64,000 nucleotides of DNA from an uncultured Prevotellaceae bacterium. Lineage in GTDB: Bacteria > Bacteroidota > Bacteroidia > Bacteroidales > Bacteroidaceae. A program made the translations under genes and the position numbers. The stretch lies in contig CAMVKN010000006.1 of assembly GCA_947168045.1 (NCBI GenBank), positions 1 through 64,000 on the forward strand, in the 5' to 3' direction. This document shows positions 1 through 64,000 of this stretch, one piece after another; the first letter of the stretch is position 1, and the number at the start of each line of letters is the position of its first letter. The notes under the pieces are model-generated. The model did not search any database. It had not been told where the DNA came from and saw only the letters and a list, made by a program, of their open reading frames with translations.

Positions 1-54
1 AGCATCGGTCTCCAAAACCGAGGGTCGTGGGTTCGAGTCCTCCTTCCCGTGCTA
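1..54 (+). tRNA. tRNA-Trp (CCA anticodon), 3' portion, truncated by window start
   Basis: Anticodon stem-loop tcggt-CTCCAAA-accga, T arm GGGTTCGAGTCC, acceptor 3' strand ccgtgct; directly upstream of secE. Confidence 0.85.
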
Positions 55-72
55 AGAAAGCGATAAAAAGAA

Positions 73-270
73 ATGAATATTATCAAGAAGTTCGTTAAGT
101 ATTGCCAGACCTGCTATGATGAGTTGGCTCACAAAGTGACCTGGCCTACATACAAGGAGCTGACAGGTAGCGCTATGCTGGTACTGTCGGCATCGTTGAT
201 TATTGCCCTCGTTGTGTGGGTGATGGATTTTATCTTCAAGTCAGTAATGAGCGTGGTTTATCCAGGCTAA
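73..270 (+). CDS. secE: Preprotein translocase subunit SecE
   Basis: Short single-TM protein with KVTWPTYKEL motif, just before nusG. Confidence 0.93.
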   Translation: MNIIKKFVKYCQTCYDELAHKVTWPTYKELTGSAMLVLSASLIIALVVWVMDFIFKSVMSVVYPG

Positions 271-285
271 TGGTGATGAACTAAA

Positions 286-831
286 ATGGCTGAGACAGGA
301 AAGAAGTGGTACGTACTGAAAGCCGTAAGCGGTAAGGAGGCAAAGGTAAAGGAGTACTTGGAGGCATTGATGAGAACGAATCCTACGCTGGCCGACAGCG
401 TGGGAGAAATTCTTTTGCCCACTGAGAAGTATGCCCAGCTCCGTAATGGCAAGCGCGTGGTGAAGGAGAAGTTGTTCCTCCCGGGCTATGTGCTTGTTGA
501 AGCCCGTCTGGACGGTGAGATTGCCCATACCCTGCGCTACATACCCAATGTGCTCGGTTTCCTCGGCGGCATGGATAACCCCAGCCCCGTCAGGCAGGCC
601 GACATCAACCGCATCCTGGGAACGGTGGAGGACACCGCAATCAGAACCGAAGAGATGGAGGTGCCTTACGTCCTCGACGAGGCTGTGAAGGTCATCGACG
701 GCCCGTTCAGCGGTTTCAGCGGCATCATCGAGGAGGTGAATGTCGAGAAGCGCAAGCTGAAGGTGATGGTGAAGATCTTCGGTCGCAAGTCTCCCTTGGA
801 GCTCGGCTTTAATCAGGTAGAGAAAGAATAG
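286..831 (+). CDS. nusG: Transcription termination/antitermination protein NusG
   Basis: KKWYVLKAVSGKE N-terminus and KOW region GPFSGFSGIIEEVN; synteny. Confidence 0.95.
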   Translation: MAETGKKWYVLKAVSGKEAKVKEYLEALMRTNPTLADSVGEILLPTEKYAQLRNGKRVVKEKLFLPGYVLVEARLDGEIAHTLRYIPNVLGFLGGMDNPSPVRQADINRILGTVEDTAIRTEEMEVPYVLDEAVKVIDGPFSGFSGIIEEVNVEKRKLKVMVKIFGRKSPLELGFNQVEKE

Positions 832-926
832 GGCGCAATTTGTTACGGTGCGCTGATTCTAGTATACGGTCTCGGGAGGCTTCCACTCCCAGGCTTATAT
901 GACAATCAAATTAATTATAAACAGAA

Positions 927-1367
927 ATGGCTAAAGAAGTTGCTGGATTAATCAAATTACAGATTAAAGGTGGCGCTGCGAATCCCTCGCCTCCCGTAGG
1001 ACCTGCACTGGGTTCAAAGGGTATCAACATCATGGGATTTTGCAAGGAGTTCAACGCCAGAACCCAGGATAAGGCAGGCAAGATTCTTCCTGTCGTTATT
1101 ACTTACTATGCCGACAAGTCATTCTCCTTCGTCATCAAGACACCTCCCGCAGCTGTCCAGCTGTTAGAGGCTGCCAAGGTGAAGAGTGGTTCTTCAGAGC
1201 CCAACCGTAAGAAGGTGGCCAGCGTGACCTGGGATCAGGTGCGTGCCATCGCCGAGGACAAGCTCCAGGACCTGAACTGCTTCACCGTGGAGTCAGCGAT
1301 GAAGGTGGTTGCCGGAACGGCTCGTAGCATGGGTATCACTGTTCAAGGGGAGTTCCCTGGTAAATAA
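927..1367 (+). CDS. rplK: 50S ribosomal protein L11
   Basis: [37 protein letters not shown]. Confidence 0.97.
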
Positions 1368-1391
1368 CAATAACTTCAATTTTTAAAGACA

Positions 1392-2084
1392 ATGAGTAAA
1401 CTGACAAAAAATCAGAAGCTGGTAGCTGATAAGATTGAAGCAGGGAAAGCATACACCTTGAAGGAGGCCGCTGCATTGGTCAAGGAGATTACGACGACCA
1501 AGTTTGAGGCTTCTGTGGATATCGATGTGCGTCTGGGTGTTGACCCGCGTAAGGCCAACCAGATGGTGCGTGGCGTTGTGTCGCTGCCCAATGGTACTGG
1601 CAAGGTAACGCGTGTGCTCGCTCTCTGCACTCCTGATCAGGAGGCTGCCGCCAAGGAGGCCGGTGCCGACTATGTTGGTCTTGACGAGTACATCGAAAAG
1701 ATCAAGGGTGGCTGGACCGACGTGGATGTGATCATCACCATGCCCTCATGCATGGGTAAACTGGGTCCCTTGGGCCGTATCCTCGGTCCCCGTGGACTGA
1801 TGCCTAACCCCAAGAGCGGTACCGTCACTATGGACGTTGCCAAGGCTGTCAAGGAGGTGAAGCAGGGTAAGATTGACTTCAAGGTGGACAAGACGGGTAT
1901 CGTGCATACCTCTATCGGCAAGGTGTCCTTCACCGCTGATCAGATTTTCGAGAACGCCAAGGAGTTCATTGCTACCATCATCAAGCTGAAGCCCGCTGCT
2001 GCAAAGGGTACATACATGAAGAGCATCTTCCTCTCAAGTACGATGAGTATGGGTATCAAGGTAGATCCTAAATCAGTTGAATAA
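1392..2084 (+). CDS. rplA: 50S ribosomal protein L1
   Basis: [26 protein letters not shown] signature. Confidence 0.97.
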
Positions 2085-2104
2085 CTCGTAAAAAGATTAG
2101 ACAA

Positions 2105-2626
2105 ATGAAAAAGGAATTAAAAGATACTATCATCGTAGAGTTGGGTGAGAAGCTCAAGGAGTATCCTCATTTCTATCTGGTCGACCTGACCGGACTGGAT
2201 GCTGAGAAGACAAGCGAGCTGCGCCGCAACTGCTTCAAGAACGAGATTCAGCTGCTCGTGGTGAAGAACAAGCTGCTGCACAAGGCCTTCGAGAAGGCCG
2301 AGCTGGACTACAGTGCTCTGTATGACTGCCTGAAGGGCAACACCGCGCTGATGTTCACCAATGTGGCCAATGCTCCCGCCAAGCTGCTGAAGGACTATAA
2401 GACTAAGAAAGAGGAAATTCCCGCCCTCAAGGGTGCATTTGCCGAAGAGAGCTTCTTCGTGGGTGCCGACAAGCTCGACGAGCTGGTGGCCATCAAGAGC
2501 AAGAACGAACTTATCGCCGACGTCGTGGCTCTGCTGCAGTCGCCGATCAAGAACGTTATCTCGGGCCTCAATGCCGGTGGTAAGATCCACGGTCTGCTGG
2601 ACGCTATCGCTGAGCGTAACAAATAA
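2105..2626 (+). CDS. rplJ: 50S ribosomal protein L10
   Basis: L10-like sequence and synteny between rplA and rplL. Confidence 0.94.
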   Translation: MKKELKDTIIVELGEKLKEYPHFYLVDLTGLDAEKTSELRRNCFKNEIQLLVVKNKLLHKAFEKAELDYSALYDCLKGNTALMFTNVANAPAKLLKDYKTKKEEIPALKGAFAEESFFVGADKLDELVAIKSKNELIADVVALLQSPIKNVISGLNAGGKIHGLLDAIAERNK

Positions 2627-2681
2627 CAAGCGACACATTAATCAACGTTATCATTAAAACAATTAAAACATTTAAATAAAA

Positions 2682-3062
2682 ATGGCAGATATTAAAGCTA
2701 TTGCTGAGCAGTTGGTGAATCTGACTGTGAAGGAAGTGAACGAGTTGGCAACGATCCTGAAGGACGAGTATGGAATTGAGCCCGCTGCTGCAGCTGTTGC
2801 AGTGGCTGCTGGCCCCGCTGCTGGCGGTGCTGCTGAGGCTGCTGAGGAGAAGACCTCTTTCGACGTGGTGCTGAAGTCGGCTGGCGCAGCTAAGCTGCAG
2901 GTCGTGAAGGCCGTGAAGGAAGCTTGTGGTCTGGGCCTGAAGGAGGCTAAGGACCTGGTCGACGGTGCTCCCGCTACCATCAAGGAGGGCCTGTCGAAGG
3001 ACGAGGCTGAGAACCTGAAGAAGACCATCGAGGCCGCTGGTGCCGAGGTTGAGCTGAAGTAA
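2682..3062 (+). CDS. rplL: 50S ribosomal protein L7/L12
   Basis: Ala-rich hinge and [23 protein letters not shown]-terminal domain. Confidence 0.97.
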
Positions 3063-3085
3063 TTCAGGACACTGCTATATCATTT

Positions 3086-3122
3086 GGTTAGGGACTTCCC
3101 AGTCGGTGGTCCCTAACCTTTT
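3086..3122 (+). terminator. Intrinsic terminator / attenuator between rplL and rpoB
   Basis: GGTTAGGGA (3086) pairs with TCCCTAACC (3110-3118) followed by TTTT. Confidence 0.6.
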
Positions 3123-3245
3123 CTTGTCTCTTCAGGAGAGTCCTCTTTAGACCCTTGCAGGAGTGTTTCTCTTTTCCTGCATGACGACTTGCCCCACATC
3201 TCCTGTTAGTTGAGCGAATGCGAAACTTGAAAACATTAATTATAT

Positions 3246-6200
3246 ATGGCATCAAAAGTAATAGACAACAGAGTAAACTTTGGCACGGTGAAGAACCCCA
3301 TGCCACTGCCTGACTTCCTCGACGTGCAGCTTAAGTCCTTCCAGGATTTCCTGCAGTTAGACACGCCGCCTGAGGAACGCAAGAACGACGGACTGTATAA
3401 GGTGTTCGCAGAGAACTTCCCTATCACCGACACGCGTAATAACTTCGTCCTTGAGTTCCTGGATTACTATATCGACCCGCCACGCTACACCATTGAAGAG
3501 TGTCTGGAGCGCGGACTGACCTATAGCGTACCCTTGAAGGCCAAGCTGAAGCTCTACTGTACGGACCCCGACCACGAGGACTTTGGGACCGTCATTCAGG
3601 ATGTGTTCCTGGGTCCCATCCCCTATATGACCAGCAACGGCACCTTCGTCATCAACGGTGCCGAGCGTGTCGTCGTCTCGCAGTTGCACCGTTCACCCGG
3701 TGTGTTCTTCGGCCAGAGTGTGCATGCCAATGGCACGCTGCTCTATTCGGCCCGCATCATCCCGTTCAAGGGTTCGTGGATTGAGTTTGCCACCGACATC
3801 AACAACGTGATGTATGCCTATATCGACCGTAAGAAGAAGTTGCCTGTTACTACGCTGCTGCGTGCCATAGGTTTCGAGAACGATAAGGACATCCTCTCCA
3901 TCTTCGACCTGGCCGAGGAGGTGAAGGTCAACAAGGCCTCGCTGAAGAAGGTGCTCGGCTCCAAGCTGGCTGCCCGTGTGCTGAAGAGCTGGAACGAGGA
4001 CTTCGTCGATGAGGATACCGGCGAGGTGGTCTCCATCGAGCGCAATGAGGTCATCATGGAGCGTGAGACAGAGATTACCGAAGAGAACATGCTCGACATC
4101 CTGGAGAGCGGTGCACAGACCATTCTCGTCCACAAGGACGAGGCCGTGGCTCAGGACTACAGCATCATCTTCAATACACTGGCCAAGGACCCCTCGAACT
4201 CAGAGAAGGAGGCCGTGCTCTACATCTACCGTCAGCTGCGTAACGCCGACCCTGCCGACGATGCCTCGGCACGTGAGGTCATCCAGAACCTGTTCTTCAG
4301 CGACAAGCGCTATGACCTGGGCGATGTGGGCCGTTACCGCATCAACAAGAAGCTGGGCTTAGAAACCAGCATGGAGACGCGCGTGCTGACCAAGGAGGAC
4401 ATCATTGAGATTATCAAGTATCTCATTCAACTCATCAATTCGAAGGCCGCCGTCGATGACATCGACCATCTGTCAAACCGTCGTGTGCGTACCGTCGGCG
4501 AGCAGCTCAGCAACCAGTTCTCTATCGGCCTGGCACGCATGAGCCGCACCATCCGCGAGCGCATGAATGTCCGTGACAATGAGGTGTTCACGCCTACCGA
4601 CCTGATCAATGCCAAGACCATCTCGGGCGTCATCAACTCGTTCTTCGGCACCAACCCGCTGAGCCAGTTCATGGACCAGACCAACCCGCTGGCTGAGGTG
4701 ACTCACAAGCGTCGTCTCTCGGCTCTGGGTCCTGGCGGTCTGAGCCGTGAGCGTGCCGGCTTCGAGGTGCGTGACGTGCACTATACCCACTATGGCCGCC
4801 TCTGCCCCATTGAGAGCCCTGAGGGACCGAACATCGGTCTTATCTCCTCGCTTTGCGTCTATGCCAAGATCAACGAGCTGGGCTTCATCCAGACACCTTA
4901 CCGCAAGGTGGAGAATGGCGTGGCCAACCTGAACAACGACGAGATTGTCTACCTCACGGCTGAGGACGAGGCCAACTACATCATCGGCCAGGGCAATGCT
5001 CCGCTGAACGACGACGGTACCTTCATCCGCGACGTGGTGAAGTGTCGTCAGGATGCCGACTTCCCCGTGGTGCCGCCTTCAGAGGTGAACCTCATGGATG
5101 TGTCGCCGCAGCAGATTGCCTCTATCGCCGCATCGCTTATCCCCTTCCTGGAGCATGACGACGCCCACCGCGCACTGATGGGCTCTAACATGATGCGCCA
5201 GGCCGTGCCCCTGCTTCATAACGAGGCTCCCATCGTGGGCACAGGCATTGAGAAGCAGGTGTGCGAGGACAGCCGCACGATGATTACTGCCGAGGGCGAT
5301 GGCGTCATCGAGTATGTCGATGCCACCACCATCCGCATCCTCTACGACCGCACTGAGGATGAGGAGTTCGTCAGCTTCGAGCCGGCTCTGAAAGAATATC
5401 GTATACCTAAGTTCCGTCGTACCAACCAGAACATGACCATCGACCTGCGTCCCATCTGCGACAAGGGCCAGCGTGTGAAGAAGGGCGACATCCTGACCGA
5501 GGGCTACGCCACTGAGAATGGTGAGCTGGCTCTGGGCCGTAACCTCCTGGTGGCTTACATGCCTTGGAAGGGTTACAACTATGAGGATGCCATCGTGCTC
5601 AATGAGCGCATCGTGCGTGAGGACATCCTCACCTCAGTCCATGTGGATGAGTATTCGCTGGACGTGCGCGAGACGAAGCGTGGTGTCGAGGAGTTCACCT
5701 CTGACATCCCCAACGTCTCTGAGGAGGCCACCAAGGACCTCGACGAGAACGGTGTCATCCGTGTCGGCGCTCGTGTGGAGCCCGGCGACATCCTCATCGG
5801 CAAGATCTCGCCGAAGGGTGAGAGCGACCCCTCGCCTGAGGAGAAGCTGCTGCGTGCCATCTTCGGCGACAAGGCTGGCGATGTGAAGGACTCATCGCTG
5901 AAGGCCAACCCGTCGCTTACTGGCGTCATCATTGACAAGAAGCTCTTCGCCCACGCCATCAAGACGCGCCAGACGAAGCAGCAGGACAAGATTACGCTGG
6001 CCAAGATTGACGAGGAATACGAGGCAAAGGTCAACGACCTGAAGGACATCCTGATTGACAAGCTGGCCGAGCTGACCAAGGGTAAGACGTCGCAGGGCGT
6101 GAAGGACTACACTGGCGCTGAGGTCATCAGCAAGGGTGCCAAGTTCACCCAGACCGTGCTGCGCAACCTTGAGTACGGCGACGTGCAGACCAACAAGTGG

Positions 6201-7058
6201 ACCAACGATGACCACAAGAACGAGCTCATCGCCAAGCTCATCATCAACTTCATGAAGAAGTATAAGCTGCTCGATGCCGAGATGAAGCGCCGCAAGTTCG
6301 CCATCAGCATGGGCGACGAGCTGCCCTCGGGCATCCTGCAGATGGCCAAGGTCTATGTGGCCAAGAAGCGTAAGATTGGCGTGGGCGACAAGCTCGCCGG
6401 TCGTCATGGCAACAAGGGCATCGTGTCGAAGGTGGTGCGCCAGGAGGACATGCCGTTCCTTGAGGACGGTCGTCCCGTCGACCTGGTGCTGAACCCGCTG
6501 GGCGTGCCTTCGCGTATGAACCTGGGTCAGATCTTTGAGGCCATCCTCGGTGCTGCCGGCAAGCGCATGGGTGTGAAGTTTGCCACGCCTATCTTCGACG
6601 GTGCCAAGCTTGACGACCTTGCTGAATGGACTGACAAGGCAGGTCTGCCACGCCTTTGCTCCACCTATCTCTATGATGGCGAGACGGGCGAGAAGTTCGA
6701 CCAGCCGGCCACCGTGGGCATCACCTACTTCCTCAAGCTGGGCCACATGGTCGAGGACAAGATGCACGCCCGTTCCATCGGTCCTTACAGTCTCATCACT
6801 CAGCAGCCGCTCGGCGGTAAGGCACAGTTTGGCGGACAGCGCTTTGGTGAGATGGAGGTCTGGGCACTGGAGGCTTTCGGTGCCAGCCATGTGCTGCAAG
6901 AGATTCTTACTATCAAGTCTGATGATACCGTGGGCCGTTCCAAGGCTTACGAGGCTATCGTCAAGGGTGAGCCGATGCCCACACCGGGTATTCCCGAATC
7001 GCTCAATGTGCTGCTGCACGAGCTGCGCGGTCTCGGTCTGAGCGTCACCCTCGACTAA
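3246..7058 (+). CDS. rpoB: DNA-directed RNA polymerase subunit beta
   Basis: [25 protein letters not shown] and full-length colinear RpoB. Confidence 0.98.
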
Positions 7059-7109
7059 TCGAAGTGAAAAGCGAAGAGTGAAAAGTGAGGAATCTGCTGT
7101 CGCTCTTCC

Positions 7110-7142
7110 ATCGTAAATCGTAAATTCGTAAATCGTAAATTG
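7110..7142 (+). repeat. Short tandem array (ATCGTAA heptamer variants) between rpoB and rpoC
   Basis: atcgtaa|atcgtaa|attcgtaa|atcgtaa|att read directly. Confidence 0.75.
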
Positions 7143-7146
7143 AAAT

Positions 7147-11475
<4,329 letters not shown>

Positions 11476-11568
11476 CCGATTTTCATGAATCACCGTCTGT
11501 CTCTGACAGACATTACATCTTTGAAGGAGTTGCACTGAAATGCGGTAACAGCGCTGCGCACTCTTTCG

Positions 11569-11625
11569 AATACAAAGAAAAACCAGAAAGGCAAACCGTT
11601 GCTCTTTCTGGTTTTTCTTTGTATT
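11569..11625. terminator. Long bidirectional intrinsic terminator after rpoC
   Basis: 22-bp perfect stem AATACAAAGAAAAACCAGAAAG / CTTTCTGGTTTTTCTTTGTATT. Confidence 0.85.
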
Positions 11626-11653
11626 ATGTGTTAGTGCGTAACAGCCTAATTAA

Positions 11654-11845
11654 TTAGTCCAAGATACTACCGTTACCGGTAGTGTCATCGGTCTCGTCGT
11701 CCCAGTCGTTGGATCTCCGAGCACCGCCCTCGCCGTCCCACCAAGGAACATTCCTTGTGGGGTCGCCGCTTCTGGTCAGCAGTATGCACTTGTGTCGCAG
11801 CTCGACTACTCTCATTGAAGGTTTCTCGTAAGCTCTCTTTTTCAT
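11654..11845 (-). CDS. Small KxYxxP...WDD peptide (likely start at MKKRAYEKP)
   Basis: MKKRAYEKPSMRVVEL...RRSNDWDDETDD; shares N- and C-terminal motifs with the peptides at 39819-39977 and 59264-59443; immediately downstream of a large secreted-protein gene. Confidence 0.6.
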   Translation of the reverse strand: MKKRAYEKPSMRVVELRHKCILLTRSGDPTRNVPWWDGEGGARRSNDWDDETDDTTGNGSILD

Positions 11846-11863
11846 TGCTGTGTCCTCCATTCG

Positions 11864-14806
11864 TTATTTGATTACAATTCTTTTTCCGTTGTTAATATAG
11901 ATACCCTTGGTGCTGGGCTTGCCATTCAGGCGCACACCGTCGAGCGTGTACCAGCCGTCGAACGAGAGTTCGCCCGTCTTGGTGTCAATTTCTCCGATAG
12001 CGGTCAGGTCACTATTGCGACTGACGAGGCGCACGGTGATGCTCTGGGGCAGGTCGTCGGTGGCGGCTGCGCGGGTCAAACCGCGAGCCGGGGCCGGGGC
12101 CTCCGTGCCGACATACGACAGATAACAGCGCATGGGCTTGATGAAGGCACCTGTAGTGAAGCGGACGAACTGCCCAGCCTCAACGGTTGCCGCGCCGCCA
12201 GCCTCGGTGCCACTTTGGGCTGCAAAGCCGTAGTCATTGCTTGCAACTGCCCAACTCTTCCCTTTATACGTGCCGTGGAAATTCCAGGCTACATCCGTCG
12301 TGGCGCCGCCATAGAGACCATCGTTAGCCGTCGTGGGCTGCAGCGTCACGACTCCGCCCGTCATGTTCACGATGTTCGGGAACGTCATCGTCGTCGCGTC
12401 ATCCGGCATGAACAGATACGGCGTGTTGGCCGTCAGCGTGGTCTCAGCCGTATTGCCCGGCTCCTGCATCGTGCAGACCCACTTGTGCAAGCCTTCGTCG
12501 TACACCACTTCCTTGAAGCCGTAGAACTTGCCGCCCTCGTTGTCGTTGCAGATATAGTTGAACGGCAGTATCACCGTCGCGGCCTGTGCTGTGTTGAACG
12601 GGCGGTTGTAGGTCACGCTCTTGATATTGCCTACCTCCTCCGTGATGTTCACGCCCACGACGTTGACGCCTGTTCCCTGATTGTTTGTGCCGTTGATGGT
12701 CACGTCGGCCCTCTCATTCCACTCATTGAAGCGATATTCCACCACTGCGTCGCCGTACTTCGGCGTGTAGTAGTTGCCGTCGTAGAGGAAGCCGTTCTTG
12801 TAGCCATCCACCATTCCGTGGTCGGTCATCGCATTGCCGAGGTTGGCGGGCGCGACGGTCGCCGTGGCTGCGGGGCGTCCCTGCCTGTTGCCGAGGATGC
12901 TGGTATAGTAGCAGTTTGTCATGTTGTAGGTCGGGTCACTGTTTGGATAGACGAACGTGAAGCAGTTGCCGCCCAGCGCGTATTTGCCCGTGCCGTATGC
13001 AGCGGGGGCGAAGAGGCAGTCGGTGAACGTGACGGTCAGATTACTTCCAAAGAGGTTTCCTATGAAGCCGCTGCAGTAGGTGGTCGCGTAGGCCTCGCTG
13101 GGGTTGTATATCAGTCCGTCATAGACGCAGCCCGTGACGGTGCAGGCGACGTTTGAGCCATACCAAAATGCGATGATACCGCCATGAAAGCCAACGCCGC
13201 TGACTGTGGTGCTGATTTCGGTGCTCACGCGGCAGTTATTGATGGTGATATTGCCCTCGGAATGGCCCACCAGACCGCCCAAGCGCTCATAGGTGCCGCC
13301 CGTGATGGTGCCGCCGACGTGGAGGTTGCTGATGGTGGCGCCATTGATGTAGTGGAACGGGGCGCAGAAGTCCTCGGCGGCAGTTCGGTTAAAGGTCAGC
13401 GTATTGCCCTGTCCGTCGAACGTACCCTTGAACGGGTGACCGCTCTTGCCTGCCATCTCCGATGAACTGACATTTCCAGCGAGTTTCACAACCTTGCCGC
13501 TGAAGCCGTCGGGAGCCAAGTCGTAGTTTGTGGCAAAGCAGAACCAGCCCCAGCCGTTGGCGGTCTTGATGGTGTACTCGTTTTCGCCAGTCTCTGCGAA
13601 GTCGTCCTCGCTGATAGAGAACGTTGCACCAATGTTGACTTCCTCAGCGGGCATGGTGAACGTGTATGTGTTGCTGCCGTTGTCGGTAATACCGCTGCCG
13701 ATGCTGTAGTTTGTCGTTGAGCCCGTCACGGTCAACGACTCTAACGTTTCACCGAACTTCGGCGTGAAGGTGATGGTAACCGTCTGTCCTTCGCCAGCCA
13801 TAGTTGTGCTTGCGTAATCATCGGTGCTGATATTGAACTGCGGATAGATGTTGTTAATGTCACTATAGGCCACTACGTGGAAACTCTGCGTCAGTGTGTA
13901 GTTCGTGCTGCCGATGGTGACAATGAGCCTCGCGGTGTAGTCGCCGACAGCATTTGGTGCATCTGAAGTGTAGTTGGTGCCGTCGGTCGTATAGCGGATG
14001 CCGTCGGTCGTGCCGTTGAGTCCCGTCTGCGTGTTGAATGCTGGCAGGTTGTGCGAGGCAGAGTAATACGTGCCGGGGCGATAGAAAGATTCAGTGGGCG
14101 GCGTGAGCGTCAGCGTGGCCGTATAGCCTGCATCGGCGAGCGAGCACGTTAGTCCGTCGCTGTGTCCGCAGGTGGCGGTCAGCGTGTTCCCTACGGCGTT
14201 GAATGTGAAGTCGTGCGAGTGCGTCGGCTCCACGTTGGGGATGTAGGTGATTATCATCTCGCATCCGGCGCTCTTGTCGATGAAGAATTTGGCATCGACA
14301 CCTAATCTCATGGTGAGGTTGCCGGCAATGCCTGCTGCATCTGTGCTGATAAAGGTGAAACTGGTGCTCTCGCCGCTGGCTCCAACCCCCGTCAGTGCGT
14401 CGTCGGTGCCGTTGTACTTCATGCCGTCGATTGACATGGAGAAAGTACTGCCTCCCTGCTGATTACTACGACCTGCCTTGGTGAACTCCACCTTCGTCAC
14501 CTTGCCATCGACATAGGGAGAAATGAAGAGTTGCACTTCATTCCCTTGGCCAGAAACAGCGGACGTTACGTTCTGTATCTCGAAAGCAGGATTGCTGTTA
14601 AGATAGACGTCCATCATTGTGCCGTTCACGGTTAGAATGGTCTTCTGCGTGTTGTCGTCAGGGTCGGTTGCCTTGATGCTCAAGTAGTCCGAAGTTAATG
14701 AGGCCGTGCTGAACGAGAATGTCTTCGTCAGTTCGACCGCTCCCACCGACTGCGCCGCCACGAGCCAGAAGGCGAGGGTGAGGATGAGATGGAATGATAG
14801 TTTCAT
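11864..14806 (-). CDS. Large secreted/surface protein with Gly-Tyr-Ile C-terminal tail; likely start at MKLSFHLILTLAFWLVAAQSVGA (ORF extends to 14929)
   Basis: Signal peptide after the longest-ORF start; C-terminus DGWYTLDGVRLNGKPSTKGIYINNGKRIVIK, resembling type-A C-terminal tails of T9SS cargo. Confidence 0.7.
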   Translation of the reverse strand: MKLSFHLILTLAFWLVAAQSVGAVELTKTFSFSTASLTSDYLSIKATDPDDNTQKTILTVNGTMMDVYLNSNPAFEIQNVTSAVSGQGNEVQLFISPYVDGKVTKVEFTKAGRSNQQGGSTFSMSIDGMKYNGTDDALTGVGASGESTSFTFISTDAAGIAGNLTMRLGVDAKFFIDKSAGCEMIITYIPNVEPTHSHDFTFNAVGNTLTATCGHSDGLTCSLADAGYTATLTLTPPTESFYRPGTYYSASHNLPAFNTQTGLNGTTDGIRYTTDGTNYTSDAPNAVGDYTARLIVTIGSTNYTLTQSFHVVAYSDINNIYPQFNISTDDYASTTMAGEGQTVTITFTPKFGETLESLTVTGSTTNYSIGSGITDNGSNTYTFTMPAEEVNIGATFSISEDDFAETGENEYTIKTANGWGWFCFATNYDLAPDGFSGKVVKLAGNVSSSEMAGKSGHPFKGTFDGQGNTLTFNRTAAEDFCAPFHYINGATISNLHVGGTITGGTYERLGGLVGHSEGNITINNCRVSTEISTTVSGVGFHGGIIAFWYGSNVACTVTGCVYDGLIYNPSEAYATTYCSGFIGNLFGSNLTVTFTDCLFAPAAYGTGKYALGGNCFTFVYPNSDPTYNMTNCYYTSILGNRQGRPAATATVAPANLGNAMTDHGMVDGYKNGFLYDGNYYTPKYGDAVVEYRFNEWNERADVTINGTNNQGTGVNVVGVNITEEVGNIKSVTYNRPFNTAQAATVILPFNYICNDNEGGKFYGFKEVVYDEGLHKWVCTMQEPGNTAETTLTANTPYLFMPDDATTMTFPNIVNMTGGVVTLQPTTANDGLYGGATTDVAWNFHGTYKGKSWAVASNDYGFAAQSGTEAGGAATVEAGQFVRFTTGAFIKPMRCYLSYVGTEAPAPARGLTRAAATDDLPQSITVRLVSRNSDLTAIGEIDTKTGELSFDGWYTLDGVRLNGKPSTKGIYINNGKRIVIK

Positions 14807-14860
14807 GTGTTTGAGCGTTGCCCGAACATTGCTTTCCCCTTCGGCCAGCGACCGTTGGTT

Positions 14861-14902
14861 CTCACACTCGGCAAAGCTCATGCGAGCATGGCTCTGCTCT
14901 CG
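14861..14902 (-). repeat. CGAGAGCAGAGC... leader element, copy A
   Basis: cgagagcagagccatgctcgcatgagctttgccgagtgtgag (minus) resembles plus-strand 57084-57122. Confidence 0.5.
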
Positions 14903-15019
14903 TTTAATTGAATGTTTCATACTCCTCATTTTGTTTCTTTTTAATTGTTCTTGTATTATGGCTACTTTATAATTCTCTCATCAAAGTCTGGTTGGGGGAA
15001 GCACTGTCAGTATGGGCAT

Positions 15020-15202
15020 AAAGAAAGCGCAGGCCCCGTCCATATTCTCCGACAGGCCCGCGACGGCCTCTATACATCTATGGTTGGAGACTGCGCTAAG
15101 GTGCGCAGTTCCAATGATGTATAGGTTGTGCTCGTAAAAACTCGTTAGAGGTCGCGGTTCGTCGGAGAAATTGAGCAATAAAAAGTCGTGTTCAAGAAAC
15201 AC
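15020..15202 (-). ncRNA. Structured leader RNA, copy 2, with terminator/antiterminator architecture
   Basis: P1 CTCCGAC..CGCGAC / GTCGCG..GTCGGAG, P2 TATACATC/GATGTATA, P3 CTGCGC/GCGCAG, terminator CGCGGGCC/GGCCTGCG + CTTTCTTT; promoter-like TATCTTTG upstream; same layout as 37418-37619. Confidence 0.7.
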
Positions 15203-15207
15203 TGGTG

Positions 15208-15215
15208 CAAAGATA
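15208..15215 (-). promoter_or_regulatory. Bacteroidetes -7 element TATCTTTG for the leader RNA / 11864-14806 gene
   Basis: TAnnTTTG motif on minus strand. Confidence 0.5.
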
Positions 15216-15386
15216 CGAACTTTCCATGAAAAGCGGTCACGGAAGATGCTTTTTAACACAAAAAAAGCCTGGTTTGAGGTGGCATTCCCGACAACCGCCG
15301 TACTGTCCTGACAATTTGTGGGGACGATAGCTTATGGGGAGCTTGTTTGTTTCACACAGATTTGTGTGACTTCGGATTCTTCGGAA

Positions 15387-15783
15387 TCATGCGTAGGAGT
15401 GCATGCCGCCAAGGAAGAAGTTGACGCCGAAATAAGTCATCAGAATGCTGAGGAAAGCCAACGCCATATAGAGATGAAACCACCGTGGGCGCTGCAGCCA
15501 TGTCAGGCTCTGGCTGTGCATGGGAATGCTGTACACGAGCATGGTGATGAGCGCCCATACCTCCTTGGGGGCCCAGCCCCAGTAGCGGCCCCACGACTGG
15601 TTGGCCCAGATGGCGCCGATGAAGATGCCGGCGGCCAGGCAGAATACTGCGGGGTAGAGCATCAGTCGGCTTATGCGCGTCAGCTGTGCCACGGCCTCCT
15701 CGTGTCCCTTGCGTGCCAGCAGGATGAGGGCGGTGAGAGCGTTCAACAGGATGAAGGCCAACAGCGAGTAGGCCGCTTTGTGA
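15387..15783 (-). pseudogene. Truncated duplicate of the ccsA 3' end
   Basis: 15391-15776 is colinear (386 bp, same length) with 18404-18789 of the intact gene; about 10 aa differences in about 128; WGWDPKEVW is WGWAPKEVW. Confidence 0.8.
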
Positions 15784-15882
15784 GTCTGATGGAGCGGGTG
15801 GAGTATATATAATGGACGGTATCTAATCAAAAGGATGCTGTAATCATTTCGTAAGTTTTTCCTGATTTGTTTGGCAGTTTCG

Positions 15883-15961
15883 ATTGAAAAGTGTAATTTT
15901 GCAGTGCAAAATATTATTGAAAAGTGTAGTTTTAGACCGCCAAACCTTATTGAAAAGTGTA
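15883..15961 (+). repeat. Three direct repeats ATTGAAAAGTGTA at exactly 33-bp spacing upstream of the ATPase gene
   Basis: Copies at 15883, 15916 and 15949. Confidence 0.9.
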
Positions 15962-15968
15962 AAATGCA

Positions 15969-17333
15969 ATGCTGTACAGGAAGATTACATCATATATTGA
16001 GGACTATCTGAAGTCCGATACTGACAAGATTCTGATACTGGAAGGTGCCCGTCAGATAGGCAAGTCATTCAGTATTCGTGAAGCTGGTACGCGGTTGTAC
16101 AAGAACTTCGTGGAAATCAACTTCGTCGAGGACGATGAGGGTGATCAGTTGTTCAAGAACATCCATAAGAAGGAGGACTTCTACCTAACCCTCAGTATGG
16201 TTGCTGGCGACAAGCTCAATGACCGCAACGATACGTTGGTGTTTCTCGATGAGATCCAGCACTATCCACAGTACCTCACCATGCTGAAGTTCCTGCGCGA
16301 GGACAACCGCTACCGCTATATTGCCAGTGGCAGTCTGCTGGGCATTACCCTGCACGACACAACCTCCATCCCTGTAGGAAGCATTACAATCAAAGAAATG
16401 TTCCAACTCGATTTTGAAGAGTTCTTGATTGCCAACGGCTTTGGCACAGAGGCCATTGCCATGCTACGGCAGTCGTACAAGAACCGCCAAAGCCTGACGG
16501 AAGAGCATCATACCCACGTGATGAACCTCTTCCGTCGCTATCTGCTGGTGGGCGGTCTGCCTGATGCTGTCAACACATACCTTGATACACATAACATCGT
16601 CCGAGTGCGAGAGGTACAGGATGATATCCGCAGCCTATATGCCAGTGACGCGTCCAAGTACGAAAAGGAGCACAACAAGAAACTGCTCATACGTCGCATC
16701 TATGAGATGATACCCTCGCAGATGGAGAATAAGAAGAAGCGTGTGGTGGCCCAGGACATACGGGGAAAGAAGGGCGACCGTTTCGAACAGTATAAAGAAG
16801 AGTTCGAATATCTTATTTCCTCTGGCATATCTTTAGCAGTTCATGCAATCTCCAACCCTCACTTCCCGATAAGTGAGTCTCTGCAAAAAAACTTGTTAAA
16901 ACTATATCTGAACGATGTTGGCTTGCTTACCGGTACGCTATATCGCAATAACATCCGTCCCGTCCTTGACGATATATGCAGCATCAATCTGGGTTCTGTC
17001 TATGAAAGTGTCGTTGCCCAGGAACTACGTGCCCATGGCCATGAACTCTTCTATTACGACAACCGCAAACAGGGTGAGGTCGATTACTTGGTTGACAACT
17101 ATCAAACGATGAGCGCCCATCCGATAGAGGTCAAGTCGGGAAAGGACTATACGGTGCACAGTGCCCTCAATAATCTCCTAAAGAATCCCGATTACAACAT
17201 ACTTTCTGGCACAGTCATCTCTAACGAACGCGAGATATATCAGGATGGGAAGGTTACTTACATGCCCGTCTATTTCGTGATGTTTATGGAAGCCGATGCG
17301 CCTCAGACTGATAATACAGAATACGTCTTCTAA
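15969..17333 (+). CDS. AAA-family ATPase with DUF4143-like C-terminal domain
   Basis: Walker A ILEGARQIGKS, LVFLDEIQ Walker B, YIASGSLLG; C-terminal HGHELFYYDNRKQGEVDYLV...PIEVKSGK. Confidence 0.88.
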   Translation: MLYRKITSYIEDYLKSDTDKILILEGARQIGKSFSIREAGTRLYKNFVEINFVEDDEGDQLFKNIHKKEDFYLTLSMVAGDKLNDRNDTLVFLDEIQHYPQYLTMLKFLREDNRYRYIASGSLLGITLHDTTSIPVGSITIKEMFQLDFEEFLIANGFGTEAIAMLRQSYKNRQSLTEEHHTHVMNLFRRYLLVGGLPDAVNTYLDTHNIVRVREVQDDIRSLYASDASKYEKEHNKKLLIRRIYEMIPSQMENKKKRVVAQDIRGKKGDRFEQYKEEFEYLISSGISLAVHAISNPHFPISESLQKNLLKLYLNDVGLLTGTLYRNNIRPVLDDICSINLGSVYESVVAQELRAHGHELFYYDNRKQGEVDYLVDNYQTMSAHPIEVKSGKDYTVHSALNNLLKNPDYNILSGTVISNEREIYQDGKVTYMPVYFVMFMEADAPQTDNTEYVF

Positions 17334-17472
17334 TATATGAGCATGTGGGATGCAAATAAACTCTCGAATATTTCGAACGCAGACGCTAATTAATATATGG
17401 CCATCGGATTATTGGCGTTGTTGGCTTATTTCTTTTATTAGTATGGACAGACACATACATAGTTTTTAGGCT

Positions 17473-17601
17473 ATGCGTAGACTGAAGATTATGACGGACG
17501 ACGTACCGATGGCAAGTGGTGACGTGTTTGGGTTGAATGACATGTATGACAACCTGCAGGCATATTTGGCCCTGTTGGTTGGGGTTGGCACGAATCAGTA
17601 A
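17473..17601 (+). CDS. Possible short ORF MRRLKIMTDDVPMASGDVFGLNDMYDNLQAYLALLVGVGTNQ
   Basis: 42-codon open frame just upstream of the ttcA-like gene; may be chance. Confidence 0.2.
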   Translation: MRRLKIMTDDVPMASGDVFGLNDMYDNLQAYLALLVGVGTNQ

Positions 17602-17607
17602 GATAGT

Positions 17608-18369
17608 ATGAAGCATGTAGACAAGAATGACCCCGTTGAAAGGGAGCGTCAACAGCTGTTCAAGCGCATCAACGAGCGCTTTGTCAAGGCGTTTGCCACC
17701 TACGGGCTGCTTGAGGACGACGACCATGTGCTGGTGGGCCTGTCGGGCGGCAAGGACTCGCTGCTGCTCACCGAGCTACTGGCCCGTCGTTCCCGCATCC
17801 AGCATCCCCGCTTCCAGGTAGAAGCTGTTCATGTACGCATGGAGAACATCCGCTATGAGACTGACACCACCTATCTTCAGCAGTTCTGCGAGGACCTCGG
17901 CGTGCCGCTGCACCTGCTCACCACCCGCTTTGAGGAGCAGCAAGGCCAGCAGAAACCTGCTTGTTTCCTCTGCTCATGGTACCGCCGCAAGCAGCTCTTC
18001 AACCTGGCCCAGCAGCTGGGCTGTAATAAGATAGCGTTGGGGCATCATCAGGATGACCTGCTGCATACGGCACTGATGAACCTCCTGTTCCAGGGACGCT
18101 TCGGCACCATGCCTGCCCGGTTGCAGCTGCGCAAGATGCCCTTGCAAATCATCCGCCCCCTCTGTCTCGTCCCCGAGCAGACGATTCGCCGCTATGCCGA
18201 GCTGTCAGGTTACCAGAAGTTGGTGAAGCTCTGCCCCTACGAGAGGGACACCAACCGCACCACCGCCCGCCAGCTCTTTGAACAGGCAGAGCAGCTCAAT
18301 CCCGAGGTGCGCTACTCGCTGTGGAACGCCCTGGAACGCGACGGCAAGCTCATCGAGGCCGATGAGTGA
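17608..18369 (+). CDS. TtcA-like tRNA 2-thiocytidine biosynthesis ATPase (PP-loop)
   Basis: VGLSGGKDSLLL PP-loop and CFLCSWYRR CxxC motif; GHHQDD. Confidence 0.85.
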   Translation: MKHVDKNDPVERERQQLFKRINERFVKAFATYGLLEDDDHVLVGLSGGKDSLLLTELLARRSRIQHPRFQVEAVHVRMENIRYETDTTYLQQFCEDLGVPLHLLTTRFEEQQGQQKPACFLCSWYRRKQLFNLAQQLGCNKIALGHHQDDLLHTALMNLLFQGRFGTMPARLQLRKMPLQIIRPLCLVPEQTIRRYAELSGYQKLVKLCPYERDTNRTTARQLFEQAEQLNPEVRYSLWNALERDGKLIEADE

Positions 18370-18399
18370 TGCTTGATTTCTTTCAGACGCCCTACTGGA

Positions 18400-20628
18400 T
18401 TAAGCGTAGGAGTGCATACCGCCGAGGAAGAAGTTCACACCGAAATAGGTCATCAGGATGCTGAGGAAGGCCAGCGCCATGTAGAGGTGATACCACCGTG
18501 GCTTCTGCAGCCACCTGATGCTCTGTGCGTGCATCGGAATGCTGTAGACAAGCATGGTGATGAGCGCCCACACCTCCTTGGGGTCCCATCCCCAGTAGCG
18601 GCCCCATGACTGGTTGGCCCAGATGGCGCCGATGAAGATGCCGGCCGCCAGACAGAACAGGGCAGGGTAGAGCATCAGCCGACTCATGCGTGTCAGCTGT
18701 GCCACGGCCTCCTCGTGCCCTGGGCGTGCCAGCAGGATGAGTGCTGTGATGGCATTGAGCAGGATGAAGGCCAACAGCGAGTAGGCCGCCATGATGACAC
18801 AGACGTGCAGGCTGAGCAGCGGCGAGGCCAGCACGGGCATGAGCAGCGTGATTTGCGGGTTGGCTTCGCCCATCATGGCCACTAAGAGCGTCAGGCCCGC
18901 CAGCAGCAGGCCGAAGGGCATGAGCAGCATGAAGCGTCGCTGCATGAAGAGGGTGATGAGCAGGCTCACCAAGGCCATGAACTGCATGGTCTCAAAGCCG
19001 TTTGACAGCGGCAGGTGCTGGGCCACATAGCCCCTGAGGGCGATGATGAACAGCAGATAGGCCAGCGTGAGGCACAGCACGGTGTTCATCGTCAAGCGCA
19101 GCCATCGCGGCAGTGGCTTGCGGCGCAGCCAGTGCACCAGATAGACGGCGAAGCTGACGATGCCTAAGGTCATGAGCAGCATGGCCAGCGGACGTGTGTA
19201 GTCAGCCGTGTTGTAGACCTTCTCCGCCTTGAACAGCGTGTCGCTGGGCAGCAGGGCGCCGCCCTCCTTCTGCTGGTAGCGTCTCACCTTGTCCAGGATG
19301 CTGTCCACCTGTGCATAGTCGCCCTTCCATGCCAGCTCGCCGATGTAGTCCATCGACTTCTTGATGAACATATACTTGTCCTCGGGCATGTCCTGTGGCA
19401 GTGGGTCGCCCTGCGAGAACCAGCGCAGGCCTTGGCTGTCGTGGTAGGGGTACATCTTGAGCAGCTCGCCGTTGAAGAGCATCAGCAGGATGTTCATCTT
19501 CTCGTCGGCATCGAGGATGGCTCGTGCGTCCTCCATCTGCTTGCCCTGACGGATGTCGGCCAGCAGCGGGTCCAGCTTGTAGCCGTTGCTGTCGTGGAAG
19601 TCCTGGTAGGACACATATTTCTTGTCTGTCCCGAGGATGCGCGCCACGGCGCCCTTCACCTTGATGATGGGCTGTGTGGTCCATTGCGTCGGGTCCAGCA
19701 GGAAGCCCGTCAGTACCTGCTCGGCACTGTATCCCTCATACTTCGGTTTTCCATAGAGCTTCGTGGTGAAGTCCTTGGCCAGCGTCTGCATGGGGCATAT
19801 CCTGCCGTTGTAGTTCACATACAAATCGCCGAAGCGGTCAGCCGTGGCTTGCGGCAGCACGTCGGCTGCGCTCACCGGCATGGTGGCATGGGCAGCCGGC
19901 CAAAGCATCGCGGCCAGCATCAGAAGGCGGCGGAAGCCCTCCTTAGGCAGCACCATCAGCAGCAGCATGCTCAGGAAGAGCAGGCCATAGCCTGTGTAGG
20001 TCAGCCACATGCCCCACGGGTCGTGGCTCACCATGAGGTGAGCCCCTTCCTGGTCAGGGTCGTAGCCCGACTGGTAGAAGCGGTAGCCGCCATACTGGCC
20101 CACGTTGTTCATGGATATGCTCATGGTCTGTGCCACTGTCCCCTTCTCTACGATGCTCACCTGCGAGACATAGTCCATGGGCGACTGTGTGCCGGGGTAG
20201 GTCTGCAGGGTGAAGTCGGTCAGCTGCATCTGGAACGGCAGGCGTTCAATGGACTCGTCCTCGCTGTTCACATACAGGTTGACGCGCTGCCCGGTGCGCA
20301 GGCTGATGACCCCCTGCGTGCCCCACAGGTGGGTGACGAGCGCGCCGACCAGGATGAGCAGCAGCGACAGGTGTAGCAGCAGGGCGGCGGGGCGCTTGAT
20401 GCTCAGTCGTCGGCTGCTCTTGGGCTGATGGCCGGTTGTTATGAAGCGCCTTACGACGACGATGAGGCCCGTGACGGCGACGGCGGCCCACAGCGCTATC
20501 ATCCACCAGGCGGTGTAGATGGTGCTCACGGCGGCCTCGTGGCCCTGGGCGTGTTCAACGAATGTTGCCGCGGCGAGCACGATGCTCACCGCGGCCAACA
20601 GTAGGAAGGGTATGTGGCGTAGTCTCAT
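18400..20628 (-). CDS. Fused ResB/CcsA-type cytochrome c biogenesis protein
   Basis: C-terminal WWD domain WANQSWGRYWGWDPKEVWALI; N-terminal ResB-like region; multiple TM segments. Confidence 0.88.
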   Translation of the reverse strand: MRLRHIPFLLLAAVSIVLAAATFVEHAQGHEAAVSTIYTAWWMIALWAAVAVTGLIVVVRRFITTGHQPKSSRRLSIKRPAALLLHLSLLLILVGALVTHLWGTQGVISLRTGQRVNLYVNSEDESIERLPFQMQLTDFTLQTYPGTQSPMDYVSQVSIVEKGTVAQTMSISMNNVGQYGGYRFYQSGYDPDQEGAHLMVSHDPWGMWLTYTGYGLLFLSMLLLMVLPKEGFRRLLMLAAMLWPAAHATMPVSAADVLPQATADRFGDLYVNYNGRICPMQTLAKDFTTKLYGKPKYEGYSAEQVLTGFLLDPTQWTTQPIIKVKGAVARILGTDKKYVSYQDFHDSNGYKLDPLLADIRQGKQMEDARAILDADEKMNILLMLFNGELLKMYPYHDSQGLRWFSQGDPLPQDMPEDKYMFIKKSMDYIGELAWKGDYAQVDSILDKVRRYQQKEGGALLPSDTLFKAEKVYNTADYTRPLAMLLMTLGIVSFAVYLVHWLRRKPLPRWLRLTMNTVLCLTLAYLLFIIALRGYVAQHLPLSNGFETMQFMALVSLLITLFMQRRFMLLMPFGLLLAGLTLLVAMMGEANPQITLLMPVLASPLLSLHVCVIMAAYSLLAFILLNAITALILLARPGHEEAVAQLTRMSRLMLYPALFCLAAGIFIGAIWANQSWGRYWGWDPKEVWALITMLVYSIPMHAQSIRWLQKPRWYHLYMALAFLSILMTYFGVNFFLGGMHSYA

Positions 20629-20705
20629 TCTTCAAGTGTTGGGTCCGTCGCTGCAAAGGTACGAATTTGCGGGCGTAAGGCAAAAGAAAAATTGCCTTTT
20701 CTTTC

Positions 20706-20729
20706 GTACCTCCGCACCTCCGTACCCCC
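20706..20729. repeat. GGAGGTACGGGG-family repeat
   Basis: gtacctccgcacctccgtaccccc; same words as 56861-56912. Confidence 0.5.
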
Positions 20730-20736
20730 GTCTCAA

Positions 20737-22392
20737 CTAAATGGAGTTGATAAACTTCACCACGGCATCGCGCTCCGTCTTGCTCAGCTGGCGGAACTTC
20801 TCCACGCTGCGCCGTGCATCGCTGTCCTTGGCACCGTGCCACATGATGGCCTCGATGACATTGCGTGCGCGACGGTCGTGCAGACGGTCCTGGTGGTTAG
20901 CCACCAGCATGCTCAGGCCGCGGCCCCAGAGTGGGGTGGTGCGGCACCATCCGGTGCGGATGTCGTTCACCATGTGCAGCTTGTGCTGCACCATGTCGGT
21001 GTAGGGCCAAATCTTCTGGTGCGGATAGCGGGGCATGTCGCTGTCGTCAGTAAACATGCCGTTGGGGTCCTGGATGTGGTCGTCGCCAGTGGTCCATGAG
21101 GGGCGGTGGCAGTAGGTGCAGCCAATCTCGGCGAACTTCTGCTTGCCCAGCTGGAACTCTACGGTGTTGGCGCCGCGTGCTGCCGGCACGGCCAGTCCGC
21201 GGTGCCATACCATGAAGTCGCGGTACTGCTGGTCGGTCATCTCCACGTCCTGCTCGCGGCTTGTCAGGTAGTTGTAGATGTCCTTCTCAACGTCGCCTGT
21301 CTTCTTCTGCTCAGGGAAGTAGAAGTAGAAGTCACGCTGCACGTCAGGGTCTTTCGACGATGTCTCGGCATAGTATTTGCCAGCCAGGTCGAGGTAGTGG
21401 TAGCGTCGGTCTGAGCGTGTGACGTTGGTGATGTTCCAGATGGCATTGGCACCGGCAGCGTCGAGCACGGGACCGCGGCTGAGGGCGTAGGTGAATCGGC
21501 GCACCCACTTCTTGCCAGGCGACAGGGCGTTGGTGTACCATCCCACGTACTCGCCGTCCTTGAACATGGCGGGGTTGATGTTGGCGCCAGCCTTGGCCTC
21601 ACGGGCATACTGCTCGATGATGCTGTCCTCAGGGATGGCGTCTAACAGACCTGTGCCGTAGATGCCGATGGTAGCCTCCAGCTTCACGCCAATCTCTGAG
21701 GCATCCACCTGCACATCCTGTCCGTTGCGCTGTACGACGATGGGTGAGTAGAATCCGTCGGCAGGGATGGACACCTCGGGGTAGATGAGCGAGTAGGTCT
21801 CGCCGTCAGGGAACGTGTTGTTCCACTCGTCGGTGTAGTCCACCCAGTCAATCTTAATCTTTGACTCGTCAATGGGGGCCTTGAAGGGTGCCACGGCCAG
21901 TGTCTGCGGCATGCCGGCCACCGAGCGTATGTAAGCCTCCGTCTGCTTGTCGTAGACCACGAGCAGGTAGCCGTTGCCCTGCTCGGTGGCACGGTAGCTG
22001 GTGGTGCGCTTGCCGTAGCCGTAGCTGGGATGGCAGTAGAGGCATCCGTTGCGCACCATGACCGGTCCCAGTCCGATGAAGGCTCCTGTCTTGTTCTGGT
22101 TGTAGTCACGCTCAAACTGGTATTCGCCCATCTGGAAGCTGTGTGCGAAGCCCTGCTCGTCGATGGCCGGCGTGGGCTGCTCGAAAGCCGACTTTGAGTT
22201 GTTGAAGGCGGTGCCAAGCTTGCCTCCGGCGTACACCTCGTCGGGGTCGAATGTTGACATGGCAGCTATGCTGTCGCTGTTCACCGGCGTTTCCGTCCCC
22301 TTGGCATCATCGTCGGAGCAGCTAAAAAGGGCAAAGGCCGTACTCATCAGTACGGCCATGCCCATGGTCTTTTTGGGGTTAATCATATACAT
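20737..22392 (-). CDS. Di-heme oxidoreductase (putative peroxidase) family protein
   Basis: Two CxxCH heme motifs CLYCHPSYG and CTYCHRPS; lipoprotein-like N-terminus. Confidence 0.85.
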   Translation of the reverse strand: MYMINPKKTMGMAVLMSTAFALFSCSDDDAKGTETPVNSDSIAAMSTFDPDEVYAGGKLGTAFNNSKSAFEQPTPAIDEQGFAHSFQMGEYQFERDYNQNKTGAFIGLGPVMVRNGCLYCHPSYGYGKRTTSYRATEQGNGYLLVVYDKQTEAYIRSVAGMPQTLAVAPFKAPIDESKIKIDWVDYTDEWNNTFPDGETYSLIYPEVSIPADGFYSPIVVQRNGQDVQVDASEIGVKLEATIGIYGTGLLDAIPEDSIIEQYAREAKAGANINPAMFKDGEYVGWYTNALSPGKKWVRRFTYALSRGPVLDAAGANAIWNITNVTRSDRRYHYLDLAGKYYAETSSKDPDVQRDFYFYFPEQKKTGDVEKDIYNYLTSREQDVEMTDQQYRDFMVWHRGLAVPAARGANTVEFQLGKQKFAEIGCTYCHRPSWTTGDDHIQDPNGMFTDDSDMPRYPHQKIWPYTDMVQHKLHMVNDIRTGWCRTTPLWGRGLSMLVANHQDRLHDRRARNVIEAIMWHGAKDSDARRSVEKFRQLSKTERDAVVKFINSI

Positions 22393-22423
22393 GTGTTATT
22401 TGTTCATTGTTTCCCTCTGATGT

Positions 22424-23605
22424 TTACTCGGCTTTGCTGTTCGGATCGAGCTTTGCCTTCAGGGCACTCAGCTTGTCGTCGAGGTTGTGCAGTGCTTCGA
22501 TGGCGGCACCTGCCGAGGCGTCCTTGTAGTTCAGCACGAAGGGGCGCTTCATCTGGTTGATGGTGGTCAGGGCATTCTCCAGGGCCTCCATGGTGGCGCG
22601 AGCCTCAGTGGCGTAGTTCGCCAGGCAGTAGCTCATGAGCGACTTCTCAGCCGGCTGCGTGGCATTGATGGTCTGTAGTCCGCCGTAGAGTGCCTGCTTC
22701 ACACCGCGAATGTTGTCGTAGAAGTCCTGCACGGAATTGTAGGCGTGGGGTGACTCGATGTAGGTCTCATCGTCGCCAGTGTAGGCAGCGGCAATCTTTG
22801 AGTCGGCCACCTCGCCGATGATGTCAATGCAACCGTCGATGATTTGTGTGGAGGCATCGATGACGGATGCCCAGCGCGACCCCTTCTGTCCTGCGGTGAC
22901 GAACTCGCGTCCGAAGTCGTCTTCGGGCATCAGCTCTTCTGCTTCAAGCAGTTCAATGCTGTCATCGTCGGCCTGTTCGCCGGCCCATGCCACTTCCAGG
23001 CGGCATGCTGAGATGTAGAGGTCGCGTGCCACACCGTTGACGAAGTAGAGCTCGTCGGCGGTGAGTGAGCTGAACTGACGTGGCTGGCCGTTACGGAAGA
23101 TGATGTACTCCAGTGCGTGGAAGCCAGTGAAGTTCTGCGAGTGTGCAATCTGCTCGTCCACCGCAGCGGCATCGGCCTCGTTGGTGGCGGGGTTGAGCTT
23201 CGACATCAGGTTGTTGAACGATGCCTCTGCGAAGGGCCATGTGTCGATGTGTGGGTCGATGCCGTAGCCCGAGGCAGCACCGAAGAGGAACGACTCGCTC
23301 AGCTCCCAGTCCTGGCGGGCCACCTTCCACTGCTCGCACACGGCGTTCAGGTCGCTCTGGCTGTCCATCTCCTGAATCATCTCCATCAGCTCCTCACAGT
23401 CGTCGGCCAGCTTTGCGTAGGTGGCCACCACTGTGGCGTTCACATATTCCTGGTTGACGATGCTCAGCTGCGCGTCGCGCTCTTGTTCGGCAGTGCGCTC
23501 TGATGCCGAGTTGTTGTCATCGTCGTCGTCACTGCACGATGCCATCCCCATGCTCAGGGTGGTGGCGGCCATGAAGAACATGGCCATTCTCATTACTTTT
23601 TTCAT
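22424..23605 (-). CDS. Imelysin family lipoprotein
   Basis: GFHALEYIIF (GxHxxE) motif, lipobox MGMASC. Confidence 0.88.
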   Translation of the reverse strand: MKKVMRMAMFFMAATTLSMGMASCSDDDDDNNSASERTAEQERDAQLSIVNQEYVNATVVATYAKLADDCEELMEMIQEMDSQSDLNAVCEQWKVARQDWELSESFLFGAASGYGIDPHIDTWPFAEASFNNLMSKLNPATNEADAAAVDEQIAHSQNFTGFHALEYIIFRNGQPRQFSSLTADELYFVNGVARDLYISACRLEVAWAGEQADDDSIELLEAEELMPEDDFGREFVTAGQKGSRWASVIDASTQIIDGCIDIIGEVADSKIAAAYTGDDETYIESPHAYNSVQDFYDNIRGVKQALYGGLQTINATQPAEKSLMSYCLANYATEARATMEALENALTTINQMKRPFVLNYKDASAGAAIEALHNLDDKLSALKAKLDPNSKAE

Positions 23606-23717
23606 TATTCTTATTACTTAATTTAAATTTCGGTAGTTCTGCTTGGTCCTTATTCTCGCGTAGAGTTAAGCATAAAGTCGCTTTCATAGAATACTCTGTG
23701 CCTCTGCGCGAGGTGAC

Positions 23718-25016
23718 TTAGAGCAGCCATCCGGCGAAGGCCACGCCGATGTTGATGGCAGGCTCGGCGTTGTACTGGCTGCTGAAGCCGCGGTGGTTGT
23801 ATTCACCCTTGATGACAATCTGGCTGGTGGGGTAGTAGTTCACGCCTGCCGTCCAGATTTTCTTCTTGCACCACTCGTAGGTCGTCTTGTAGACGCTGCT
23901 CTCCATGGGGTTGTAGTATTCATAGCGCCCGAAGAGGTAGAGCTTCTGTCCGGCGCGTGCCTTGTCTGTCAGCAGGGGCAGGATGTTGTAGCCGGCCTCC
24001 AAGCTGTAAGCCAGGGCGTTGCTGCCCACGGGCTGGCGCTTTGACGGCGAGCCGTCTTGGCTGGAGTGCTTGGGGAAGGAGTTGTTGAAGGTGGTGATGA
24101 GCTCTGCATCAGCCAGGTGGGCGTAGTCAATGTTACCGCGAAGGATGAGATTCCAGCGGCGCAGCATGAAGTCGAAGGAGCCGATGGCCAGCGCGCCTGT
24201 GCAGTTCTTGTAGCGCTCGGCGCTGTGTGCCCGCTGCGTGTTGTTGAACGTGTGGCCGTAGTAGCCGCTGAGGCCCAGGCGCAGGCCTGGCAGACTGTAG
24301 TTGTCAATGCGTAGTGCACCGGCATAGCTGTTGGCCATCTTGAACTCGTAGATGCTGTTGGCTCCGTAGTGCACGAAGCTTGAAGCGCCGAAGCGTTCGC
24401 TGTCGAGGCCGGCCAGGAACTGCAGCTCGTAGCGCCACGCGCGGTGACGACCCCATAGCGACACACCCGTCTGGTGCCATGTGCAGGGCAGGATGCTGTT
24501 CTCGCCCTCAGGACGGTAGACGGTGAAATACTCCGTGGGCATGTGGTACTGGTTGGTCATGCCCACCGGCACCACTATCTCGCCTACGCGAAGGTTGAGC
24601 TGCGGCGCAAACGACTTCTGAATCCAGAACTGCTCCAGGGCCACCTCGCCGCCCTTTTCCACTTCAGCCTCATATTCGCCGCTCTCGTCGGCATCCACCT
24701 CAACGGCACTCTCCGTTCCGCCGTGCTCGAACTCAATCTCCATGCCCATGCTCCAGCCGTGGCCGAAGTCATAGCCCATGTTCAGTGTGACGTGGGGCAG
24801 GTCGAAGCGTCCGTGCGAACCATCGTCCTTGTATTTCTCGGGAAACTGGTAGCGGTTGAAATGGTCGCTGTAGAAGTTGCGGCTCATCACTGCCTCGCCG
24901 TAGCCGCCCAGGCTCAGGCGTTGCTGTGTGTTGTTGTCATCCTGAGCCAGGGCCGTCGTTGCGGGCAAGGCCAGCAGCGCTCCCATCAGGATGGTGTTCA
25001 TTTTGTTTACTCTCAT
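23718..25016 (-). CDS. Outer-membrane beta-barrel porin-like protein (start likely MRVNKMNTILMG)
   Basis: Signal peptide ending ATTALAQ, alternating beta-strand pattern, C-terminal INIGVAFAGWLL. Confidence 0.7.
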   Translation of the reverse strand: MRVNKMNTILMGALLALPATTALAQDDNNTQQRLSLGGYGEAVMSRNFYSDHFNRYQFPEKYKDDGSHGRFDLPHVTLNMGYDFGHGWSMGMEIEFEHGGTESAVEVDADESGEYEAEVEKGGEVALEQFWIQKSFAPQLNLRVGEIVVPVGMTNQYHMPTEYFTVYRPEGENSILPCTWHQTGVSLWGRHRAWRYELQFLAGLDSERFGASSFVHYGANSIYEFKMANSYAGALRIDNYSLPGLRLGLSGYYGHTFNNTQRAHSAERYKNCTGALAIGSFDFMLRRWNLILRGNIDYAHLADAELITTFNNSFPKHSSQDGSPSKRQPVGSNALAYSLEAGYNILPLLTDKARAGQKLYLFGRYEYYNPMESSVYKTTYEWCKKKIWTAGVNYYPTSQIVIKGEYNHRGFSSQYNAEPAINIGVAFAGWLL

Positions 25017-25043
25017 ATATTCGTCGTTGTCTGAAAACGGGTG

Positions 25044-25051
25044 CAAAGGTA
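25044..25051 (-). promoter_or_regulatory. Bacteroidetes -7 element TACCTTTG for the porin-imelysin operon
   Basis: TAnnTTTG motif upstream of the start at 25016. Confidence 0.5.
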
Positions 25052-25142
25052 GGCAATATCAGCTTTTCACGCAATACCTAAAAACGATGATTGAGTTTCA
25101 AAATACCTATTTGTGGGGATTGTGTATATCATGGAAAATCAG

Positions 25143-25150
25143 TAATTTTG
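25143..25150 (+). promoter_or_regulatory. Bacteroidetes -7 element TAATTTTG for the hemerythrin-LuxR regulator
   Basis: TAnnTTTG motif 22 nt upstream of the start at 25173. Confidence 0.5.
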
Positions 25151-25172
25151 CACGCTGTAATAAGAAATAGGT

Positions 25173-26129
25173 ATGAAGAATCAGAAGATGTATGAGTCTG
25201 ACGACAAGATGATCTCGCTCATACGCGACAACTACGACCTGCTGCAGGCCCTTGGCAGCTTCGGCATCAGCCTGGGCTTTGGCGACAAGACGGTTGAGGA
25301 GACCTGCCGTGACAATGGTGTTGACACCTATACCTTCCTGGCTGTGGTCAACTACACCATCAACGGCAGCGGTGACTTCAGCGACGACCCGCGCCTGGAT
25401 GTGCACACCCTGCTGCACTATCTTGACGCCAGTCATAAGTATTACCTCGACTTCCAGCTGCCTTTCATCCGCCGCGAGCTGCAGGAGTCGCTCAGCACTG
25501 ACTCCTCGCTGGGCCAGCTCATCCTGCGTCTCTACGATGAGTATGCCCACGAGATTCGCCGGCACATGCAGTATGAGCAGCGCACCCTCTTCCCCTATGT
25601 GGAGTCGCTCCTTGGCGGCGAGCCGAAGAGCGACTACAATGTGGAGACGTTCTCCAAGCACCATGCCTCGGCCGACAAGAAGCTGCGCGAGCTGAAGCTG
25701 CTCATCATCAAGTACCTGCCGAGCGACGGTCTGCACAACAGCCAGCTCACGGCCACCCTGCACGACATCTACGACAACGAGGCCTGGTTGCGGCAGCATT
25801 CCCAGGTCGAGGACGACATCTTCGTGCCCGCCATCCGCCGCTTGGAGAAGCTGGTGAAGCAGAGCGATGTGACGCGCAACATCAGCGGCATGATGATGGC
25901 CTCAGGACAGAATGTCGACGCGCTGAGCGACCGCGAGAAGGATGTCATCATCGCCCTGGTGCAGGGCATGTCCAACAAGGAGATAGCCAACCACCTGTGC
26001 ATCAGCGTCAACACCGTCATCACCCACCGGCGCAACATCGCGCAGAAGCTGCAGATTCATTCGCCGGCAGGGCTCACCATCTATGCCATCATCAACGGCT
26101 TGGTCGACATTTCAACCGTCAAGCTGTAG
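25173..26129 (+). CDS. Hemerythrin-like (RIC/YtfE-like) domain fused to LuxR-type HTH regulator
   Basis: N-terminal TVEETCRDNGVD (DUF542-like), His/Glu-rich helices HEIRRHMQYEQRTLFPY, SKHHASADKKL, HSQVEDDIFVPAI; C-terminal LSDREKDVIIALVQGMSNKEIANHLCISVNTVITHRRNIAQKL. Confidence 0.85.
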   Translation: MKNQKMYESDDKMISLIRDNYDLLQALGSFGISLGFGDKTVEETCRDNGVDTYTFLAVVNYTINGSGDFSDDPRLDVHTLLHYLDASHKYYLDFQLPFIRRELQESLSTDSSLGQLILRLYDEYAHEIRRHMQYEQRTLFPYVESLLGGEPKSDYNVETFSKHHASADKKLRELKLLIIKYLPSDGLHNSQLTATLHDIYDNEAWLRQHSQVEDDIFVPAIRRLEKLVKQSDVTRNISGMMMASGQNVDALSDREKDVIIALVQGMSNKEIANHLCISVNTVITHRRNIAQKLQIHSPAGLTIYAIINGLVDISTVKL

Positions 26130-26214
26130 GCAAGGAAAAATAAATGAGCGGAAACGTTTGGTAATTACATAAATTATTCATAAATTTGCAAGCGAATTAC
26201 CAAGCGTGACCATC

Positions 26215-26988
26215 ATGAAGTATGTCATGTTGCCCACTGGGGCGCCTCCGTGCGGCCCGTCGGCCGGCGTCCGTCGCCTGTCGTTCTATCTGGCCATGGA
26301 GGAGTATGTGGCCCGCCGTTTCGACGAGCCTGACTGTTTCTTCCTCTGGCAAGTGGCGCCCAGCGTCATCTTCGGCCGTAACCAGGTGCTGCAGAACGAG
26401 GTGAACGTGGACTACTGTCGTCGGCACGGCATCGAGCTATACCGGCGGAAGAGTGGGGGAGGGTGTGTCTATGCTGACATGGGCAACATCATGCTGTCCT
26501 TCATCACCAAGGACGAGAACGTGCCCTACACCTTCAATCGCTTCATCAGCATGGAGATGCTGCTGTTGCGGCGGCTCGGCCTTGAGGCCGTGAGCACCAC
26601 TCACAACGACGTCCTGCTGCCGCCCCTCAGTCCGGTGGACGGCTCGCCCCTGGCAGACGAGTCCTGGCGGAAGGTCAGCGGCACGGCTTTCTATCACTTG
26701 CCCGGTCACAGCATCGTTCATGCCACGCTGCTCTACGACGCTGACATGGAGCACATGGTGAACGCCATCACCCCCGGCCCGGAAAAGCTGGAGAAGAAAG
26801 GCATTGAGAGCGTCCGTCAGCGCATCACCCTGCTCAAGGACTATATCAGTCTGAGCATCGACGAGCTGAAGGCGTTCATCCGACAGACACTCTGCAACGG
26901 CGAGCTGCGCCTCACCCCTGACGACGTGGCAGCCATCGAGCAGATAGAGCAGGACTACCTGCGCACCGAGTTCATACAGCGAATGTAA
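26215..26988 (+). CDS. lplA: Lipoate-protein ligase A family protein
   Basis: GRNQVLQNEVNVDYCRRHGIELYRRKSGGGCVYAD. Confidence 0.85.
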   Translation: MKYVMLPTGAPPCGPSAGVRRLSFYLAMEEYVARRFDEPDCFFLWQVAPSVIFGRNQVLQNEVNVDYCRRHGIELYRRKSGGGCVYADMGNIMLSFITKDENVPYTFNRFISMEMLLLRRLGLEAVSTTHNDVLLPPLSPVDGSPLADESWRKVSGTAFYHLPGHSIVHATLLYDADMEHMVNAITPGPEKLEKKGIESVRQRITLLKDYISLSIDELKAFIRQTLCNGELRLTPDDVAAIEQIEQDYLRTEFIQRM

Positions 26989-26990
26989 AT

Positions 26991-27053
26991 CTCAACCCCC
27001 AACCCTCAACCCTCAACCCTTAACCCTCAAATCTCAAACCTCAAATCTCAAAT
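26991..27053 (+). repeat. Heptanucleotide CTCAACC/CTCAAAT tandem array abutting the gcvT start
   Basis: Nine consecutive 7-mers: CTCAACC CCCAACC CTCAACC CTCAACC CTTAACC CTCAAAT CTCAAAC CTCAAAT CTCAAAT. Confidence 0.92.
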
Positions 27054-27055
27054 CT

Positions 27056-28150
27056 ATGAAACAGACCTGTCTGTACGACAAACACGTGGCACTGGGCGCG
27101 CTGATGTCGCCCTTCGCCGGATTCGACATGCCCATACAGTACACCAACATCACCGACGAGCACCAGGCTGTGCGCACCCGCTGCGGCATCTTCGACGTCA
27201 GCCACATGGGCGAGGTCACCGTCAAGGGCAAAGATGCTGAGCGCTATGTGCAGCACATCTTTACCAACGACGTCAGTGGCGCACCTGTGGGAAAGATTTT
27301 CTACGGCATGATGTGCTACGAGGACGGCGGAACGGTCGACGACCTGCTGGTCTACTGCATGGGCGAGAACGACTATTTCCTCGTTATCAACGCCGCCAAC
27401 ATCGACAAGGACTGGGCGTGGATGCAGGAGCAGGCCAAGGGTTTCGACATCGACCTGCAGAACATGAGTGACCATTACGGCCAGATAGCCGTGCAGGGTC
27501 CCGAGGCCGAGAAGAGGGTCGAGGAGGTGTTGGGCATCGCATGCCGGGATTTGCAGTTCTACACGGCAAAGACGGTCAACCCCAGTCCGTCCAATAGCCC
27601 CTTCATCATCAGTCGCACAGGCTACACGGGCGAGGACGGCTTCGAGATTTACGACACTCCCGAAGCTATCAACGACTACTGGCAGCGGCTCGTCGAGGCC
27701 GGCGTGAAGCCCTGCGGGCTGGGGTGCCGCGACACCCTGCGCTTTGAGGTGGGTCTGCCGCTCTATGGCGACGAGCTGTCGGCTGACATCACGCCCATCA
27801 TGGCTGGCCTGGGTCTCTTTGTCAAGCTCGACAAGGAGGGCGGCTTCATCGGGCGCGATGCCCTGGCACAGCAGAAGGCCGTGGGACCGGCGAAGAAGAT
27901 TGTAGGCATAGAGCTGAAGGACAAGGCCATCCCCCGTCATGGCTATACCGTGCTCAGCGCTGACGGACAGCCCGTCGGCGAGGTTACCACGGGCTATCAC
28001 TGCATCTCTGTGGACAAGAGTGTCTGCATGGCCCTCGTTGACAGCAGCTATGCCAAGCTGGGCACCGACCTGCAAGTGCAGATACGCAAAAAGGTGTTCC
28101 CCGGCACGGTCGTGAAGAAATGTTTCTACGATAAACATTATAAAAAATAA
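27056..28150 (+). CDS. gcvT: Glycine cleavage system T protein (aminomethyltransferase)
   Basis: Colinear GcvT: MGEVTVKGKDAERYVQ, SRTGYTGEDGFEIY, CGLGCRDTLRFE. Confidence 0.95.
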   Translation: MKQTCLYDKHVALGALMSPFAGFDMPIQYTNITDEHQAVRTRCGIFDVSHMGEVTVKGKDAERYVQHIFTNDVSGAPVGKIFYGMMCYEDGGTVDDLLVYCMGENDYFLVINAANIDKDWAWMQEQAKGFDIDLQNMSDHYGQIAVQGPEAEKRVEEVLGIACRDLQFYTAKTVNPSPSNSPFIISRTGYTGEDGFEIYDTPEAINDYWQRLVEAGVKPCGLGCRDTLRFEVGLPLYGDELSADITPIMAGLGLFVKLDKEGGFIGRDALAQQKAVGPAKKIVGIELKDKAIPRHGYTVLSADGQPVGEVTTGYHCISVDKSVCMALVDSSYAKLGTDLQVQIRKKVFPGTVVKKCFYDKHYKK

Positions 28151-28153
28151 CTT

Positions 28154-28258
28154 ATTGATTTGAGATTTGAGGTTTGAGATTTGAGGTTTATCAATTAGAC
28201 TGACTAATCTAAATCTAAATCTCAAATCTCAAATCTCAAATCTCAAATCTCAAACCTA
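28154..28258. repeat. Heptamer arrays in opposite orientations (GATTTGA then CTCAAAT) between gcvT and gcvH
   Basis: gatttgaggtttgagatttgaggttta ... aaatctcaaatctcaaatctcaaatctcaaacct; can form a long hairpin. Confidence 0.88.
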
Positions 28259-28268
28259 AAAAAGAACA

Positions 28269-28649
28269 ATGGCAAAAGTGATTGAAGGACTCTATTACAG
28301 CGAGTCGCACGAGTATGTGAGAGTGGAGGGTGACGCCGCCTACATCGGCATCACCGATTATGCCCAGAACGCGCTGGGCAACGTGGTGTATGTAGACCTG
28401 CCCGAGGTGGACGACGAGGTGACGGCTGGCGAGGAGTTCGGCGCCGTGGAGAGCGTCAAGGCCGCCAGCGATGTTATCGCCCCCGTCAGCGGAACCATCG
28501 TCGAGGTGAACGAAGCGCTGGAGGACCAGCCGGAGCTGCTCAACCAGGATGCCTTCGCCAACTGGATTATCAAGGTGGAGCTGAGCGACAAGGGCGAGCT
28601 GGACAGCCTGATGGACGCCACGGCCTACGCAGCCTTCTGCCAGAAGTAA
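28269..28649 (+). CDS. gcvH: Glycine cleavage system H protein
   Basis: ESVKAASDVIAPVSGTIVEVNEAL lipoylation motif. Confidence 0.97.
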   Translation: MAKVIEGLYYSESHEYVRVEGDAAYIGITDYAQNALGNVVYVDLPEVDDEVTAGEEFGAVESVKAASDVIAPVSGTIVEVNEALEDQPELLNQDAFANWIIKVELSDKGELDSLMDATAYAAFCQK

Positions 28650-28655
28650 GCCAGT

Positions 28656-28758
28656 TGCTTCGTTATTTCGTTGCTTCGTTATCACGTTATTCCGTTATCC
28701 TGTTATTACGTTATTACGTAGCATCGTTATCACGTTATTACGTTATCACGTTATCACG
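28656..28758 (+). repeat. Octanucleotide CGTTATYA tandem array between gcvH and gcvPA
   Basis: About 12 consecutive 8-mers cgttattt cgttgctt cgttatca cgttattc cgttatcc tgttatta cgttatta cgtagcat cgttatca cgttatta cgttatca cgttatca. Confidence 0.9.
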
Positions 28759-28764
28759 AAAGAA

Positions 28765-30084
28765 ATGTTCAAGTATTTCCCTCATACGCCGTCTGACCTC
28801 CAGACGATGCTTTCCGCAGTAGGCGTCGATTCCATCGACGCTCTCTACGCTGACGTCCCTGAGCAGGTGCGCTTCCGTGGCGACTATCAGCTGCCCGAGG
28901 AGATGAGCGAGCTGGAGGTGCGCCAGCTGTTCGAGCAGTTAGGGGCACAGAACAAGCAGCTCACCTGCTTTGCCGGTGCCGGTGTCTACGACCACTACAC
29001 GCCCGCCGTCATCCCGCAGCTGCTCAGCCGCTCGGAGCTGCTCACCAGCTATACCCCCTATCAGGCCGAAATCTCCCAGGGCACCCTGCACTATATCTTT
29101 GAGTACCAGTCGATGATGGCCGCCCTGACAGGCATGGACATCTCGAATGCCTCGATGTACGACGGCACCACCGCCACTGCCGAGGCCATGATGATGGCCG
29201 TGGCAGCGGGCAAGAAGCAGAACCGCTTCCTTGTCAGCGAGACCGTCGACCCCAAGACCGTTGCAGTGATGAAAACCTATGCCCACTTCCACGGCATTGA
29301 CATCGAGATGGTTCCTGCGAAGGACGGCGTCACCGACCTCTCATCTCTCATCTCTCATCTCTCACCTCAAAGCGGTGTGGCAGGTGTGATGGTGCAGCAG
29401 CCTAACTACTATGGCATCGTCGAGGACTACAGCGGCTTTGCCGATGCGTGCCATGCCGCGAAGAGCCTCTTTGTGATGAACAGCGTCATTGCCGACCTGG
29501 CCGTGCTGAAGACACCGGCAGAGTGGGGTGCTGACATCGCCGTCGGCGACGGGCAGAGCCTCGGCATACCCATGCAGTTCGGCGGGCCCTACGTGGGCTA
29601 TCTGTGCTGCACCGAGAAGCTCATACGCAAGATGCCGGGGCGCATCGTGGGCAAGACCGTCGACAACCGCGGACAGCGTGCCTTCGTGCTCACCCTGCAG
29701 GCACGCGAGCAGCACATACGCCGGCAGAAGGCCACCTCGAACATCTGTTCCAACCAGAGCCTCATGGCGCTCTTCGTCACCGTCTACTGCTCACTCATGG
29801 GCCGTCAGGGACTGAAGGAGGCCGCCCAGCTGAGCTATGCCGGTGCCCACTATCTGTGTGACAGGCTGCTGGCCACGGGTCGCTTCAAGCTGGTCTACGA
29901 CAAGCCTTTCTTCAATGAGTTTGTGGTCAGCTACGATGGCGATGTCGACGCCCTGCAGCGCCGTTTCATTGACAACGGCATCTTCGGAGGCATCAAGGTG
30001 GCCGACGGCCAGCTGATGTTCGCCGTCACCGAGAAGCGTACCAAGGAAGAGATAGACCGCCTGTTACAATTCATTGAGCATTGA
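28765..30084 (+). CDS. gcvPA: Glycine dehydrogenase (decarboxylating) subunit 1
   Basis: FPHTPSDLQTMLSAVGVDSIDALYADVPEQVR start; NICSNQSLMAL. Confidence 0.95.
   Translation: MFKYFPHTPSDLQTMLSAVGVDSIDALYADVPEQVRFRGDYQLPEEMSELEVRQLFEQLGAQNKQLTCFAGAGVYDHYTPAVIPQLLSRSELLTSYTPYQAEISQGTLHYIFEYQSMMAALTGMDISNASMYDGTTATAEAMMMAVAAGKKQNRFLVSETVDPKTVAVMKTYAHFHGIDIEMVPAKDGVTDLSSLISHLSPQSGVAGVMVQQPNYYGIVEDYSGFADACHAAKSLFVMNSVIADLAVLKTPAEWGADIAVGDGQSLGIPMQFGGPYVGYLCCTEKLIRKMPGRIVGKTVDNRGQRAFVLTLQAREQHIRRQKATSNICSNQSLMALFVTVYCSLMGRQGLKEAAQLSYAGAHYLCDRLLATGRFKLVYDKPFFNEFVVSYDGDVDALQRRFIDNGIFGGIKVADGQLMFAVTEKRTKEEIDRLLQFIEH
29338..29365 (+). repeat. In-frame heptamer array (CTCTCAT x3 + CTCTCAC) inside gcvPA
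   Basis: Encodes DLSSLISHLSPQ. Confidence 0.85.
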
Positions 30085-30103
30085 CCATTAAGCATTAGAA
30101 AAA

Positions 30104-31522
30104 GTGAACAACAAACTATACGGAAACCTGATATTCGAGCTCTCGCAGCCAGGCCGCAAGGGCTACTCACTGCCTAAGAACCGCTTTGGCGACTACGCTG
30201 TTCCGCAGGAGCTGACCCGACAGCAGGAGGCCTGCCTGCCTGAGTGTGACGAGATGACCGTGGTGCGTCATTACACCAATCTCTCGGCTAACAACTTCGG
30301 CGTTGACAACGGCTTCTATCCCCTCGGGTCATGCACCATGAAGTATAACCCGAAGGTGAACGAGGAGATGGCCGCACTGCCACAGTTCCAGAACCTGCAC
30401 CCCCTGCAGCCTGCCGCCACCACGCGGGGCGCCGACGCCGTCTGCACGCTCCTCTGCAAGTCGCTCTGCGAGCTCACCGGCCTTCATGCCTTCACGCTGA
30501 AGCCCTTTGCCGGTGCCCACGGCGAGCTGACGGGACTGATGGTCATCCGTGCCTATCACGAGCACAACGGCGACATGCAGCGCACGAAGGTCATCGTGCC
30601 TGACTCAGCCCACGGCACCAACCCCGCCAGCGCCGCCGTCTGCGGACTGGAGGTGGTCGAGGTGAAGTCGCTCGCCGACGGCACCGTCGACCTCGACGCC
30701 CTGAAAGAGATTGTCTCTGAGTGCGGTGATAGTATCGCTGCCATGATGATGACCAACCCCAACACCCTCGGTCTTTTCGAACGCCAGATACCGGCCATCG
30801 AGAAGCTCATCCACCAGTGTGGCGGACTGATGTATTACGACGGCGCCAACCTCAACCCCATGCTCGGCGTAGCACGACCGGGCGACATGGGCTTCGACGT
30901 GATGCACATCAACCTGCACAAGACCTTCTCCACGCCGCATGGCGGAGGCGGACCCGGTGCAGGCCCTGTGGGTGTGCGCAAAGGGCTGGAGCAGTTCTTC
31001 CCCGAGGTGTCGCCCTATCATGGCAACTTCGCAGTGGCCATGCGCGCGTACGCGTACATTCTTTCATTAGGACGCGAGCACGTCAAGGAGGTGGGACCGC
31101 TGGCCACGCTGAACGCCAACTACATCAAGGAACGGCTGAAGGACGTCTACGAGCTGCCCATCGAGGGGCTGTGCAAGCACGAGTTCGTGTTCGACGGACT
31201 GAAGGATAAGGCCACGGGTGTGACGACGATGGATGTGGCCAAGCGCCTGCTCGACTACGGCTATCATGCACCCACCATCTACTTCCCCCTGCTCTTCCAC
31301 GAGAGTCTGATGATTGAGCCCACCGAGAACGAGTCGAAGGAGACCATCGACGGCTTCATCGACGTCATGCGCCGCATTGCCGACGAGGCCAAGAACGACC
31401 CCGAGCTGGTGAAGACGGCACCCCACAACACCCCCATCGGCCGTGTCGACGACGTCCTGGCTGCCAAGCACCCCGTCGTCACCTGGCAACAGCTGGTAGA
31501 TACAACAGAACATCATGACTGA
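30104..31522 (+). CDS. gcvPB: Glycine dehydrogenase (decarboxylating) subunit 2
   Basis: GSCTMKYNPKVNE and INLHKTFSTPHGGGGPGAGPVGV PLP-lysine motif. Confidence 0.96.
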   Translation: MNNKLYGNLIFELSQPGRKGYSLPKNRFGDYAVPQELTRQQEACLPECDEMTVVRHYTNLSANNFGVDNGFYPLGSCTMKYNPKVNEEMAALPQFQNLHPLQPAATTRGADAVCTLLCKSLCELTGLHAFTLKPFAGAHGELTGLMVIRAYHEHNGDMQRTKVIVPDSAHGTNPASAAVCGLEVVEVKSLADGTVDLDALKEIVSECGDSIAAMMMTNPNTLGLFERQIPAIEKLIHQCGGLMYYDGANLNPMLGVARPGDMGFDVMHINLHKTFSTPHGGGGPGAGPVGVRKGLEQFFPEVSPYHGNFAVAMRAYAYILSLGREHVKEVGPLATLNANYIKERLKDVYELPIEGLCKHEFVFDGLKDKATGVTTMDVAKRLLDYGYHAPTIYFPLLFHESLMIEPTENESKETIDGFIDVMRRIADEAKNDPELVKTAPHNTPIGRVDDVLAAKHPVVTWQQLVDTTEHHD

Positions 31523-32924
31523 GAACTTCGACATCATCATTATCGGTGCAGGCCCTGGGGGCTATCGCGCTGCTGAGCTGGCTGCGAAAGCAGGACGGAA
31601 GGTCGCCATCTTCGACGACGGCGATGTGGGGGGCACCTGCCTCAACGTGGGGTGCATACCCACGAAGTGCTATGTCCACTCAGCCACTTTCGAGGAGGCG
31701 AGGGAGCGCATGGCGCAGGTCGTAGCGCAGCTGCGCAGTGGCGTGGAGCACATCCTCTCCCATCCCAACATCACGCTCATTCGTGCCCATGCGGCCTTCG
31801 TCGATGCCCACACCGTGTGCGCACAGTCGTCCCCACTGCCTGCGGGGACGGCTGACGGCGCCCCCGCGGAAGGGACTGGGGATACCTTTACTGCTCCCCA
31901 CATCATCATTGCCACCGGCTCTGAGACAAAGTACATCCCTGTCGAGGACCTCGACGATGCGCGTGTCGTCGACTCCACCGGCCTGCTGCAGCTGTCGGTG
32001 CTGCCCCGTCGGCTGTGCATCATCGGTGCAGGAGTCATCGGCATGGAGTTCGCTTCCGTCTTCAACCGTTTTGGCAGCGAGGTCACTGTCATCGAGTACC
32101 TGAAGGAGTGTCTGCCTGCCCTTGACAGCGACATTGCCAAGCGGCTGCGCAAGTGTATGGAGAAGCAGGGCATCACCTTCCGGATGAAGACCGCCGTGCA
32201 GCGCCTGGCCGACATCGATGCCGACGTCATCCTGATGGCCACGGGCCGCAAGCCACGCACCGTGGGCCTTCATCCCGAGGCCGCCGGCATCACCCTGGCC
32301 CCCAACGGTGCCATACCCGTCAACGACAACCTGCAAGTCATTTCTCTCACCTCGTCCCTCTCACCTCTCACCTCTCCCCCCTCATCTCTCACCTCTCATC
32401 TCTCATCTCTCACCTCTCTATATGCCATCGGCGACGTCAACGGTCGTCAGATGCTCGCCCACGCCGCTGAGGCCCAGGCCAAGGAGGTGGTGGAGCACAT
32501 CGTCAACTCCACAGAAGCGGTAGCAAACACACCTCCCACCTCGTCCCTCTCACCTCTCACCTCTCACCCCTCACCTCTCACCATCATGCCCGCTGCCATC
32601 TTCACCAGTCCTGAGGCAGCCTGCGTAGGCATGTCGGAAGACCAGCTGAAGGCTGAGGGTGTCGCCTATGAATGTCGGAAGGCCTTCCACCGTGCCAACG
32701 GCAAGGCGCTGGCGATGAACGAGACAGAGGGCATGCTGAAGCTGTTCAGCGAGCCGGGTGCTGGCCGCATCCTCGGTTGTCATGCCTTCGGTGCCCACAG
32801 TGCCGACCTGGTGCAGGAGGCCAGCGTCCTCATGTGCTGCGGTGCCACCGTCATGCAGCTGCGCCACATGGTGCACATCCACCCCACGCTCAGCGAGCTG
32901 CTCCTCGCCGCCGCTGAATCGTAG
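31515..32924 (+). CDS. lpd: Dihydrolipoyl dehydrogenase with several in-frame low-complexity insertions
   Basis: GGTCLNVGCIPTKC redox motif, YAIGDVNG, C-terminal HMVHIHPTLSE. Confidence 0.94.
   Translation: MTENFDIIIIGAGPGGYRAAELAAKAGRKVAIFDDGDVGGTCLNVGCIPTKCYVHSATFEEARERMAQVVAQLRSGVEHILSHPNITLIRAHAAFVDAHTVCAQSSPLPAGTADGAPAEGTGDTFTAPHIIIATGSETKYIPVEDLDDARVVDSTGLLQLSVLPRRLCIIGAGVIGMEFASVFNRFGSEVTVIEYLKECLPALDSDIAKRLRKCMEKQGITFRMKTAVQRLADIDADVILMATGRKPRTVGLHPEAAGITLAPNGAIPVNDNLQVISLTSSLSPLTSPPSSLTSHLSSLTSLYAIGDVNGRQMLAHAAEAQAKEVVEHIVNSTEAVANTPPTSSLSPLTSHPSPLTIMPAAIFTSPEAACVGMSEDQLKAEGVAYECRKAFHRANGKALAMNETEGMLKLFSEPGAGRILGCHAFGAHSADLVQEASVLMCCGATVMQLRHMVHIHPTLSELLLAAAES
32344..32420 (+). repeat. 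In-frame CTCTCAC/CTCTCAT heptamer array 1 in lpd (11 units)
   Basis: CTCTCAC CTCGTCC CTCTCAC CTCTCAC CTCTCCC CCCTCAT CTCTCAC CTCTCAT CTCTCAT CTCTCAC CTCTCTA. Confidence 0.92.
32533..32581 (+). repeat. In-frame heptamer array 2 in lpd (7 units)
   Basis: CTCCCAC CTCGTCC CTCTCAC CTCTCAC CTCTCAC CCCTCAC CTCTCAC; same unit order as array 1. Confidence 0.92.
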
Positions 32925-32985
32925 TTTTTTTTTGGTCTTTTCTTTGCTGATTCCCAAACTTTTTGTATTTTTGCAAAAAATATAA

Positions 32986-33948
32986 TTGACTGCGATGACT
33001 GAGAAAAGCAAATATGTCCGTTTCGACTGGGCCATCAAGCGCATCCTGCGTGACAAAGCGAACAAGGAAGTGCTGGAGGGGCTCATCACTGTGCTGCTGA
33101 ATGAGCCGATAACCATCACCGATATCTTGGAGAGTGAGGGCAATCAGGATGCCCGCGAGGATAAGACGAACCGCGTGGATGTGAAGGCCAAGACCAGCAA
33201 GGGTGAATACATCATTGTGGAAGTACAGCTCACGAAGGAGCGTGACTTCTTCCAGCGCATCCTCTTTGGCACGGCCAAGAACATCACCGACCAGATCAGC
33301 AGCGGTCAGGACTACAGCGTTATCAAGAAGATATACTCCATTAACATCCTTTACTTTGACTTTGGCTGTGGCGATGACTATGCCTATCATGGTGTGACGG
33401 AGTTCATGGGCATGACGAAAACCGACTCTGTGCTGCGCTACAACAATGAGAAGGAGGAGCGCTACATCAGTGAGGACACCAGGCGCATCACCCTGCCTGG
33501 TGACGTGTTCCCTGAATATTTCCTTTTGCTGTGTAACCATTTCAACGAGGTGGCCCGCACGCCCATTGAGGAGTGGATGGAGTATCTGAAGGATGCCGTC
33601 ATCAGCGACACCACCACCACGCCGGGCTTGCAGGCAGCCCGTGAGAAGCTTGCCTACATGAGCATGACTGAAAAAGACCGTCGTGCCTACGAGGACTATA
33701 TGGTCAGTGTGCATGCCGCCCGCGACGCATGGGAGACACTCAAGGCCGAGGGTCGTGCCGAAGGCCGTGCCGAGGGTCGTGCCGAGGGTCGTGCCGAGGG
33801 TCGTGCTGAGGGTCGTGCCGAGGGTCGTGCCGAGGGTCGTGCTGAGGGTATCCTGGCAGTAGCTCGCAAGATGAAGCAGAAGGGCAAGTCTGCAGAAGAG
33901 ATTGCAGAACTGACTGACCTGACGAAAGAAGAGATAGAACAGCTATGA
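32986..33948 (+). CDS. Rpn-type PD-(D/E)XK nuclease family protein
   Basis: FDWAIKRILRDKANKEVLEGLITVLL, VDVKAKTSKGEYIIVEVQ catalytic-like motif, EGRA tandem repeat. Confidence 0.85.
   Translation: MTAMTEKSKYVRFDWAIKRILRDKANKEVLEGLITVLLNEPITITDILESEGNQDAREDKTNRVDVKAKTSKGEYIIVEVQLTKERDFFQRILFGTAKNITDQISSGQDYSVIKKIYSINILYFDFGCGDDYAYHGVTEFMGMTKTDSVLRYNNEKEERYISEDTRRITLPGDVFPEYFLLLCNHFNEVARTPIEEWMEYLKDAVISDTTTTPGLQAAREKLAYMSMTEKDRRAYEDYMVSVHAARDAWETLKAEGRAEGRAEGRAEGRAEGRAEGRAEGRAEGRAEGILAVARKMKQKGKSAEEIAELTDLTKEEIEQL
33745..33849 (+). repeat. 12-bp in-frame coding repeat (GCCGAGGGTCGT), EGRA x8
   Basis: Protein segment EGRAEGRAEGRAEGRAEGRAEGRAEGRAEGRAEG. Confidence 0.95.
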
Positions 33949-33957
33949 TGGTTCTAT

Positions 33958-33991
33958 AAAGACTGGCGGTAAGCGTCAGTCTTTATTTTTC
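33958..33991 (+). terminator. Intrinsic terminator after the Rpn-type gene
   Basis: aaagactggcg gtaa gcgtcagtcttt followed by attttt. Confidence 0.6.
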
Positions 33992-34130
33992 TGTGTCGTC
34001 ACCGGGAACATGTGGCTTTGATGGTATATCTCAAAGCGGGTACCTCGCGTAAACACATCAGGAAGGAAGGCTGCCGCACAGGCCAACTTCTCATTGCGCT
34101 CATAAGTACTATAATAATTGTGTTAGACAA

Positions 34131-34304
34131 TATAAAAAGCGTAAGAACATTGCTACGTCCTTACTGGAGGCCCTGACAAAGCCTTATAACGGAGACATAA
34201 CGACATCCTCACGCCTGATTCGTGTGGAGTCGGCTTAGCTTCATTCCGTTATAGTCGAATTGTCAGGTTCCCAGTAACAAGAATAAGCACTAAACTCACA
34301 TTTC
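34131..34304 (-). ncRNA. Structured ncRNA, 6S-RNA-like rod, with own promoter and terminator
   Basis: Nested stems ttactgg/ccagtaa, cctgaca/tgtcagg, tataacgga/tccgttata, apical cgac-atcc-t-cacg/cgtg-t-gga-gtcg; minus-strand TTTG-N19-TATCTTTG at 34310-34340; GTAAG..CTTAC stem plus U-run at the 3' end. Confidence 0.7.
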
Positions 34305-34309
34305 GGGTA

Positions 34310-34317
34310 CAAAGATA
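34310..34317 (-). promoter_or_regulatory. Promoter (TATCTTTG, with TTTG 19 nt further upstream) for the 34131-34304 ncRNA
   Basis: minus strand: TTTG tgaaatcagataaaaagtg TATCTTTG. Confidence 0.7.
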
Positions 34318-34496
34318 CACTTTTTATCTGATTTCACAAAATAAATAGTTGCCTTTTTTTTGATGTTTCTTTTTTAATTTGAAATATACCCTACGTAGAT
34401 GAGTTGCTTGTCGCAGAGTAAGTGTTACAGAACATGTGGACAGCATAGTGCTACTGGTGCTACTGCCACTACTGGAACCCGCTTTCTGCTCATAAC

Positions 34497-34556
34497 GCAT
34501 GAAGATAATTCAGCCAGGCATGGAGATAATTCAGCCAGGCATGGAGATAATTTCAT
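34497..34556 (+). repeat. 21-bp tandem repeat gcatggagataattcagccag (about 2.8 units)
   Basis: Read directly. Confidence 0.85.
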
Positions 34557-34924
34557 AACTCGGCACTTTACGGGATTATCTCATGGAGTTAGCATTGAAT
34601 TCTCACGATAATTTTGTGTTAACTCGGTTCTTGAACCCAACTCGGTCATTAGGCTGTTACGCGCTAACACGCTTTCTTTTTGTCATCTGCCCCGCCGCTT
34701 TTCGATTACAATGGAACCCCATTGCGCACTCAAAGCAGCAGGACATCTGTTCAATAATAAAGGATATCATCTCCATGACTTATCATCTCCATTGGCTGAG
34801 TAGCACCAGTAGCATCAGTAGCGCCTATGAACAACCGTAGGGGGGGTAGGGTGGCGAAATTGTTAAAACCATGTATGGAATGTTAATATCGTGTTAACGT
34901 CTTGTGCGAGGGTAGGCGAGGTCT

Positions 34925-34932
34925 TACCTTTG
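34925..34932 (+). promoter_or_regulatory. Bacteroidetes -7 element TACCTTTG upstream of the VirE-like gene
   Basis: TAnnTTTG about 25 nt before ATG 34957. Confidence 0.5.
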
Positions 34933-34956
34933 CGCGCAAAACAAATATTCAAGCCT

Positions 34957-36483
34957 ATGTCATCCATCACTAACACTTTCCGCATCTGGGTCTCACGTGC
35001 CCGTACATTCTTCCGTAGCCAGTCTACCCCTCAGAACAACGCCCCTCAGAACAACGCCCCCCAATCCAACGTTTCCCAGCCCAACGCTCCCCAGTCCAGC
35101 ACCCTTCTACAGGAGGCTGTCGCTGCCATTGCTGGCCTCAATGCCGCAGTGGCCGCCCTGAAGGCTGAGATGCAGGAGATGAAAAAGGAGGCAAAAAAGA
35201 CCGCGGGAGGGAGCGGGGCTGGGTCTACCGGGGGAGGGTCTACCGGGGGTGGGTCTGCTGCCTCTCGTGCCGCCGTCATCCGTTTCAACAAGCAATTCCT
35301 TGCTGACCATTACGACCTGCGTTACAACATACTGAAGAAGACCACCGAGTTCCGTCCGAAGCCCTCCGCCGACAAATCTATATCCTCCCCTCCCCTTGGG
35401 GGAGGGGTCAGGGGAGAGGTTGTCGGGGGAGAGGTTGTCGGGGCAGGGTCCTGGCTCCCCCTCACCGACCGCGACGTGAACCGCATGACCGTTGAGCAGC
35501 TGGAGGCTGGTGGCGGCAGCTGGAGCTACGGCATGAAGCTCTGTCTGGAGTCGAGCGCCGTGCCGGCCTACAACCCTGTCACGGCATGGCTGCAGGGCTG
35601 TCCTGAGTGGGACGGCCACGACCATATCGGCGACCTGGCCCGTCGTGTGCCTACCACCTACGACCGCTGGCCACTGTTCTTCCATCGCTGGATGCTCGCC
35701 ATGGTGGCGCAGGCCAAGGGCATGAACACCATGGGCAACTCGATGGTGCCCCTGCTCATCGGAGGGCAGGGACTGCGCAAGACCACCTTCTGTCGCTCGC
35801 TGCTGCCGCCTGAGCTGCGCGAGTATTTCATGGACGACATCAAGATGGACAGTGCAGAGCAGGTGGAGCGCGTCCTGGCGAGGATGTGGCTGGTGTGCAT
35901 CGACGAATACAACGCCAAGACGCCGCGCGAGCAGGCGAAGATCAAGCGTCTGCTGACGGAGAAGGACGTGCAGGTGCGCCGCCCGCGCTCCGACGAGTAC
36001 CGTCTGGTGCCGCGTCTGGCCTCGTTCATCGCTACCACCAACGACACCACGCCGCTACCCTCGGGCGACGGCACCCGCCGCTACCTCTGCGTCGAGGTGG
36101 AGGGCACCATCGACCTCGATAGCCCCATCGACTATCCGCAGCTCTATGCCCAGGCATTGGCAGAGCTGAGCACCGACGGCTGCCGCTGGTGGTTCACCGC
36201 CGACGACGAGGCTGAGATACAGCGCCATAACCTTCCCTATCAACAGGCCTCGCCCTTAGAGACGCTGCTGCCCTCGCTCTTTGCACCCACCACCGACCGC
36301 CAGCGTGCGAACCTATGGCAGGTGCAAGCGGTGCAGAAGGTGCTCGCCGAGCAGCTCCGCAATGCTGACGTCCCCAACCTGCGCCAGCTCGCCGATGCCA
36401 TGAAGGCACTGCGCTGGCCGCAGGGAGCCGCCTGCGGCACCCGCGGTTACTATCTGGTGAGGAAGGAGCACGTCAATGACTAA
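34957..36483 (+). CDS. VirE/VapE-like (DUF3874-type) ATPase without a visible primase domain; N-terminal low complexity
   Basis: LLIGGQGLRKTTFCRSLLP Walker A, WLVCIDEYNA, ASFIATTNDTTPLPSGDGTRRYLCVEV; start placed after the promoter at 34925. Confidence 0.8.
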   Translation: MSSITNTFRIWVSRARTFFRSQSTPQNNAPQNNAPQSNVSQPNAPQSSTLLQEAVAAIAGLNAAVAALKAEMQEMKKEAKKTAGGSGAGSTGGGSTGGGSAASRAAVIRFNKQFLADHYDLRYNILKKTTEFRPKPSADKSISSPPLGGGVRGEVVGGEVVGAGSWLPLTDRDVNRMTVEQLEAGGGSWSYGMKLCLESSAVPAYNPVTAWLQGCPEWDGHDHIGDLARRVPTTYDRWPLFFHRWMLAMVAQAKGMNTMGNSMVPLLIGGQGLRKTTFCRSLLPPELREYFMDDIKMDSAEQVERVLARMWLVCIDEYNAKTPREQAKIKRLLTEKDVQVRRPRSDEYRLVPRLASFIATTNDTTPLPSGDGTRRYLCVEVEGTIDLDSPIDYPQLYAQALAELSTDGCRWWFTADDEAEIQRHNLPYQQASPLETLLPSLFAPTTDRQRANLWQVQAVQKVLAEQLRNADVPNLRQLADAMKALRWPQGAACGTRGYYLVRKEHVND

Positions 36484-36510
36484 CTTTAACATATAGTTTA
36501 ACCGTTAAAA

Positions 36511-36562
36511 AATAACTTGGTATTTTTCGGGGGTACGTACCTACGAATCGTACCAAGTTATT
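36511..36562. terminator. Inverted repeat after the VirE-like gene
   Basis: 12-bp perfect arms AATAACTTGGTA / TACCAAGTTATT. Confidence 0.6.
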
Positions 36563-36581
36563 ATTTGCATATTTGAATCAA

Positions 36582-36649
36582 TTATTTCTGAACACTAAGA
36601 AAAAATCGGAATAGCCTTGGCGGTTCCGATTTTTGTTTGTACCTTTGCA
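36582..36649 (+). repeat. 68-bp terminator-promoter direct repeat, copy A
   Basis: ttatttctgaacactaagaaaaaatcggaatagccttggcggttccgatttttgtttgtacctttgca; 1 difference from copy B. Confidence 0.95.
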
Positions 36650-36698
36650 ACCAGACTTCGCAATTAGTACTCGCGGAGACCAACATAACCCAAGCAAA

Positions 36699-36833
36699 AT
36701 GATACGAGAATATTCACAACAACGGTCAAAGGAAGAAATCATAGAGGGTTTTAAACAGGCAGTGAGGCGCAAGAATGAGTGGCTGGCAGCCCACAATATG
36801 AATGCGCTGGTAATAACAGATACTGAGGCATAA
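36699..36833 (+). CDS. Small hypothetical protein MIREYSQQRSKEEIIEGFKQAVRRKNEWLAAHNMNALVITDTEA
   Basis: Start just downstream of the copy A promoter; 4-nt gap to the next ORF. Confidence 0.55.
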   Translation: MIREYSQQRSKEEIIEGFKQAVRRKNEWLAAHNMNALVITDTEA

Positions 36834-36837
36834 AGCT

Positions 36838-37335
36838 ATGCATGCCCTCAATCTGGAAACACTAAACTTAAAGGCTCCCTATTTAGTAGAGTGTCAGAAT
36901 GAATCTGACTATACTTTTAAGACGGATTTTGGCGTCAACTGTATAGTTAGTTTTATGGATGACTATACCATCTGGCAAGAGGGGGCGTATCAATTCATAA
37001 TTGGTAATGAGAACAATACCAGTTCACCAAACGACTATAAGCTGCGTGATACAATAATATGTATCATTGAAGCTTTCTTCGAAGCTAATCCAGACATTCT
37101 TTTATATGTATGTGAGACTGGTGACGGGAAGGAAGCTTTCCGTAACCGCCTTTTTATGCGTTGGATGAATGAATATATTGGAAAAGAGAGCTTTATCGTC
37201 GACCATTTCGAAATAAAGGCCGAGGGAGTCACTAATTTTGCAGCAATCATTATACAACGATCAAACCCTGATGCTGTTGCTATCATTAATGAATTCCATG
37301 AGTATTTAGAGTTGCTTAGGAAACCAGAAGAATAA
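36838..37335 (+). CDS. Bacteroidetes hypothetical protein (DUF6169-like, from memory)
   Basis: Intact 165-aa ORF coupled to the preceding small ORF, e.g. LLYVCETGDGKEAFRNRLFMRWMNEY. Confidence 0.65.
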   Translation: MHALNLETLNLKAPYLVECQNESDYTFKTDFGVNCIVSFMDDYTIWQEGAYQFIIGNENNTSSPNDYKLRDTIICIIEAFFEANPDILLYVCETGDGKEAFRNRLFMRWMNEYIGKESFIVDHFEIKAEGVTNFAAIIIQRSNPDAVAIINEFHEYLELLRKPEE

Positions 37336-37346
37336 ATAACAGAGTT

Positions 37347-37414
37347 TTATTTCTGAACACTAAGAAAAAATCGGAATAGCCTTGGCGGTTCCGATTTTTG
37401 TTTGTATCTTTGCA
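37347..37414 (+). repeat. 68-bp terminator-promoter direct repeat, copy B
   Basis: Same 68 bp as 36582-36649 with tatctttg instead of tacctttg; 765 bp apart. Confidence 0.95.
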
Positions 37415-37417
37415 CCG

Positions 37418-37619
37418 TCGTTCATGTGGAGACACAAAGGACGGCAGACATCTTATTGCTCAATTCCCAACCGAAACTGCAACATCGAACAAGGAATTAG
37501 AAGAGCAAAGCTTAATCCAGTTGGAGCATGCGCCATGGTGCGCAGGCTTCGGCGTATTGGATTAAGCGGGTTGTTGCAGACCTCGGTTGGGATACGGTGA
37601 GGTCTGCGCTTTTCTTTTA
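37418..37619 (+). ncRNA. Structured leader RNA, copy 1, with terminator/antiterminator architecture
   Basis: P1 CCCAACCGA..CTGCAAC (37466-37483) / GTTGCAG..TCGGTTGGG (37573-37591), P2 GCTTAATCCA/TGGATTAAGC (37510/37558), P3 TGCGC/GCGCA, terminator GCAGACCTC/GAGGTCTGC (37576/37599) + TTTTCTTTT. Confidence 0.75.
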
Positions 37620-37714
37620 TAATAAGGTTATTGCGCAGCAACCGACAAAAAGTCGAGCGAAGACAGACATCTAAACAGAGATGATTATTAACCATATTAT
37701 AAAAACAAAACACT

Positions 37715-39745
37715 ATGAAAAGATCTTTACTTAAAACAATGCTCCTGCTATGCGCCCTCATAGTGGGAATGAGTAGTGCGTGGGCAGAGGAAGAAACAAT
37801 AACTTTCCCCACGTCTTCAACAAACGTGGACTGTTCTTCTTTGGGTGTTAGTGTAACAGGAACACATGTGTCTGTTACTATATCAAAGGGGACGAGTTCT
37901 TACCTTGCAACTAATACAGATGGTACACGTATCTATAATGGAAATAGTATGGTGTTTACCTCGACAGACAAAAAAATTTCTAAAATTGTTTTTGCATATA
38001 AAAGAAATAAAAAACAGACAAATGGCGTATCTGCTAATGTTGGTTCATTTACTAATAAATTTACAGTAGGAAACAGCCAAGCATCAAATCTTTCTGCAAC
38101 GTGGGAAGCAAGTGATAACGAAACGGCTAGTGTTACATTTACTGTTGGGAGTGGTTCTGGTAATTATGCCCTTGAGTCAGCTGAGGTAACATTTGTAGAG
38201 GCCGTTGCTCCTACTCACACCGTTACGTTTAGTGTGAACGGTACCACAACGACAGCCACCGTTGCTGAGGGTGCAGCCATTGAATTCCCCAATAATCCTG
38301 CTGATATTAACGGCATGAAGTTCGTGGGCTGGTACACCGATGAATATACTCATGCAACAGATGCTCCATCTTTTGTTACGTCTGCCACGATGGGGGACAG
38401 CGACGTGACTTATTATGCTGTATTTGCTGAGGCAGAAGCAACAGGACAAACAGTTGAAACAAAAACGCAGACGTTACAGTATGACACTTGGACGTATAGT
38501 GGGACTACAACTAACATGACATCTTATCGTTTATTTGCTGAAAACAGCTATATCGAGTCTGCCTCTTTCGACTTGAGCAAACTTTCGAAAGTCATAGTTT
38601 ATGCAGGTACTTATGGCACTTTATCATCTGCAAATAAGAAAGTAACCGTTACTGCTGGTGAGACTACCTGGGGCAGTGCTACTTTGACAACTAATAGCGC
38701 AACAACACAAAATACTATAACCAGTAACACATCACTTTCAGAAAGTGGCAACTTACATATTGTTGCAGGTGGGGGCGATGGTGATAATAATGGTATTCGT
38801 ATCTCTAAGGTAGAGATCTTTACGAATGAACCGGTTTTTGATTATAGCAACTATTGCACAACAGTACCATCACCTGCGATTACCCTCAGCACTAATTTGG
38901 TTGAGGCTACAGCTGACGGGACAGAAAGTACCACCATCAACGTGACCTACACAGCTATTGAAACCAGCGTTGGAGTCGACTTTGTTTGGTACACAGATGA
39001 AACAGCTAATACAGCTATTACAGATGATGATGAACCCGACTGGCTTATACCTGAAATCAATTCAAGCAATAACTTGGCATTTCTTTTTGAAGAAAACACA
39101 GGTGCAGCACGCACGGCCTATATGAAGGTCTATGCCCTCGACGTCAATGGTGAAGATGTTTATTCAGAGCTGATTACCATCACCCAGGCAGCTGCCACTC
39201 TGCCTATTACCGTTTCCGAAGCTGGCTGGGCAACCTTCGCCCCCACGCAGAACGTGTCGTTCGACCCTGAGGTGATGTCTGTTTACGTGGTGACAAATGC
39301 TACGACGACGAGTGCTACGCTGCAGTCGGTGTCTTCAGTGCCTGCTAACACGCCCGTACTGATTTGCGCCGAGGCTGGAACCTATGGTCTCCCAGTGGTT
39401 GATGCTGCTACAGCTCCTACTACCAACCTTCTCCAAGTCAGCAACGGCTCAATCGTTGGCAATGGCTCCACCATCTACAGTTTGGCTAAGATTGATGATG
39501 TAGGCTTCTACCTCGTAGGCAATGGCGTGACCATTCCCGCAGGCAAGTGCTATCTGGACATAGGCACGCAGGGGCAAGGCAATGCCCGTGCATTCCTGAC
39601 CCTTGGTGGCAACACCGAGACTGGCATCACCACGGTGGCTGCTGACGCTGCCGATGGCAACATCTATGACCTAACGGGTCGCCGCGTCTCTGGTGTGGCT
39701 CGTGGCCTGTACATCGTCAACGGCAAGAAGGTCGTGCTGAAATAA
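37715..39745 (+). CDS. Secreted surface protein with InlB-like repeat and GLYIVNGKKVVLK tail
   Basis: Signal peptide MKRSLLKTMLLLCALIVGMSSAWA; GMKFVGWYTDEYTHA; C-terminal YDLTGRRVSGVARGLYIVNGKKVVLK. Confidence 0.75.
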   Translation: MKRSLLKTMLLLCALIVGMSSAWAEEETITFPTSSTNVDCSSLGVSVTGTHVSVTISKGTSSYLATNTDGTRIYNGNSMVFTSTDKKISKIVFAYKRNKKQTNGVSANVGSFTNKFTVGNSQASNLSATWEASDNETASVTFTVGSGSGNYALESAEVTFVEAVAPTHTVTFSVNGTTTTATVAEGAAIEFPNNPADINGMKFVGWYTDEYTHATDAPSFVTSATMGDSDVTYYAVFAEAEATGQTVETKTQTLQYDTWTYSGTTTNMTSYRLFAENSYIESASFDLSKLSKVIVYAGTYGTLSSANKKVTVTAGETTWGSATLTTNSATTQNTITSNTSLSESGNLHIVAGGGDGDNNGIRISKVEIFTNEPVFDYSNYCTTVPSPAITLSTNLVEATADGTESTTINVTYTAIETSVGVDFVWYTDETANTAITDDDEPDWLIPEINSSNNLAFLFEENTGAARTAYMKVYALDVNGEDVYSELITITQAAATLPITVSEAGWATFAPTQNVSFDPEVMSVYVVTNATTTSATLQSVSSVPANTPVLICAEAGTYGLPVVDAATAPTTNLLQVSNGSIVGNGSTIYSLAKIDDVGFYLVGNGVTIPAGKCYLDIGTQGQGNARAFLTLGGNTETGITTVAADAADGNIYDLTGRRVSGVARGLYIVNGKKVVLK

Positions 39746-39818
39746 TATTTATGAATCATTCGTGTTTAATTCGCGATCATTCGTGTTAAAAACAAAACAA
39801 AAGAAAGGAAATATAGTT

Positions 39819-39977
39819 ATGAAGAAGACATATATGCACCCCACAACGAGCATCGTCCGTGTGGAGACACAGCAGATGATTGCCGAGTCAGTGACAGTTA
39901 ATGGCTCAAAGACCATCAGTAACTCTAACCAGATTCTCTCCCGTGGTCGCAACAGCGACTGGGACGACGAGGATTAA
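39819..39977 (+). CDS. Small KxYxxP...WDD peptide
   Basis: MKKTYMHPTTSIVRVETQQMIAES...RNSDWDDED; same motifs as the other two cassettes. Confidence 0.65.
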   Translation: MKKTYMHPTTSIVRVETQQMIAESVTVNGSKTISNSNQILSRGRNSDWDDED

Positions 39978-39997
39978 CCCCGCTCATAACCTACACC

Positions 39998-40030
39998 GGC
40001 GGCACCGCGTGTGGTGCCGCCGGATGTATC
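39998..40030. terminator. Hairpin after the peptide gene
   Basis: CCGGCGGCACC gcgtgt GGTGCCGCCGG perfect 11-bp stem. Confidence 0.6.
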
Positions 40031-40175
40031 AATAATAGTTTTAAAATAAAGTAAGTTGCTGCCAGTGGTCCGTGAGGATGGTGCTGGCGGTTAGGAACAA
40101 AGAATGATGGCCACCGTCCGTGAGGATGGTGGCCATTTTTCAGTCGTTCAGCCGAGGGTGCGCCCTGCTCCGTGT

Positions 40176-41561
40176 TCACTTCCTCAGCACCTCTTCTGGG
40201 TAATAGATGGTGGTGCCTGGAGCCTCGTTGAATGGCTTCTCCTTCAGGAAGAGGCACAGGTGCAGTGTGTGCGTCTTGACGAATGGTAGCCTTGGCGCTA
40301 TTTCCTCTAACCTGTGTAGAAGTCTGGAAGCATCCTCCTTCCCAGTCCATTTACATTCTCCTATCAGGATGTGCTTTCCGTCAAAAGACTCCGCCACTAC
40401 ATCAAGTTCAACCGCTTTCGTTTCCTTCTTTTCCTTGTCCATGAGGATCGTCCCTTGCCATCTGTGTGCCATCTTGTAAGGTACACCGTCGATGATAGTT
40501 CCGCTGATATATTCTCTGCACAGACTTTCCCACACAGACGAAATGTGCTCGTTGAAGTGTTCCTTGATGAATGTTGAAACCACCTCGCTGCGCCTCATCT
40601 CTATATACGACCGATATGGCGTGATAAAGCGGAAATGGAAGCTCAGGAACGGGTCTTTTATCTTATAGAGACCTTTCTTGCTTTTTTTCTCGTCCTCGCC
40701 AAAAGGGATTTCCCTTTGGACATAGCCAAGGTCCTTTAGTTTGTTGAGTGGCTCAGTGATGTGGTTTGCGTCCTTACCAGCCCTTGCTGCTATCTCGGAC
40801 AGGCGGTTCGCTCCATTGCCAATGATGGTCAGCAAGGTGCTTGTCTGCACGGTGTCGCGCATGTCATCACGCAGCAGTCTTTGTGGCTCTTCTACGAGAA
40901 TGCCCTGCGGATGAAGCATGAGCCGGTCTATAGCCGTCCACATGTCTGGGTACTCGTTCCGAAGCTCCCAGTATCTTGGGATACCACCCCATAGTGAATA
41001 TTCCTCAACAGCTGCTACGGCGTTACAGTTCAAGGCATCCTGGATATATCCTGCTGGGATGGGTTGAAGCATGAAGTTTTCGTGTGCACGCCCGTATAGT
41101 GGCTCGCGGCTGTCAAGCACATAACCCCTCATCAGTTGCTGTGATGAGCCACAGATGATGAGGTCGAAGGTGAGTGATTTCTCGTCTATCAGTTTCTGCA
41201 GGATGGAAGGTAGCGCGGGACAGCTCTTCACTAAATAAGGAAATTCGTCGAGGCATACGGTGATTCTTCTCCCTATTTGGCGGCTGAGGCTCACGAACAG
41301 TGTTTCCCACGATGAATAGGTGGCACCGTCAAAGCCGCTGACAGTGGTGGATGCGATGTTGGCGAATAACTGTCGCTGTGACGCTTCCGAAGTCGTGTCG
41401 GCAAGGAAATAGATGTCACCACGCCTGAAGTCCAATACCTTCCTTATCAGCGTTGACTTTCCTATACGTCTGCGTCCCCAGATGACTATGAACTGTCGGT
41501 CACTGCGGTTCAATGCTTCTTGAAGCTGCTTTATCTCGCTGTCTCTGTCGATAAAATTCAT
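40176..41561 (-). CDS. ATP-binding protein, archaeal-ATPase/DUF234-like (start likely MNFIDRDSEI)
   Basis: FIVIWGRRRIGKSTLIRK, CLDEFPYLVKS, LIICGSSQQLM; C-terminal ILIGECKWTG nuclease-like motif. Confidence 0.85.
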   Translation of the reverse strand: MNFIDRDSEIKQLQEALNRSDRQFIVIWGRRRIGKSTLIRKVLDFRRGDIYFLADTTSEASQRQLFANIASTTVSGFDGATYSSWETLFVSLSRQIGRRITVCLDEFPYLVKSCPALPSILQKLIDEKSLTFDLIICGSSQQLMRGYVLDSREPLYGRAHENFMLQPIPAGYIQDALNCNAVAAVEEYSLWGGIPRYWELRNEYPDMWTAIDRLMLHPQGILVEEPQRLLRDDMRDTVQTSTLLTIIGNGANRLSEIAARAGKDANHITEPLNKLKDLGYVQREIPFGEDEKKSKKGLYKIKDPFLSFHFRFITPYRSYIEMRRSEVVSTFIKEHFNEHISSVWESLCREYISGTIIDGVPYKMAHRWQGTILMDKEKKETKAVELDVVAESFDGKHILIGECKWTGKEDASRLLHRLEEIAPRLPFVKTHTLHLCLFLKEKPFNEAPGTTIYYPEEVLRK

Positions 41562-41610
41562 AATATCTATAATTACCGAGTACAAAGGTAATCTTTTTAA
41601 ACGGTAATTC

Positions 41611-42450
41611 TCACTTCAGCCCGTTCCAATCCTGGCGGGGTACGAAGATGTTGATGTAGAGCGCTGAGCAGTTGTTGATGCGGTAGAGACCGTCGCCGCG
41701 CCACTGGCGCATGACGGTGACGGAGCGCTGGGGGGTGTTCCAGGCGTTGCCGCTGATGAGGTAGAGGTGGTAGCAGTAAGCCTGCAGAATCTCGCTCTCC
41801 TCAGCCCACCGTGCCTTCTGCCCGATGGTGATGTTCACCGTGTAGGGGTACTTGGGGTTGTAGCCGTTCTCCTTCGTGGCACCCTCGAGGATGGCGGCGG
41901 GCAGACAGCGCTGGGCGTAGCCGTCGCCGGCGGGGGCATGCTCGTTGGCCACCATGTGGTCGGGCAGCTGCCGCATGATCTCGTTGTAGCAGGTGCCGCC
42001 GGTGATGAGGGCTATGCACTGCTTGCCCACCTCATGGTCGCGGCCCCACAGCTCGAAGGCCATGGGCAGCATGGCGGTGACACCGTAGATGCTCTTGCCC
42101 AGGAACTCCTCGTAGACGGTGCGGAACTCCTCGTAGTCGGAGGGCACGTTGGTGAACGTCACCTTCGCCTTGCTGCTGGACATGTACTGCTCGGCATCGA
42201 TGTTACCGTCGATGGTGTAGGTGTGGTCTCCGTAGGTCATGGTGTTGCCGCTGACGTCCCAGTCGGCCGTCGTGGGCGCGCTGTAGGTCTCGTCGTCACT
42301 GTCGCTGTCGCTGGCAGACTGCCCTTCTGCTATGCCCTCCTTCAGGGCCTGGGCAACGTCCTTGGCGCCTTTGCTCGTGCAGGATGAAAGCACGGCTCCT
42401 CCTGCCACGATGAGTGACAGAAGGAGCAGTTGGGTAGAATGGCCCTTCAT
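41611..42450 (-). CDS. Hypothetical lipoprotein
   Basis: Lipobox AVLSSC; intact ORF. Confidence 0.6.
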   Translation of the reverse strand: MKGHSTQLLLLSLIVAGGAVLSSCTSKGAKDVAQALKEGIAEGQSASDSDSDDETYSAPTTADWDVSGNTMTYGDHTYTIDGNIDAEQYMSSSKAKVTFTNVPSDYEEFRTVYEEFLGKSIYGVTAMLPMAFELWGRDHEVGKQCIALITGGTCYNEIMRQLPDHMVANEHAPAGDGYAQRCLPAAILEGATKENGYNPKYPYTVNITIGQKARWAEESEILQAYCYHLYLISGNAWNTPQRSVTVMRQWRGDGLYRINNCSALYINIFVPRQDWNGLK

Positions 42451-42460
42451 AGTGACAGGG

Positions 42461-43087
42461 TTAGAAGTTCACACCCAGGTTGATGAACAGGGCGCCGTTG
42501 TGGGCTGAGGCATCGTCGTGGTTCACCAGCTCCCAGTCGGCAATGTTGGTGATGCCGAACTGATAGCCCAGCTCCAGGTAGAGCTTGTTGTACTCAGCAC
42601 CGCAACCCAGCTTGATGCCCACGTCGCCACGCTTGAACTTGTTGTCGCCGAAGGAGTCGGTCTTGCCTTCGCCGCTGGTCTTCCACTTGCCACCGAAGAG
42701 TCCGTAGCGGAAGGTGGGACCGATGAAGGGCAGCAGGGCAATATCGTCGCTGACCTGCACACCATACTTAATAAGGATGGGCAGCTCCAGGTAGTTCAGC
42801 GTGATGGAGGTCTTGTCCTTGCTGGCACCGCAGCCGGTGAAGTAGAGACCACTCTCAAGGAAGATGGGGGTGGTGTCGCTGACGCGCAGACCGACGGTAC
42901 CGCCGAGGTTCAGGCCAATCTTTGAGTTCAAGTCAGGTGCATCGCCGGTGATGTTAGCAACGTTCATACCTAAACGGACGCCGTAGTAGAGCGAGCTCTC
43001 GCTGAGCGAGAAGCCGCCGCTGCTGTACTGTGCAAACGAGGGTGCTGCGAAGAGCACGGCGAGGATGCTTAAAAGAATCTTTTTCAT
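42461..43087 (-). CDS. Outer-membrane beta-barrel protein (PorT-family-like)
   Basis: Signal peptide, YGVRLGMNVANITGDAP, LNYLELPILIKYG, C-terminal LFINLGVNF. Confidence 0.7.
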   Translation of the reverse strand: MKKILLSILAVLFAAPSFAQYSSGGFSLSESSLYYGVRLGMNVANITGDAPDLNSKIGLNLGGTVGLRVSDTTPIFLESGLYFTGCGASKDKTSITLNYLELPILIKYGVQVSDDIALLPFIGPTFRYGLFGGKWKTSGEGKTDSFGDNKFKRGDVGIKLGCGAEYNKLYLELGYQFGITNIADWELVNHDDASAHNGALFINLGVNF

Positions 43088-43116
43088 AATGGTAAAATTT
43101 TATTAAGTTGGTAAAA

Positions 43117-43253
43117 CACTCATTCGTTCCATTCGTTGTGAGACACTCATTCGTTTCATTCGTTCTATTCGTTATGAAACACTCATTCGTTTAATTCGTT
43201 CCATTCGTTGTGAAACACTCATTCGTTTCATTCGTTCTATTCGTTGTGAAGAA
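43117..43253. repeat. ATTCGTTNN 9-mers organised in a 36-bp higher-order repeat
   Basis: (attcgtttc attcgttct attcgttatg aaacactc) variants, about 4 higher-order units. Confidence 0.9.
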
Positions 43254-43259
43254 ACAGAA

Positions 43260-44267
43260 CTAAGAAGTCAGCAGCCGGCGCGCAAACTCGATGATGGTGT
43301 CGCGCCCGGCGCGCAGGTCGTCGTCGCTGAGGCCGACGTTGTAGTCGGGCGCGATGCCGAACTCGGTGTTGTGGCGGTCGGCATCGTAGGAGGGCACGGC
43401 TGAGAAGCGCACGCTCCATCCGTTGGGCAGCGACGAGCTGAAGGGCATGCCGGCGCCGCCGCCGGTGTGGTCGCCGACGACCTTGACCAGGGGCAGGGCC
43501 TTCATATACATGGTGAACTCGTTGGCGGCCGAGAAGACGCCGCGGTTGGTGAGCACGACGACGGGCTTGTGCCAGCGCACGTTCTTCGATGGCTCCAGGT
43601 AGTGCGGCTCCATGTCAGAGAAGTCGCCGTGCCCGGGCCCCGTCTTGTGCTGGCTGTAGCCCACCAGCGTCTTCTGGTGGCAGAAGCGGGCGGCCAGCTT
43701 CTCGGCGTTGGTCAGGTCGCCGCCGCCGTTGCTGCGGATGTCGACGATGAGGCCCTGGCAGGGCATGAGGTAGAGCAGCACCTCGTCGAGGTTGCCCTCG
43801 CCGATGCCGCTGCTGAAGCTCTCATAGCGCATGTAGCCGATGTTGTCGTCGAGGATGCGGTAGCTGATGCCCGCAGCGATGCGGTAGTCGGTGCCCATGT
43901 AGCGACGGTAGAGCGTGTCGCTGAAGTTCGTGGGGTAGTCCTCGTGCCACGCCCAGTAGCGACCGTAGTCATGGGCGGCAATGAGGTTGACGTGGCCGTC
44001 GCGCAGCTCGCCGAGCATCTGCGAGAGCACCTCGAAGAGCTGCTGGCTGTTCATCGTGGCGTCGACGCGCGGCTGGTACTTGCGGTAGACGGCATCCCAG
44101 TCGAGGCCGTACTCGTGCTGCTTGTAGTCGAAGAAGCAGTAGTGCTCGTCGATGATTTTCCACAGTGCCTGGAAGTTGCCCTGTGGGGTGTCGGGCAACT
44201 CCTCCTCGTCGACGCAGGCTGTCAGGCCCAGCGTCAGGAGACAGACAATGTAGAATAACTTTTTCAA
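43260..44267 (-). CDS. S41 family peptidase
   Basis: GLIVDIRSNGGGDLTNAEKLA, VVVLTNRGVFSAANEFTMYMKA, VGDHTGGGAG; lipoprotein-like N-terminus. Confidence 0.88.
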   Translation of the reverse strand: MKKLFYIVCLLTLGLTACVDEEELPDTPQGNFQALWKIIDEHYCFFDYKQHEYGLDWDAVYRKYQPRVDATMNSQQLFEVLSQMLGELRDGHVNLIAAHDYGRYWAWHEDYPTNFSDTLYRRYMGTDYRIAAGISYRILDDNIGYMRYESFSSGIGEGNLDEVLLYLMPCQGLIVDIRSNGGGDLTNAEKLAARFCHQKTLVGYSQHKTGPGHGDFSDMEPHYLEPSKNVRWHKPVVVLTNRGVFSAANEFTMYMKALPLVKVVGDHTGGGAGMPFSSSLPNGWSVRFSAVPSYDADRHNTEFGIAPDYNVGLSDDDLRAGRDTIIEFARRLLTS

Positions 44268-44274
44268 TGCTTAA

Positions 44275-44398
44275 TGCTTATTGTTTATTGTTTATTGTTT
44301 ATTGTTTATTGTTTATTGTTTAATGATTATTGTTTAATGATTATTGTTTAATGATTATTGTTTAATGATTATTGTTTAATGATTATTGTTTATTGTTT
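44275..44398. repeat. ATTGTTT heptamer / ATTGTTTAATGATT 14-mer tandem array
   Basis: About 6 heptamers followed by about 5 copies of the 14-mer. Confidence 0.93.
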
Positions 44399-47161
44399 GA
44401 AGGCGAGCTCGATGGCCTTGTCGACGGCGGCGCTGAGGCCGTCGGCGTTCTTGCCGCCAGCCTGGGCAAAGTGCGGCTGTCCACCGCCACCGCCCTGGAT
44501 GAGCTTGGCGGCCTCGCGCACCATCTGTCCGGCGTTCAGGCCGTGGCTGCTGACCATGTCGTCGCTCATCATGATGGTGAGCTGTGGCTTGTCCTGGAAC
44601 TTGGAGCCGATGACGCAGAGGAAGGGTGGCTCCACGGCAGCGCGCAGCTGGAAGACCAGGTCCTTGACTGACGGCGGGGCCATTTCGACGACGCGGCTGA
44701 TGACGTTGACGCCGTTGACGGGCTGAATCTCAGTCAGCAAATAGTCCTTCGTGCGCTGCACGGCCTGTGCCTGGAACGACTCTATCTCCTTCTTCATGGC
44801 GTCGTGCTCGTCGATGTATTTCTTGATGACGCCCTCCAGGTCCTTGGCGTTGTTGAAGAACGCCTTGACGGCCTTGAGGTGGTCCTCCATGACGTACAAC
44901 AGGTCCTCGCACTCGCGGCCCGTCTTGGCCTCGATGCGGCGTATGCCTGCTGCGACGCTGCTTTCAGAGATAATCTTGAAGAAGCCGATGCGGCCCGTTG
45001 AGGTGGCGTGGATGCCGCCGCAGAGCTCGCACGACGGACCAAAGCGCATGACGCGCACGTGGTCGCCGTACTTCTCGCCGAAGAGGGCGATGGCGCCCAG
45101 CTTCTTGGCCTCGTCCATGGGCATGTCGCGATGCTCGTCGCGCGGCAGGTCCTGGCGAATCATGTCGTTGACCATGCGTTCCACCTCGCGCAGCTGCTCG
45201 TCGCTGACCTTCTCGAAGTGGCTGAAGTCAAAGCGCAGGATGTCGGGGCTGACATAGGAGCCCTTCTGCTCCACATGGTCGCCCAAGACCTGCTTCAGGG
45301 CATAGTCCAGCAGGTGTGTGGCGGTGTGGTTGGCGGCGCTGGCATCGCGCTTGTCGGTGTCGACGCAGGCCATGAACTCGGCCGTCAGGTCCTTGGGCAG
45401 CTGCTTGACGATGTGGACGGTCTGTCCGTTCTCACGCTTCGAGTCGATGATGTCGACGGTCTCGTTCTCGCTGACAAGGACGCCCGTCTCGCCCACCTGG
45501 CCGCCCATCTCGCCGTAGAACGGTGTGTAGTCGAGCACCAGCTCGTAGAAGACGTTCTTCTTCTGCGTCACCTTGCGGTAGCGCAGGATGTGGCAGGTGT
45601 ATTCGGAGTAGTCGTAGCCCACGAACTGCTGTTCGCCGGCGGGGGAACCGCCGGGCGCTGGCTCGCCGGCGGGGGAACCGCCGGACACTGTCATCCAGTC
45701 GCCGTTCTCCACCTGGGCGGCGTTGCGGGCGCGCTCCTTCTGCTTCTGCATCTCAGTGTTGAACTGCTCCTCGTTGACCGTAAAGCCGTTCTCGCGGCAG
45801 ATTAGCTCAGTGAGGTCGAGCGGGAAACCGTAGGTGTCGAACAGACGGAAGGCGATAGTGCCGTCTAACTCCTTGGTCTGCTCCACCTCCGTGCTCCTCA
45901 GCTCTTTCTCCAAGAGCGAGATGCCCTTGTCCAAGGTGCGCAGGAAGGCATCTTCCTCCTCCTTGATGACACGGCCGATGAGCTGCTGCTGCGCCCTCAG
46001 CTCGGGGAAGGCATCGCCCATCTCCTCGACGAGGGTGGGCAACAGCTTGTAGAGGAAGGCCTCCTTCTGTCCGAGGAATGTGTAGGCATAGCGCACGGCA
46101 CGGCGCAGGATGCGGCGGATGACGTAGCCTGCCTTGGCATTGGACGGCAGCTGGCCGTCGGCTATCGAGAACGACACTGCGCGCAGGTGGTCGGCGCAGA
46201 CGCGCATGGCCACGTTGATCTCGTCTTGTTGAGTGTTGAGAGTTGAGTGTTGAGAGACTTTACCGTCGCCGGCAGAACTAACGTTGCTCAGCTCTGAACC
46301 TTGGGCTCTTAGCTCCTCCTCTTCCTCAAAGGTGGTGTACTTCAGACCGGTGATGTCCTGCTCAGCCTTGATGATGGGCTGGAAGATGTCGGTGTCGTAG
46401 TTGGAGTGTTTGCCCTGCAGCATGCGCACCAGGCGCTCGAAGCCCATGCCGGTGTCGATGACGTTCATCGACAGCTTCTCTAACGAGCCGTCGGCCTTGC
46501 GGTTGAACTGCATGAACACCAGGTTCCATATCTCAATGACCTGTGGGTCGTCCTTGTTCACCAGGTCACGTCCGCTGATGCCGCTGGCAGCGCGCTGCTC
46601 AGGCGTGCGGCTGTCGACGTGAATCTCAGAGCAGGGTCCGCAGGGACCGGTGTCGCCCATCTCCCAGAAGTTGTCATGCTTGTTGCCGTTGATGATATGG
46701 TCCTCGGGCACGTGCTTGGCCCAGTAGCGGGCAGCCTCGTCGTCGCGGGGGATGTCTTCGAGGGGGGAACCCTCGAACACTGTGACGTAGAGGTCGTCGG
46801 GGTTCAGCTTCAGCACGTCGACCAGGTATTCCCATGCCATGTCGATGGCACCCTCCTTGAAATAGTCGCCAAAGCTCCAGTTGCCCAGCATCTCGAACAT
46901 GGTGTGGTGGTAAGTGTCGTGGCCCACCTCTTCCAGGTCGTTGTGCTTGCCACTGACGCGCAGGCACTTCTGCGTGTCGGCACGGCGGCGCGGCTCAGGG
47001 TTGCGCGTTCCCAATATAATGTCTTTCCACTGGTTCATGCCGGCGTTGGTGAACATCAGCGTCGGGTCGTCCTTAATCACCATCGGTGCCGATGGCACGA
47101 TGGCATGTCCCTTTGACTCGAAAAACTTCTTGAACGAGTCACGGATTTCTTTTGCAGTCAT
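44390..47161 (-). CDS. alaS: Alanyl-tRNA synthetase with in-frame repeat insertions
   Basis: [43 protein letters not shown]-terminal [14 protein letters not shown]. Confidence 0.96.
45633..45684 (-). repeat. Palindromic in-frame repeat (TCGCCGGCGGGGGAACCGCCGG) x2 at 30-bp period inside alaS
   Basis: Encodes [17 protein letters not shown]. Confidence 0.9.
46227..46254 (-). repeat. In-frame heptamer array CTCAACA CTCAACT CTCAACA CTCAACA inside alaS
   Basis: Encodes [10 protein letters not shown]; read on minus strand. Confidence 0.9.
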
Positions 47162-47170
47162 CTTGTTTTA

Positions 47171-47220
47171 TTTACGATTTACGGATTTTCGATTTTCGAT
47201 TTACGGATTTTCGATTTACT
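47171..47220. repeat. GATTTAC/GATTTTC heptamer-like array upstream of alaS
   Basis: tttacgatttacggattttcgattttcgatttacggattttcgatttact. Confidence 0.85.
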
Positions 47221-47306
47221 GTTGTACTGATGCGGTTTGTGATTTGTGGGTGCAAAGGTACGTCTTTTTTTGCGAATTGACGAAGAATCGTGTGTGTTTT
47301 TCTCCA

Positions 47307-48578
47307 TCAGAGCTCCAGGTCGCCGTCGTGAATCTCGTGCCAGGGCAGTCCCTGCTTGTTCAGCTGCTCCATGAATGGGTCGGGGTCGAACTCCTCCACG
47401 TTATGCACGCCCGGCTTGTTCCACAGTCCCTTGCAGAACATCATGGCGCCAATCATGGCGGGCACGCCGGTGGTGTAGCTCACGCCCTGCATGCCCGTCT
47501 CCTCGTAGGCGGCCTGGTGCGAGCAGTTGTTGTAGACGTAGTAGGTGTGCTCCTTTCCGTCGTAGCCTATTCCGCGTATGCGACAGCCAATGGAGGTCTG
47601 GCCCTCGTAGTTAGCGCCGAGTTCCTGCGGGTTGGGCAGCACGGCCTTGAGGAACTGCAGGGGCACAATCTTCACCTTGGCCGTGCCGGTGCCGTCGGCC
47701 AGCGGGGCCTCGTACTCCACCTCGTCGATGCGGCTCATGCCGATGTTCTGAATCACCTCCAGGTGCTTCAGGTACTGCTGGCCGAAGGTCATCCAGAAGC
47801 GGGCACGCTTGATGGTGGGATAGTTGATGACCAGCGACTCAATCTCCTCGTGGTGCAGCAGGTAGCTGTCGCGTGGGCCAATCTCGGGGTAGGTCAGGTC
47901 CTTGTGAATCTCTAACGGCTCGGTCTCCACCCACTGGCCGTTCTCCCAGTAGAGCCCCTTCTGCGTGATTTCGCGGATGTTAATCTCGGGGTTGAAGTTG
48001 GTGGCGAAAGCCTTGTGGTGGTCGCCGGCGTTGCAGTCCACGATGTCCAGGTATTGAAGCTCCTTGAAGTGGTGCTTGGCGGCGTATGCGGTGAAGATGC
48101 TGGTGACGCCAGGGTCGAAGCCGCAACCCAGGATGGCTGTCAGTCCGGCCTGCTCAAAGCGCTCGCGGTAGGCCCACTGCCATGAATACTCAAAGTGGGC
48201 CTCGTCCTTCGGCTCATAGTTGGCCGTGTCCAGGTAGCTGCAGCCGCAGGCCAGACAGGCATCCATGATGGTGAGGTCCTGATAGGGTAGGGCAAGGTTG
48301 ATGACGAGGTCGGGCTTGTAGTCGTTGAACAGCGCCTTGAGCTGCTCCACGTCGTCGGCGTCCACCTGGGCGGTCCTGATGGAGAAACCCACCCCCGCCC
48401 CCTCCCCAAGGGAGGGGGGGATGATGCCTTTGGCCTTGATGGCTTCAACAATTTTGTCGCACTTCGCCTTGCGGCGGCTGGCAATCATAAACTCGGTGAA
48501 CACATCGGCGTTCTGTGCTATCTTGAACGCGGCGACCGTGGCAACGCCTCCGGCGCCAATCATCAATACTCGTGACAT
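47307..48578 (-). CDS. Saccharopine dehydrogenase family protein (carboxynorspermidine dehydrogenase-like)
   Basis: MSRVLMIGAGGVATVAAFKIAQ Rossmann start; LGCGFDPGVTSIFTAYAAKH. Confidence 0.85.
   Translation of the reverse strand: MSRVLMIGAGGVATVAAFKIAQNADVFTEFMIASRRKAKCDKIVEAIKAKGIIPPSLGEGAGVGFSIRTAQVDADDVEQLKALFNDYKPDLVINLALPYQDLTIMDACLACGCSYLDTANYEPKDEAHFEYSWQWAYRERFEQAGLTAILGCGFDPGVTSIFTAYAAKHHFKELQYLDIVDCNAGDHHKAFATNFNPEINIREITQKGLYWENGQWVETEPLEIHKDLTYPEIGPRDSYLLHHEEIESLVINYPTIKRARFWMTFGQQYLKHLEVIQNIGMSRIDEVEYEAPLADGTGTAKVKIVPLQFLKAVLPNPQELGANYEGQTSIGCRIRGIGYDGKEHTYYVYNNCSHQAAYEETGMQGVSYTTGVPAMIGAMMFCKGLWNKPGVHNVEEFDPDPFMEQLNKQGLPWHEIHDGDLEL
48388..48422. repeat. GC-rich palindromic repeat (CCCTCCCCAAGGGAGGGGG) in frame in the saccharopine dehydrogenase-like gene
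   Basis: Encodes IIPPSLGEGAGVGF. Confidence 0.8.
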
Positions 48579-48584
48579 GTTTAT

Positions 48585-48640
48585 TTTGATTTGAGATTTG
48601 AGGTTTGAGATTTGAGATTTTTGATTTGAGATTTATTTTT
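48585..48640 (-). repeat. CTCAAAT heptamer array upstream of the saccharopine dehydrogenase-like gene
   Basis: minus strand: CTCAAAT CAAAAAT CTCAAAT CTCAAAC CTCAAAT CTCAAAT. Confidence 0.88.
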
Positions 48641-48659
48641 TCCCTTATTTGGGGAGGGG

Positions 48660-50006
48660 TTAGGGGAGGGCTGTCTTCTCGCCGTTGACGATGACGTTGT
48701 TGAGGGTGAGCTCGTCGATGGGGTTGTTGGTGAAGGCCTTCACCTTCGCGTGGTCCACCACATCGATGTCGTCGAAGCTGAAACGGCACAGCTCATACTT
48801 GTCAGAGCCAGTGACGTTGAAGAAAGTGCCGCAGTCCATGCGGATGTTGCGGAACGACACATTGTTGCACTGCGACAGGGGCATGTCCTCGCGCTCCTGC
48901 TTCTCATAGAACTGCGTCCAGGGACGGACGAGCAGGAAGGAGCGGCAGTGGCCGGTGAATCCCTCCACATGCACGTACTCATAGTGCTGGGGGGTGTCGG
49001 GGCGCATCTTCAGCCACAGCACGTTGTTCGTGTTGTCGGCGTGGCAGTTGCGCATGATGACGTTCCAGTCGTGCAGGCTCTCCGACCCTAAGGTCATGCA
49101 GCCGTGCACCGTGCCATAGTGGCAGTTCTCCACCAGGATGTTATAGCAGGGACCGTTCTCGGGGGCCTGGTCGGCGAAGGTGCCCTTGCCGCCCTTGAGC
49201 ACCACGGCGTCGTCGTTGACGTTCATGTAGCAGCCGCGCACCACCACGTCGTGACACACGTCAATGTCGATGGCATCGGTCGAGGGACCTTTGATGTCCG
49301 TAGTCGACGAGTAGATGTAAAGGTCCAGGTAGCGCACGTGGTCGCAGCGGTAGATGTGGTTGGTCCAGAAGGGCGAGTTGATGAGGCGCACATCCTGGAT
49401 GGTCACGTTCTTGCTGTTCGAGATGTAGGTCAGCCTGGGGCGCTGCGCATCCTTGTTGGTGCACTGTGGGTTCCACTTGCGGCGTATCCAGAACTCCTCC
49501 CAGTAAGGCTCGCCGTTGCCGTCGATGGTGCCCTGGCCGGTGATGGTAAAGCCGTCCAGCCCGTCGGCGTTCACCAGTGCGGTGAAGTACTTGCAGGTCT
49601 GGCCCTCTATGCGCGTCTCGCGTATCTCGAAGTCGTGCACGCGCTCGCTGCCCTTCAGCACGGCACCTTCCTGCAGGTGCAGGTGCGTGCCCTGTCGGAA
49701 GAAGAGGCTGCCGGTGTAGAACGTCCCCTTGGGCACGACGATGACGCCGCCGCCCTCAGCCGCCGCCTTGTCGATGACGGCCTGTATCTGTTGTGTCTGG
49801 ATGTCCGTGGTGCCTTGCCGCACGCCGTAGCTCGTCAGCACATACTGTCGGCCCAGCTGGCTCACGTCCACCTTCGTGGTGTCGGTGAACCATGCGTCCA
49901 TCACTTCGCCGTTAGGCCACGTCTCTTGTTTCGTCACTTTCTTCTTGGCCATGCCTGCCGTGCAAAGCATCAGCAGCGCCAGTAGCAGCGTTAGTTTTTT
50001 GTTCAT
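48660..50006 (-). CDS. Glycoside hydrolase family 28 (polygalacturonase-like) protein
   Basis: TDAIDIDVCHDVVVRGCYMNVNDDAVVLKGG; parallel beta-helix pattern; signal peptide. Confidence 0.85.
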   Translation of the reverse strand: MNKKLTLLLALLMLCTAGMAKKKVTKQETWPNGEVMDAWFTDTTKVDVSQLGRQYVLTSYGVRQGTTDIQTQQIQAVIDKAAAEGGGVIVVPKGTFYTGSLFFRQGTHLHLQEGAVLKGSERVHDFEIRETRIEGQTCKYFTALVNADGLDGFTITGQGTIDGNGEPYWEEFWIRRKWNPQCTNKDAQRPRLTYISNSKNVTIQDVRLINSPFWTNHIYRCDHVRYLDLYIYSSTTDIKGPSTDAIDIDVCHDVVVRGCYMNVNDDAVVLKGGKGTFADQAPENGPCYNILVENCHYGTVHGCMTLGSESLHDWNVIMRNCHADNTNNVLWLKMRPDTPQHYEYVHVEGFTGHCRSFLLVRPWTQFYEKQEREDMPLSQCNNVSFRNIRMDCGTFFNVTGSDKYELCRFSFDDIDVVDHAKVKAFTNNPIDELTLNNVIVNGEKTALP

Positions 50007-50085
50007 CTGTCCTATAGGTTTACAATGCGGCGCAAAATTACAAAAATGTCAGCGAAAAACAAAGAAAAACAATCTTTTTTTTCAT

Positions 50086-53000
50086 TCACGAGTTGGCCAG
50101 CGTGACGTTCTGGTTGTTCCTTGTCACCGTGCCGTTTTGCTCCATGACAGTCAACACCTCCTTGATGGTCTCGCTAATCTTGGCCCCGGCACCTGCGAAG
50201 CCCAGCTTCTTGGCTGCCAGTGTGGGAATCTTGTCGGGCGGCAGCGAGAACTCCTCCTCAATCACCTCCCTGATGGCATTGGCTATCTCCACGGCAGGAA
50301 TCTCGGTGATGGTGCGTGCTGAGGGAGCCCTGTAGCCTTCGAAGCGGTCAGCGCTTGCCTTGTCAGTCCAATAGCTGCTGATGCCGCCGATGGTCATCGG
50401 GTCGCGGTAGAGCTGCGTCGCAGCATGTGCCACGGCCCGCTGTATGTTAGCCCCGGCATGGCCGAAGCCCAGCGCCTTGGCCAGCCGCTTGCACAGGTAG
50501 CCCTCGGTGGCAGGCTGCTCAACCTTCAGGATGTTCTTGATGATGCGTAGGTTGGCAGCGTCAAGAGGGTTGAAGGCATCCTTGCCAATGGGCACGGCAT
50601 CCATGGCACACTCGTGGTAAGGCTGCTGTCCCTTGTTGCGCATGGTGTCCACGGCGATGCCTGCAGCCTTAATCTTCTCAGCGTCGAAGAGCGGGGTGGG
50701 CTCCGTCACGACAGTCTCCTCCTGCGCCTTTCCAGCTTCGGCATCCTTCAGCTCGTCAATGATTTGCTTCAGTGCTCGCTCGCGGTTCTCATACCAGTCG
50801 ATGGAGTAAACCCGCATCACCCTCCAGGCGAGCATGCGCAGCACGCCGGGCTGCACAATCTCACGGTCGCGTGTGGTCTTCGTCTCGTAGTAGGTCTTGC
50901 CGTCGCACAGTATTCCCAGGATGTACTTCTCTGGCTGCTCGCGTGTGGCCACGGCAATGTCAACCTTGAAGTTCGACCTGCCCACAAAGGCCTCGGTGAC
51001 ATAGCCCTGCTGTTCCAGCGCGCTGCATATCTGGCTCACCATCACATTCTTACTGCCCTCGTCGGTGGGGGGGGCGGTCAGCGGCAGCCGTCCCGTCTCG
51101 GCAAACTCCAGGAAGCCCTTCAGTCCCTCCACGCCCTTGGCCTGCGAGCGACGCAGGTCAATCTGGCTGGCCTTCAGTGTGGAGTAGACAATCATCTCAT
51201 AGCGTGCGCGCGACACGGCCACGTTCAGTCGTCGCTCGCCGCCGGCGTTGTTCAGCGGGCCGAAGTTCATCGACACCCTTCCATACTTGTCGGCACCGTA
51301 GCCGATGGAGAAGAGAATGACATCGCGCTCGTCGCCCTGTACGTTCTCCAGGTTCTTCACGAAGATGGGCTCATGGCTGCCCATGGCCACCTCCTTCAGG
51401 TCTGGCCGACGGTCGAGGGCCTCGGTCAGGTCATCCTCAATGCGGTCGCCCTGCACCTTGCTGAACGACACGATGCCCATGCTGTAGCGGCTCAGCTCAG
51501 GGTCATTCAGACGGCGCAGCACCTCGTCGACGATGGCCTTCGACTCCTCGGGGTTGCTTCTGGTGTGTCCCTTGTCGTACACACCGTTGACGGGTACGAG
51601 CCTGACCTTCGCCACATGGTCGTCGGTCGAGGGGAAGGTCAGCAGCTGGTTGTCGTAGTACTGCGAGTTGCTGAAGGCGATGAGGCTCTCGTGCTTGCTG
51701 CGGTAGTGCCAGTTCAGCTGGTGCTCGCAGAGCGAGAGGGTGATGCAGTCGTCGAGGATGCTCTCCATGTCGTCGATGTCCGACTCCTCCTCGTCCACCT
51801 GCGTGGTGGTGAAGAAGCTGGTCGGCGGCATCTGCTTGCTGTCGCCCACGACGATGAGCGCCTTTCCGCGGGCGATGGCGCCCACGGCCTCGCTCGTCGG
51901 CATCTGCGAAGCCTCGTCGAAGATGACCAGGTCGAACTTCTCGTTGTTCAGGTCAATGTATTGCGCCACTGAGATGGGACTCATCAGCATGCAGGGGCAC
52001 AGTCGTGGCAGCAGCGTCGGAATGTTGTCAATGATGGCGCGTATGGAGTTGCCCCGTCCGCCGTTGGCAATGTTCCGCTTCAGGATGCTCATCTCCGACC
52101 CTTCGGCGCTGGCGGCCGACGACGATGGCACCCTTGAGGCCAGCTTGCTGTACAGCTCCTGCTTGCTCAGCTCCTGGAAGTGCGCCGTGTCGCGCTTGTA
52201 TTTCTCTATCTGCTGGCGGAACTTCAGTCCGTTGAACATCCTCAGGCTTTCGTTGTCGTCGATGGCCGTGCTGATGAGCTGGTGGAAGATGGCCTTCAGG
52301 AAGGTGTTCATGGCCTGTGCCGGCCGCACGCCCTGTTCGGTCATCGTCACCACGGGCAGGGCCTCCATCTGGCACAGCTCCCGTTTCTTGTCCGTCCAGT
52401 GGTACCAGTCCTTAATCAGTGCATAGCAGTCGAGCCACTGCGCCACATGCCTGCCAATGTCACCCTTGCTGTTGGCCCGTGCCGTCAGTCCCTGTAACCG
52501 TGCCGTCAGCTCTGTCAGCTGCTTGTCTTGGCTGATGACGGTCCCGGCATCCAGCAGGAACTCGGAAGCTTTGCTCCTTAGTCCGTTCTGGAAACGGCTG
52601 TAGGCATCGTGGCGCTCCTGGTGGCTGAAGCCGTTGGCGTGGGCAAATGCCACCATCTCCTCCGTCTGCTGCTTCAGGCTCTTGTTCGTCTGCTGGTATG
52701 CGTCAACCATGTTGAGCATGCTGTCAATGCCCGACTCAAACACCGGACCGTAGACCTGCAGTGTCTTCAGGTAGCGTTTCTTGGCGAAGAATCTTGGCAG
52801 GAACCACTTTGACTTCACCTCTTCCCACTCCCTGCGGTAGGCCCCCACGTCCATGCGCAGGATGCCCTCTTGGTACGATGCCAGCAGCTGCTCGCGTTGT
52901 TCCCCGGCTTTCTGCTCGGTTGTCAGATAGTCAGTAAACAGTGCCAGCCACTTCAAATCGGCTTCGCTCTGCAACCCGAAGCCCGTGGCCGTGTTCAGTG

Positions 53001-55680
53001 CACTCAGGCTGGCCTCATGTTTCTGACTGATGTCGTGGAAAGACTGCAGCACTGTGTGGATGGTGTCCAAGGTGTCCTGGCGGTTGTCCTTCGGCTCCAG
53101 TCCGAAGAGGGCGTGTTGGCTGGGCTGCCCCACGATGTCGAGGATGGCGTCCATCTGCTCCACCTGCTCACGACACTGGCTGATATACTCAGCCGTCATC
53201 TTCTCCTTTGACGGCAGCACTGTCTTCTCTGCCTCCTCCTCGCTCAGCGCCAGGTATTCAGAGATGCACTCATAGAGGCTCAGGCCGCTCGGCCCCTTCT
53301 GGTGCAGCGCCTCCATGTAGGCTATCAGCTTCTTTCGCTCGCCATACAGCTCTTCCGATTTCTTGGCATACTCCTCGGGCGCCTTGATTTTCGTCACCTT
53401 CAGCACCTGGTCCATCTGTTCCAGGAAGTGCTTCTTCGTGGCCTTGTTCGAGTGTAGCTCTAAGCAGAACGGTGCCAGGTTGATTTTCTCCAATCGTGAC
53501 TGCACCACTGACAGGGCCGCCATCTTCTCAGCCACGAACAGCACCCGCTTGCCTTGGTACAGGGCGTTGGCTATCATGTTTGTGATGGTCTGCGACTTGC
53601 CCGTTCCGGGAGGGCCGTGCAGGATGAAGCTGCGGCCGCGGCCCGACTCCACGATGGCCTCCATCTGTGACGAGTCGACGTCCAAGGGTATGGCAAAGTC
53701 CATGGGGGCCGTGGCCTTGTCGATGTCGCGTGCGTCCACACCGTCGGTAGCGGCCTCCTGCTTGTCGTGCTTCTCTATCAGCGAGGCCACCACCACATTC
53801 TCTTTCAGCTTGTCGGCATTGCTGTGGATGTCGTTCCACATCACGAACTTGTTGAATGAGAACAGTCCGAGCATCGACTCCTCCACGACGTTCCATTTCT
53901 TCTGCTCAATGATGGCCCGTCGGAAGTAGGTGAAGATGAGTTTCACATCGACGCCGCTGTCGTCCTTGGGCAGCTCCTTCAGTACTTCGAGGTTGATGCC
54001 GAAGCTCTGCTTCAGCAGCTCCACCAGGGTGATGTTCAGGATGATGTCCTCGTCGCGCTTCCTTATAATATAGTTGTTGCCGCTTTTGCGTATCATGTCC
54101 ACCGGCAGCAGCAGGATGGGTGCGTAGCGGGGCTGTTCGCTCTTGGCTGTCTCATACCATTTCAGCATGCCCAGCGCCAGGAACAGGCTGTTGGCACCGT
54201 TCTCTTCCAACGATGTGCGTGCCGTTCTGTACACATATTTCAAGGCGTTCTGCAGCTCGGTCTCAGACAGGTAGGAGGCAATCTTGTGTTCGTTGATGAG
54301 CTCAGATACATACTGCTGGTGCTCGGTGGCCTGCTGGGCTGAGTCGTACATGCCATCGGCGTTGGGTTCCACCTTCTTCCCCGGTGTTGGCGTGATGTAG
54401 TAGTCTTCGCCGTTCTGCAGATGGTCTTCCAGGTGCTCAATGCCAAATGAGATGAATGGCACCACCTTGCGTCCCAGGCGTGTGTTCAGCAGGTTGTTGC
54501 GCAGCGAGAAGTCCAGCAGCTTGCGCTCCCAAATCATCTGCTTGGTCACGGGCTTCCCCGTGTCCTCCAGTCGTAGGTCGTAGTGGCTGAGGCTGTTCAC
54601 CACCTCTGTCGCCTTCTGGTGTTCAATGCCTTCGCTTGAAAACGTCCACTGCCCGTCTTGCATGATGCGCTGGGGTAGGGGGCGGATGTTGCCCAAGCGG
54701 CAACGGTGTATGTCGATGAAATACAGGAACTGGCTCTCATCGCTCAGCTTCTTCATGGCGCTCTTGACGGCGTCCTCAAAGCTGACCGCCTCAGATGCGG
54801 TGATGGCCGTCGACTCTATCAACACGATGTTGTGGTTGCCGTCGGCCGTCTCCTTCAGCAGGAAGCTGGCGTCGTCGCACACCATCTGCGGGAACATGCT
54901 CTGTGTCAGCCAGGCCCCCACCATGGCATGCCCCTTCAGCATCAGTACGATGGGGTGTATGCCTACGGACTCTAAGCACGATGCCATCAGCAGACTGGTG
55001 TCTAAGCAGGTGCCCAGCTTCTCCGTCAGCACCTTGTCGGCCAGGCGTATGCGCTGACCGGTGGATTCGAAGCTGGCGGGCGGTGCCGAATAGACGATTC
55101 CCTCGGTGCGTAACGCCTCATAGAAGGCAGCCACCTGGGCCCGCACGCGGTTGCGGTCTTGCGTCTGATACTCGTCGAAGGCAGCTGACCCCGTCCATTT
55201 CTCCATGAACCTGGCAGCCTTCAGCTTCACCTGTGCCAGCAGCGGGTTGTTGGGCACCACGAAAGCGGCCAGCTGCTCGGGCATGATGCTGGAGCCGGCC
55301 CACTCGTCAAACGGCAGAAGGGTGATGGGGTAGTCGTGGCTGAACACCCTGTCGGGGCCCACCGTGACGGTCACCGTGAACGCCGTCAGCACGGCTTCGG
55401 TGGTGTCGGTCAGCAGCTTCAGCTCTGGCTCAATCTTGATGCTCTTCAGCTGAATGACTTGCGCCTGGCGCAGTGTGTCTAACAGGCAGCGGCAGTCTTT
55501 GATATATTCGCCACCGACCTCGATGCTCACCTGGTTCCAGTCGCTGTCGTCGTGGTTCTCCAAGACAAGGGCGTCACATACCTCTATTCCATTGTTCAGC
55601 ATGGAGTAGTTCACCTTTGGCAGATACTCAATCTTCAGTCTTGCCCGCTCTTTTCCTTCGTCTCTTGTCGTGTTGTCCAT
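50086..55680 (-). CDS. Very large DUF4011/DUF3320-type superfamily 1 helicase with Vsr/DUF559-like nuclease domain (likely start MDNTTRDEG)
   Basis: Walker A [96 protein letters not shown]. Confidence 0.85.
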   Translation of the reverse strand: [1864 protein letters not shown]

Positions 55681-56017
55681 AAGTCTTGTCTGTTGAGAGT
55701 GTAAAGTTAGTGCTTTTGTTTCACTTACCACTCCATCCAGCCGTTTTTTTAGGGATTATTAAGAGAACGGGCTACTAATAACGAAGAACTGCGACCCTCA
55801 CGAGCCGCAGCACTTACAAGCCTATGTTTAACTAAAAATCCTTTTCTCTTAAAGAAATTTTAGCCCACGTAGGACTAAAAATTCGAAAGTTTAAATGGGA
55901 GCTTCACAGCGACCACCTGTTATCCGCAGTTGAAAACTTTCTTTTACCAATAACTAAAAACCTAAAACTATAAATATTACTACTAACCTAAAACAATCTA
56001 TTAACCTTTTGATGGTG

Positions 56018-56025
56018 CAAAGGTA
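56018..56025 (-). promoter_or_regulatory. Bacteroidetes -7 element TACCTTTG upstream of the helicase gene
   Basis: caaaggta on plus strand; implies a leader of about 330 nt. Confidence 0.45.
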
Positions 56026-56172
56026 CGGCGAAAAACCGTCCCCCACAACTTTTCCGGTCGAAAAACATATAAAAAAGCCTTTCTCTTGACGAAAATCAAT
56101 CCTTGTGCACGAGAACAACGCGCTTTTTCCAGTTTTTTACTACCGTCCGTAGGTGTTCTCAAAGAAAAGCAG

Positions 56173-56180
56173 TACCTTTG
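56173..56180 (+). promoter_or_regulatory. Bacteroidetes -7 element TACCTTTG upstream of the FAH-family gene
   Basis: TAnnTTTG about 20 nt before ATG 56201. Confidence 0.45.
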
Positions 56181-56200
56181 CACACCTTATTAAATATAGT

Positions 56201-56842
56201 ATGAAGATATTCTGTGTTGGTATGAACTATCCGCAGCATGCTGAGGAGTTCGACAAGCTATGCCCGCCGTCAGCGGCAAAGGTGGAGGACGACCGCCCCG
56301 AGGGGCCGGTGATTTTCATCAAGGCCGACTCGTCGCTGCTCAAGGACGGCAAACCCTTCTTCGTGCCCGACTGGTGCGAGCGTGTTGACTACGAGGCTGA
56401 GCTGGTGGTGCGCATCTGCCGCCTGGGCAAGGGCATCCCCGTGCGCTTTGCCCATCGCTACTGGGATGCCGTGACGGTAGGCATTGACTTCACTGCTCGT
56501 GACGTACAGGAGCGGGCGCGCCGCGAGGGGCTGCCCTGGACCATCAGCAAGGCCTTCGACGGCTCTGCGGCGATAGGTCGCTGGATGCCTAAAGAAGGTC
56601 TTGGGCCGTCGCCCATCCCCTTCCACCTTGACAAGAATGGGCTGACCGTGCAGCGGGCTGACAGCAGTGGCATGTGCTTCTCCATTGACGAGACCATCAG
56701 CTATCTGTCGCGTTTCTTCACCCTTCGCACCGGCGACCTGCTGTTTACCGGTACACCTGTCGGCGTCGGTCCCGTGCAGCCCGGCGACCACTTGCAGGGT
56801 TACATTGGCAGTGACTGCGTCCTCGACTTCTTCTGTCGCTGA
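56201..56842 (+). CDS. Fumarylacetoacetate hydrolase family protein
   Basis: IFIKADSSLL, VDYEAELVVRI, TVGIDFTARDVQ, LLFTGTPVGVGPV. Confidence 0.9.
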   Translation: MKIFCVGMNYPQHAEEFDKLCPPSAAKVEDDRPEGPVIFIKADSSLLKDGKPFFVPDWCERVDYEAELVVRICRLGKGIPVRFAHRYWDAVTVGIDFTARDVQERARREGLPWTISKAFDGSAAIGRWMPKEGLGPSPIPFHLDKNGLTVQRADSSGMCFSIDETISYLSRFFTLRTGDLLFTGTPVGVGPVQPGDHLQGYIGSDCVLDFFCR

Positions 56843-56854
56843 TTGTCGGAGTAC

Positions 56855-56956
56855 GTTTTTTTCGGAGGTACGGGGTTTTTCGGAGGTACGGGGGTGCGGA
56901 GGTACCCCCGCACCCCCGAAACTCGCATCCCCCGCCCCCCGTCCCCCCGAAAAAAG
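56855..56956 (+). repeat. TTCGGAGGTACGGGG repeats forming a nested hairpin/terminator
   Basis: gggggtgcg/cgcaccccc inner stem; tttttcgg/ccgaaaaa outer arms. Confidence 0.7.
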
Positions 56957-57083
56957 CACTTAGAAGTGATAAAACTTCGGTGGAAAAGTTAAATCTCAGG
57001 CACGAAATGTTTCTTTTTCGCTAAAAAAATGGCGGATTGTCGGGGAAAAATGTTACCTTTGCAGCCGAAAGGCTGCGAGTAAG

Positions 57084-57122
57084 CGAGAGCAGAGCAAGCT
57101 CACTTGTTCTGCCGAGCGTGAG
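57084..57122 (+). repeat. CGAGAGCAGAGC... leader element, copy B
   Basis: cgagagcagagcaagctcacttgttctgccgagcgtgag; resembles 14861-14902 minus. Confidence 0.5.
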
Positions 57123-57197
57123 CAGGCTCGACGGAAGTCAATGGCTGCGTCTGTTCAAAAACGAAGCCGGAACTAAAGTAATAAAGGAGATATAATT

Positions 57198-57380
57198 ATG
57201 GCAATACCAGTTACAAACATACCAGTACTGACAGGTGAGGTGGCAGAACGCTTCATCGAGCAGTGTGAATACAATGCCAAGCATCTGGCAGGGTCGGAAT
57301 GGAGTCAGGAACGTGAAGACAGGTTTAATAGAATCATGGAGCGTTCTATGGAACTGCAACGTAAACTTGGGGTTAGATGA
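57198..57380 (+). CDS. Small protein preceding the GNAT gene (candidate antitoxin)
   Basis: 60-aa ORF whose end overlaps the GNAT start by 4 nt (ATGA). Confidence 0.6.
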   Translation: MAIPVTNIPVLTGEVAERFIEQCEYNAKHLAGSEWSQEREDRFNRIMERSMELQRKLGVR

Positions 57381-57979
57381 CACTCGATGATCTCGACTTT
57401 CTGCCTCAGGGAACTCCTGGGCTGAACATTCAGGCCTTCGACTGTGGTCGGAAGTCTGTCAATGATTTCTTCCATAACGAAGCACAGGACTATCAGGACG
57501 AACTTTTCGGTAAAACCTACTATTGGGTGCTGCCCGATAACCCGTCAGAGGTGGTCGCAGGTTTCACCGTAGCCAATGCCAGTATCTTTACCAAGCGGTT
57601 GCCTAATGCTCGCCAGAAAAAGATAGGCCGCGAGGTGCATCATGAAAAGGGACTTATCAATTACCCCTCCATCCTCCTTGCACAACTCGGTGTAGATGTC
57701 AAGTACAGAGGTTTGCACCTTGGCCCACAAATCATCGACTTCGTTATGGATTGGTTCACATCGCCTGACAATAAGTCAGGTTGCCGCCACCTCATTGTCG
57801 ATGCCTACGACGAGCCGCACCTGCTGGAGTTCTACCAGCGCAACGGTCTGAACCTGTTCTTCTCTTCCTTGGAGCAGGAGATGGAATATCGCAACTGGGA
57901 CATAGAGAAAGACGGACGATTGGAGACGCGTCTCATGTTCCGCGACATGATATTGCTCAAACGACCTTCATTACGATAA
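57377..57979 (+). CDS. GNAT family N-acetyltransferase (candidate toxin)
   Basis: FDCGRKSVNDFF, ILLAQLGVDVKYRGLHLGPQIIDFV acetyl-CoA region. Confidence 0.8.
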   Translation: MTLDDLDFLPQGTPGLNIQAFDCGRKSVNDFFHNEAQDYQDELFGKTYYWVLPDNPSEVVAGFTVANASIFTKRLPNARQKKIGREVHHEKGLINYPSILLAQLGVDVKYRGLHLGPQIIDFVMDWFTSPDNKSGCRHLIVDAYDEPHLLEFYQRNGLNLFFSSLEQEMEYRNWDIEKDGRLETRLMFRDMILLKRPSLR

Positions 57980-58282
57980 TCTCCGCTAATCCATTCATGC
58001 ACAACCGCTACGCATACATACCAGCCACTACTTTTGTAGCCCTCACAAGGGCTACAATAGGGGTTGATGCGAGCACAATTATTACCCCCCCCCCTATTTT
58101 CTAAAACACTTTATAAATCAGTGCTTTATCAATACTGCCAGACGGCAGTATTGGGTACATTTGCTATGGAATGCTACGAGCCTCCGTAGCCACTCCGTCG
58201 TGCCCTTTTCCTTCAGGAGGATGGGCATGTAAAATCTTACAGAACAATTCAATTCACAATAATAATAAACTTTAAAAACAAA

Positions 58283-59245
58283 ATGCAAATGAGAAAGAAA
58301 CTACTTTCGATGCTCGTGCTGCTCACGGCAGCAGCACCGGGCGCATGGGCACAGGACGAAGTGACGCTCACGCCGCAAGGCGAGAGCGCATGGACACTCG
58401 TGATGCCCGCCAGCAACGTGGAGTTGGAGGTGGAATACTACACCGACGAGGAACTGTTCACCGAGGGTGTGGAGCTGTCCTACGACGCTGAAACTAAAAC
58501 ATCGCAGCTGGCATCAATGCCTGCATTCGACGTGGAACTGCAGGTGGAATATGAGACCGCACTGGCGCTCAGCGAGACGGCAGACAACACCGACGCTCTC
58601 AATGAGTGGAACGGCTACGAGGCCGACGTGACGCTGACGCGCACGCTGCAGAAGGGCGGCTACAACACGTTTGCCGTGCCGTTCGGCATGACCATCCCCA
58701 GCGGATGGACGGTGAAGGAACTGAGCAGCGCATCGCTCAGCGAGGGCGTGCTGACGCTGAACTTTGCTACCGCATCAAGCATCGAGGCTGGCAAGCCGTA
58801 TCTGGTGAAGGTGGACGCAACCACCGACCTCGCAGCATCAGCCATTACGGGAGTCATCGTCAGCAAGGATGCCGTGCCATTTACCTCTACCGACGTGGAC
58901 TTCATACCTACCTTAGGTGCAACCACCATCACGGGCGACGCGAAGAGCATCCTCTTCCTCAGCAGCGGCAACACACTGCTTAACCCCAATGCCGAGAACT
59001 CGCAGATGAAAGGCTTCCGCGCATACTTCCAGTTGAAAGGCGAGGCTGCACAGGCTAACGCCCGTGCCTTTGTCATGAACTTTGGCGACGGTGAGTCCAC
59101 AGGCATCAAGTCAATTGACGATTTGACGATTTACAATCTACAATTTGATGCTGACGGCTGGTACACCCTTGACGGACGCCGTCTGCAAGGCCAGCCAAGC
59201 GCAAAGGGTGTGTATATCTTAAATGGCAAAAAGGTCATCAAATAA
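58283..59245 (+). CDS. Secreted protein with MPAxxVELxVEY repeats and GVYILNGKKVIK tail
   Basis: Signal peptide ending PGAWAQ; C-terminal DGWYTLDGRRLQGQPSAKGVYILNGKKVIK. Confidence 0.75.
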   Translation: MQMRKKLLSMLVLLTAAAPGAWAQDEVTLTPQGESAWTLVMPASNVELEVEYYTDEELFTEGVELSYDAETKTSQLASMPAFDVELQVEYETALALSETADNTDALNEWNGYEADVTLTRTLQKGGYNTFAVPFGMTIPSGWTVKELSSASLSEGVLTLNFATASSIEAGKPYLVKVDATTDLAASAITGVIVSKDAVPFTSTDVDFIPTLGATTITGDAKSILFLSSGNTLLNPNAENSQMKGFRAYFQLKGEAAQANARAFVMNFGDGESTGIKSIDDLTIYNLQFDADGWYTLDGRRLQGQPSAKGVYILNGKKVIK

Positions 59246-59263
59246 AGAAAGGAGGACACGACT

Positions 59264-59443
59264 ATGATTAAGAAAGCATACGAGAAGCCCACAATGCAAG
59301 TGTTTGAGGCCGACATGGAACAACAGATTCTGGCTGGCTCGCTTACGAGTGTATCGACCTCAGGTCTCGATGAAGAGGAAGAACTGGAACTGCCGGGCGA
59401 AGGCTTACCCACAACAGGCAACGTATGGGATGACGCTTGGTAA
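59264..59443 (+). CDS. Small KxYxxP...WDD peptide
   Basis: MIKKAYEKPTMQVFEADMEQQILAGS...GNVWDDAW; 18 nt after the secreted-protein gene. Confidence 0.7.
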   Translation: MIKKAYEKPTMQVFEADMEQQILAGSLTSVSTSGLDEEEELELPGEGLPTTGNVWDDAW

Positions 59444-59495
59444 ACGCAACAGAACTGAACAAAACTATAGTGAAGTAATAACTCAATAAAAAACA

Positions 59496-60113
59496 ATGAC
59501 AACAATGAAAAAGATATTTTCTATGATTGCCATCATGCTGATGGCAGTGACGGGCGCATGGGCACAGACAGAGGAACTGCTGACCAGCATTACTACAGAT
59601 ATGGATGAGGATGAGCCAATAACTTATTCCACCGCTGGCTGTGCCACTTTGACAACCAGCGGGAATGTTGAAAACCCAACGGTTGCTCGTATAAATGGAG
59701 AGAAAATATGGGGCTGGACTAACTCAAGGCCTAGCGAGATGGGTTCTTTAACCGTGACACCATCAGAAGGATATACTATCACTAAGGTGGTTTTCAAGGC
59801 ATACGAAGAAATGGACGTCGCGTGGTATGACGTTTTTACAGACACCGAGGCACCGTACACCTGCTATATGCAATCGTCAAAGGTATCTCTAAGCGAAAAT
59901 ATGGCGAATTCAAAGTGGGATGTTATAGCCCAGATAGACGTCTATGGATACGCCAATGTCCCCGCCACTTACAGCGTGACCTTAAAGGCTGGCACCGAGG
60001 ACAGTGGAAACTGGGTAATAACGCCTAATACCGACCTGGAAGGCGGCGAGACCGTCACCATCAAGTACAACGGCACGAAGAAGGTGAAGAGTGTCAAAGC
60101 CGTGAAGAAGTGA
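59496..60113 (+). CDS. Small secreted hypothetical protein
   Basis: Signal peptide KKIFSMIAIMLMAVTGAWAQ. Confidence 0.65.
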   Translation: MTTMKKIFSMIAIMLMAVTGAWAQTEELLTSITTDMDEDEPITYSTAGCATLTTSGNVENPTVARINGEKIWGWTNSRPSEMGSLTVTPSEGYTITKVVFKAYEEMDVAWYDVFTDTEAPYTCYMQSSKVSLSENMANSKWDVIAQIDVYGYANVPATYSVTLKAGTEDSGNWVITPNTDLEGGETVTIKYNGTKKVKSVKAVKK

Positions 60114-60189
60114 AAGATTCTGTAAGGGCAAAGTCACAGCGTGGTATGAGAGTAACCCTCGCATCCCGTGACCATAGCAAGACCAAGCC

Positions 60190-60232
60190 GCTGAAAGGTT
60201 TCTCCACCAACGGAGCCTTTCAGCGGCTTTCC
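60190..60232 (+). terminator. Intrinsic terminator
   Basis: GCCGCTGAAAGG ... CCTTTCAGCGGC followed by TTTCC. Confidence 0.75.
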
Positions 60233-60374
60233 TATTTGCGTTTCTTCCGCTGAAACAGAAGGAAGTACTCCGTAATGAGATGGCGGTGAGCCTTGGGAAT
60301 GCAAACCGAAAACTCTCTCGAAAAAACACGCCAATAGGCAATAATAACGCCCCGTCAGCGTTATAAGAGAAACG

Positions 60375-63300
60375 ATGAGACAACGATTGTTTCTTCTTGC
60401 GCTGCTGTGCTGTGTGCTTCGAGCCACTGCACAGGAGTTTGTCAGCCTGACAGCATCCGAGGTCAGGATAGACTCATTGTTGCCCGTCTACAACTGCGAT
60501 ATCCCTTTGGGCAAAGGCTATGCCGACTCCGTCTATACGGTTAGCATCGATTACCCCGAGTTCATCGACATGAGCCGGGCTGACATCCTGCGCTACGACA
60601 GCATCAGCGGCGGACAGCCCTTGTCCCCCATGCCCGAGGTGCACCAGTACATTGGCGTGAGCCGTCGCCAGGGCACCCTCTGCGTGTCGTTTATCCCCCT
60701 GGTCTGCCGCGATGGCAAATACCAAAAGCTTGTGAGTTTCAAGCTGGGCTTGCATGCCGATGCCAAGGCAGCATCGCGTGCCGCTTTTCAGGCTTCTGTC
60801 CACAAGGTGTCCGCCAGTAACCTATACGCCGCCCACTCTGTCCTTTCTTCTGGTCGGTGGGTGAAGATTAGTGTGCCTTCGACGGGCGTCTACCAACTGA
60901 CGGAACGGCTGGTGCGCAGTGCGGGCTTCAGCAGTCTCGACCGCGTGCACGTGTATGGCTATGGTGGGGCGCTGCAACCCGAGGTGCTCAGCAACGACTA
61001 TCTGGCGGCTACCGATGACCTGCCCGAGGTGCCCACCTGCACAGTGGGTGGCCGGCGCCTGTTTCATGCCACGGGACCGGTGGGGTGGAGCAGTGCCTCG
61101 GCAACTGAGCGCACGCGTAACCCCTACAGTGACAAGGGCTGCTATTTCCTTACTGAGAGCGACGAGCCGCTGCTGACCGTTGACAGCGCCACCTTTGTCT
61201 CGGCGTTCTATCCTACCACCAACGACTACCACCAGCTGAGCGAGAAGGACGAGTACAGCTGGTATCACAGCGGCCGCAACCTCTTTGAGGCTACACCCGT
61301 GCCTACTGACGGCTATGCCAGCTATGAGCTGACGTCGCATGCTGACAGCGGCATCCTCACCGTGGTGATGACTGCCGAAGGGGTAGCCACGGCGAGCATC
61401 ACGGTGAACGACTCGCTGGTGGGCACGCTGGTCTTCAATGGAAACTTGCCCGGCCAGTCGAAGGCCATGCAGCAGGCGCGCCAGCTACAGTTGAACGGCG
61501 TGCTGCGTGCGCAGAACACGGTGCGGCTGCGACAGACTGCAGGCACGGCGGCGATGCGTCTCGACTACGTGGCCCTGACACTGCCCACACCGGCTCCTGC
61601 ACCGTCGCTCACCACGGGTGTCTTCCCCGTGCCCACCCTTGAATATGGCATCACCACGCAAGACCATCATGCCGACACAGCCGTTGACATGGTCATCATC
61701 ATACCCACCTCGCAGAAATTCCTGACACAGGCTGAGCGGCTGAAGACACTCCATGAGCAGCGCGACTCGCTGCGTGTGCGCATCGTGCCCGCCGACGAGC
61801 TGTTCAATGAGTTCAGCAGTGGCACCCCCGATGCCAACGCCTACCGCCGCTACCTGAAGATGCTGTATGACCGTGCCGAGACCGACGCAGACATGCCGCG
61901 CTATCTGCTCCTGTTCGGCGATGGTGCCTGGGACAACCGCATGGTGAGCAGCAACTGGCGACAATACTCGCCCGACGATTTCCTGCTCTGCTACGAGAGC
62001 GAGAACTCCTTCAGCGAGACGATGAGCTATGTGTGCGATGACTTCTTCTGTATGCTCGACGAAGGCGAGGGCGGTAACCTGGCGAAGCGTGACCGTACCG
62101 ACGTCGGCGTGGGCCGTTTGCCCGCGCGCACCGAGGCCGAGGCCAAGGTGTTGGTCGACAAGATTGTGGACTATGCTGCCAACGCCCATGCCGGCAGCTG
62201 GCAGAACACGGTGTGCTTCATGGGCGACGACGGCAATGGCAACGTACACATGCGCGAGGCTGAAGCCGCCGCACAGACCGTCATTGCCGACCATCCCTCG
62301 TTCAATGTCAAGAGGGTGTACTGGGATGCCTACGAGCGCGTCAGCTCCTCAACCGGCTACAGCTATCCTGACGTGACGCGCCTGATACGCCAGCAGATGC
62401 AGCAAGGAGCACTCGTCATGGACTACTGCGGACACGGCTCGCCTTACACCATCTCGCACGAGCGCGTGCTCAACCTGTCCGACTTCTCTGAGGCCACGTC
62501 GATGTTCCTGCCGCTGTGGGTGACGGCGTCGTGCGACATCATGCCCTTTGACACCCATGAAGAGAACATCGGCGAGACGGCCATGCTCAACCCCCGTGGC
62601 GGTGCCATCGCCTTCTTCGGCACCACACGTACTGTCTACACCGGCGACAACCAGAACATGAACTGTGCCTTCCTGAGGTTTGCCATGGGCAGCACCGACG
62701 GGCGCCGCAACACCCTGGGCGATGCCGTGCGGCTGTCGAAGAACGACGTGCGCTCCATTGGCGATGACCCCAAGGACAACTCCCGCTCCGAGTCCTATCC
62801 TGTCAACAAGCTGCACTACACGCTCTTGGGCGACCCCGCACTGACGCTGGCCGTGCCTACGCCGCGCTTGGTCATTGACAGCATCAACGGCCAGCCCGTG
62901 AGCAACGCCACCATACAACTGCCCGTCAATAGCAAGGCCCGCGTGGCTGGCCATGTGGAGGGAGCCACCGACTTCAGCGGCGTGGTGTCGCTGACGGTCA
63001 AGGATGTGGAAGAGACCATAGAATGTCGACTGAACAACAAAGGCGATGACGGTGCCGAGACACCCTTCACCTTCACCGACCGGCCCTCCACCATCTACAA
63101 TGGTCAGGACAGCGTGCGGCAGGGACGCTTCAGCATGTCTTTCGTCGTGCCGCGCGACATCAGCTATTCTGACGGCAGTGGTCGCATGACCCTCTATGCC
63201 GTCGACAACCAACGGCAGCGCACCGTCAACGGCAGTACCGAAGCCTTTAGCATGGTTAGCGTTGACGCGACCGCCAACGATGGCATCGGGCCTTCCATCT

Positions 63301-63941
63301 ATTGCTATCTGAACAGCACCGACTTCCAGAACGGCGGTAAGGTGAACACCACGCCTTACTTCTTCGCACAGCTGACCGACAAGGACGGCATCAATGCGTC
63401 AGGCAGTAGTCTGGGCCACGACCTGGAGCTGTCCGTCGACGGCGACCCCACCATGACTTACAGCCTGAACGACTATTTCCGGTTTGACTTCGGCAACTAT
63501 CAGTCGGGCAGCGTGGGCTATAGCCTGCCGACACTCAGCGAGGGCGAGCACCGCCTGACCTTCCGTGCCTGGGACGTGTTCAACAACTCGTCGGTGGCCG
63601 AGTTGGTGTTCCAGGTGGTGCGCGGCCTGGAGCCTAACTGCTTCAGCGTGGAGTGTACCCATAACCCCGCCACCACCAGCACCAGCTTCATCATCAACCA
63701 CGACCGTACGGGTAGCCAGATGGATGTCGCACTGGAGGTGTTCGATGCCTCCGGCCGTCTGCTCTGGGTCAAGCAGGAAACGGGGGTGAGTACCGACAAC
63801 ACCTACACCATCGACTGGGACCTGACCACCAGCAGTGGCAGCCCTATGCAGACAGGTGTCTACCTCTACCGTGTGTTGGTCAGCAGCGATGGCAGCAAGA
63901 AAGCATCGAAGGCGCAGAAACTGATTATACTTAGAAAATAG
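60375..63941 (+). CDS. porU: Type IX secretion system sortase PorU (C25 peptidase)
   Basis: MDYCGHGSPYTISHE (His), WVTASCDIMPFD (Cys), YLLLFGDGAWDNR, DVGVGRLPARTEAEA. Confidence 0.93.
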   Translation: MRQRLFLLALLCCVLRATAQEFVSLTASEVRIDSLLPVYNCDIPLGKGYADSVYTVSIDYPEFIDMSRADILRYDSISGGQPLSPMPEVHQYIGVSRRQGTLCVSFIPLVCRDGKYQKLVSFKLGLHADAKAASRAAFQASVHKVSASNLYAAHSVLSSGRWVKISVPSTGVYQLTERLVRSAGFSSLDRVHVYGYGGALQPEVLSNDYLAATDDLPEVPTCTVGGRRLFHATGPVGWSSASATERTRNPYSDKGCYFLTESDEPLLTVDSATFVSAFYPTTNDYHQLSEKDEYSWYHSGRNLFEATPVPTDGYASYELTSHADSGILTVVMTAEGVATASITVNDSLVGTLVFNGNLPGQSKAMQQARQLQLNGVLRAQNTVRLRQTAGTAAMRLDYVALTLPTPAPAPSLTTGVFPVPTLEYGITTQDHHADTAVDMVIIIPTSQKFLTQAERLKTLHEQRDSLRVRIVPADELFNEFSSGTPDANAYRRYLKMLYDRAETDADMPRYLLLFGDGAWDNRMVSSNWRQYSPDDFLLCYESENSFSETMSYVCDDFFCMLDEGEGGNLAKRDRTDVGVGRLPARTEAEAKVLVDKIVDYAANAHAGSWQNTVCFMGDDGNGNVHMREAEAAAQTVIADHPSFNVKRVYWDAYERVSSSTGYSYPDVTRLIRQQMQQGALVMDYCGHGSPYTISHERVLNLSDFSEATSMFLPLWVTASCDIMPFDTHEENIGETAMLNPRGGAIAFFGTTRTVYTGDNQNMNCAFLRFAMGSTDGRRNTLGDAVRLSKNDVRSIGDDPKDNSRSESYPVNKLHYTLLGDPALTLAVPTPRLVIDSINGQPVSNATIQLPVNSKARVAGHVEGATDFSGVVSLTVKDVEETIECRLNNKGDDGAETPFTFTDRPSTIYNGQDSVRQGRFSMSFVVPRDISYSDGSGRMTLYAVDNQRQRTVNGSTEAFSMVSVDATANDGIGPSIYCYLNSTDFQNGGKVNTTPYFFAQLTDKDGINASGSSLGHDLELSVDGDPTMTYSLNDYFRFDFGNYQSGSVGYSLPTLSEGEHRLTFRAWDVFNNSSVAELVFQVVRGLEPNCFSVECTHNPATTSTSFIINHDRTGSQMDVALEVFDASGRLLWVKQETGVSTDNTYTIDWDLTTSSGSPMQTGVYLYRVLVSSDGSKKASKAQKLIILRK

Positions 63942-63950
63942 TAAATCACC

Positions 63951-64000
63951 ATGAGACATATACATATATATATAAGAAACCTTGTCCCCCTGTTCATGTT
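63951..64000 (+). CDS. Start of probable PorV (T9SS outer-membrane protein), truncated by window end
   Basis: ATG plus hydrophobic start MRHIHIYIRNLVPLFM 9 nt after porU; porU-porV adjacency known in T9SS loci. Confidence 0.5.
   Translation, partial: MRHIHIYIRNLVPLFM

Follow-up and report, generated by a model that had tools for sequence, protein, structure and literature searches.

The window, i.e. the whole stretch of 64,000 nucleotides analysed here, carries two similar elements on opposite strands, each upstream of an open reading frame (ORF) for a secreted protein, and the question raised by this locus is whether they represent a conserved structured RNA and how such an RNA would act on the gene behind it. 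Our results point to a transcription attenuator acting in cis, which forms the 5' leader of single genes for secreted proteins, as the probable answer: a long hairpin (fold A) would correspond to the ON state, and a pair of hairpins termed H1 and H2 (fold B) to the OFF state.

An earlier note on this DNA had claimed a cis-acting RNA structure conserved between the two copies. In agreement with this notion, both copies fold more stably than shuffled sequence (minimum free energy z -5.0 and -6.1). The words quoted there, the arms of P1, P2, P3 and P4 and the T-run were all found on the minus strand at 15020-15215, the words CGCGGGCC and GGCCTGCG being present in copy 2 on that strand together with the T-run. 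The 13-mer said to be shared by the copies has exactly two occurrences in the window, and none of 100 shuffles contained two matches with at most one mismatch (mean 0.04). Regarding the extent of the element, the core indeed reaches 15020, whereas its other limit had been drawn too narrowly, as the promoter box begins at 15215 and a further hairpin, P0, occupies 15202-15188 (Table 1).

Table 1. Features of the two RNA copies in the window and of the ORFs behind them; E-values are rough.
Copy	Feature	Position	Strand	Remark
1	Promoter box TATCTTTG	37405..37412	+	
1	P0 hairpin	37415..37444	+	
1	RNA core	37453..37618	+	R1 135.6 bits, E 3.6e-26
1	H1, TTGCTCAATTCC..GGAATT..GAGCAA	37456..37508	+	
1	H2, predicted terminator hairpin	37540..37609	+	followed by U-run to 37618
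1	Presumed regulated ORF, secreted protein	37715..39745	+	Listeria-Bacteroides repeat (PF09479)
2	Promoter box TATCTTTG, TAnnTTTG type	15208..15215	-	read in sequence
2	P0 hairpin, GTGTT..GAACAC	15188..15202	-	presumed transcript 5' end
2	RNA core	15020..15181	-	fold A, P1-P4 long hairpin; fold B, H1 + H2
2	13-mer TTATTGCTCAATT	15181-15169	-	
2	P1 5' arm TCTCCGAC	15161..15168	-	partner 15046-15053; within H1 in fold B
2	P1 3' arm GTCGGAGA	15046..15053	-	
2	P2 5' strand CCGCGAC	15151..15157	-	apical loop of H1 in fold B
2	P2 3' strand GTCGCGG	15058..15064	-	apical loop of H2 in fold B
2	P3 5' strand CTATACATC	15116..15124	-	partner 15070-15078
2	P3 3' strand GATGTATAG	15070..15078	-	
2	P4 5' strand GGAACTGCGC	15103..15112	-	proposed antiterminator strand
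2	P4' GCGCAGTCTCC	15086..15096	-	pairs with P4 5' strand (fold A) or 3' end (fold B)
2	H1, fold-B 5' hairpin	15129..15177	-	outer helix Pa, TGCTC..GAGCA
2	H2, fold-B predicted terminator hairpin	15026..15097	-	P5 + CCATA/TATGG + GGC/GCC
2	U-run 3' of H2	15020..15026	-	
2	Presumed regulated ORF, secreted protein	11864..14929	-	InlB-type B-repeat (PF18998); start 14929 or 14806

A first homologue search, performed with a sequence pattern on 100 genomes of the genus, returned seven further members, which were aligned with the two window copies, and this alignment supports P1-P4. Two covariance models were used, R1 and R2, the latter built from 100 members. The core of copy 2 scores 173.8 bits with R1 (E 1.4e-34, the E-values of both models being rough). 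The compensatory changes reported between the two copies extend to nine homologues, in which 94.7% of the cells pair and each of the eight P1 pairs is altered on both sides in some member. Among 100 members, 96.2% of the P1-P4 cells pair, and compensatory cells amount to 910 vs 246 in shuffles.

The earlier note had named a lack of significant covariation among added homologues as the result that would speak against the structure. With homologues added, and with our own approximation of R-scape as a tree-aware null, in which substitutions were distributed anew over a FastTree tree and column pairs were scored by a G-test with APC, covariation is decisively present. In alignment A5, significant pairs at E<=0.05 comprise eight of nine in P1, five of seven in P2 and nine of ten in P3, and in alignment A7 the P1-P3 helices reach z 65-68, A7 partly overlapping A5 and the two having species in common, which limits their independence. 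Pairing is best preserved in P2, with zero unpaired cells in either alignment. P1, P2 and P3 covary far beyond the tree-aware null.

When covarying columns were sought by an unbiased scan, pairs that do not belong to fold A emerged as well, namely GGY/RCC around P2', CCAUA/UAUGG, and P4' with the 3' end (P5, GYGCAGAC/GUCUGCRC), and these three helices nest into a single hairpin, H2, with the U-run at its end. For the terminator originally named, P2' with the 3' end, a permutation test gave no support, its complementarity not being cis-specific (z -1.3; 213 of 2000 permutations equally good). The complementarity of P5 is cis-specific (z -4.0; 0 of 2000 permutations as good), and P5 forms in the minimum free energy structure of the 3' half in 94% of members; in the 5' half, the outer helix of H1, Pa (UUGCUC/GAGCAA), does so in about 95%. 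When scored by helix against the tree-aware null, P5 (z 4.4), CCAUA/UAUGG (z 7.9), GGY/RCC (z 13.0) and Pa (z 5.1) lie above all 100 simulations, the inner helices of H1 being weaker (Pb, z 3.0, 1/100; Pc, z 2.5, 4/100). These values are helix sums: in P5, CCAUA/UAUGG and H1, whose sequences show little variation, individual pairs do not reach significance for that reason, and the GGY/RCC signal is carried essentially by one pair. Distant members from other families keep both H1 and H2, and in several of them both arms of Pa differ, as in TAGCTC/GAGCTA and TGGCTC/GAGCCG.

Within the window, the 5' half of copy 1, which forms H1, has a folding energy of -11.3 kcal/mol (z -3.4), and that of copy 2 folds weakly on its own (H1 z -0.7). 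H2 of copy 1 reaches -38.6 kcal/mol (z -5.7) and the 3' half of copy 2 -35.3 kcal/mol (z -3.4). The interior of H2, of about 44 nt, is long for a terminator.

The conserved words flanking the fold-A helices had been taken for single-stranded. Among 52 highly conserved columns, however, 33 pair only in fold B, nine only in fold A, four in both and six in neither, three of these six being the U-run; the 'single-stranded' words are therefore largely arms of fold B. Mean column identity is 0.88 in the fold-B helices vs 0.65 in pairs exclusive to fold A.

The proposed promoter finds ample backing in the family, since 89 of the 100 members have a TAnnTTTG box about 27 nt upstream of the core, whereas shuffles would yield 5.5; the distance is usually 25-29 nt, and the box ends most often at 26-29 nt. 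The presumed transcript opens with P0, and the leaders of 88 members have a mean folding energy of -8.3 kcal/mol vs -3.0 kcal/mol in shuffles; across the 100 members, the P0 stems, which lie within ~30 nt upstream of the core, vary in sequence but have mostly kept their pairing. The 3' U-run, likewise claimed before, holds for the family with a mean of 5.8 T in seven positions. A same-strand ORF follows 91 of 100 copies at a median distance of 72 nt, the remaining nine copies having no qualifying downstream ORF. According to a simple hydropathy heuristic for signal-peptide-like starts, 75 of these 91 ORFs look exported vs 41 of 115 in the background (Fisher p 1e-11). Proteins of the BspA-type leucine-rich repeat (LRR) are the commonest (15/93), followed by Ig-like proteins, beta-barrels and lipoproteins; a single downstream protein family was considered and rejected, as the 93 proteins have no common alignment. 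A conserved upstream ORF encoding a leader peptide was not found (61 of 99 leaders vs 71 expected in shuffles), and TAnnTTTG boxes on the opposite strand show a weak excess (15/100 vs 8 expected).

As for copy 2, the announced secreted-protein ORF is present downstream, its start at 14806 not being the sole option: an in-frame ATG at 14929 lies 91 nt from the RNA, the usual spacing in the family. Between MRSMK and the signal peptide, the stretch 14807-14929 (-) encodes ~40 residues that are absent from the related proteins of L010 and L023. Elsewhere in the window, at 50086-55731 (-), a 1881-aa ORF matches the anti-phage ProA model NF058533 with 1874 bits (cut-off 1500).

R1 detected five copies in the genome to which the window belongs, and of 400 genomes of the family it found 128 to carry members. 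R2 detected members, some of them weak, in 14 genomes of other families within a sample of the order, and in a phylum-level sample of 299 genomes it detected none besides the window's own genome. A fuller search of eleven other genomes gave between 2 and 11 copies in each. Many of the searched genomes are metagenome assemblies; the named carrier records are mostly Prevotella and Bacteroidaceae assemblies from the rumen or other ruminant guts, and the carriers include two isolates, Prevotella communis E15-14, which has two copies, and Prevotella sp. ne3005. Two weaker copies of the own genome deserve mention: one (L055, contig C2:59062-59219) has no close same-strand ORF downstream, and the other (L056, C3:129425-129532) runs off the contig end. 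A partial, weak copy of 21 bits (L020, ~1382-1513, minus strand) diverges after the P2 5' arm, and the ORF that follows it downstream looks, on visual inspection, like an IS110-type transposase; an insertion sequence may have landed in this RNA. Two members on short contigs (L120 and L121) stand in records titled Methanobrevibacter and Lachnospiraceae, and their presence under archaeal and Firmicutes assemblies is probably due to binning contamination.

Phage and plasmid records gave no match to the RNA family, and four pattern hits on viral contigs were rejected as members for want of a model match. At Rfam 15 gathering scores there were no matches in the window; at E<=5 only mir-878 appeared, an animal microRNA matched by chance with 16 bits vs the 80 needed, and the T-box model gave no match in the Rfam scans. 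A literature search, covering work other than subscription papers and preprints, found no description of the family. It is thus absent from Rfam 15 and from the searched literature, and an earlier description may exist elsewhere.

Since both folds covary and share strands, a terminator/antiterminator attenuator is the most likely reading. The strand P4' contributes to P4 in fold A but to P5 in fold B; therefore, P4 and P5 exclude each other, in accordance with the mutually exclusive stems that the earlier note had envisaged. The members combine a terminator-like hairpin, H2, and its U-run with a competing conserved pairing on P4' and, in most copies, a 5' leader position relative to an ORF. 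On the basis of these features, i.e. helices, covariation, strand sharing, promoter box, U-run, and gene position and type, all of them evident from sequence, we propose the following cycle. In fold A, the 5' half would pair with the 3' half through P1-P4, leaving the terminator strand occupied and allowing read-through (ON). In fold B, the 5' half would close on itself as H1, through UUGCUC/GAGCAA plus the inner helices, and the 3' half as H2, through P5, CCAUA/UAUGG and GGY/RCC, directly before the U-run, where transcription would stop (OFF). The two strands of P2 occupy the apical loops, the 5' strand that of H1, 9 nt long, and the 3' strand that of H2; in this regard, the simplest route from fold B to fold A might be a kissing contact between the two P2 loops followed by strand exchange and zipping. 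A signal, which may be a small molecule, a protein or another RNA, would act by stabilizing or opening H1. Mean constrained energies calculated without ligand are -55.5 kcal/mol for fold A vs -44.5 kcal/mol when P5 is enforced, the median of the differences being ~10 kcal/mol, and, consequently, fold B would need help or kinetics in its favor.

Several agents could choose the fold within such an attenuator. If H1 or the P1-P3 junction were a small-molecule aptamer, the family would be a true riboswitch, an option that we hold tentatively: the layout is typical, with a leader, alternative folds, a terminator and dispersed exported genes, and up to 11 copies occur per genome, but the downstream genes suggest no metabolite, and outside the U-run just three of the highly conserved columns lack a partner in either fold, so that there is no obvious binding pocket, which speaks somewhat against a classical aptamer. 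To the same tentative degree, an RNA-binding or antitermination protein may hold H1 or H2. The fold-B helices are conserved in sequence as well as in pairing, as expected for a protein site, and this conservation in the arms of H1 and H2 speaks somewhat for a bound factor, although having to form pairs in two alternative folds could also account for it. Rather unlikely, in our opinion, is a ligand-free logic element made of RNA, in which a cis 'antisense' hairpin, loop contact and zipping would decide and the terminated leaders of ~190 nt would act in trans on paralogous leaders; were this the case, many surface proteins would be co-regulated without a protein regulator. Diversity of the P2 loops within genomes is not clearly above that between genomes, and no selection for paralogue-specific loops was detected.

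Other explanations dispense with attenuation. The promoter-to-terminator unit of ~190 nt is what one would expect of a stand-alone small RNA lying upstream of genes by chance, but most copies have a tightly spaced same-strand exported ORF without conserved gene identity, and a plain small RNA needs no strand exchange between terminator and antiterminator; we consider this unlikely. Little credence is given to a leader that governs RNA stability or translation instead of termination, for instance by RNase III cutting of the long duplex: it would account for fold A as a long stable hairpin, while leaving the U-run right after H2 and the strand shared by P4 and P5 without a role. Finally, inverted repeats preceding surface-protein genes could mimic an RNA if they were a DNA element such as a recombination or inversion site. 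This appears highly improbable given that orientation to promoter and ORF is fixed in the great majority of copies, the U-run is one-sided, G-U pairs are tolerated, phage and plasmid records give no match, and the pattern hits on viral contigs lack one to the model.

Taken together, our findings describe a strongly supported, uncatalogued RNA family that apparently controls exported and surface proteins, among them BspA-type LRR proteins, Ig-like proteins and lipoproteins. Its hosts are Bacteroidales of the rumen and gut, for which few RNA regulators are known. If a ligand exists, the attenuator would represent a class of orphan riboswitch, and an isolate with a complete genome would be accessible as a carrier.

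Among known systems, transcriptional and orphan riboswitches resemble this family in their 5' leader position, exclusive folds, terminator with U-run and occurrence in several copies before a gene set; in contrast to them, the family has no obvious conserved unpaired pocket, and its folds are built from two complementary hairpins with matching loops. In trp-type leader-peptide attenuators, segments pair 1:2 and 3:4 or cross-pair, a logic that is also found here, without the conserved upstream ORF (61/99 vs 71 expected). In antisense-RNA attenuators of the pT181/pIP501 type, base pairing that possibly starts between complementary loops decides termination. The family is alike in that its terminator decision could be made by pairing initiated between complementary hairpin loops, and differs in having both hairpins in one RNA and no clear antisense promoter (15/100 vs 8). 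Engineered pT181 attenuators have been described (PMC3753616). Structured RNAs confined to Bacteroidetes are also familiar, such as the motifs Bacteroidales-1, Bacteroides-1, Bacteroid-trp and 6S-Flavo (PMC2864571). The present family shares that confinement, whereas neither window copy matches an Rfam 15 model at E up to 5, the chance microRNA aside. To our knowledge, a complementary pair of conserved hairpins within one leader is an unusual variant of an attenuator, and the mutually complementary loops and stems of H1 and H2 provide both a testable prediction and a handle on the signal.

Follow-up and report, generated by a model that had tools for sequence, protein, structure and literature searches.

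The segment at 37418-37619 (+) of the window, the term used here for the whole 64,000-nucleotide stretch of DNA analysed, precedes a gene for a secreted protein and raises the question of whether it specifies a regulatory RNA, and how such an RNA would act on the gene. The first-pass annotation had proposed a riboswitch or attenuator composed of a promoter, a two-part closing helix (P1a/P1b) around the helices P2 and P3, and a terminator stem; each of these elements was located in the sequence. In our assessment, the RNA is likely to form the 5' leader of the mRNA of the 37715 gene and to belong to a new family of attenuators (conditional transcription terminators) that occurs in the Bacteroidales and some other Bacteroidia. 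The features of this copy (copy 1) and its gene, with the basis for each, are as follows.

37401..37412 (+): promoter, TTTG, spacer and TATCTTTG (37405-37412), a Bacteroidota TAnnTTTG -7 box; sequence
37415..37444 (+): 5'-terminal hairpin (CCGTC/GACGG, TGTG/CACA); sequence and folding against shuffles
37453..37618 (+): whole structured RNA, model positions 1-164; E 9.8e-35 with covariance model R1, also matched by R2 and R3 (E-values of R1-R3 are rough)
37453-37465 (+): TTATTGCTCAATT, 5' of P1a
37456..37461 (+): P0 5' strand TTGCTC (pseudoknot), pairing with 37503-37508; compensatory in L014, L119, L123, L126 and L134
37462..37467 (+): PX 5' strand AATTCC, overlapping outer P1a and pairing with GGAATT at 37493-37498; swap test and compensation in distant copies
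37466..37483 (+): 5' strands of P1a (CCCAACCGA, 37466-37474) and P1b (CTGCAAC, 37477-37483) with AA between; nearly all pairs compensatory
37493..37498 (+): PX 3' strand GGAATT; same basis as the PX 5' strand
37503..37508 (+): P0 3' strand GAGCAA, partner of 37456-37461; same compensatory copies
37510..37519 (+): P2 5' strand GCTTAATCCA; 9/9 modelled pairs compensatory
37529..37544 (+): P3 hairpin, the putative anti-terminator, TGCGC (37529-37533) / GCGCA (37540-37544); compensatory changes, swap test
37540..37550 (+): T2 5' arm, the P3 3' strand, GCGCAGGCTTC, pairing with 37599-37609; 8/8 pairs compensatory in an independent set
37553..37557 (+): P4 5' strand CGTAT (CCATA in most copies), pairing with ATACG at 37592-37596; compensatory
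37558..37567 (+): P2 3' strand TGGATTAAGC; covariation
37573..37591 (+): P1b 3' strand GTTGCAG (37573-37579), ACC bulge, P1a 3' strand TCGGTTGGG (37583-37591); covariation
37576-37584 and 37599-37607 (+): T1, the terminator of the first-pass annotation, GCAGACCTC / GAGGTCTGC, then TTTTCTTTT
37592..37596 (+): P4 3' strand ATACG; covariation
37599..37609 (+): terminator 3' arm GAGGTCTGCGC, pairing in T2 and, in Prevotella, also in T1
37610..37619 (+): U tract; the family has nine U-rich positions directly after the 3' arm
37715..39745 (+): gene under the putative control of copy 1, a 676-aa secreted protein (signal peptide, Flg_new repeat, T9SS-like C-terminus)

The fold of copy 1 reached -84.3 kcal/mol (z = -6.1), and none of 200 dinucleotide shuffles folded as well.

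Copies in the same genome

A second copy, suspected near 15020-15202, was confirmed on the opposite strand, where its structured part (15018-15182, -; z = -4.8) was matched by the covariance model. The window contains the motif TTATTGCTCAATT at exactly two places, one per RNA copy.

15018..15215 (-): copy 2 including its promoter (CAAAGATA at 15208-15215); covariance model and folding
11864..14929 (-): gene 3' of copy 2, a 1021-aa secreted InlB-repeat protein

A third copy, on contig C4, emerged when the window's own genome was searched at the DNA level. Across these three copies, compensatory changes were present in 17 of 35 pairs, against a shuffled mean of 5.7. The genome contains five copies in total, one of them truncated by a contig end. 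The fourth (L262; G000:C2:59060-59220, -) has retained its promoter, P0 (TGGCTC/GAGCCA) and T2, and is followed by just an 18-codon ORF, which may represent a target in decay or encode a genuine small peptide. Elsewhere, a weak partial second match (L215:523-651, -; 24.5 bits) lies near and opposite a full copy and may be a remnant.

Extent of the family

Covariance models were built from the three copies of the window's genome (R1), from 62 copies (R2) and from 95 copies (R3). Within the window's genus, R1 matched 166 of 399 genomes (~40%), many of them with several copies and up to seven per genome. R2 matched 21/395 Bacteroidales genomes and had no match in a phylum-wide sample of 299 other genomes. 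The more sensitive R3 matched 61 of the 395 Bacteroidales genomes, from 39 genera, and gave weak but convincing matches to divergent copies in seven of the 299 others, all of the same class (Bacteroidia). Covarying homologues were found in this way, also upstream of other secreted-protein genes, which bears out the proposal of a wider family. A sequence-only pattern scan of GTDB genomes returned at least 120 stretches; all were from Bacteroidales among the matches listed, including Segatella copri, Parabacteroides faecalis, Phocaeicola, Muribaculaceae, Rikenellaceae and Paludibacteraceae. The structural model fitted all 80 of the listed loci (80 of at least 120). The assignment of the window's genus to Prevotella, in the wide sense, is based on the named relatives among these matches. 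The RNA reaches well beyond Prevotella, into the Bacteroidales at large and some other Bacteroidia.

Secondary structure and covariation

The helices P1-P3 were assessed on 83 sequences outside the model, in which 96.0% of the cells paired. There were 854 double-change cells, compared with 249 in the shuffled control and 165 in the best slid control; the shuffle control ignores kinship among copies, a shortcoming that is offset in part by the slid control and by the consistency between families. As the Prevotella copies are related, sequence counts overstate the number of independent events. Comparison among these independent sequences indicates that P1a, P1b, P2 and P3 had been drawn correctly in the first pass, which had missed the P0/PX pseudoknot, the P4 pseudoknot, T2 and the 5'-terminal hairpin.

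P0, P4 and T2 are in no model. When the same 83 sequences were aligned by P1-P3 only, 92.8% of the cells of these three helices were paired, with 50 double changes (11.9 shuffled), and all eight T2 pairs were compensatory. P0 joins TTGCTC, 5' of P1, to GAGCAA in the P1-P2 linker, forming a pseudoknot. It is nearly invariant in Prevotella and compensatory elsewhere (TAGCTC/GAGCTA, ATAGCCT/AGGCTAT, CAGCCT/AGGCTG), and a compensatory variant, TGGCTC/GAGCCA, is present in the C2 copy of the window's own genome. PX extends P0 on the outer P1a strand (AATTCC/GGAATT in copy 1); its own partner was better than swapped ones in 115 of 158 copies (p=7e-11), and distant copies show compensation (ATCTCGT/ACGAGAT, ATCCTGT/ACAGGAT, TTTATGC/GCATAAA). 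P4 forms a second pseudoknot between CCATA, located between P3 and the P2 3' strand, and TATGG after the P1a 3' strand; its variants include CGTAT/ATACG (copy 1), CCATT/AATGG, CCGTT/AACGG and TCATA/TATGA. The interval of the 5'-terminal hairpin folded better than its shuffled counterpart in 132/136 copies (mean -8.05 versus -3.13 kcal/mol). Conserved loops include AA/RCC and ACCUC. A small CUC[GAAA]GAG hairpin was noticed by eye in the linker, in a region overlapping PX. A further hairpin (helix 2), placed at the wrong alignment columns, failed.

The predicted terminator and its competition with P3

The first-pass annotation had assigned the terminator to T1, in which the P1b 3' strand and ACC (RCC in the family) pair with the 3' arm and P1 would be the antiterminator. 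A terminator stem and an exclusive alternative fold do both exist; across the family, however, the partner of the 3' arm is the P3 3' strand rather than a P1 strand. This duplex, T2, joins the P3 3' strand to the last G+C-rich segment before the U tract. Its energy was -13.95 kcal/mol (shuffled, -5.7), and it comprised at least six contiguous base pairs in about 150 of 158 copies, for example ACGTAGTGCCT/AGGCACTGCGT in L134 and GCGTAGAATCATT/AATGGTTCTACGC in L123. In 27 distant copies it was maintained at -14.1 kcal/mol (shuffled, -6.0). In copy 1, T1 forms a perfect stem of 9 bp; within Prevotella it receives some support, its own partners beating swapped ones in 41/60 copies. The stem is disrupted outside Prevotella: A4 has A-C at one pair in 29 of 95 copies and C-C at another in 16. 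Over all copies the own partner was better in 86/158 only, whereas T2 persists with compensatory changes. T1 would furthermore need to break the very stable P1, and we regard it as unlikely to be the operative terminator. Comparison of the copies identifies T2 as the family-wide predicted terminator.

The terminator 3' arm repeats the P3 5' strand; P3 and T2 therefore compete for one strand. P3 was more stable with its own than with swapped partners (-11.0 versus -7.9 kcal/mol). The energies of P3 and T2 differed by a mean of 3.1 kcal/mol, and by less than 5 in 109/152 copies; this near-balance suggests the signature of a switch, though alone it is no proof. Covariation and calculated energies indicate that the two are mutually exclusive, like the alternative stems of a riboswitch expression platform. 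A U-rich tract of nine positions, often interrupted by C (TTTCTTT), begins directly after the T2 3' arm. T2 thereby resembles an intrinsic terminator, with a stable stem directly 5' of a U tract, apart from its unusually long loop (median 49 nt). As this loop crosses P1 and P2, T2 must form as a pseudoknot or after P1 and P2 open.

Promoter, leader position and downstream genes

A TAnnTTTG box was present within 120 nt upstream of 141 of the 158 copies (15.4 in shuffled sequence, 15 antisense), mostly 40-60 nt 5' of P1. The longest nearby ORF was co-directional in 136/146 cases, with its start a median of 73 nt downstream. Between the RNA and the ORF, a promoter box was found in 1/111 cases (shuffled, 4.3). 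Since a promoter lies upstream and the stretch from RNA to gene almost never has one, expression of the gene requires read-through of a conserved terminator, which must therefore be conditional. The conserved structured core thus lies in a 5' leader, as in riboswitches.

The placement in leaders of secreted-protein genes was upheld: by a simple, crude signal-peptide rule, not SignalP, 89 of 113 non-redundant downstream proteins were secreted or lipid-anchored, against 120/462 background ORFs (p=6e-25). They include proteins with BspA leucine-rich repeats, Big_2 lipoproteins, proteins with InlB-type repeats and T9SS tails, a radical SAM protein, an SPFH protein and many without any Pfam match. 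A single shared family among the controlled proteins was rejected, as none was found among 95 downstream proteins, and these do not converge on the pathway of one ligand. Such convergence is common, not obligatory, for riboswitches. The lack of a common pathway among the downstream genes means that they offer no clue to a ligand.

Several further features of these loci were observed. Near-identical repeats of ~50 bp (AAAAATCGGAATAGCCTTGGCGGTTCCGATTTTTGTTTGTAyCTTTGCA) lie at 36601-36652, 5' of a small ORF and a DUF6169 gene, and at 37369-37420, 5' of the copy 1 RNA; each consists of a terminator hairpin with a T tract that continues into a TTTG...TAnnTTTG promoter. A short peptide, MKKTYMHP...RGRNSDWDDED, is encoded at 39819-39977, directly after the 37715 gene, and also at 59264. 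Similar peptides of 50-65 aa (MKKxYxxP..., ending WDDE/WDDAW) follow the secreted gene at about a dozen loci, including L056, L067, L079, L086, L102, L147 and L198, and had no match in Pfam or NCBIfam. The protein at 14929 (-) and those of the Prevotella loci L051, L052, L069 and L072 are secreted paralogues that share a near-identical N-terminal extension, MRSMKHSIKREQSHARMSFAECENQRSLAEGESNVRATLKHMKLSFHLILTLA, as well as the leader RNA; RNA and signal region seem to have spread as one cassette, the rest of the protein differing. At L071, L073 and L075 (Prevotella) the RNA precedes not a secreted-protein gene but radical SAM genes resembling peptide-maturation clusters.

Proposed mechanism and alternatives

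Transcription would start just 3' of TATCTTTG. The 5' hairpin would form first, followed by P0/PX, whose loop would later pair with the P1 3' strand to close the pseudoknot, and P2 and the P3 hairpin would fold within P1. The last segment to be transcribed would carry UACGG (usually UAUGG) and GAGGUCUGCGC. UACGG pairs with CGUAU (usually CCAUA) beside P3 to give P4, probably a toehold, from which GAGGUCUGCGC, a copy of the P3 5' strand, would displace that strand and form T2 right before the U tract, stopping transcription. If P3 were held, RNA polymerase would continue into the secreted-protein gene. From this arrangement we infer that T2 terminates, that termination is the default, and that the outcome is decided by a signal that binds the P0/P1/P2 core, most likely a small molecule as in a riboswitch.

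What the signal is bears on the class of the RNA. The riboswitch-like anatomy favours a small molecule; a protein would also be compatible with the diversity of the regulon and the conservation of the loops. Tentatively, and with slightly less than even confidence, the family may be a new riboswitch class, extending from the Bacteroidales to other Bacteroidia, whose doubly pseudoknotted core would sense a signal molecule. Through toehold-assisted strand exchange, with one strand common to anti-terminator and terminator, it would set the expression of a large part of the secreted and surface proteome. The same attenuator could instead be governed by an RNA-binding protein, such as a specialised NusG/UpxY-type antiterminator, or by a trans-acting sRNA. 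Many unrelated surface-protein targets would suit a regulon with a dedicated regulator, and the 5'-terminal hairpin and the conserved loops could be protein sites; complex nested pseudoknots, however, are more typical of metabolite aptamers, and we consider this option possible but rather doubtful.

Explanations other than an attenuator fared less well. That the RNA is a stand-alone sRNA gene lying beside secreted-protein genes by chance would agree with its own promoter and terminator-like 3' end, but is very unlikely given the near absence of a second promoter, the fixed spacing and orientation relative to the gene and the strong bias towards secreted proteins. A DNA element by which gene cassettes are disseminated, such as an attC-like hairpin, a repeat or an insertion site, might account for several copies per genome, long inverted repeats and a different gene behind each copy. 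It was rejected as highly improbable: the promoter and U tract are directional, the alternative pairings covary, and G-U pairs are ten times commoner than A-C (124 versus 12), because of which we conclude that this strand acts as RNA. Mobile DNA also scarcely carries it, with one match only among viral contigs and none in a plasmid search with copy 1. A leader-peptide attenuator was likewise rejected, as ATG uORFs of at least 10 codons were present in 68/141 copies, fewer than in shuffled sequence (82.3), and at scattered positions. In W37 a 58-codon frame does run through the RNA, but frames of this kind are less common than in shuffles and have no shared position.

Prevotella and its relatives rank among the most abundant bacteria of gut and rumen, and little is known of how they choose their surface proteins. 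A riboswitch-sized RNA class present in ~40% of the sampled genomes of the genus, with a clear switching anatomy, would offer a direct route to the signal that controls the secreted proteome, and the alignments and models suffice to begin ligand screens and reporter tests.

Comparison with known RNAs

No family of Rfam 15 reached its gathering score in cmscan for any copy tested. Copies 1 and 2, compared at E up to 5, gave nothing except a trivial microRNA match, and there was no relevant match for the copies scanned at E up to 1-5. A known Rfam RNA was thus rejected, in agreement with the original impression of an unfamiliar class. The family is absent from Rfam 15, appears to be new as a class and is, in kind, a transcription attenuator or candidate riboswitch.

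Four other computationally found RNAs of the same phylum, Bacteroidales-1 (RF01693), Bacteroides-1 (RF01694), Flavo-1 (RF01705) and Bacteroid-trp (RF01692), are listed in PMC2864571, and none matches any tested copy of the new RNA. Our literature searches found no description of it; for the HMP2 candidate RNAs of Fremin and Bhatt 2021 (PMC8040213), this comparison covers the main-text descriptions. Some of these candidates are from Bacteroidetes and lie near radical SAM (HMP2_1881, 108 bp) or TPR genes, neighbours that also occur 3' of the new RNA, and the passages describing them propose no mechanism.

With transcription-terminating riboswitches the new RNA shares a 5' leader position, a compact conserved pseudoknotted core, exclusive anti-terminator and terminator stems and a U tract. 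Unlike them, it precedes genes that share no pathway, and the 5' arm of its predicted terminator lies within the core (P3) rather than in a platform distinct from it. Signal-type riboswitches such as c-di-GMP (GEMM) control varied surface genes. The new RNA differs from GEMM in fold and sequence, with no Rfam match, and resembles it as a class associated with many unrelated extracellular-protein genes and with several copies per genome.

Follow-up and report, generated by a model that had tools for sequence, protein, structure and literature searches.

What controls the gene at 37715-39745 of the window (the whole 64,000-nt stretch of DNA analysed here), and does the segment in front of it, at 37418-37619, take part in this control as an RNA? 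The original prediction had proposed that the segment is a new type of regulatory leader RNA, in which a closing helix and a terminator exclude each other, placed upstream of a secreted-protein cassette. When the letters of the window were read again, every sequence that this proposal had named was found in its place. Comparison with relatives from other genomes indicates that the element is one member of a large family of structured RNAs, and most of what follows is drawn from that family.

Parts, relatives and surroundings of the element

All features of the element at 37418-37619 (copy 1) lie on the plus strand. A promoter -7 element of the Bacteroidota TAnnTTTG type, TATCTTTG, is seen in the sequence at 37405-37412, and a variable hairpin, P0, is predicted by folding close to where the 5' end of the transcript is expected (37418-37444); inspected homologs also carry a hairpin at this position, differing in sequence. 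The stretch TTATTGCTCAATT (37453-37465) leads into a set of nested helices recognised by covariation. Here P1 pairs CCCAACCGA (37466-37474) with TCGGTTGGG (37583-37591), P1b pairs CTGCAAC (37477-37483) with GTTGCAG (37573-37579), P2 pairs GCTTAATCCA (37510-37519) with TGGATTAAGC (37558-37567), and P3 pairs strand e, TGCGC (37529-37533), with strand e', GCGCAGGCTTC (37540-37550), a helix first drawn as 37529-37533/37540-37544. The U-run TTTTCTTTT (37610-37618), supported by T enrichment in homologs, closes the element. The folding energy of copy 1 corresponds to a z of -6.06 and that of the second copy, taken as 15020-15202, to a z of -5.81, and in neither case did any of 200 shuffles fold as well.

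A blastn search for relatives reached 15 genomes of the same genus, from which 14 copies were aligned by hand-checked extraction; RNAalifold reported compensatory changes in 15 pairs of this 14-copy alignment. MAFFT alone misaligned P2, and the alignments were rebuilt with covariance models. Model R1 matched in 96 of 200 same-genus genomes, at 1-8 copies per genome, and, across the order, in 19 of the 395 genomes searched. A draw of 399 genomes from the whole phylum serves as negative control for this model, which matched only the window's own genome there. Model R2, made from a broader alignment, matched in 45 of the 207 genera of the order and in 11 genomes outside it. Model R3, made from divergent members, matched in all 20 chosen genomes, with a maximum of 22 matches in one of them, and in 10 of 40 genomes drawn from class Bacteroidia, the window's genome being among the 40. 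The covariance-model search that had been suggested for this element has thus yielded many covarying homologs across Bacteroidales. Named records in the order are chiefly rumen Prevotella assemblies, and cultured carriers include Segatella copri iAQ1173 and Prevotella sp. tf2-5. Two copies (L162 and L220) lie on contigs of Methanobrevibacter- and Lachnospiraceae-labelled assemblies, and these contigs are probably mis-binned Bacteroidales DNA.

The window itself holds three copies, at 37453-37616(+), 15020-15181(-) and 34132-34293(-). Behind copy 1, the gene at 37715-39745(+) encodes a protein of 676 aa with a Listeria-Bacteroides repeat (PF09479), a signal-peptide-like N-terminus and a C-terminus similar to a secretion-system sorting tail. 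The second copy (161 bits with R1, 156 with R2) precedes a gene at 11864-14929(-), whose product of 1021 aa contains a divergent InlB-type repeat (PF18998); NCBIfam gave no match on either protein. The third copy is divergent and was inspected in sequence. It was not matched by R2 and scored 46.3 bits with R3, at an E-value (2e-6) that is rough, as are all E-values of these models, owing to a shortened calibration; divergent members independently retain the pairings. It has its own TATCTTTG promoter upstream, the helices P1 (TTACTGG/CCAGTAA), P1b (CTGACAA/TTGTCAG), P2 and GCGTGAG/CTTACGC, and then a U-run. No intact gene was found within 400 nt downstream of this copy, and the region 3' of it resembles a gene remnant. 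Elsewhere in the window, the ORF at 32986-33948(+) has, close to the C-terminus, a long tandem repeat of the RAEG type. R1 finds five copies in the window's genome. Four further divergent copies (L335-L338) were observed there at C5:13140-13331, C46:7274-7438, C18:52418-52572 and C17:39507-39672, each with a same-strand ORF at most 75 nt away; three of these ORFs exceed 1000 aa.

Throughout the family the order is constant: TAnnTTTG promoter, RNA, U-run, same-strand gene. Of 136 homologs, 120 have the promoter motif within the preceding 110 nt, mostly 33-39 nt before the RNA, as against 49 of 685 control windows. At the site of the U-run, a 15-nt stretch contains on average 7.9 T in homologs, compared with a background of 4.25. 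In 128 of 131 loci an ORF on the same strand begins no more than 400 nt downstream, and the median distance is about 70 nt, which bears out the leader position originally claimed for the element. In the stretch that separates RNA and gene, the motif is found in 9 of 136 cases, which is the background level. Because a promoter stands upstream of the RNA, a same-strand ORF lies close behind it and promoters are not in excess between the two, transcription most likely reaches the downstream gene by way of the RNA.

Export-signal-like N-termini, called by a simple hydrophobicity rule in an order-level set that comes mostly from one genus, are present in 102 of 124 downstream proteins (82%) compared with 86 of 221 control ORFs (39%; p 2e-15), and in 12 of the 38 ORFs of the window. 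The Pfam matches of the downstream proteins are diverse and include BspA-type leucine-rich repeats (11 proteins), BACON, InlB-type repeats, sorting tails and one EcoRI-type methylase. The secretion-system sorting tail was rejected as a common downstream feature, being recognised by a simple pattern in only 7 of 100 complete proteins. Divergent members precede also response regulators, a dihydrofolate-reductase-like protein and TonB-type receptors (N-termini judged by eye). The expected association with secreted-protein genes thus holds for Prevotella-type members but not for divergent ones, which stand before response regulators and enzymes as well.

Covarying helices and the predicted terminator

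In an alignment of 80 homologs, P1 is paired in 99.8% of cells, with both-side change in all 8 counted pairs, P1b in 99.5% (both-side change in 7 of 7 pairs), P2 in 92.7% (9 of 9 pairs) and P3 in 87.8%. On the strand of the element, G.U pairs outnumber A.C mismatches by 165 to 29, as is expected of a transcribed RNA. In alignment A3, G.U pairs are almost absent from P1 (6 of 593 cells) and P1b (0 of 560), and account for 69 of 628 cells in the terminator stem described below.

Outside the nested set lie several pairings that the original prediction did not contain. Hairpin hp1, which excludes P1, is formed by strand a, TTGCTC (37456-37461), and strand a', GAGCAA (37503-37508), and is extended by S2, in which AATTCC (37462-37467), its end overlapping the P1 5' strand, pairs with GGAATT (37493-37498); the P1b 5' strand doubles as its apical loop. 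The a.a' pairing is kept in 96.5% of cells among the 80 homologs, with some compensatory changes, and reads GGCTC/GAGCC and TAGCTC/GAGCTA elsewhere; in other genera it is 98% paired with UA, AU, GC and GU types. S2 is supported by the fold and by partner permutation (native versus permuted partner, z -4.0 in 27 non-redundant homologs), and hp1 as a whole reaches z -11.8 by partner permutation in 58 divergent homologs. The helix d.d', which is CCATA/TATGG in most homologs and CGTAT (37553-37557) with ATACG (37592-37596) in copy 1, is paired in 95.6% of cells (80 homologs) with compensatory types. P4 is a helix of three pairs, GGY/RCC, in which GGT (37569-37571) and ACC (37580-37582) flank the P1b 3' strand as their loop; its Y-R pair changes jointly (CG 39, UA 28, UG 11). 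Since P1b joins the loop of hp1 to the loop of P4, it can be a loop-loop contact. Both d.d' and a.a' are kept in 16 sequences from other genera, and P1, P1b, P4, d.d' and e'.t in five very divergent matches. Since the search models held only P1, P1b, P2 and P3, there is no circularity in the covariation seen for a.a', d.d', e'.t and P4.

For the terminator, the comparison leads to a revision. A fold incompatible with the nested helices is supported, as had been proposed, but covariation is lacking for the arm assigned to it, GCAGACCTC (37576-37584), which lies within the 3' strands of P1b and P1. The conserved terminator would instead be a long-range stem between e' and strand t, GAGGTCTGCGC (37599-37609), recognised by covariation and pairing energy. 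The local arm pairs perfectly with GAGGTCTGC (37599-37607) in copy 1; as a family-wide terminator it was rejected, since it is paired in 74.8% of cells against 74.7% in shuffles (80 homologs) and gives z -1.0 in the 58 divergent homologs. The stem e'.t is paired in 92.4% of cells, with both-side change in 9 of 10 pairs (80 homologs); 0 of 500 shuffles are as high, pairing is 27-62% when the strands are slid, and partner permutation gives z -10.5 (58 divergent homologs). In copy 1 it consists of 11 consecutive pairs with -18.4 kcal/mol, compared with -15.9 kcal/mol for the local arm, and among the 80 homologs it surpasses the local arm in strength in 70, and P3 in 72. The stem encloses about 48 nt, which is above most intrinsic terminators. 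The local terminator of copy 1 could act as well. Because e'.t covaries and the local arm does not, we infer that the conserved switch is a three-strand exchange, in which e' pairs either with e, forming P3 as the antiterminator, or with t, forming the terminator.

Covariation thus supports two incompatible structures, a long P1-P1b-P2-P3 hairpin and a 5' hairpin combined with the long-range terminator. Strand e' belongs to both P3 and the terminator, and S2 overlaps P1. The helices a.a' and d.d' have no bases in common with P1, P1b or P2, and could be pseudoknots of a single fold instead of parts of a second state.

Pairings with the region 5' of the core were also observed. In the predicted fold of copy 1, the GCAGAC at 37444-37449, just upstream of the core, can also find a partner in GTCTGC of the terminator strand, a pairing that was not seen as a family-wide feature. 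In divergent members such as L339, L341 and L342, the part of the transcript 5' of the core ends in AAAGCG(T), which is complementary to ACGCTTTT in the terminator strand and U-run; a pairing of the two may act as an additional antiterminator, in the place of hairpin P0.

A candidate leader-RNA switch and its alternatives

The element is probably a cis-acting transcription attenuator, i.e., a leader-RNA switch, that belongs to a large family of class Bacteroidia. As in attenuators with an intrinsic terminator, a stem is followed by a U-run and a competing structure (P3) uses the terminator strand. In the proposed mechanism, RNA polymerase would initiate at the TAnnTTTG promoter and hp1 (a.a' and S2) would be made first, followed by the hairpin P2/P3. 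Once transcribed, the 3' strand of P1 could displace hp1 to give the long P1-P1b-P2-P3 structure, in which P3 retains e', so that the terminator would be blocked and the gene read. In the alternative state hp1 would stay, with P1b perhaps retained as a contact that links the loops of hp1 and the small hairpin P4, d would pair with d', and e' would quit P3 and pair with t before the U-run; transcription would then stop about 100 nt upstream of the gene. The same cellular signal would bias this choice at all copies; a small molecule is the most likely candidate, a protein a possible one. When folding is followed on the growing chain, hp1 and P2/P3 form first and P1 takes over once base 37591 has been made. 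The minimum-energy fold without effector is P1-P1b-P2-P3, which counts against the attenuator reading, as do the span of about 48 nt within e'.t, the chance that a.a' and d.d' are pseudoknots of one fold and the local terminator of copy 1.

A narrower version of this reading is that of a strict orphan riboswitch, whose conserved core (GAA and ACCUCGAA-like stretches, P4 and the pseudoknots) would bind one small molecule and in this way set P3 against the terminator at every copy. We regard this as a serious possibility that falls short of being probable. The element lies in the leader of its presumed target gene, on the same strand and behind a promoter, and the comparative evidence points to a conserved structured core joined to an expression platform with exclusive folds. 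A complex fold in which several pairings cross, unpaired stretches that are conserved, and the presence of many copies in one genome, in front of unrelated genes, recall the riboswitches that sense signalling compounds; the downstream genes, however, share no pathway that would point to a ligand. A shade more tentative is the proposal of a class-wide Bacteroidia riboswitch superfamily that answers to one general signal by a strand-exchange terminator within a pseudoknot, helped by a loop-loop contact that is possibly present in both states. Some genomes carry more than 20 copies of the RNA, and, if the proposal is true, much of the exported-protein repertoire of Prevotella would be tied to a single effector.

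It is rather unlikely, although conceivable, that the attenuator is controlled by a protein, an RNA-binding or elongation factor such as a NusG paralog that stabilises one of the folds. One trans-acting factor would suit the many copies before unrelated genes, and Bacteroidota possess specialised antiterminators of the NusG type (UpxY). The name UpxY occurs in PMC12691694 and PMC7593976. Against control by such a factor, the genes downstream of the element are not capsule operons and the inspected loci contain no adjacent conserved regulator gene. A structured RNA of about 200 nt flanked by a promoter and a U-run might also be a stand-alone small RNA that lies upstream of genes by chance, but the regular same-strand ORF close behind it and the background frequency of intervening promoter motifs make this very improbable. 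Least credible of all is a folded element at the DNA level, a recombination site or mobile repeat, as its palindromic character, its many copies and its position before accessory-type genes might suggest. The copies are not near-identical but diverge through compensatory changes, the bias of G.U over A.C indicates selection on one transcribed strand, promoter and U-run are fixed, and BLAST searches of plasmids and phages together with a viral-contig pattern scan revealed no similar DNA, which argues against a mobile element.

Relation to known RNA classes

No match of Rfam 15 was found in the window at the gathering threshold, in agreement with the original prediction, which recognised no known Rfam class in the element. 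At E <= 10 copy 1 gave only unrelated low-score matches and the 15020-15202 copy none; in 20 divergent loci the gathering threshold returned only a tRNA gene elsewhere in the locus, and E-value searches on divergent members gave no credible match on the element. The Rfam models of T-box and 6S / 6S-Flavo RNAs matched neither the window copies nor divergent members. Known RNAs from the same phylum include Bacteroidales-1 (RF01693), 6S-Flavo (RF01685), Flavo-1 (RF01705), Bacteroid-trp (RF01692) and DUF805b (RF02914), and none of these five models matched the element at E <= 1 (E <= 10 for the window copies).

In its general design the element can be compared with several known systems. UpxY- and LoaP-type processive antitermination leaders likewise provide leader-based control of envelope genes; unlike them, the present RNA is not followed by capsule or polyketide operons. 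T-box and amino-acid-leader attenuators also have two exclusive folds, one of them with a U-run terminator, but here the antiterminator would be P3, and the 5' strand of the terminator is the 3' strand of P3 itself, reaching across about 48 nt. In contrast to 6S RNA, the leader element is multi-copy and is followed by a same-strand gene. Orphan riboswitch candidates such as the crcB and pfl motifs share with it the position in 5' leaders, a conserved core with pseudoknots, a predicted terminator that overlaps the structured region and unrelated downstream genes, whereas its sequence and fold match no Rfam family, unlike such Breaker/Weinberg-type candidates (PMC2864571). The papers searched contained no named equivalent, although an unnamed listing elsewhere is possible, and an unnamed candidate in the supplement of PMC8040213 could overlap. 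The kind of element, leader-RNA attenuator or orphan riboswitch, is known; the family and its strand-exchange arrangement appear to be new, and the idea of a new leader RNA family is strengthened by the lack of an Rfam class together with the many covarying homologs.

Few riboregulators are known in Bacteroidota despite the dominance of this phylum in gut and rumen. An abundant, apparently undescribed leader RNA that stands before many genes, in Prevotella mostly those for exported proteins, would offer a testable handle on how the surface repertoire is switched. Should the effector prove to be a small molecule, it could be a signal that has so far escaped recognition, and the exchange of the three strands e, e' and t makes a clear mechanistic prediction. 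In one further locus (L311), a DUF805b element (RF02914) at 1697-1732 lies directly 3' of a copy of the RNA, which suggests two leader elements in tandem.
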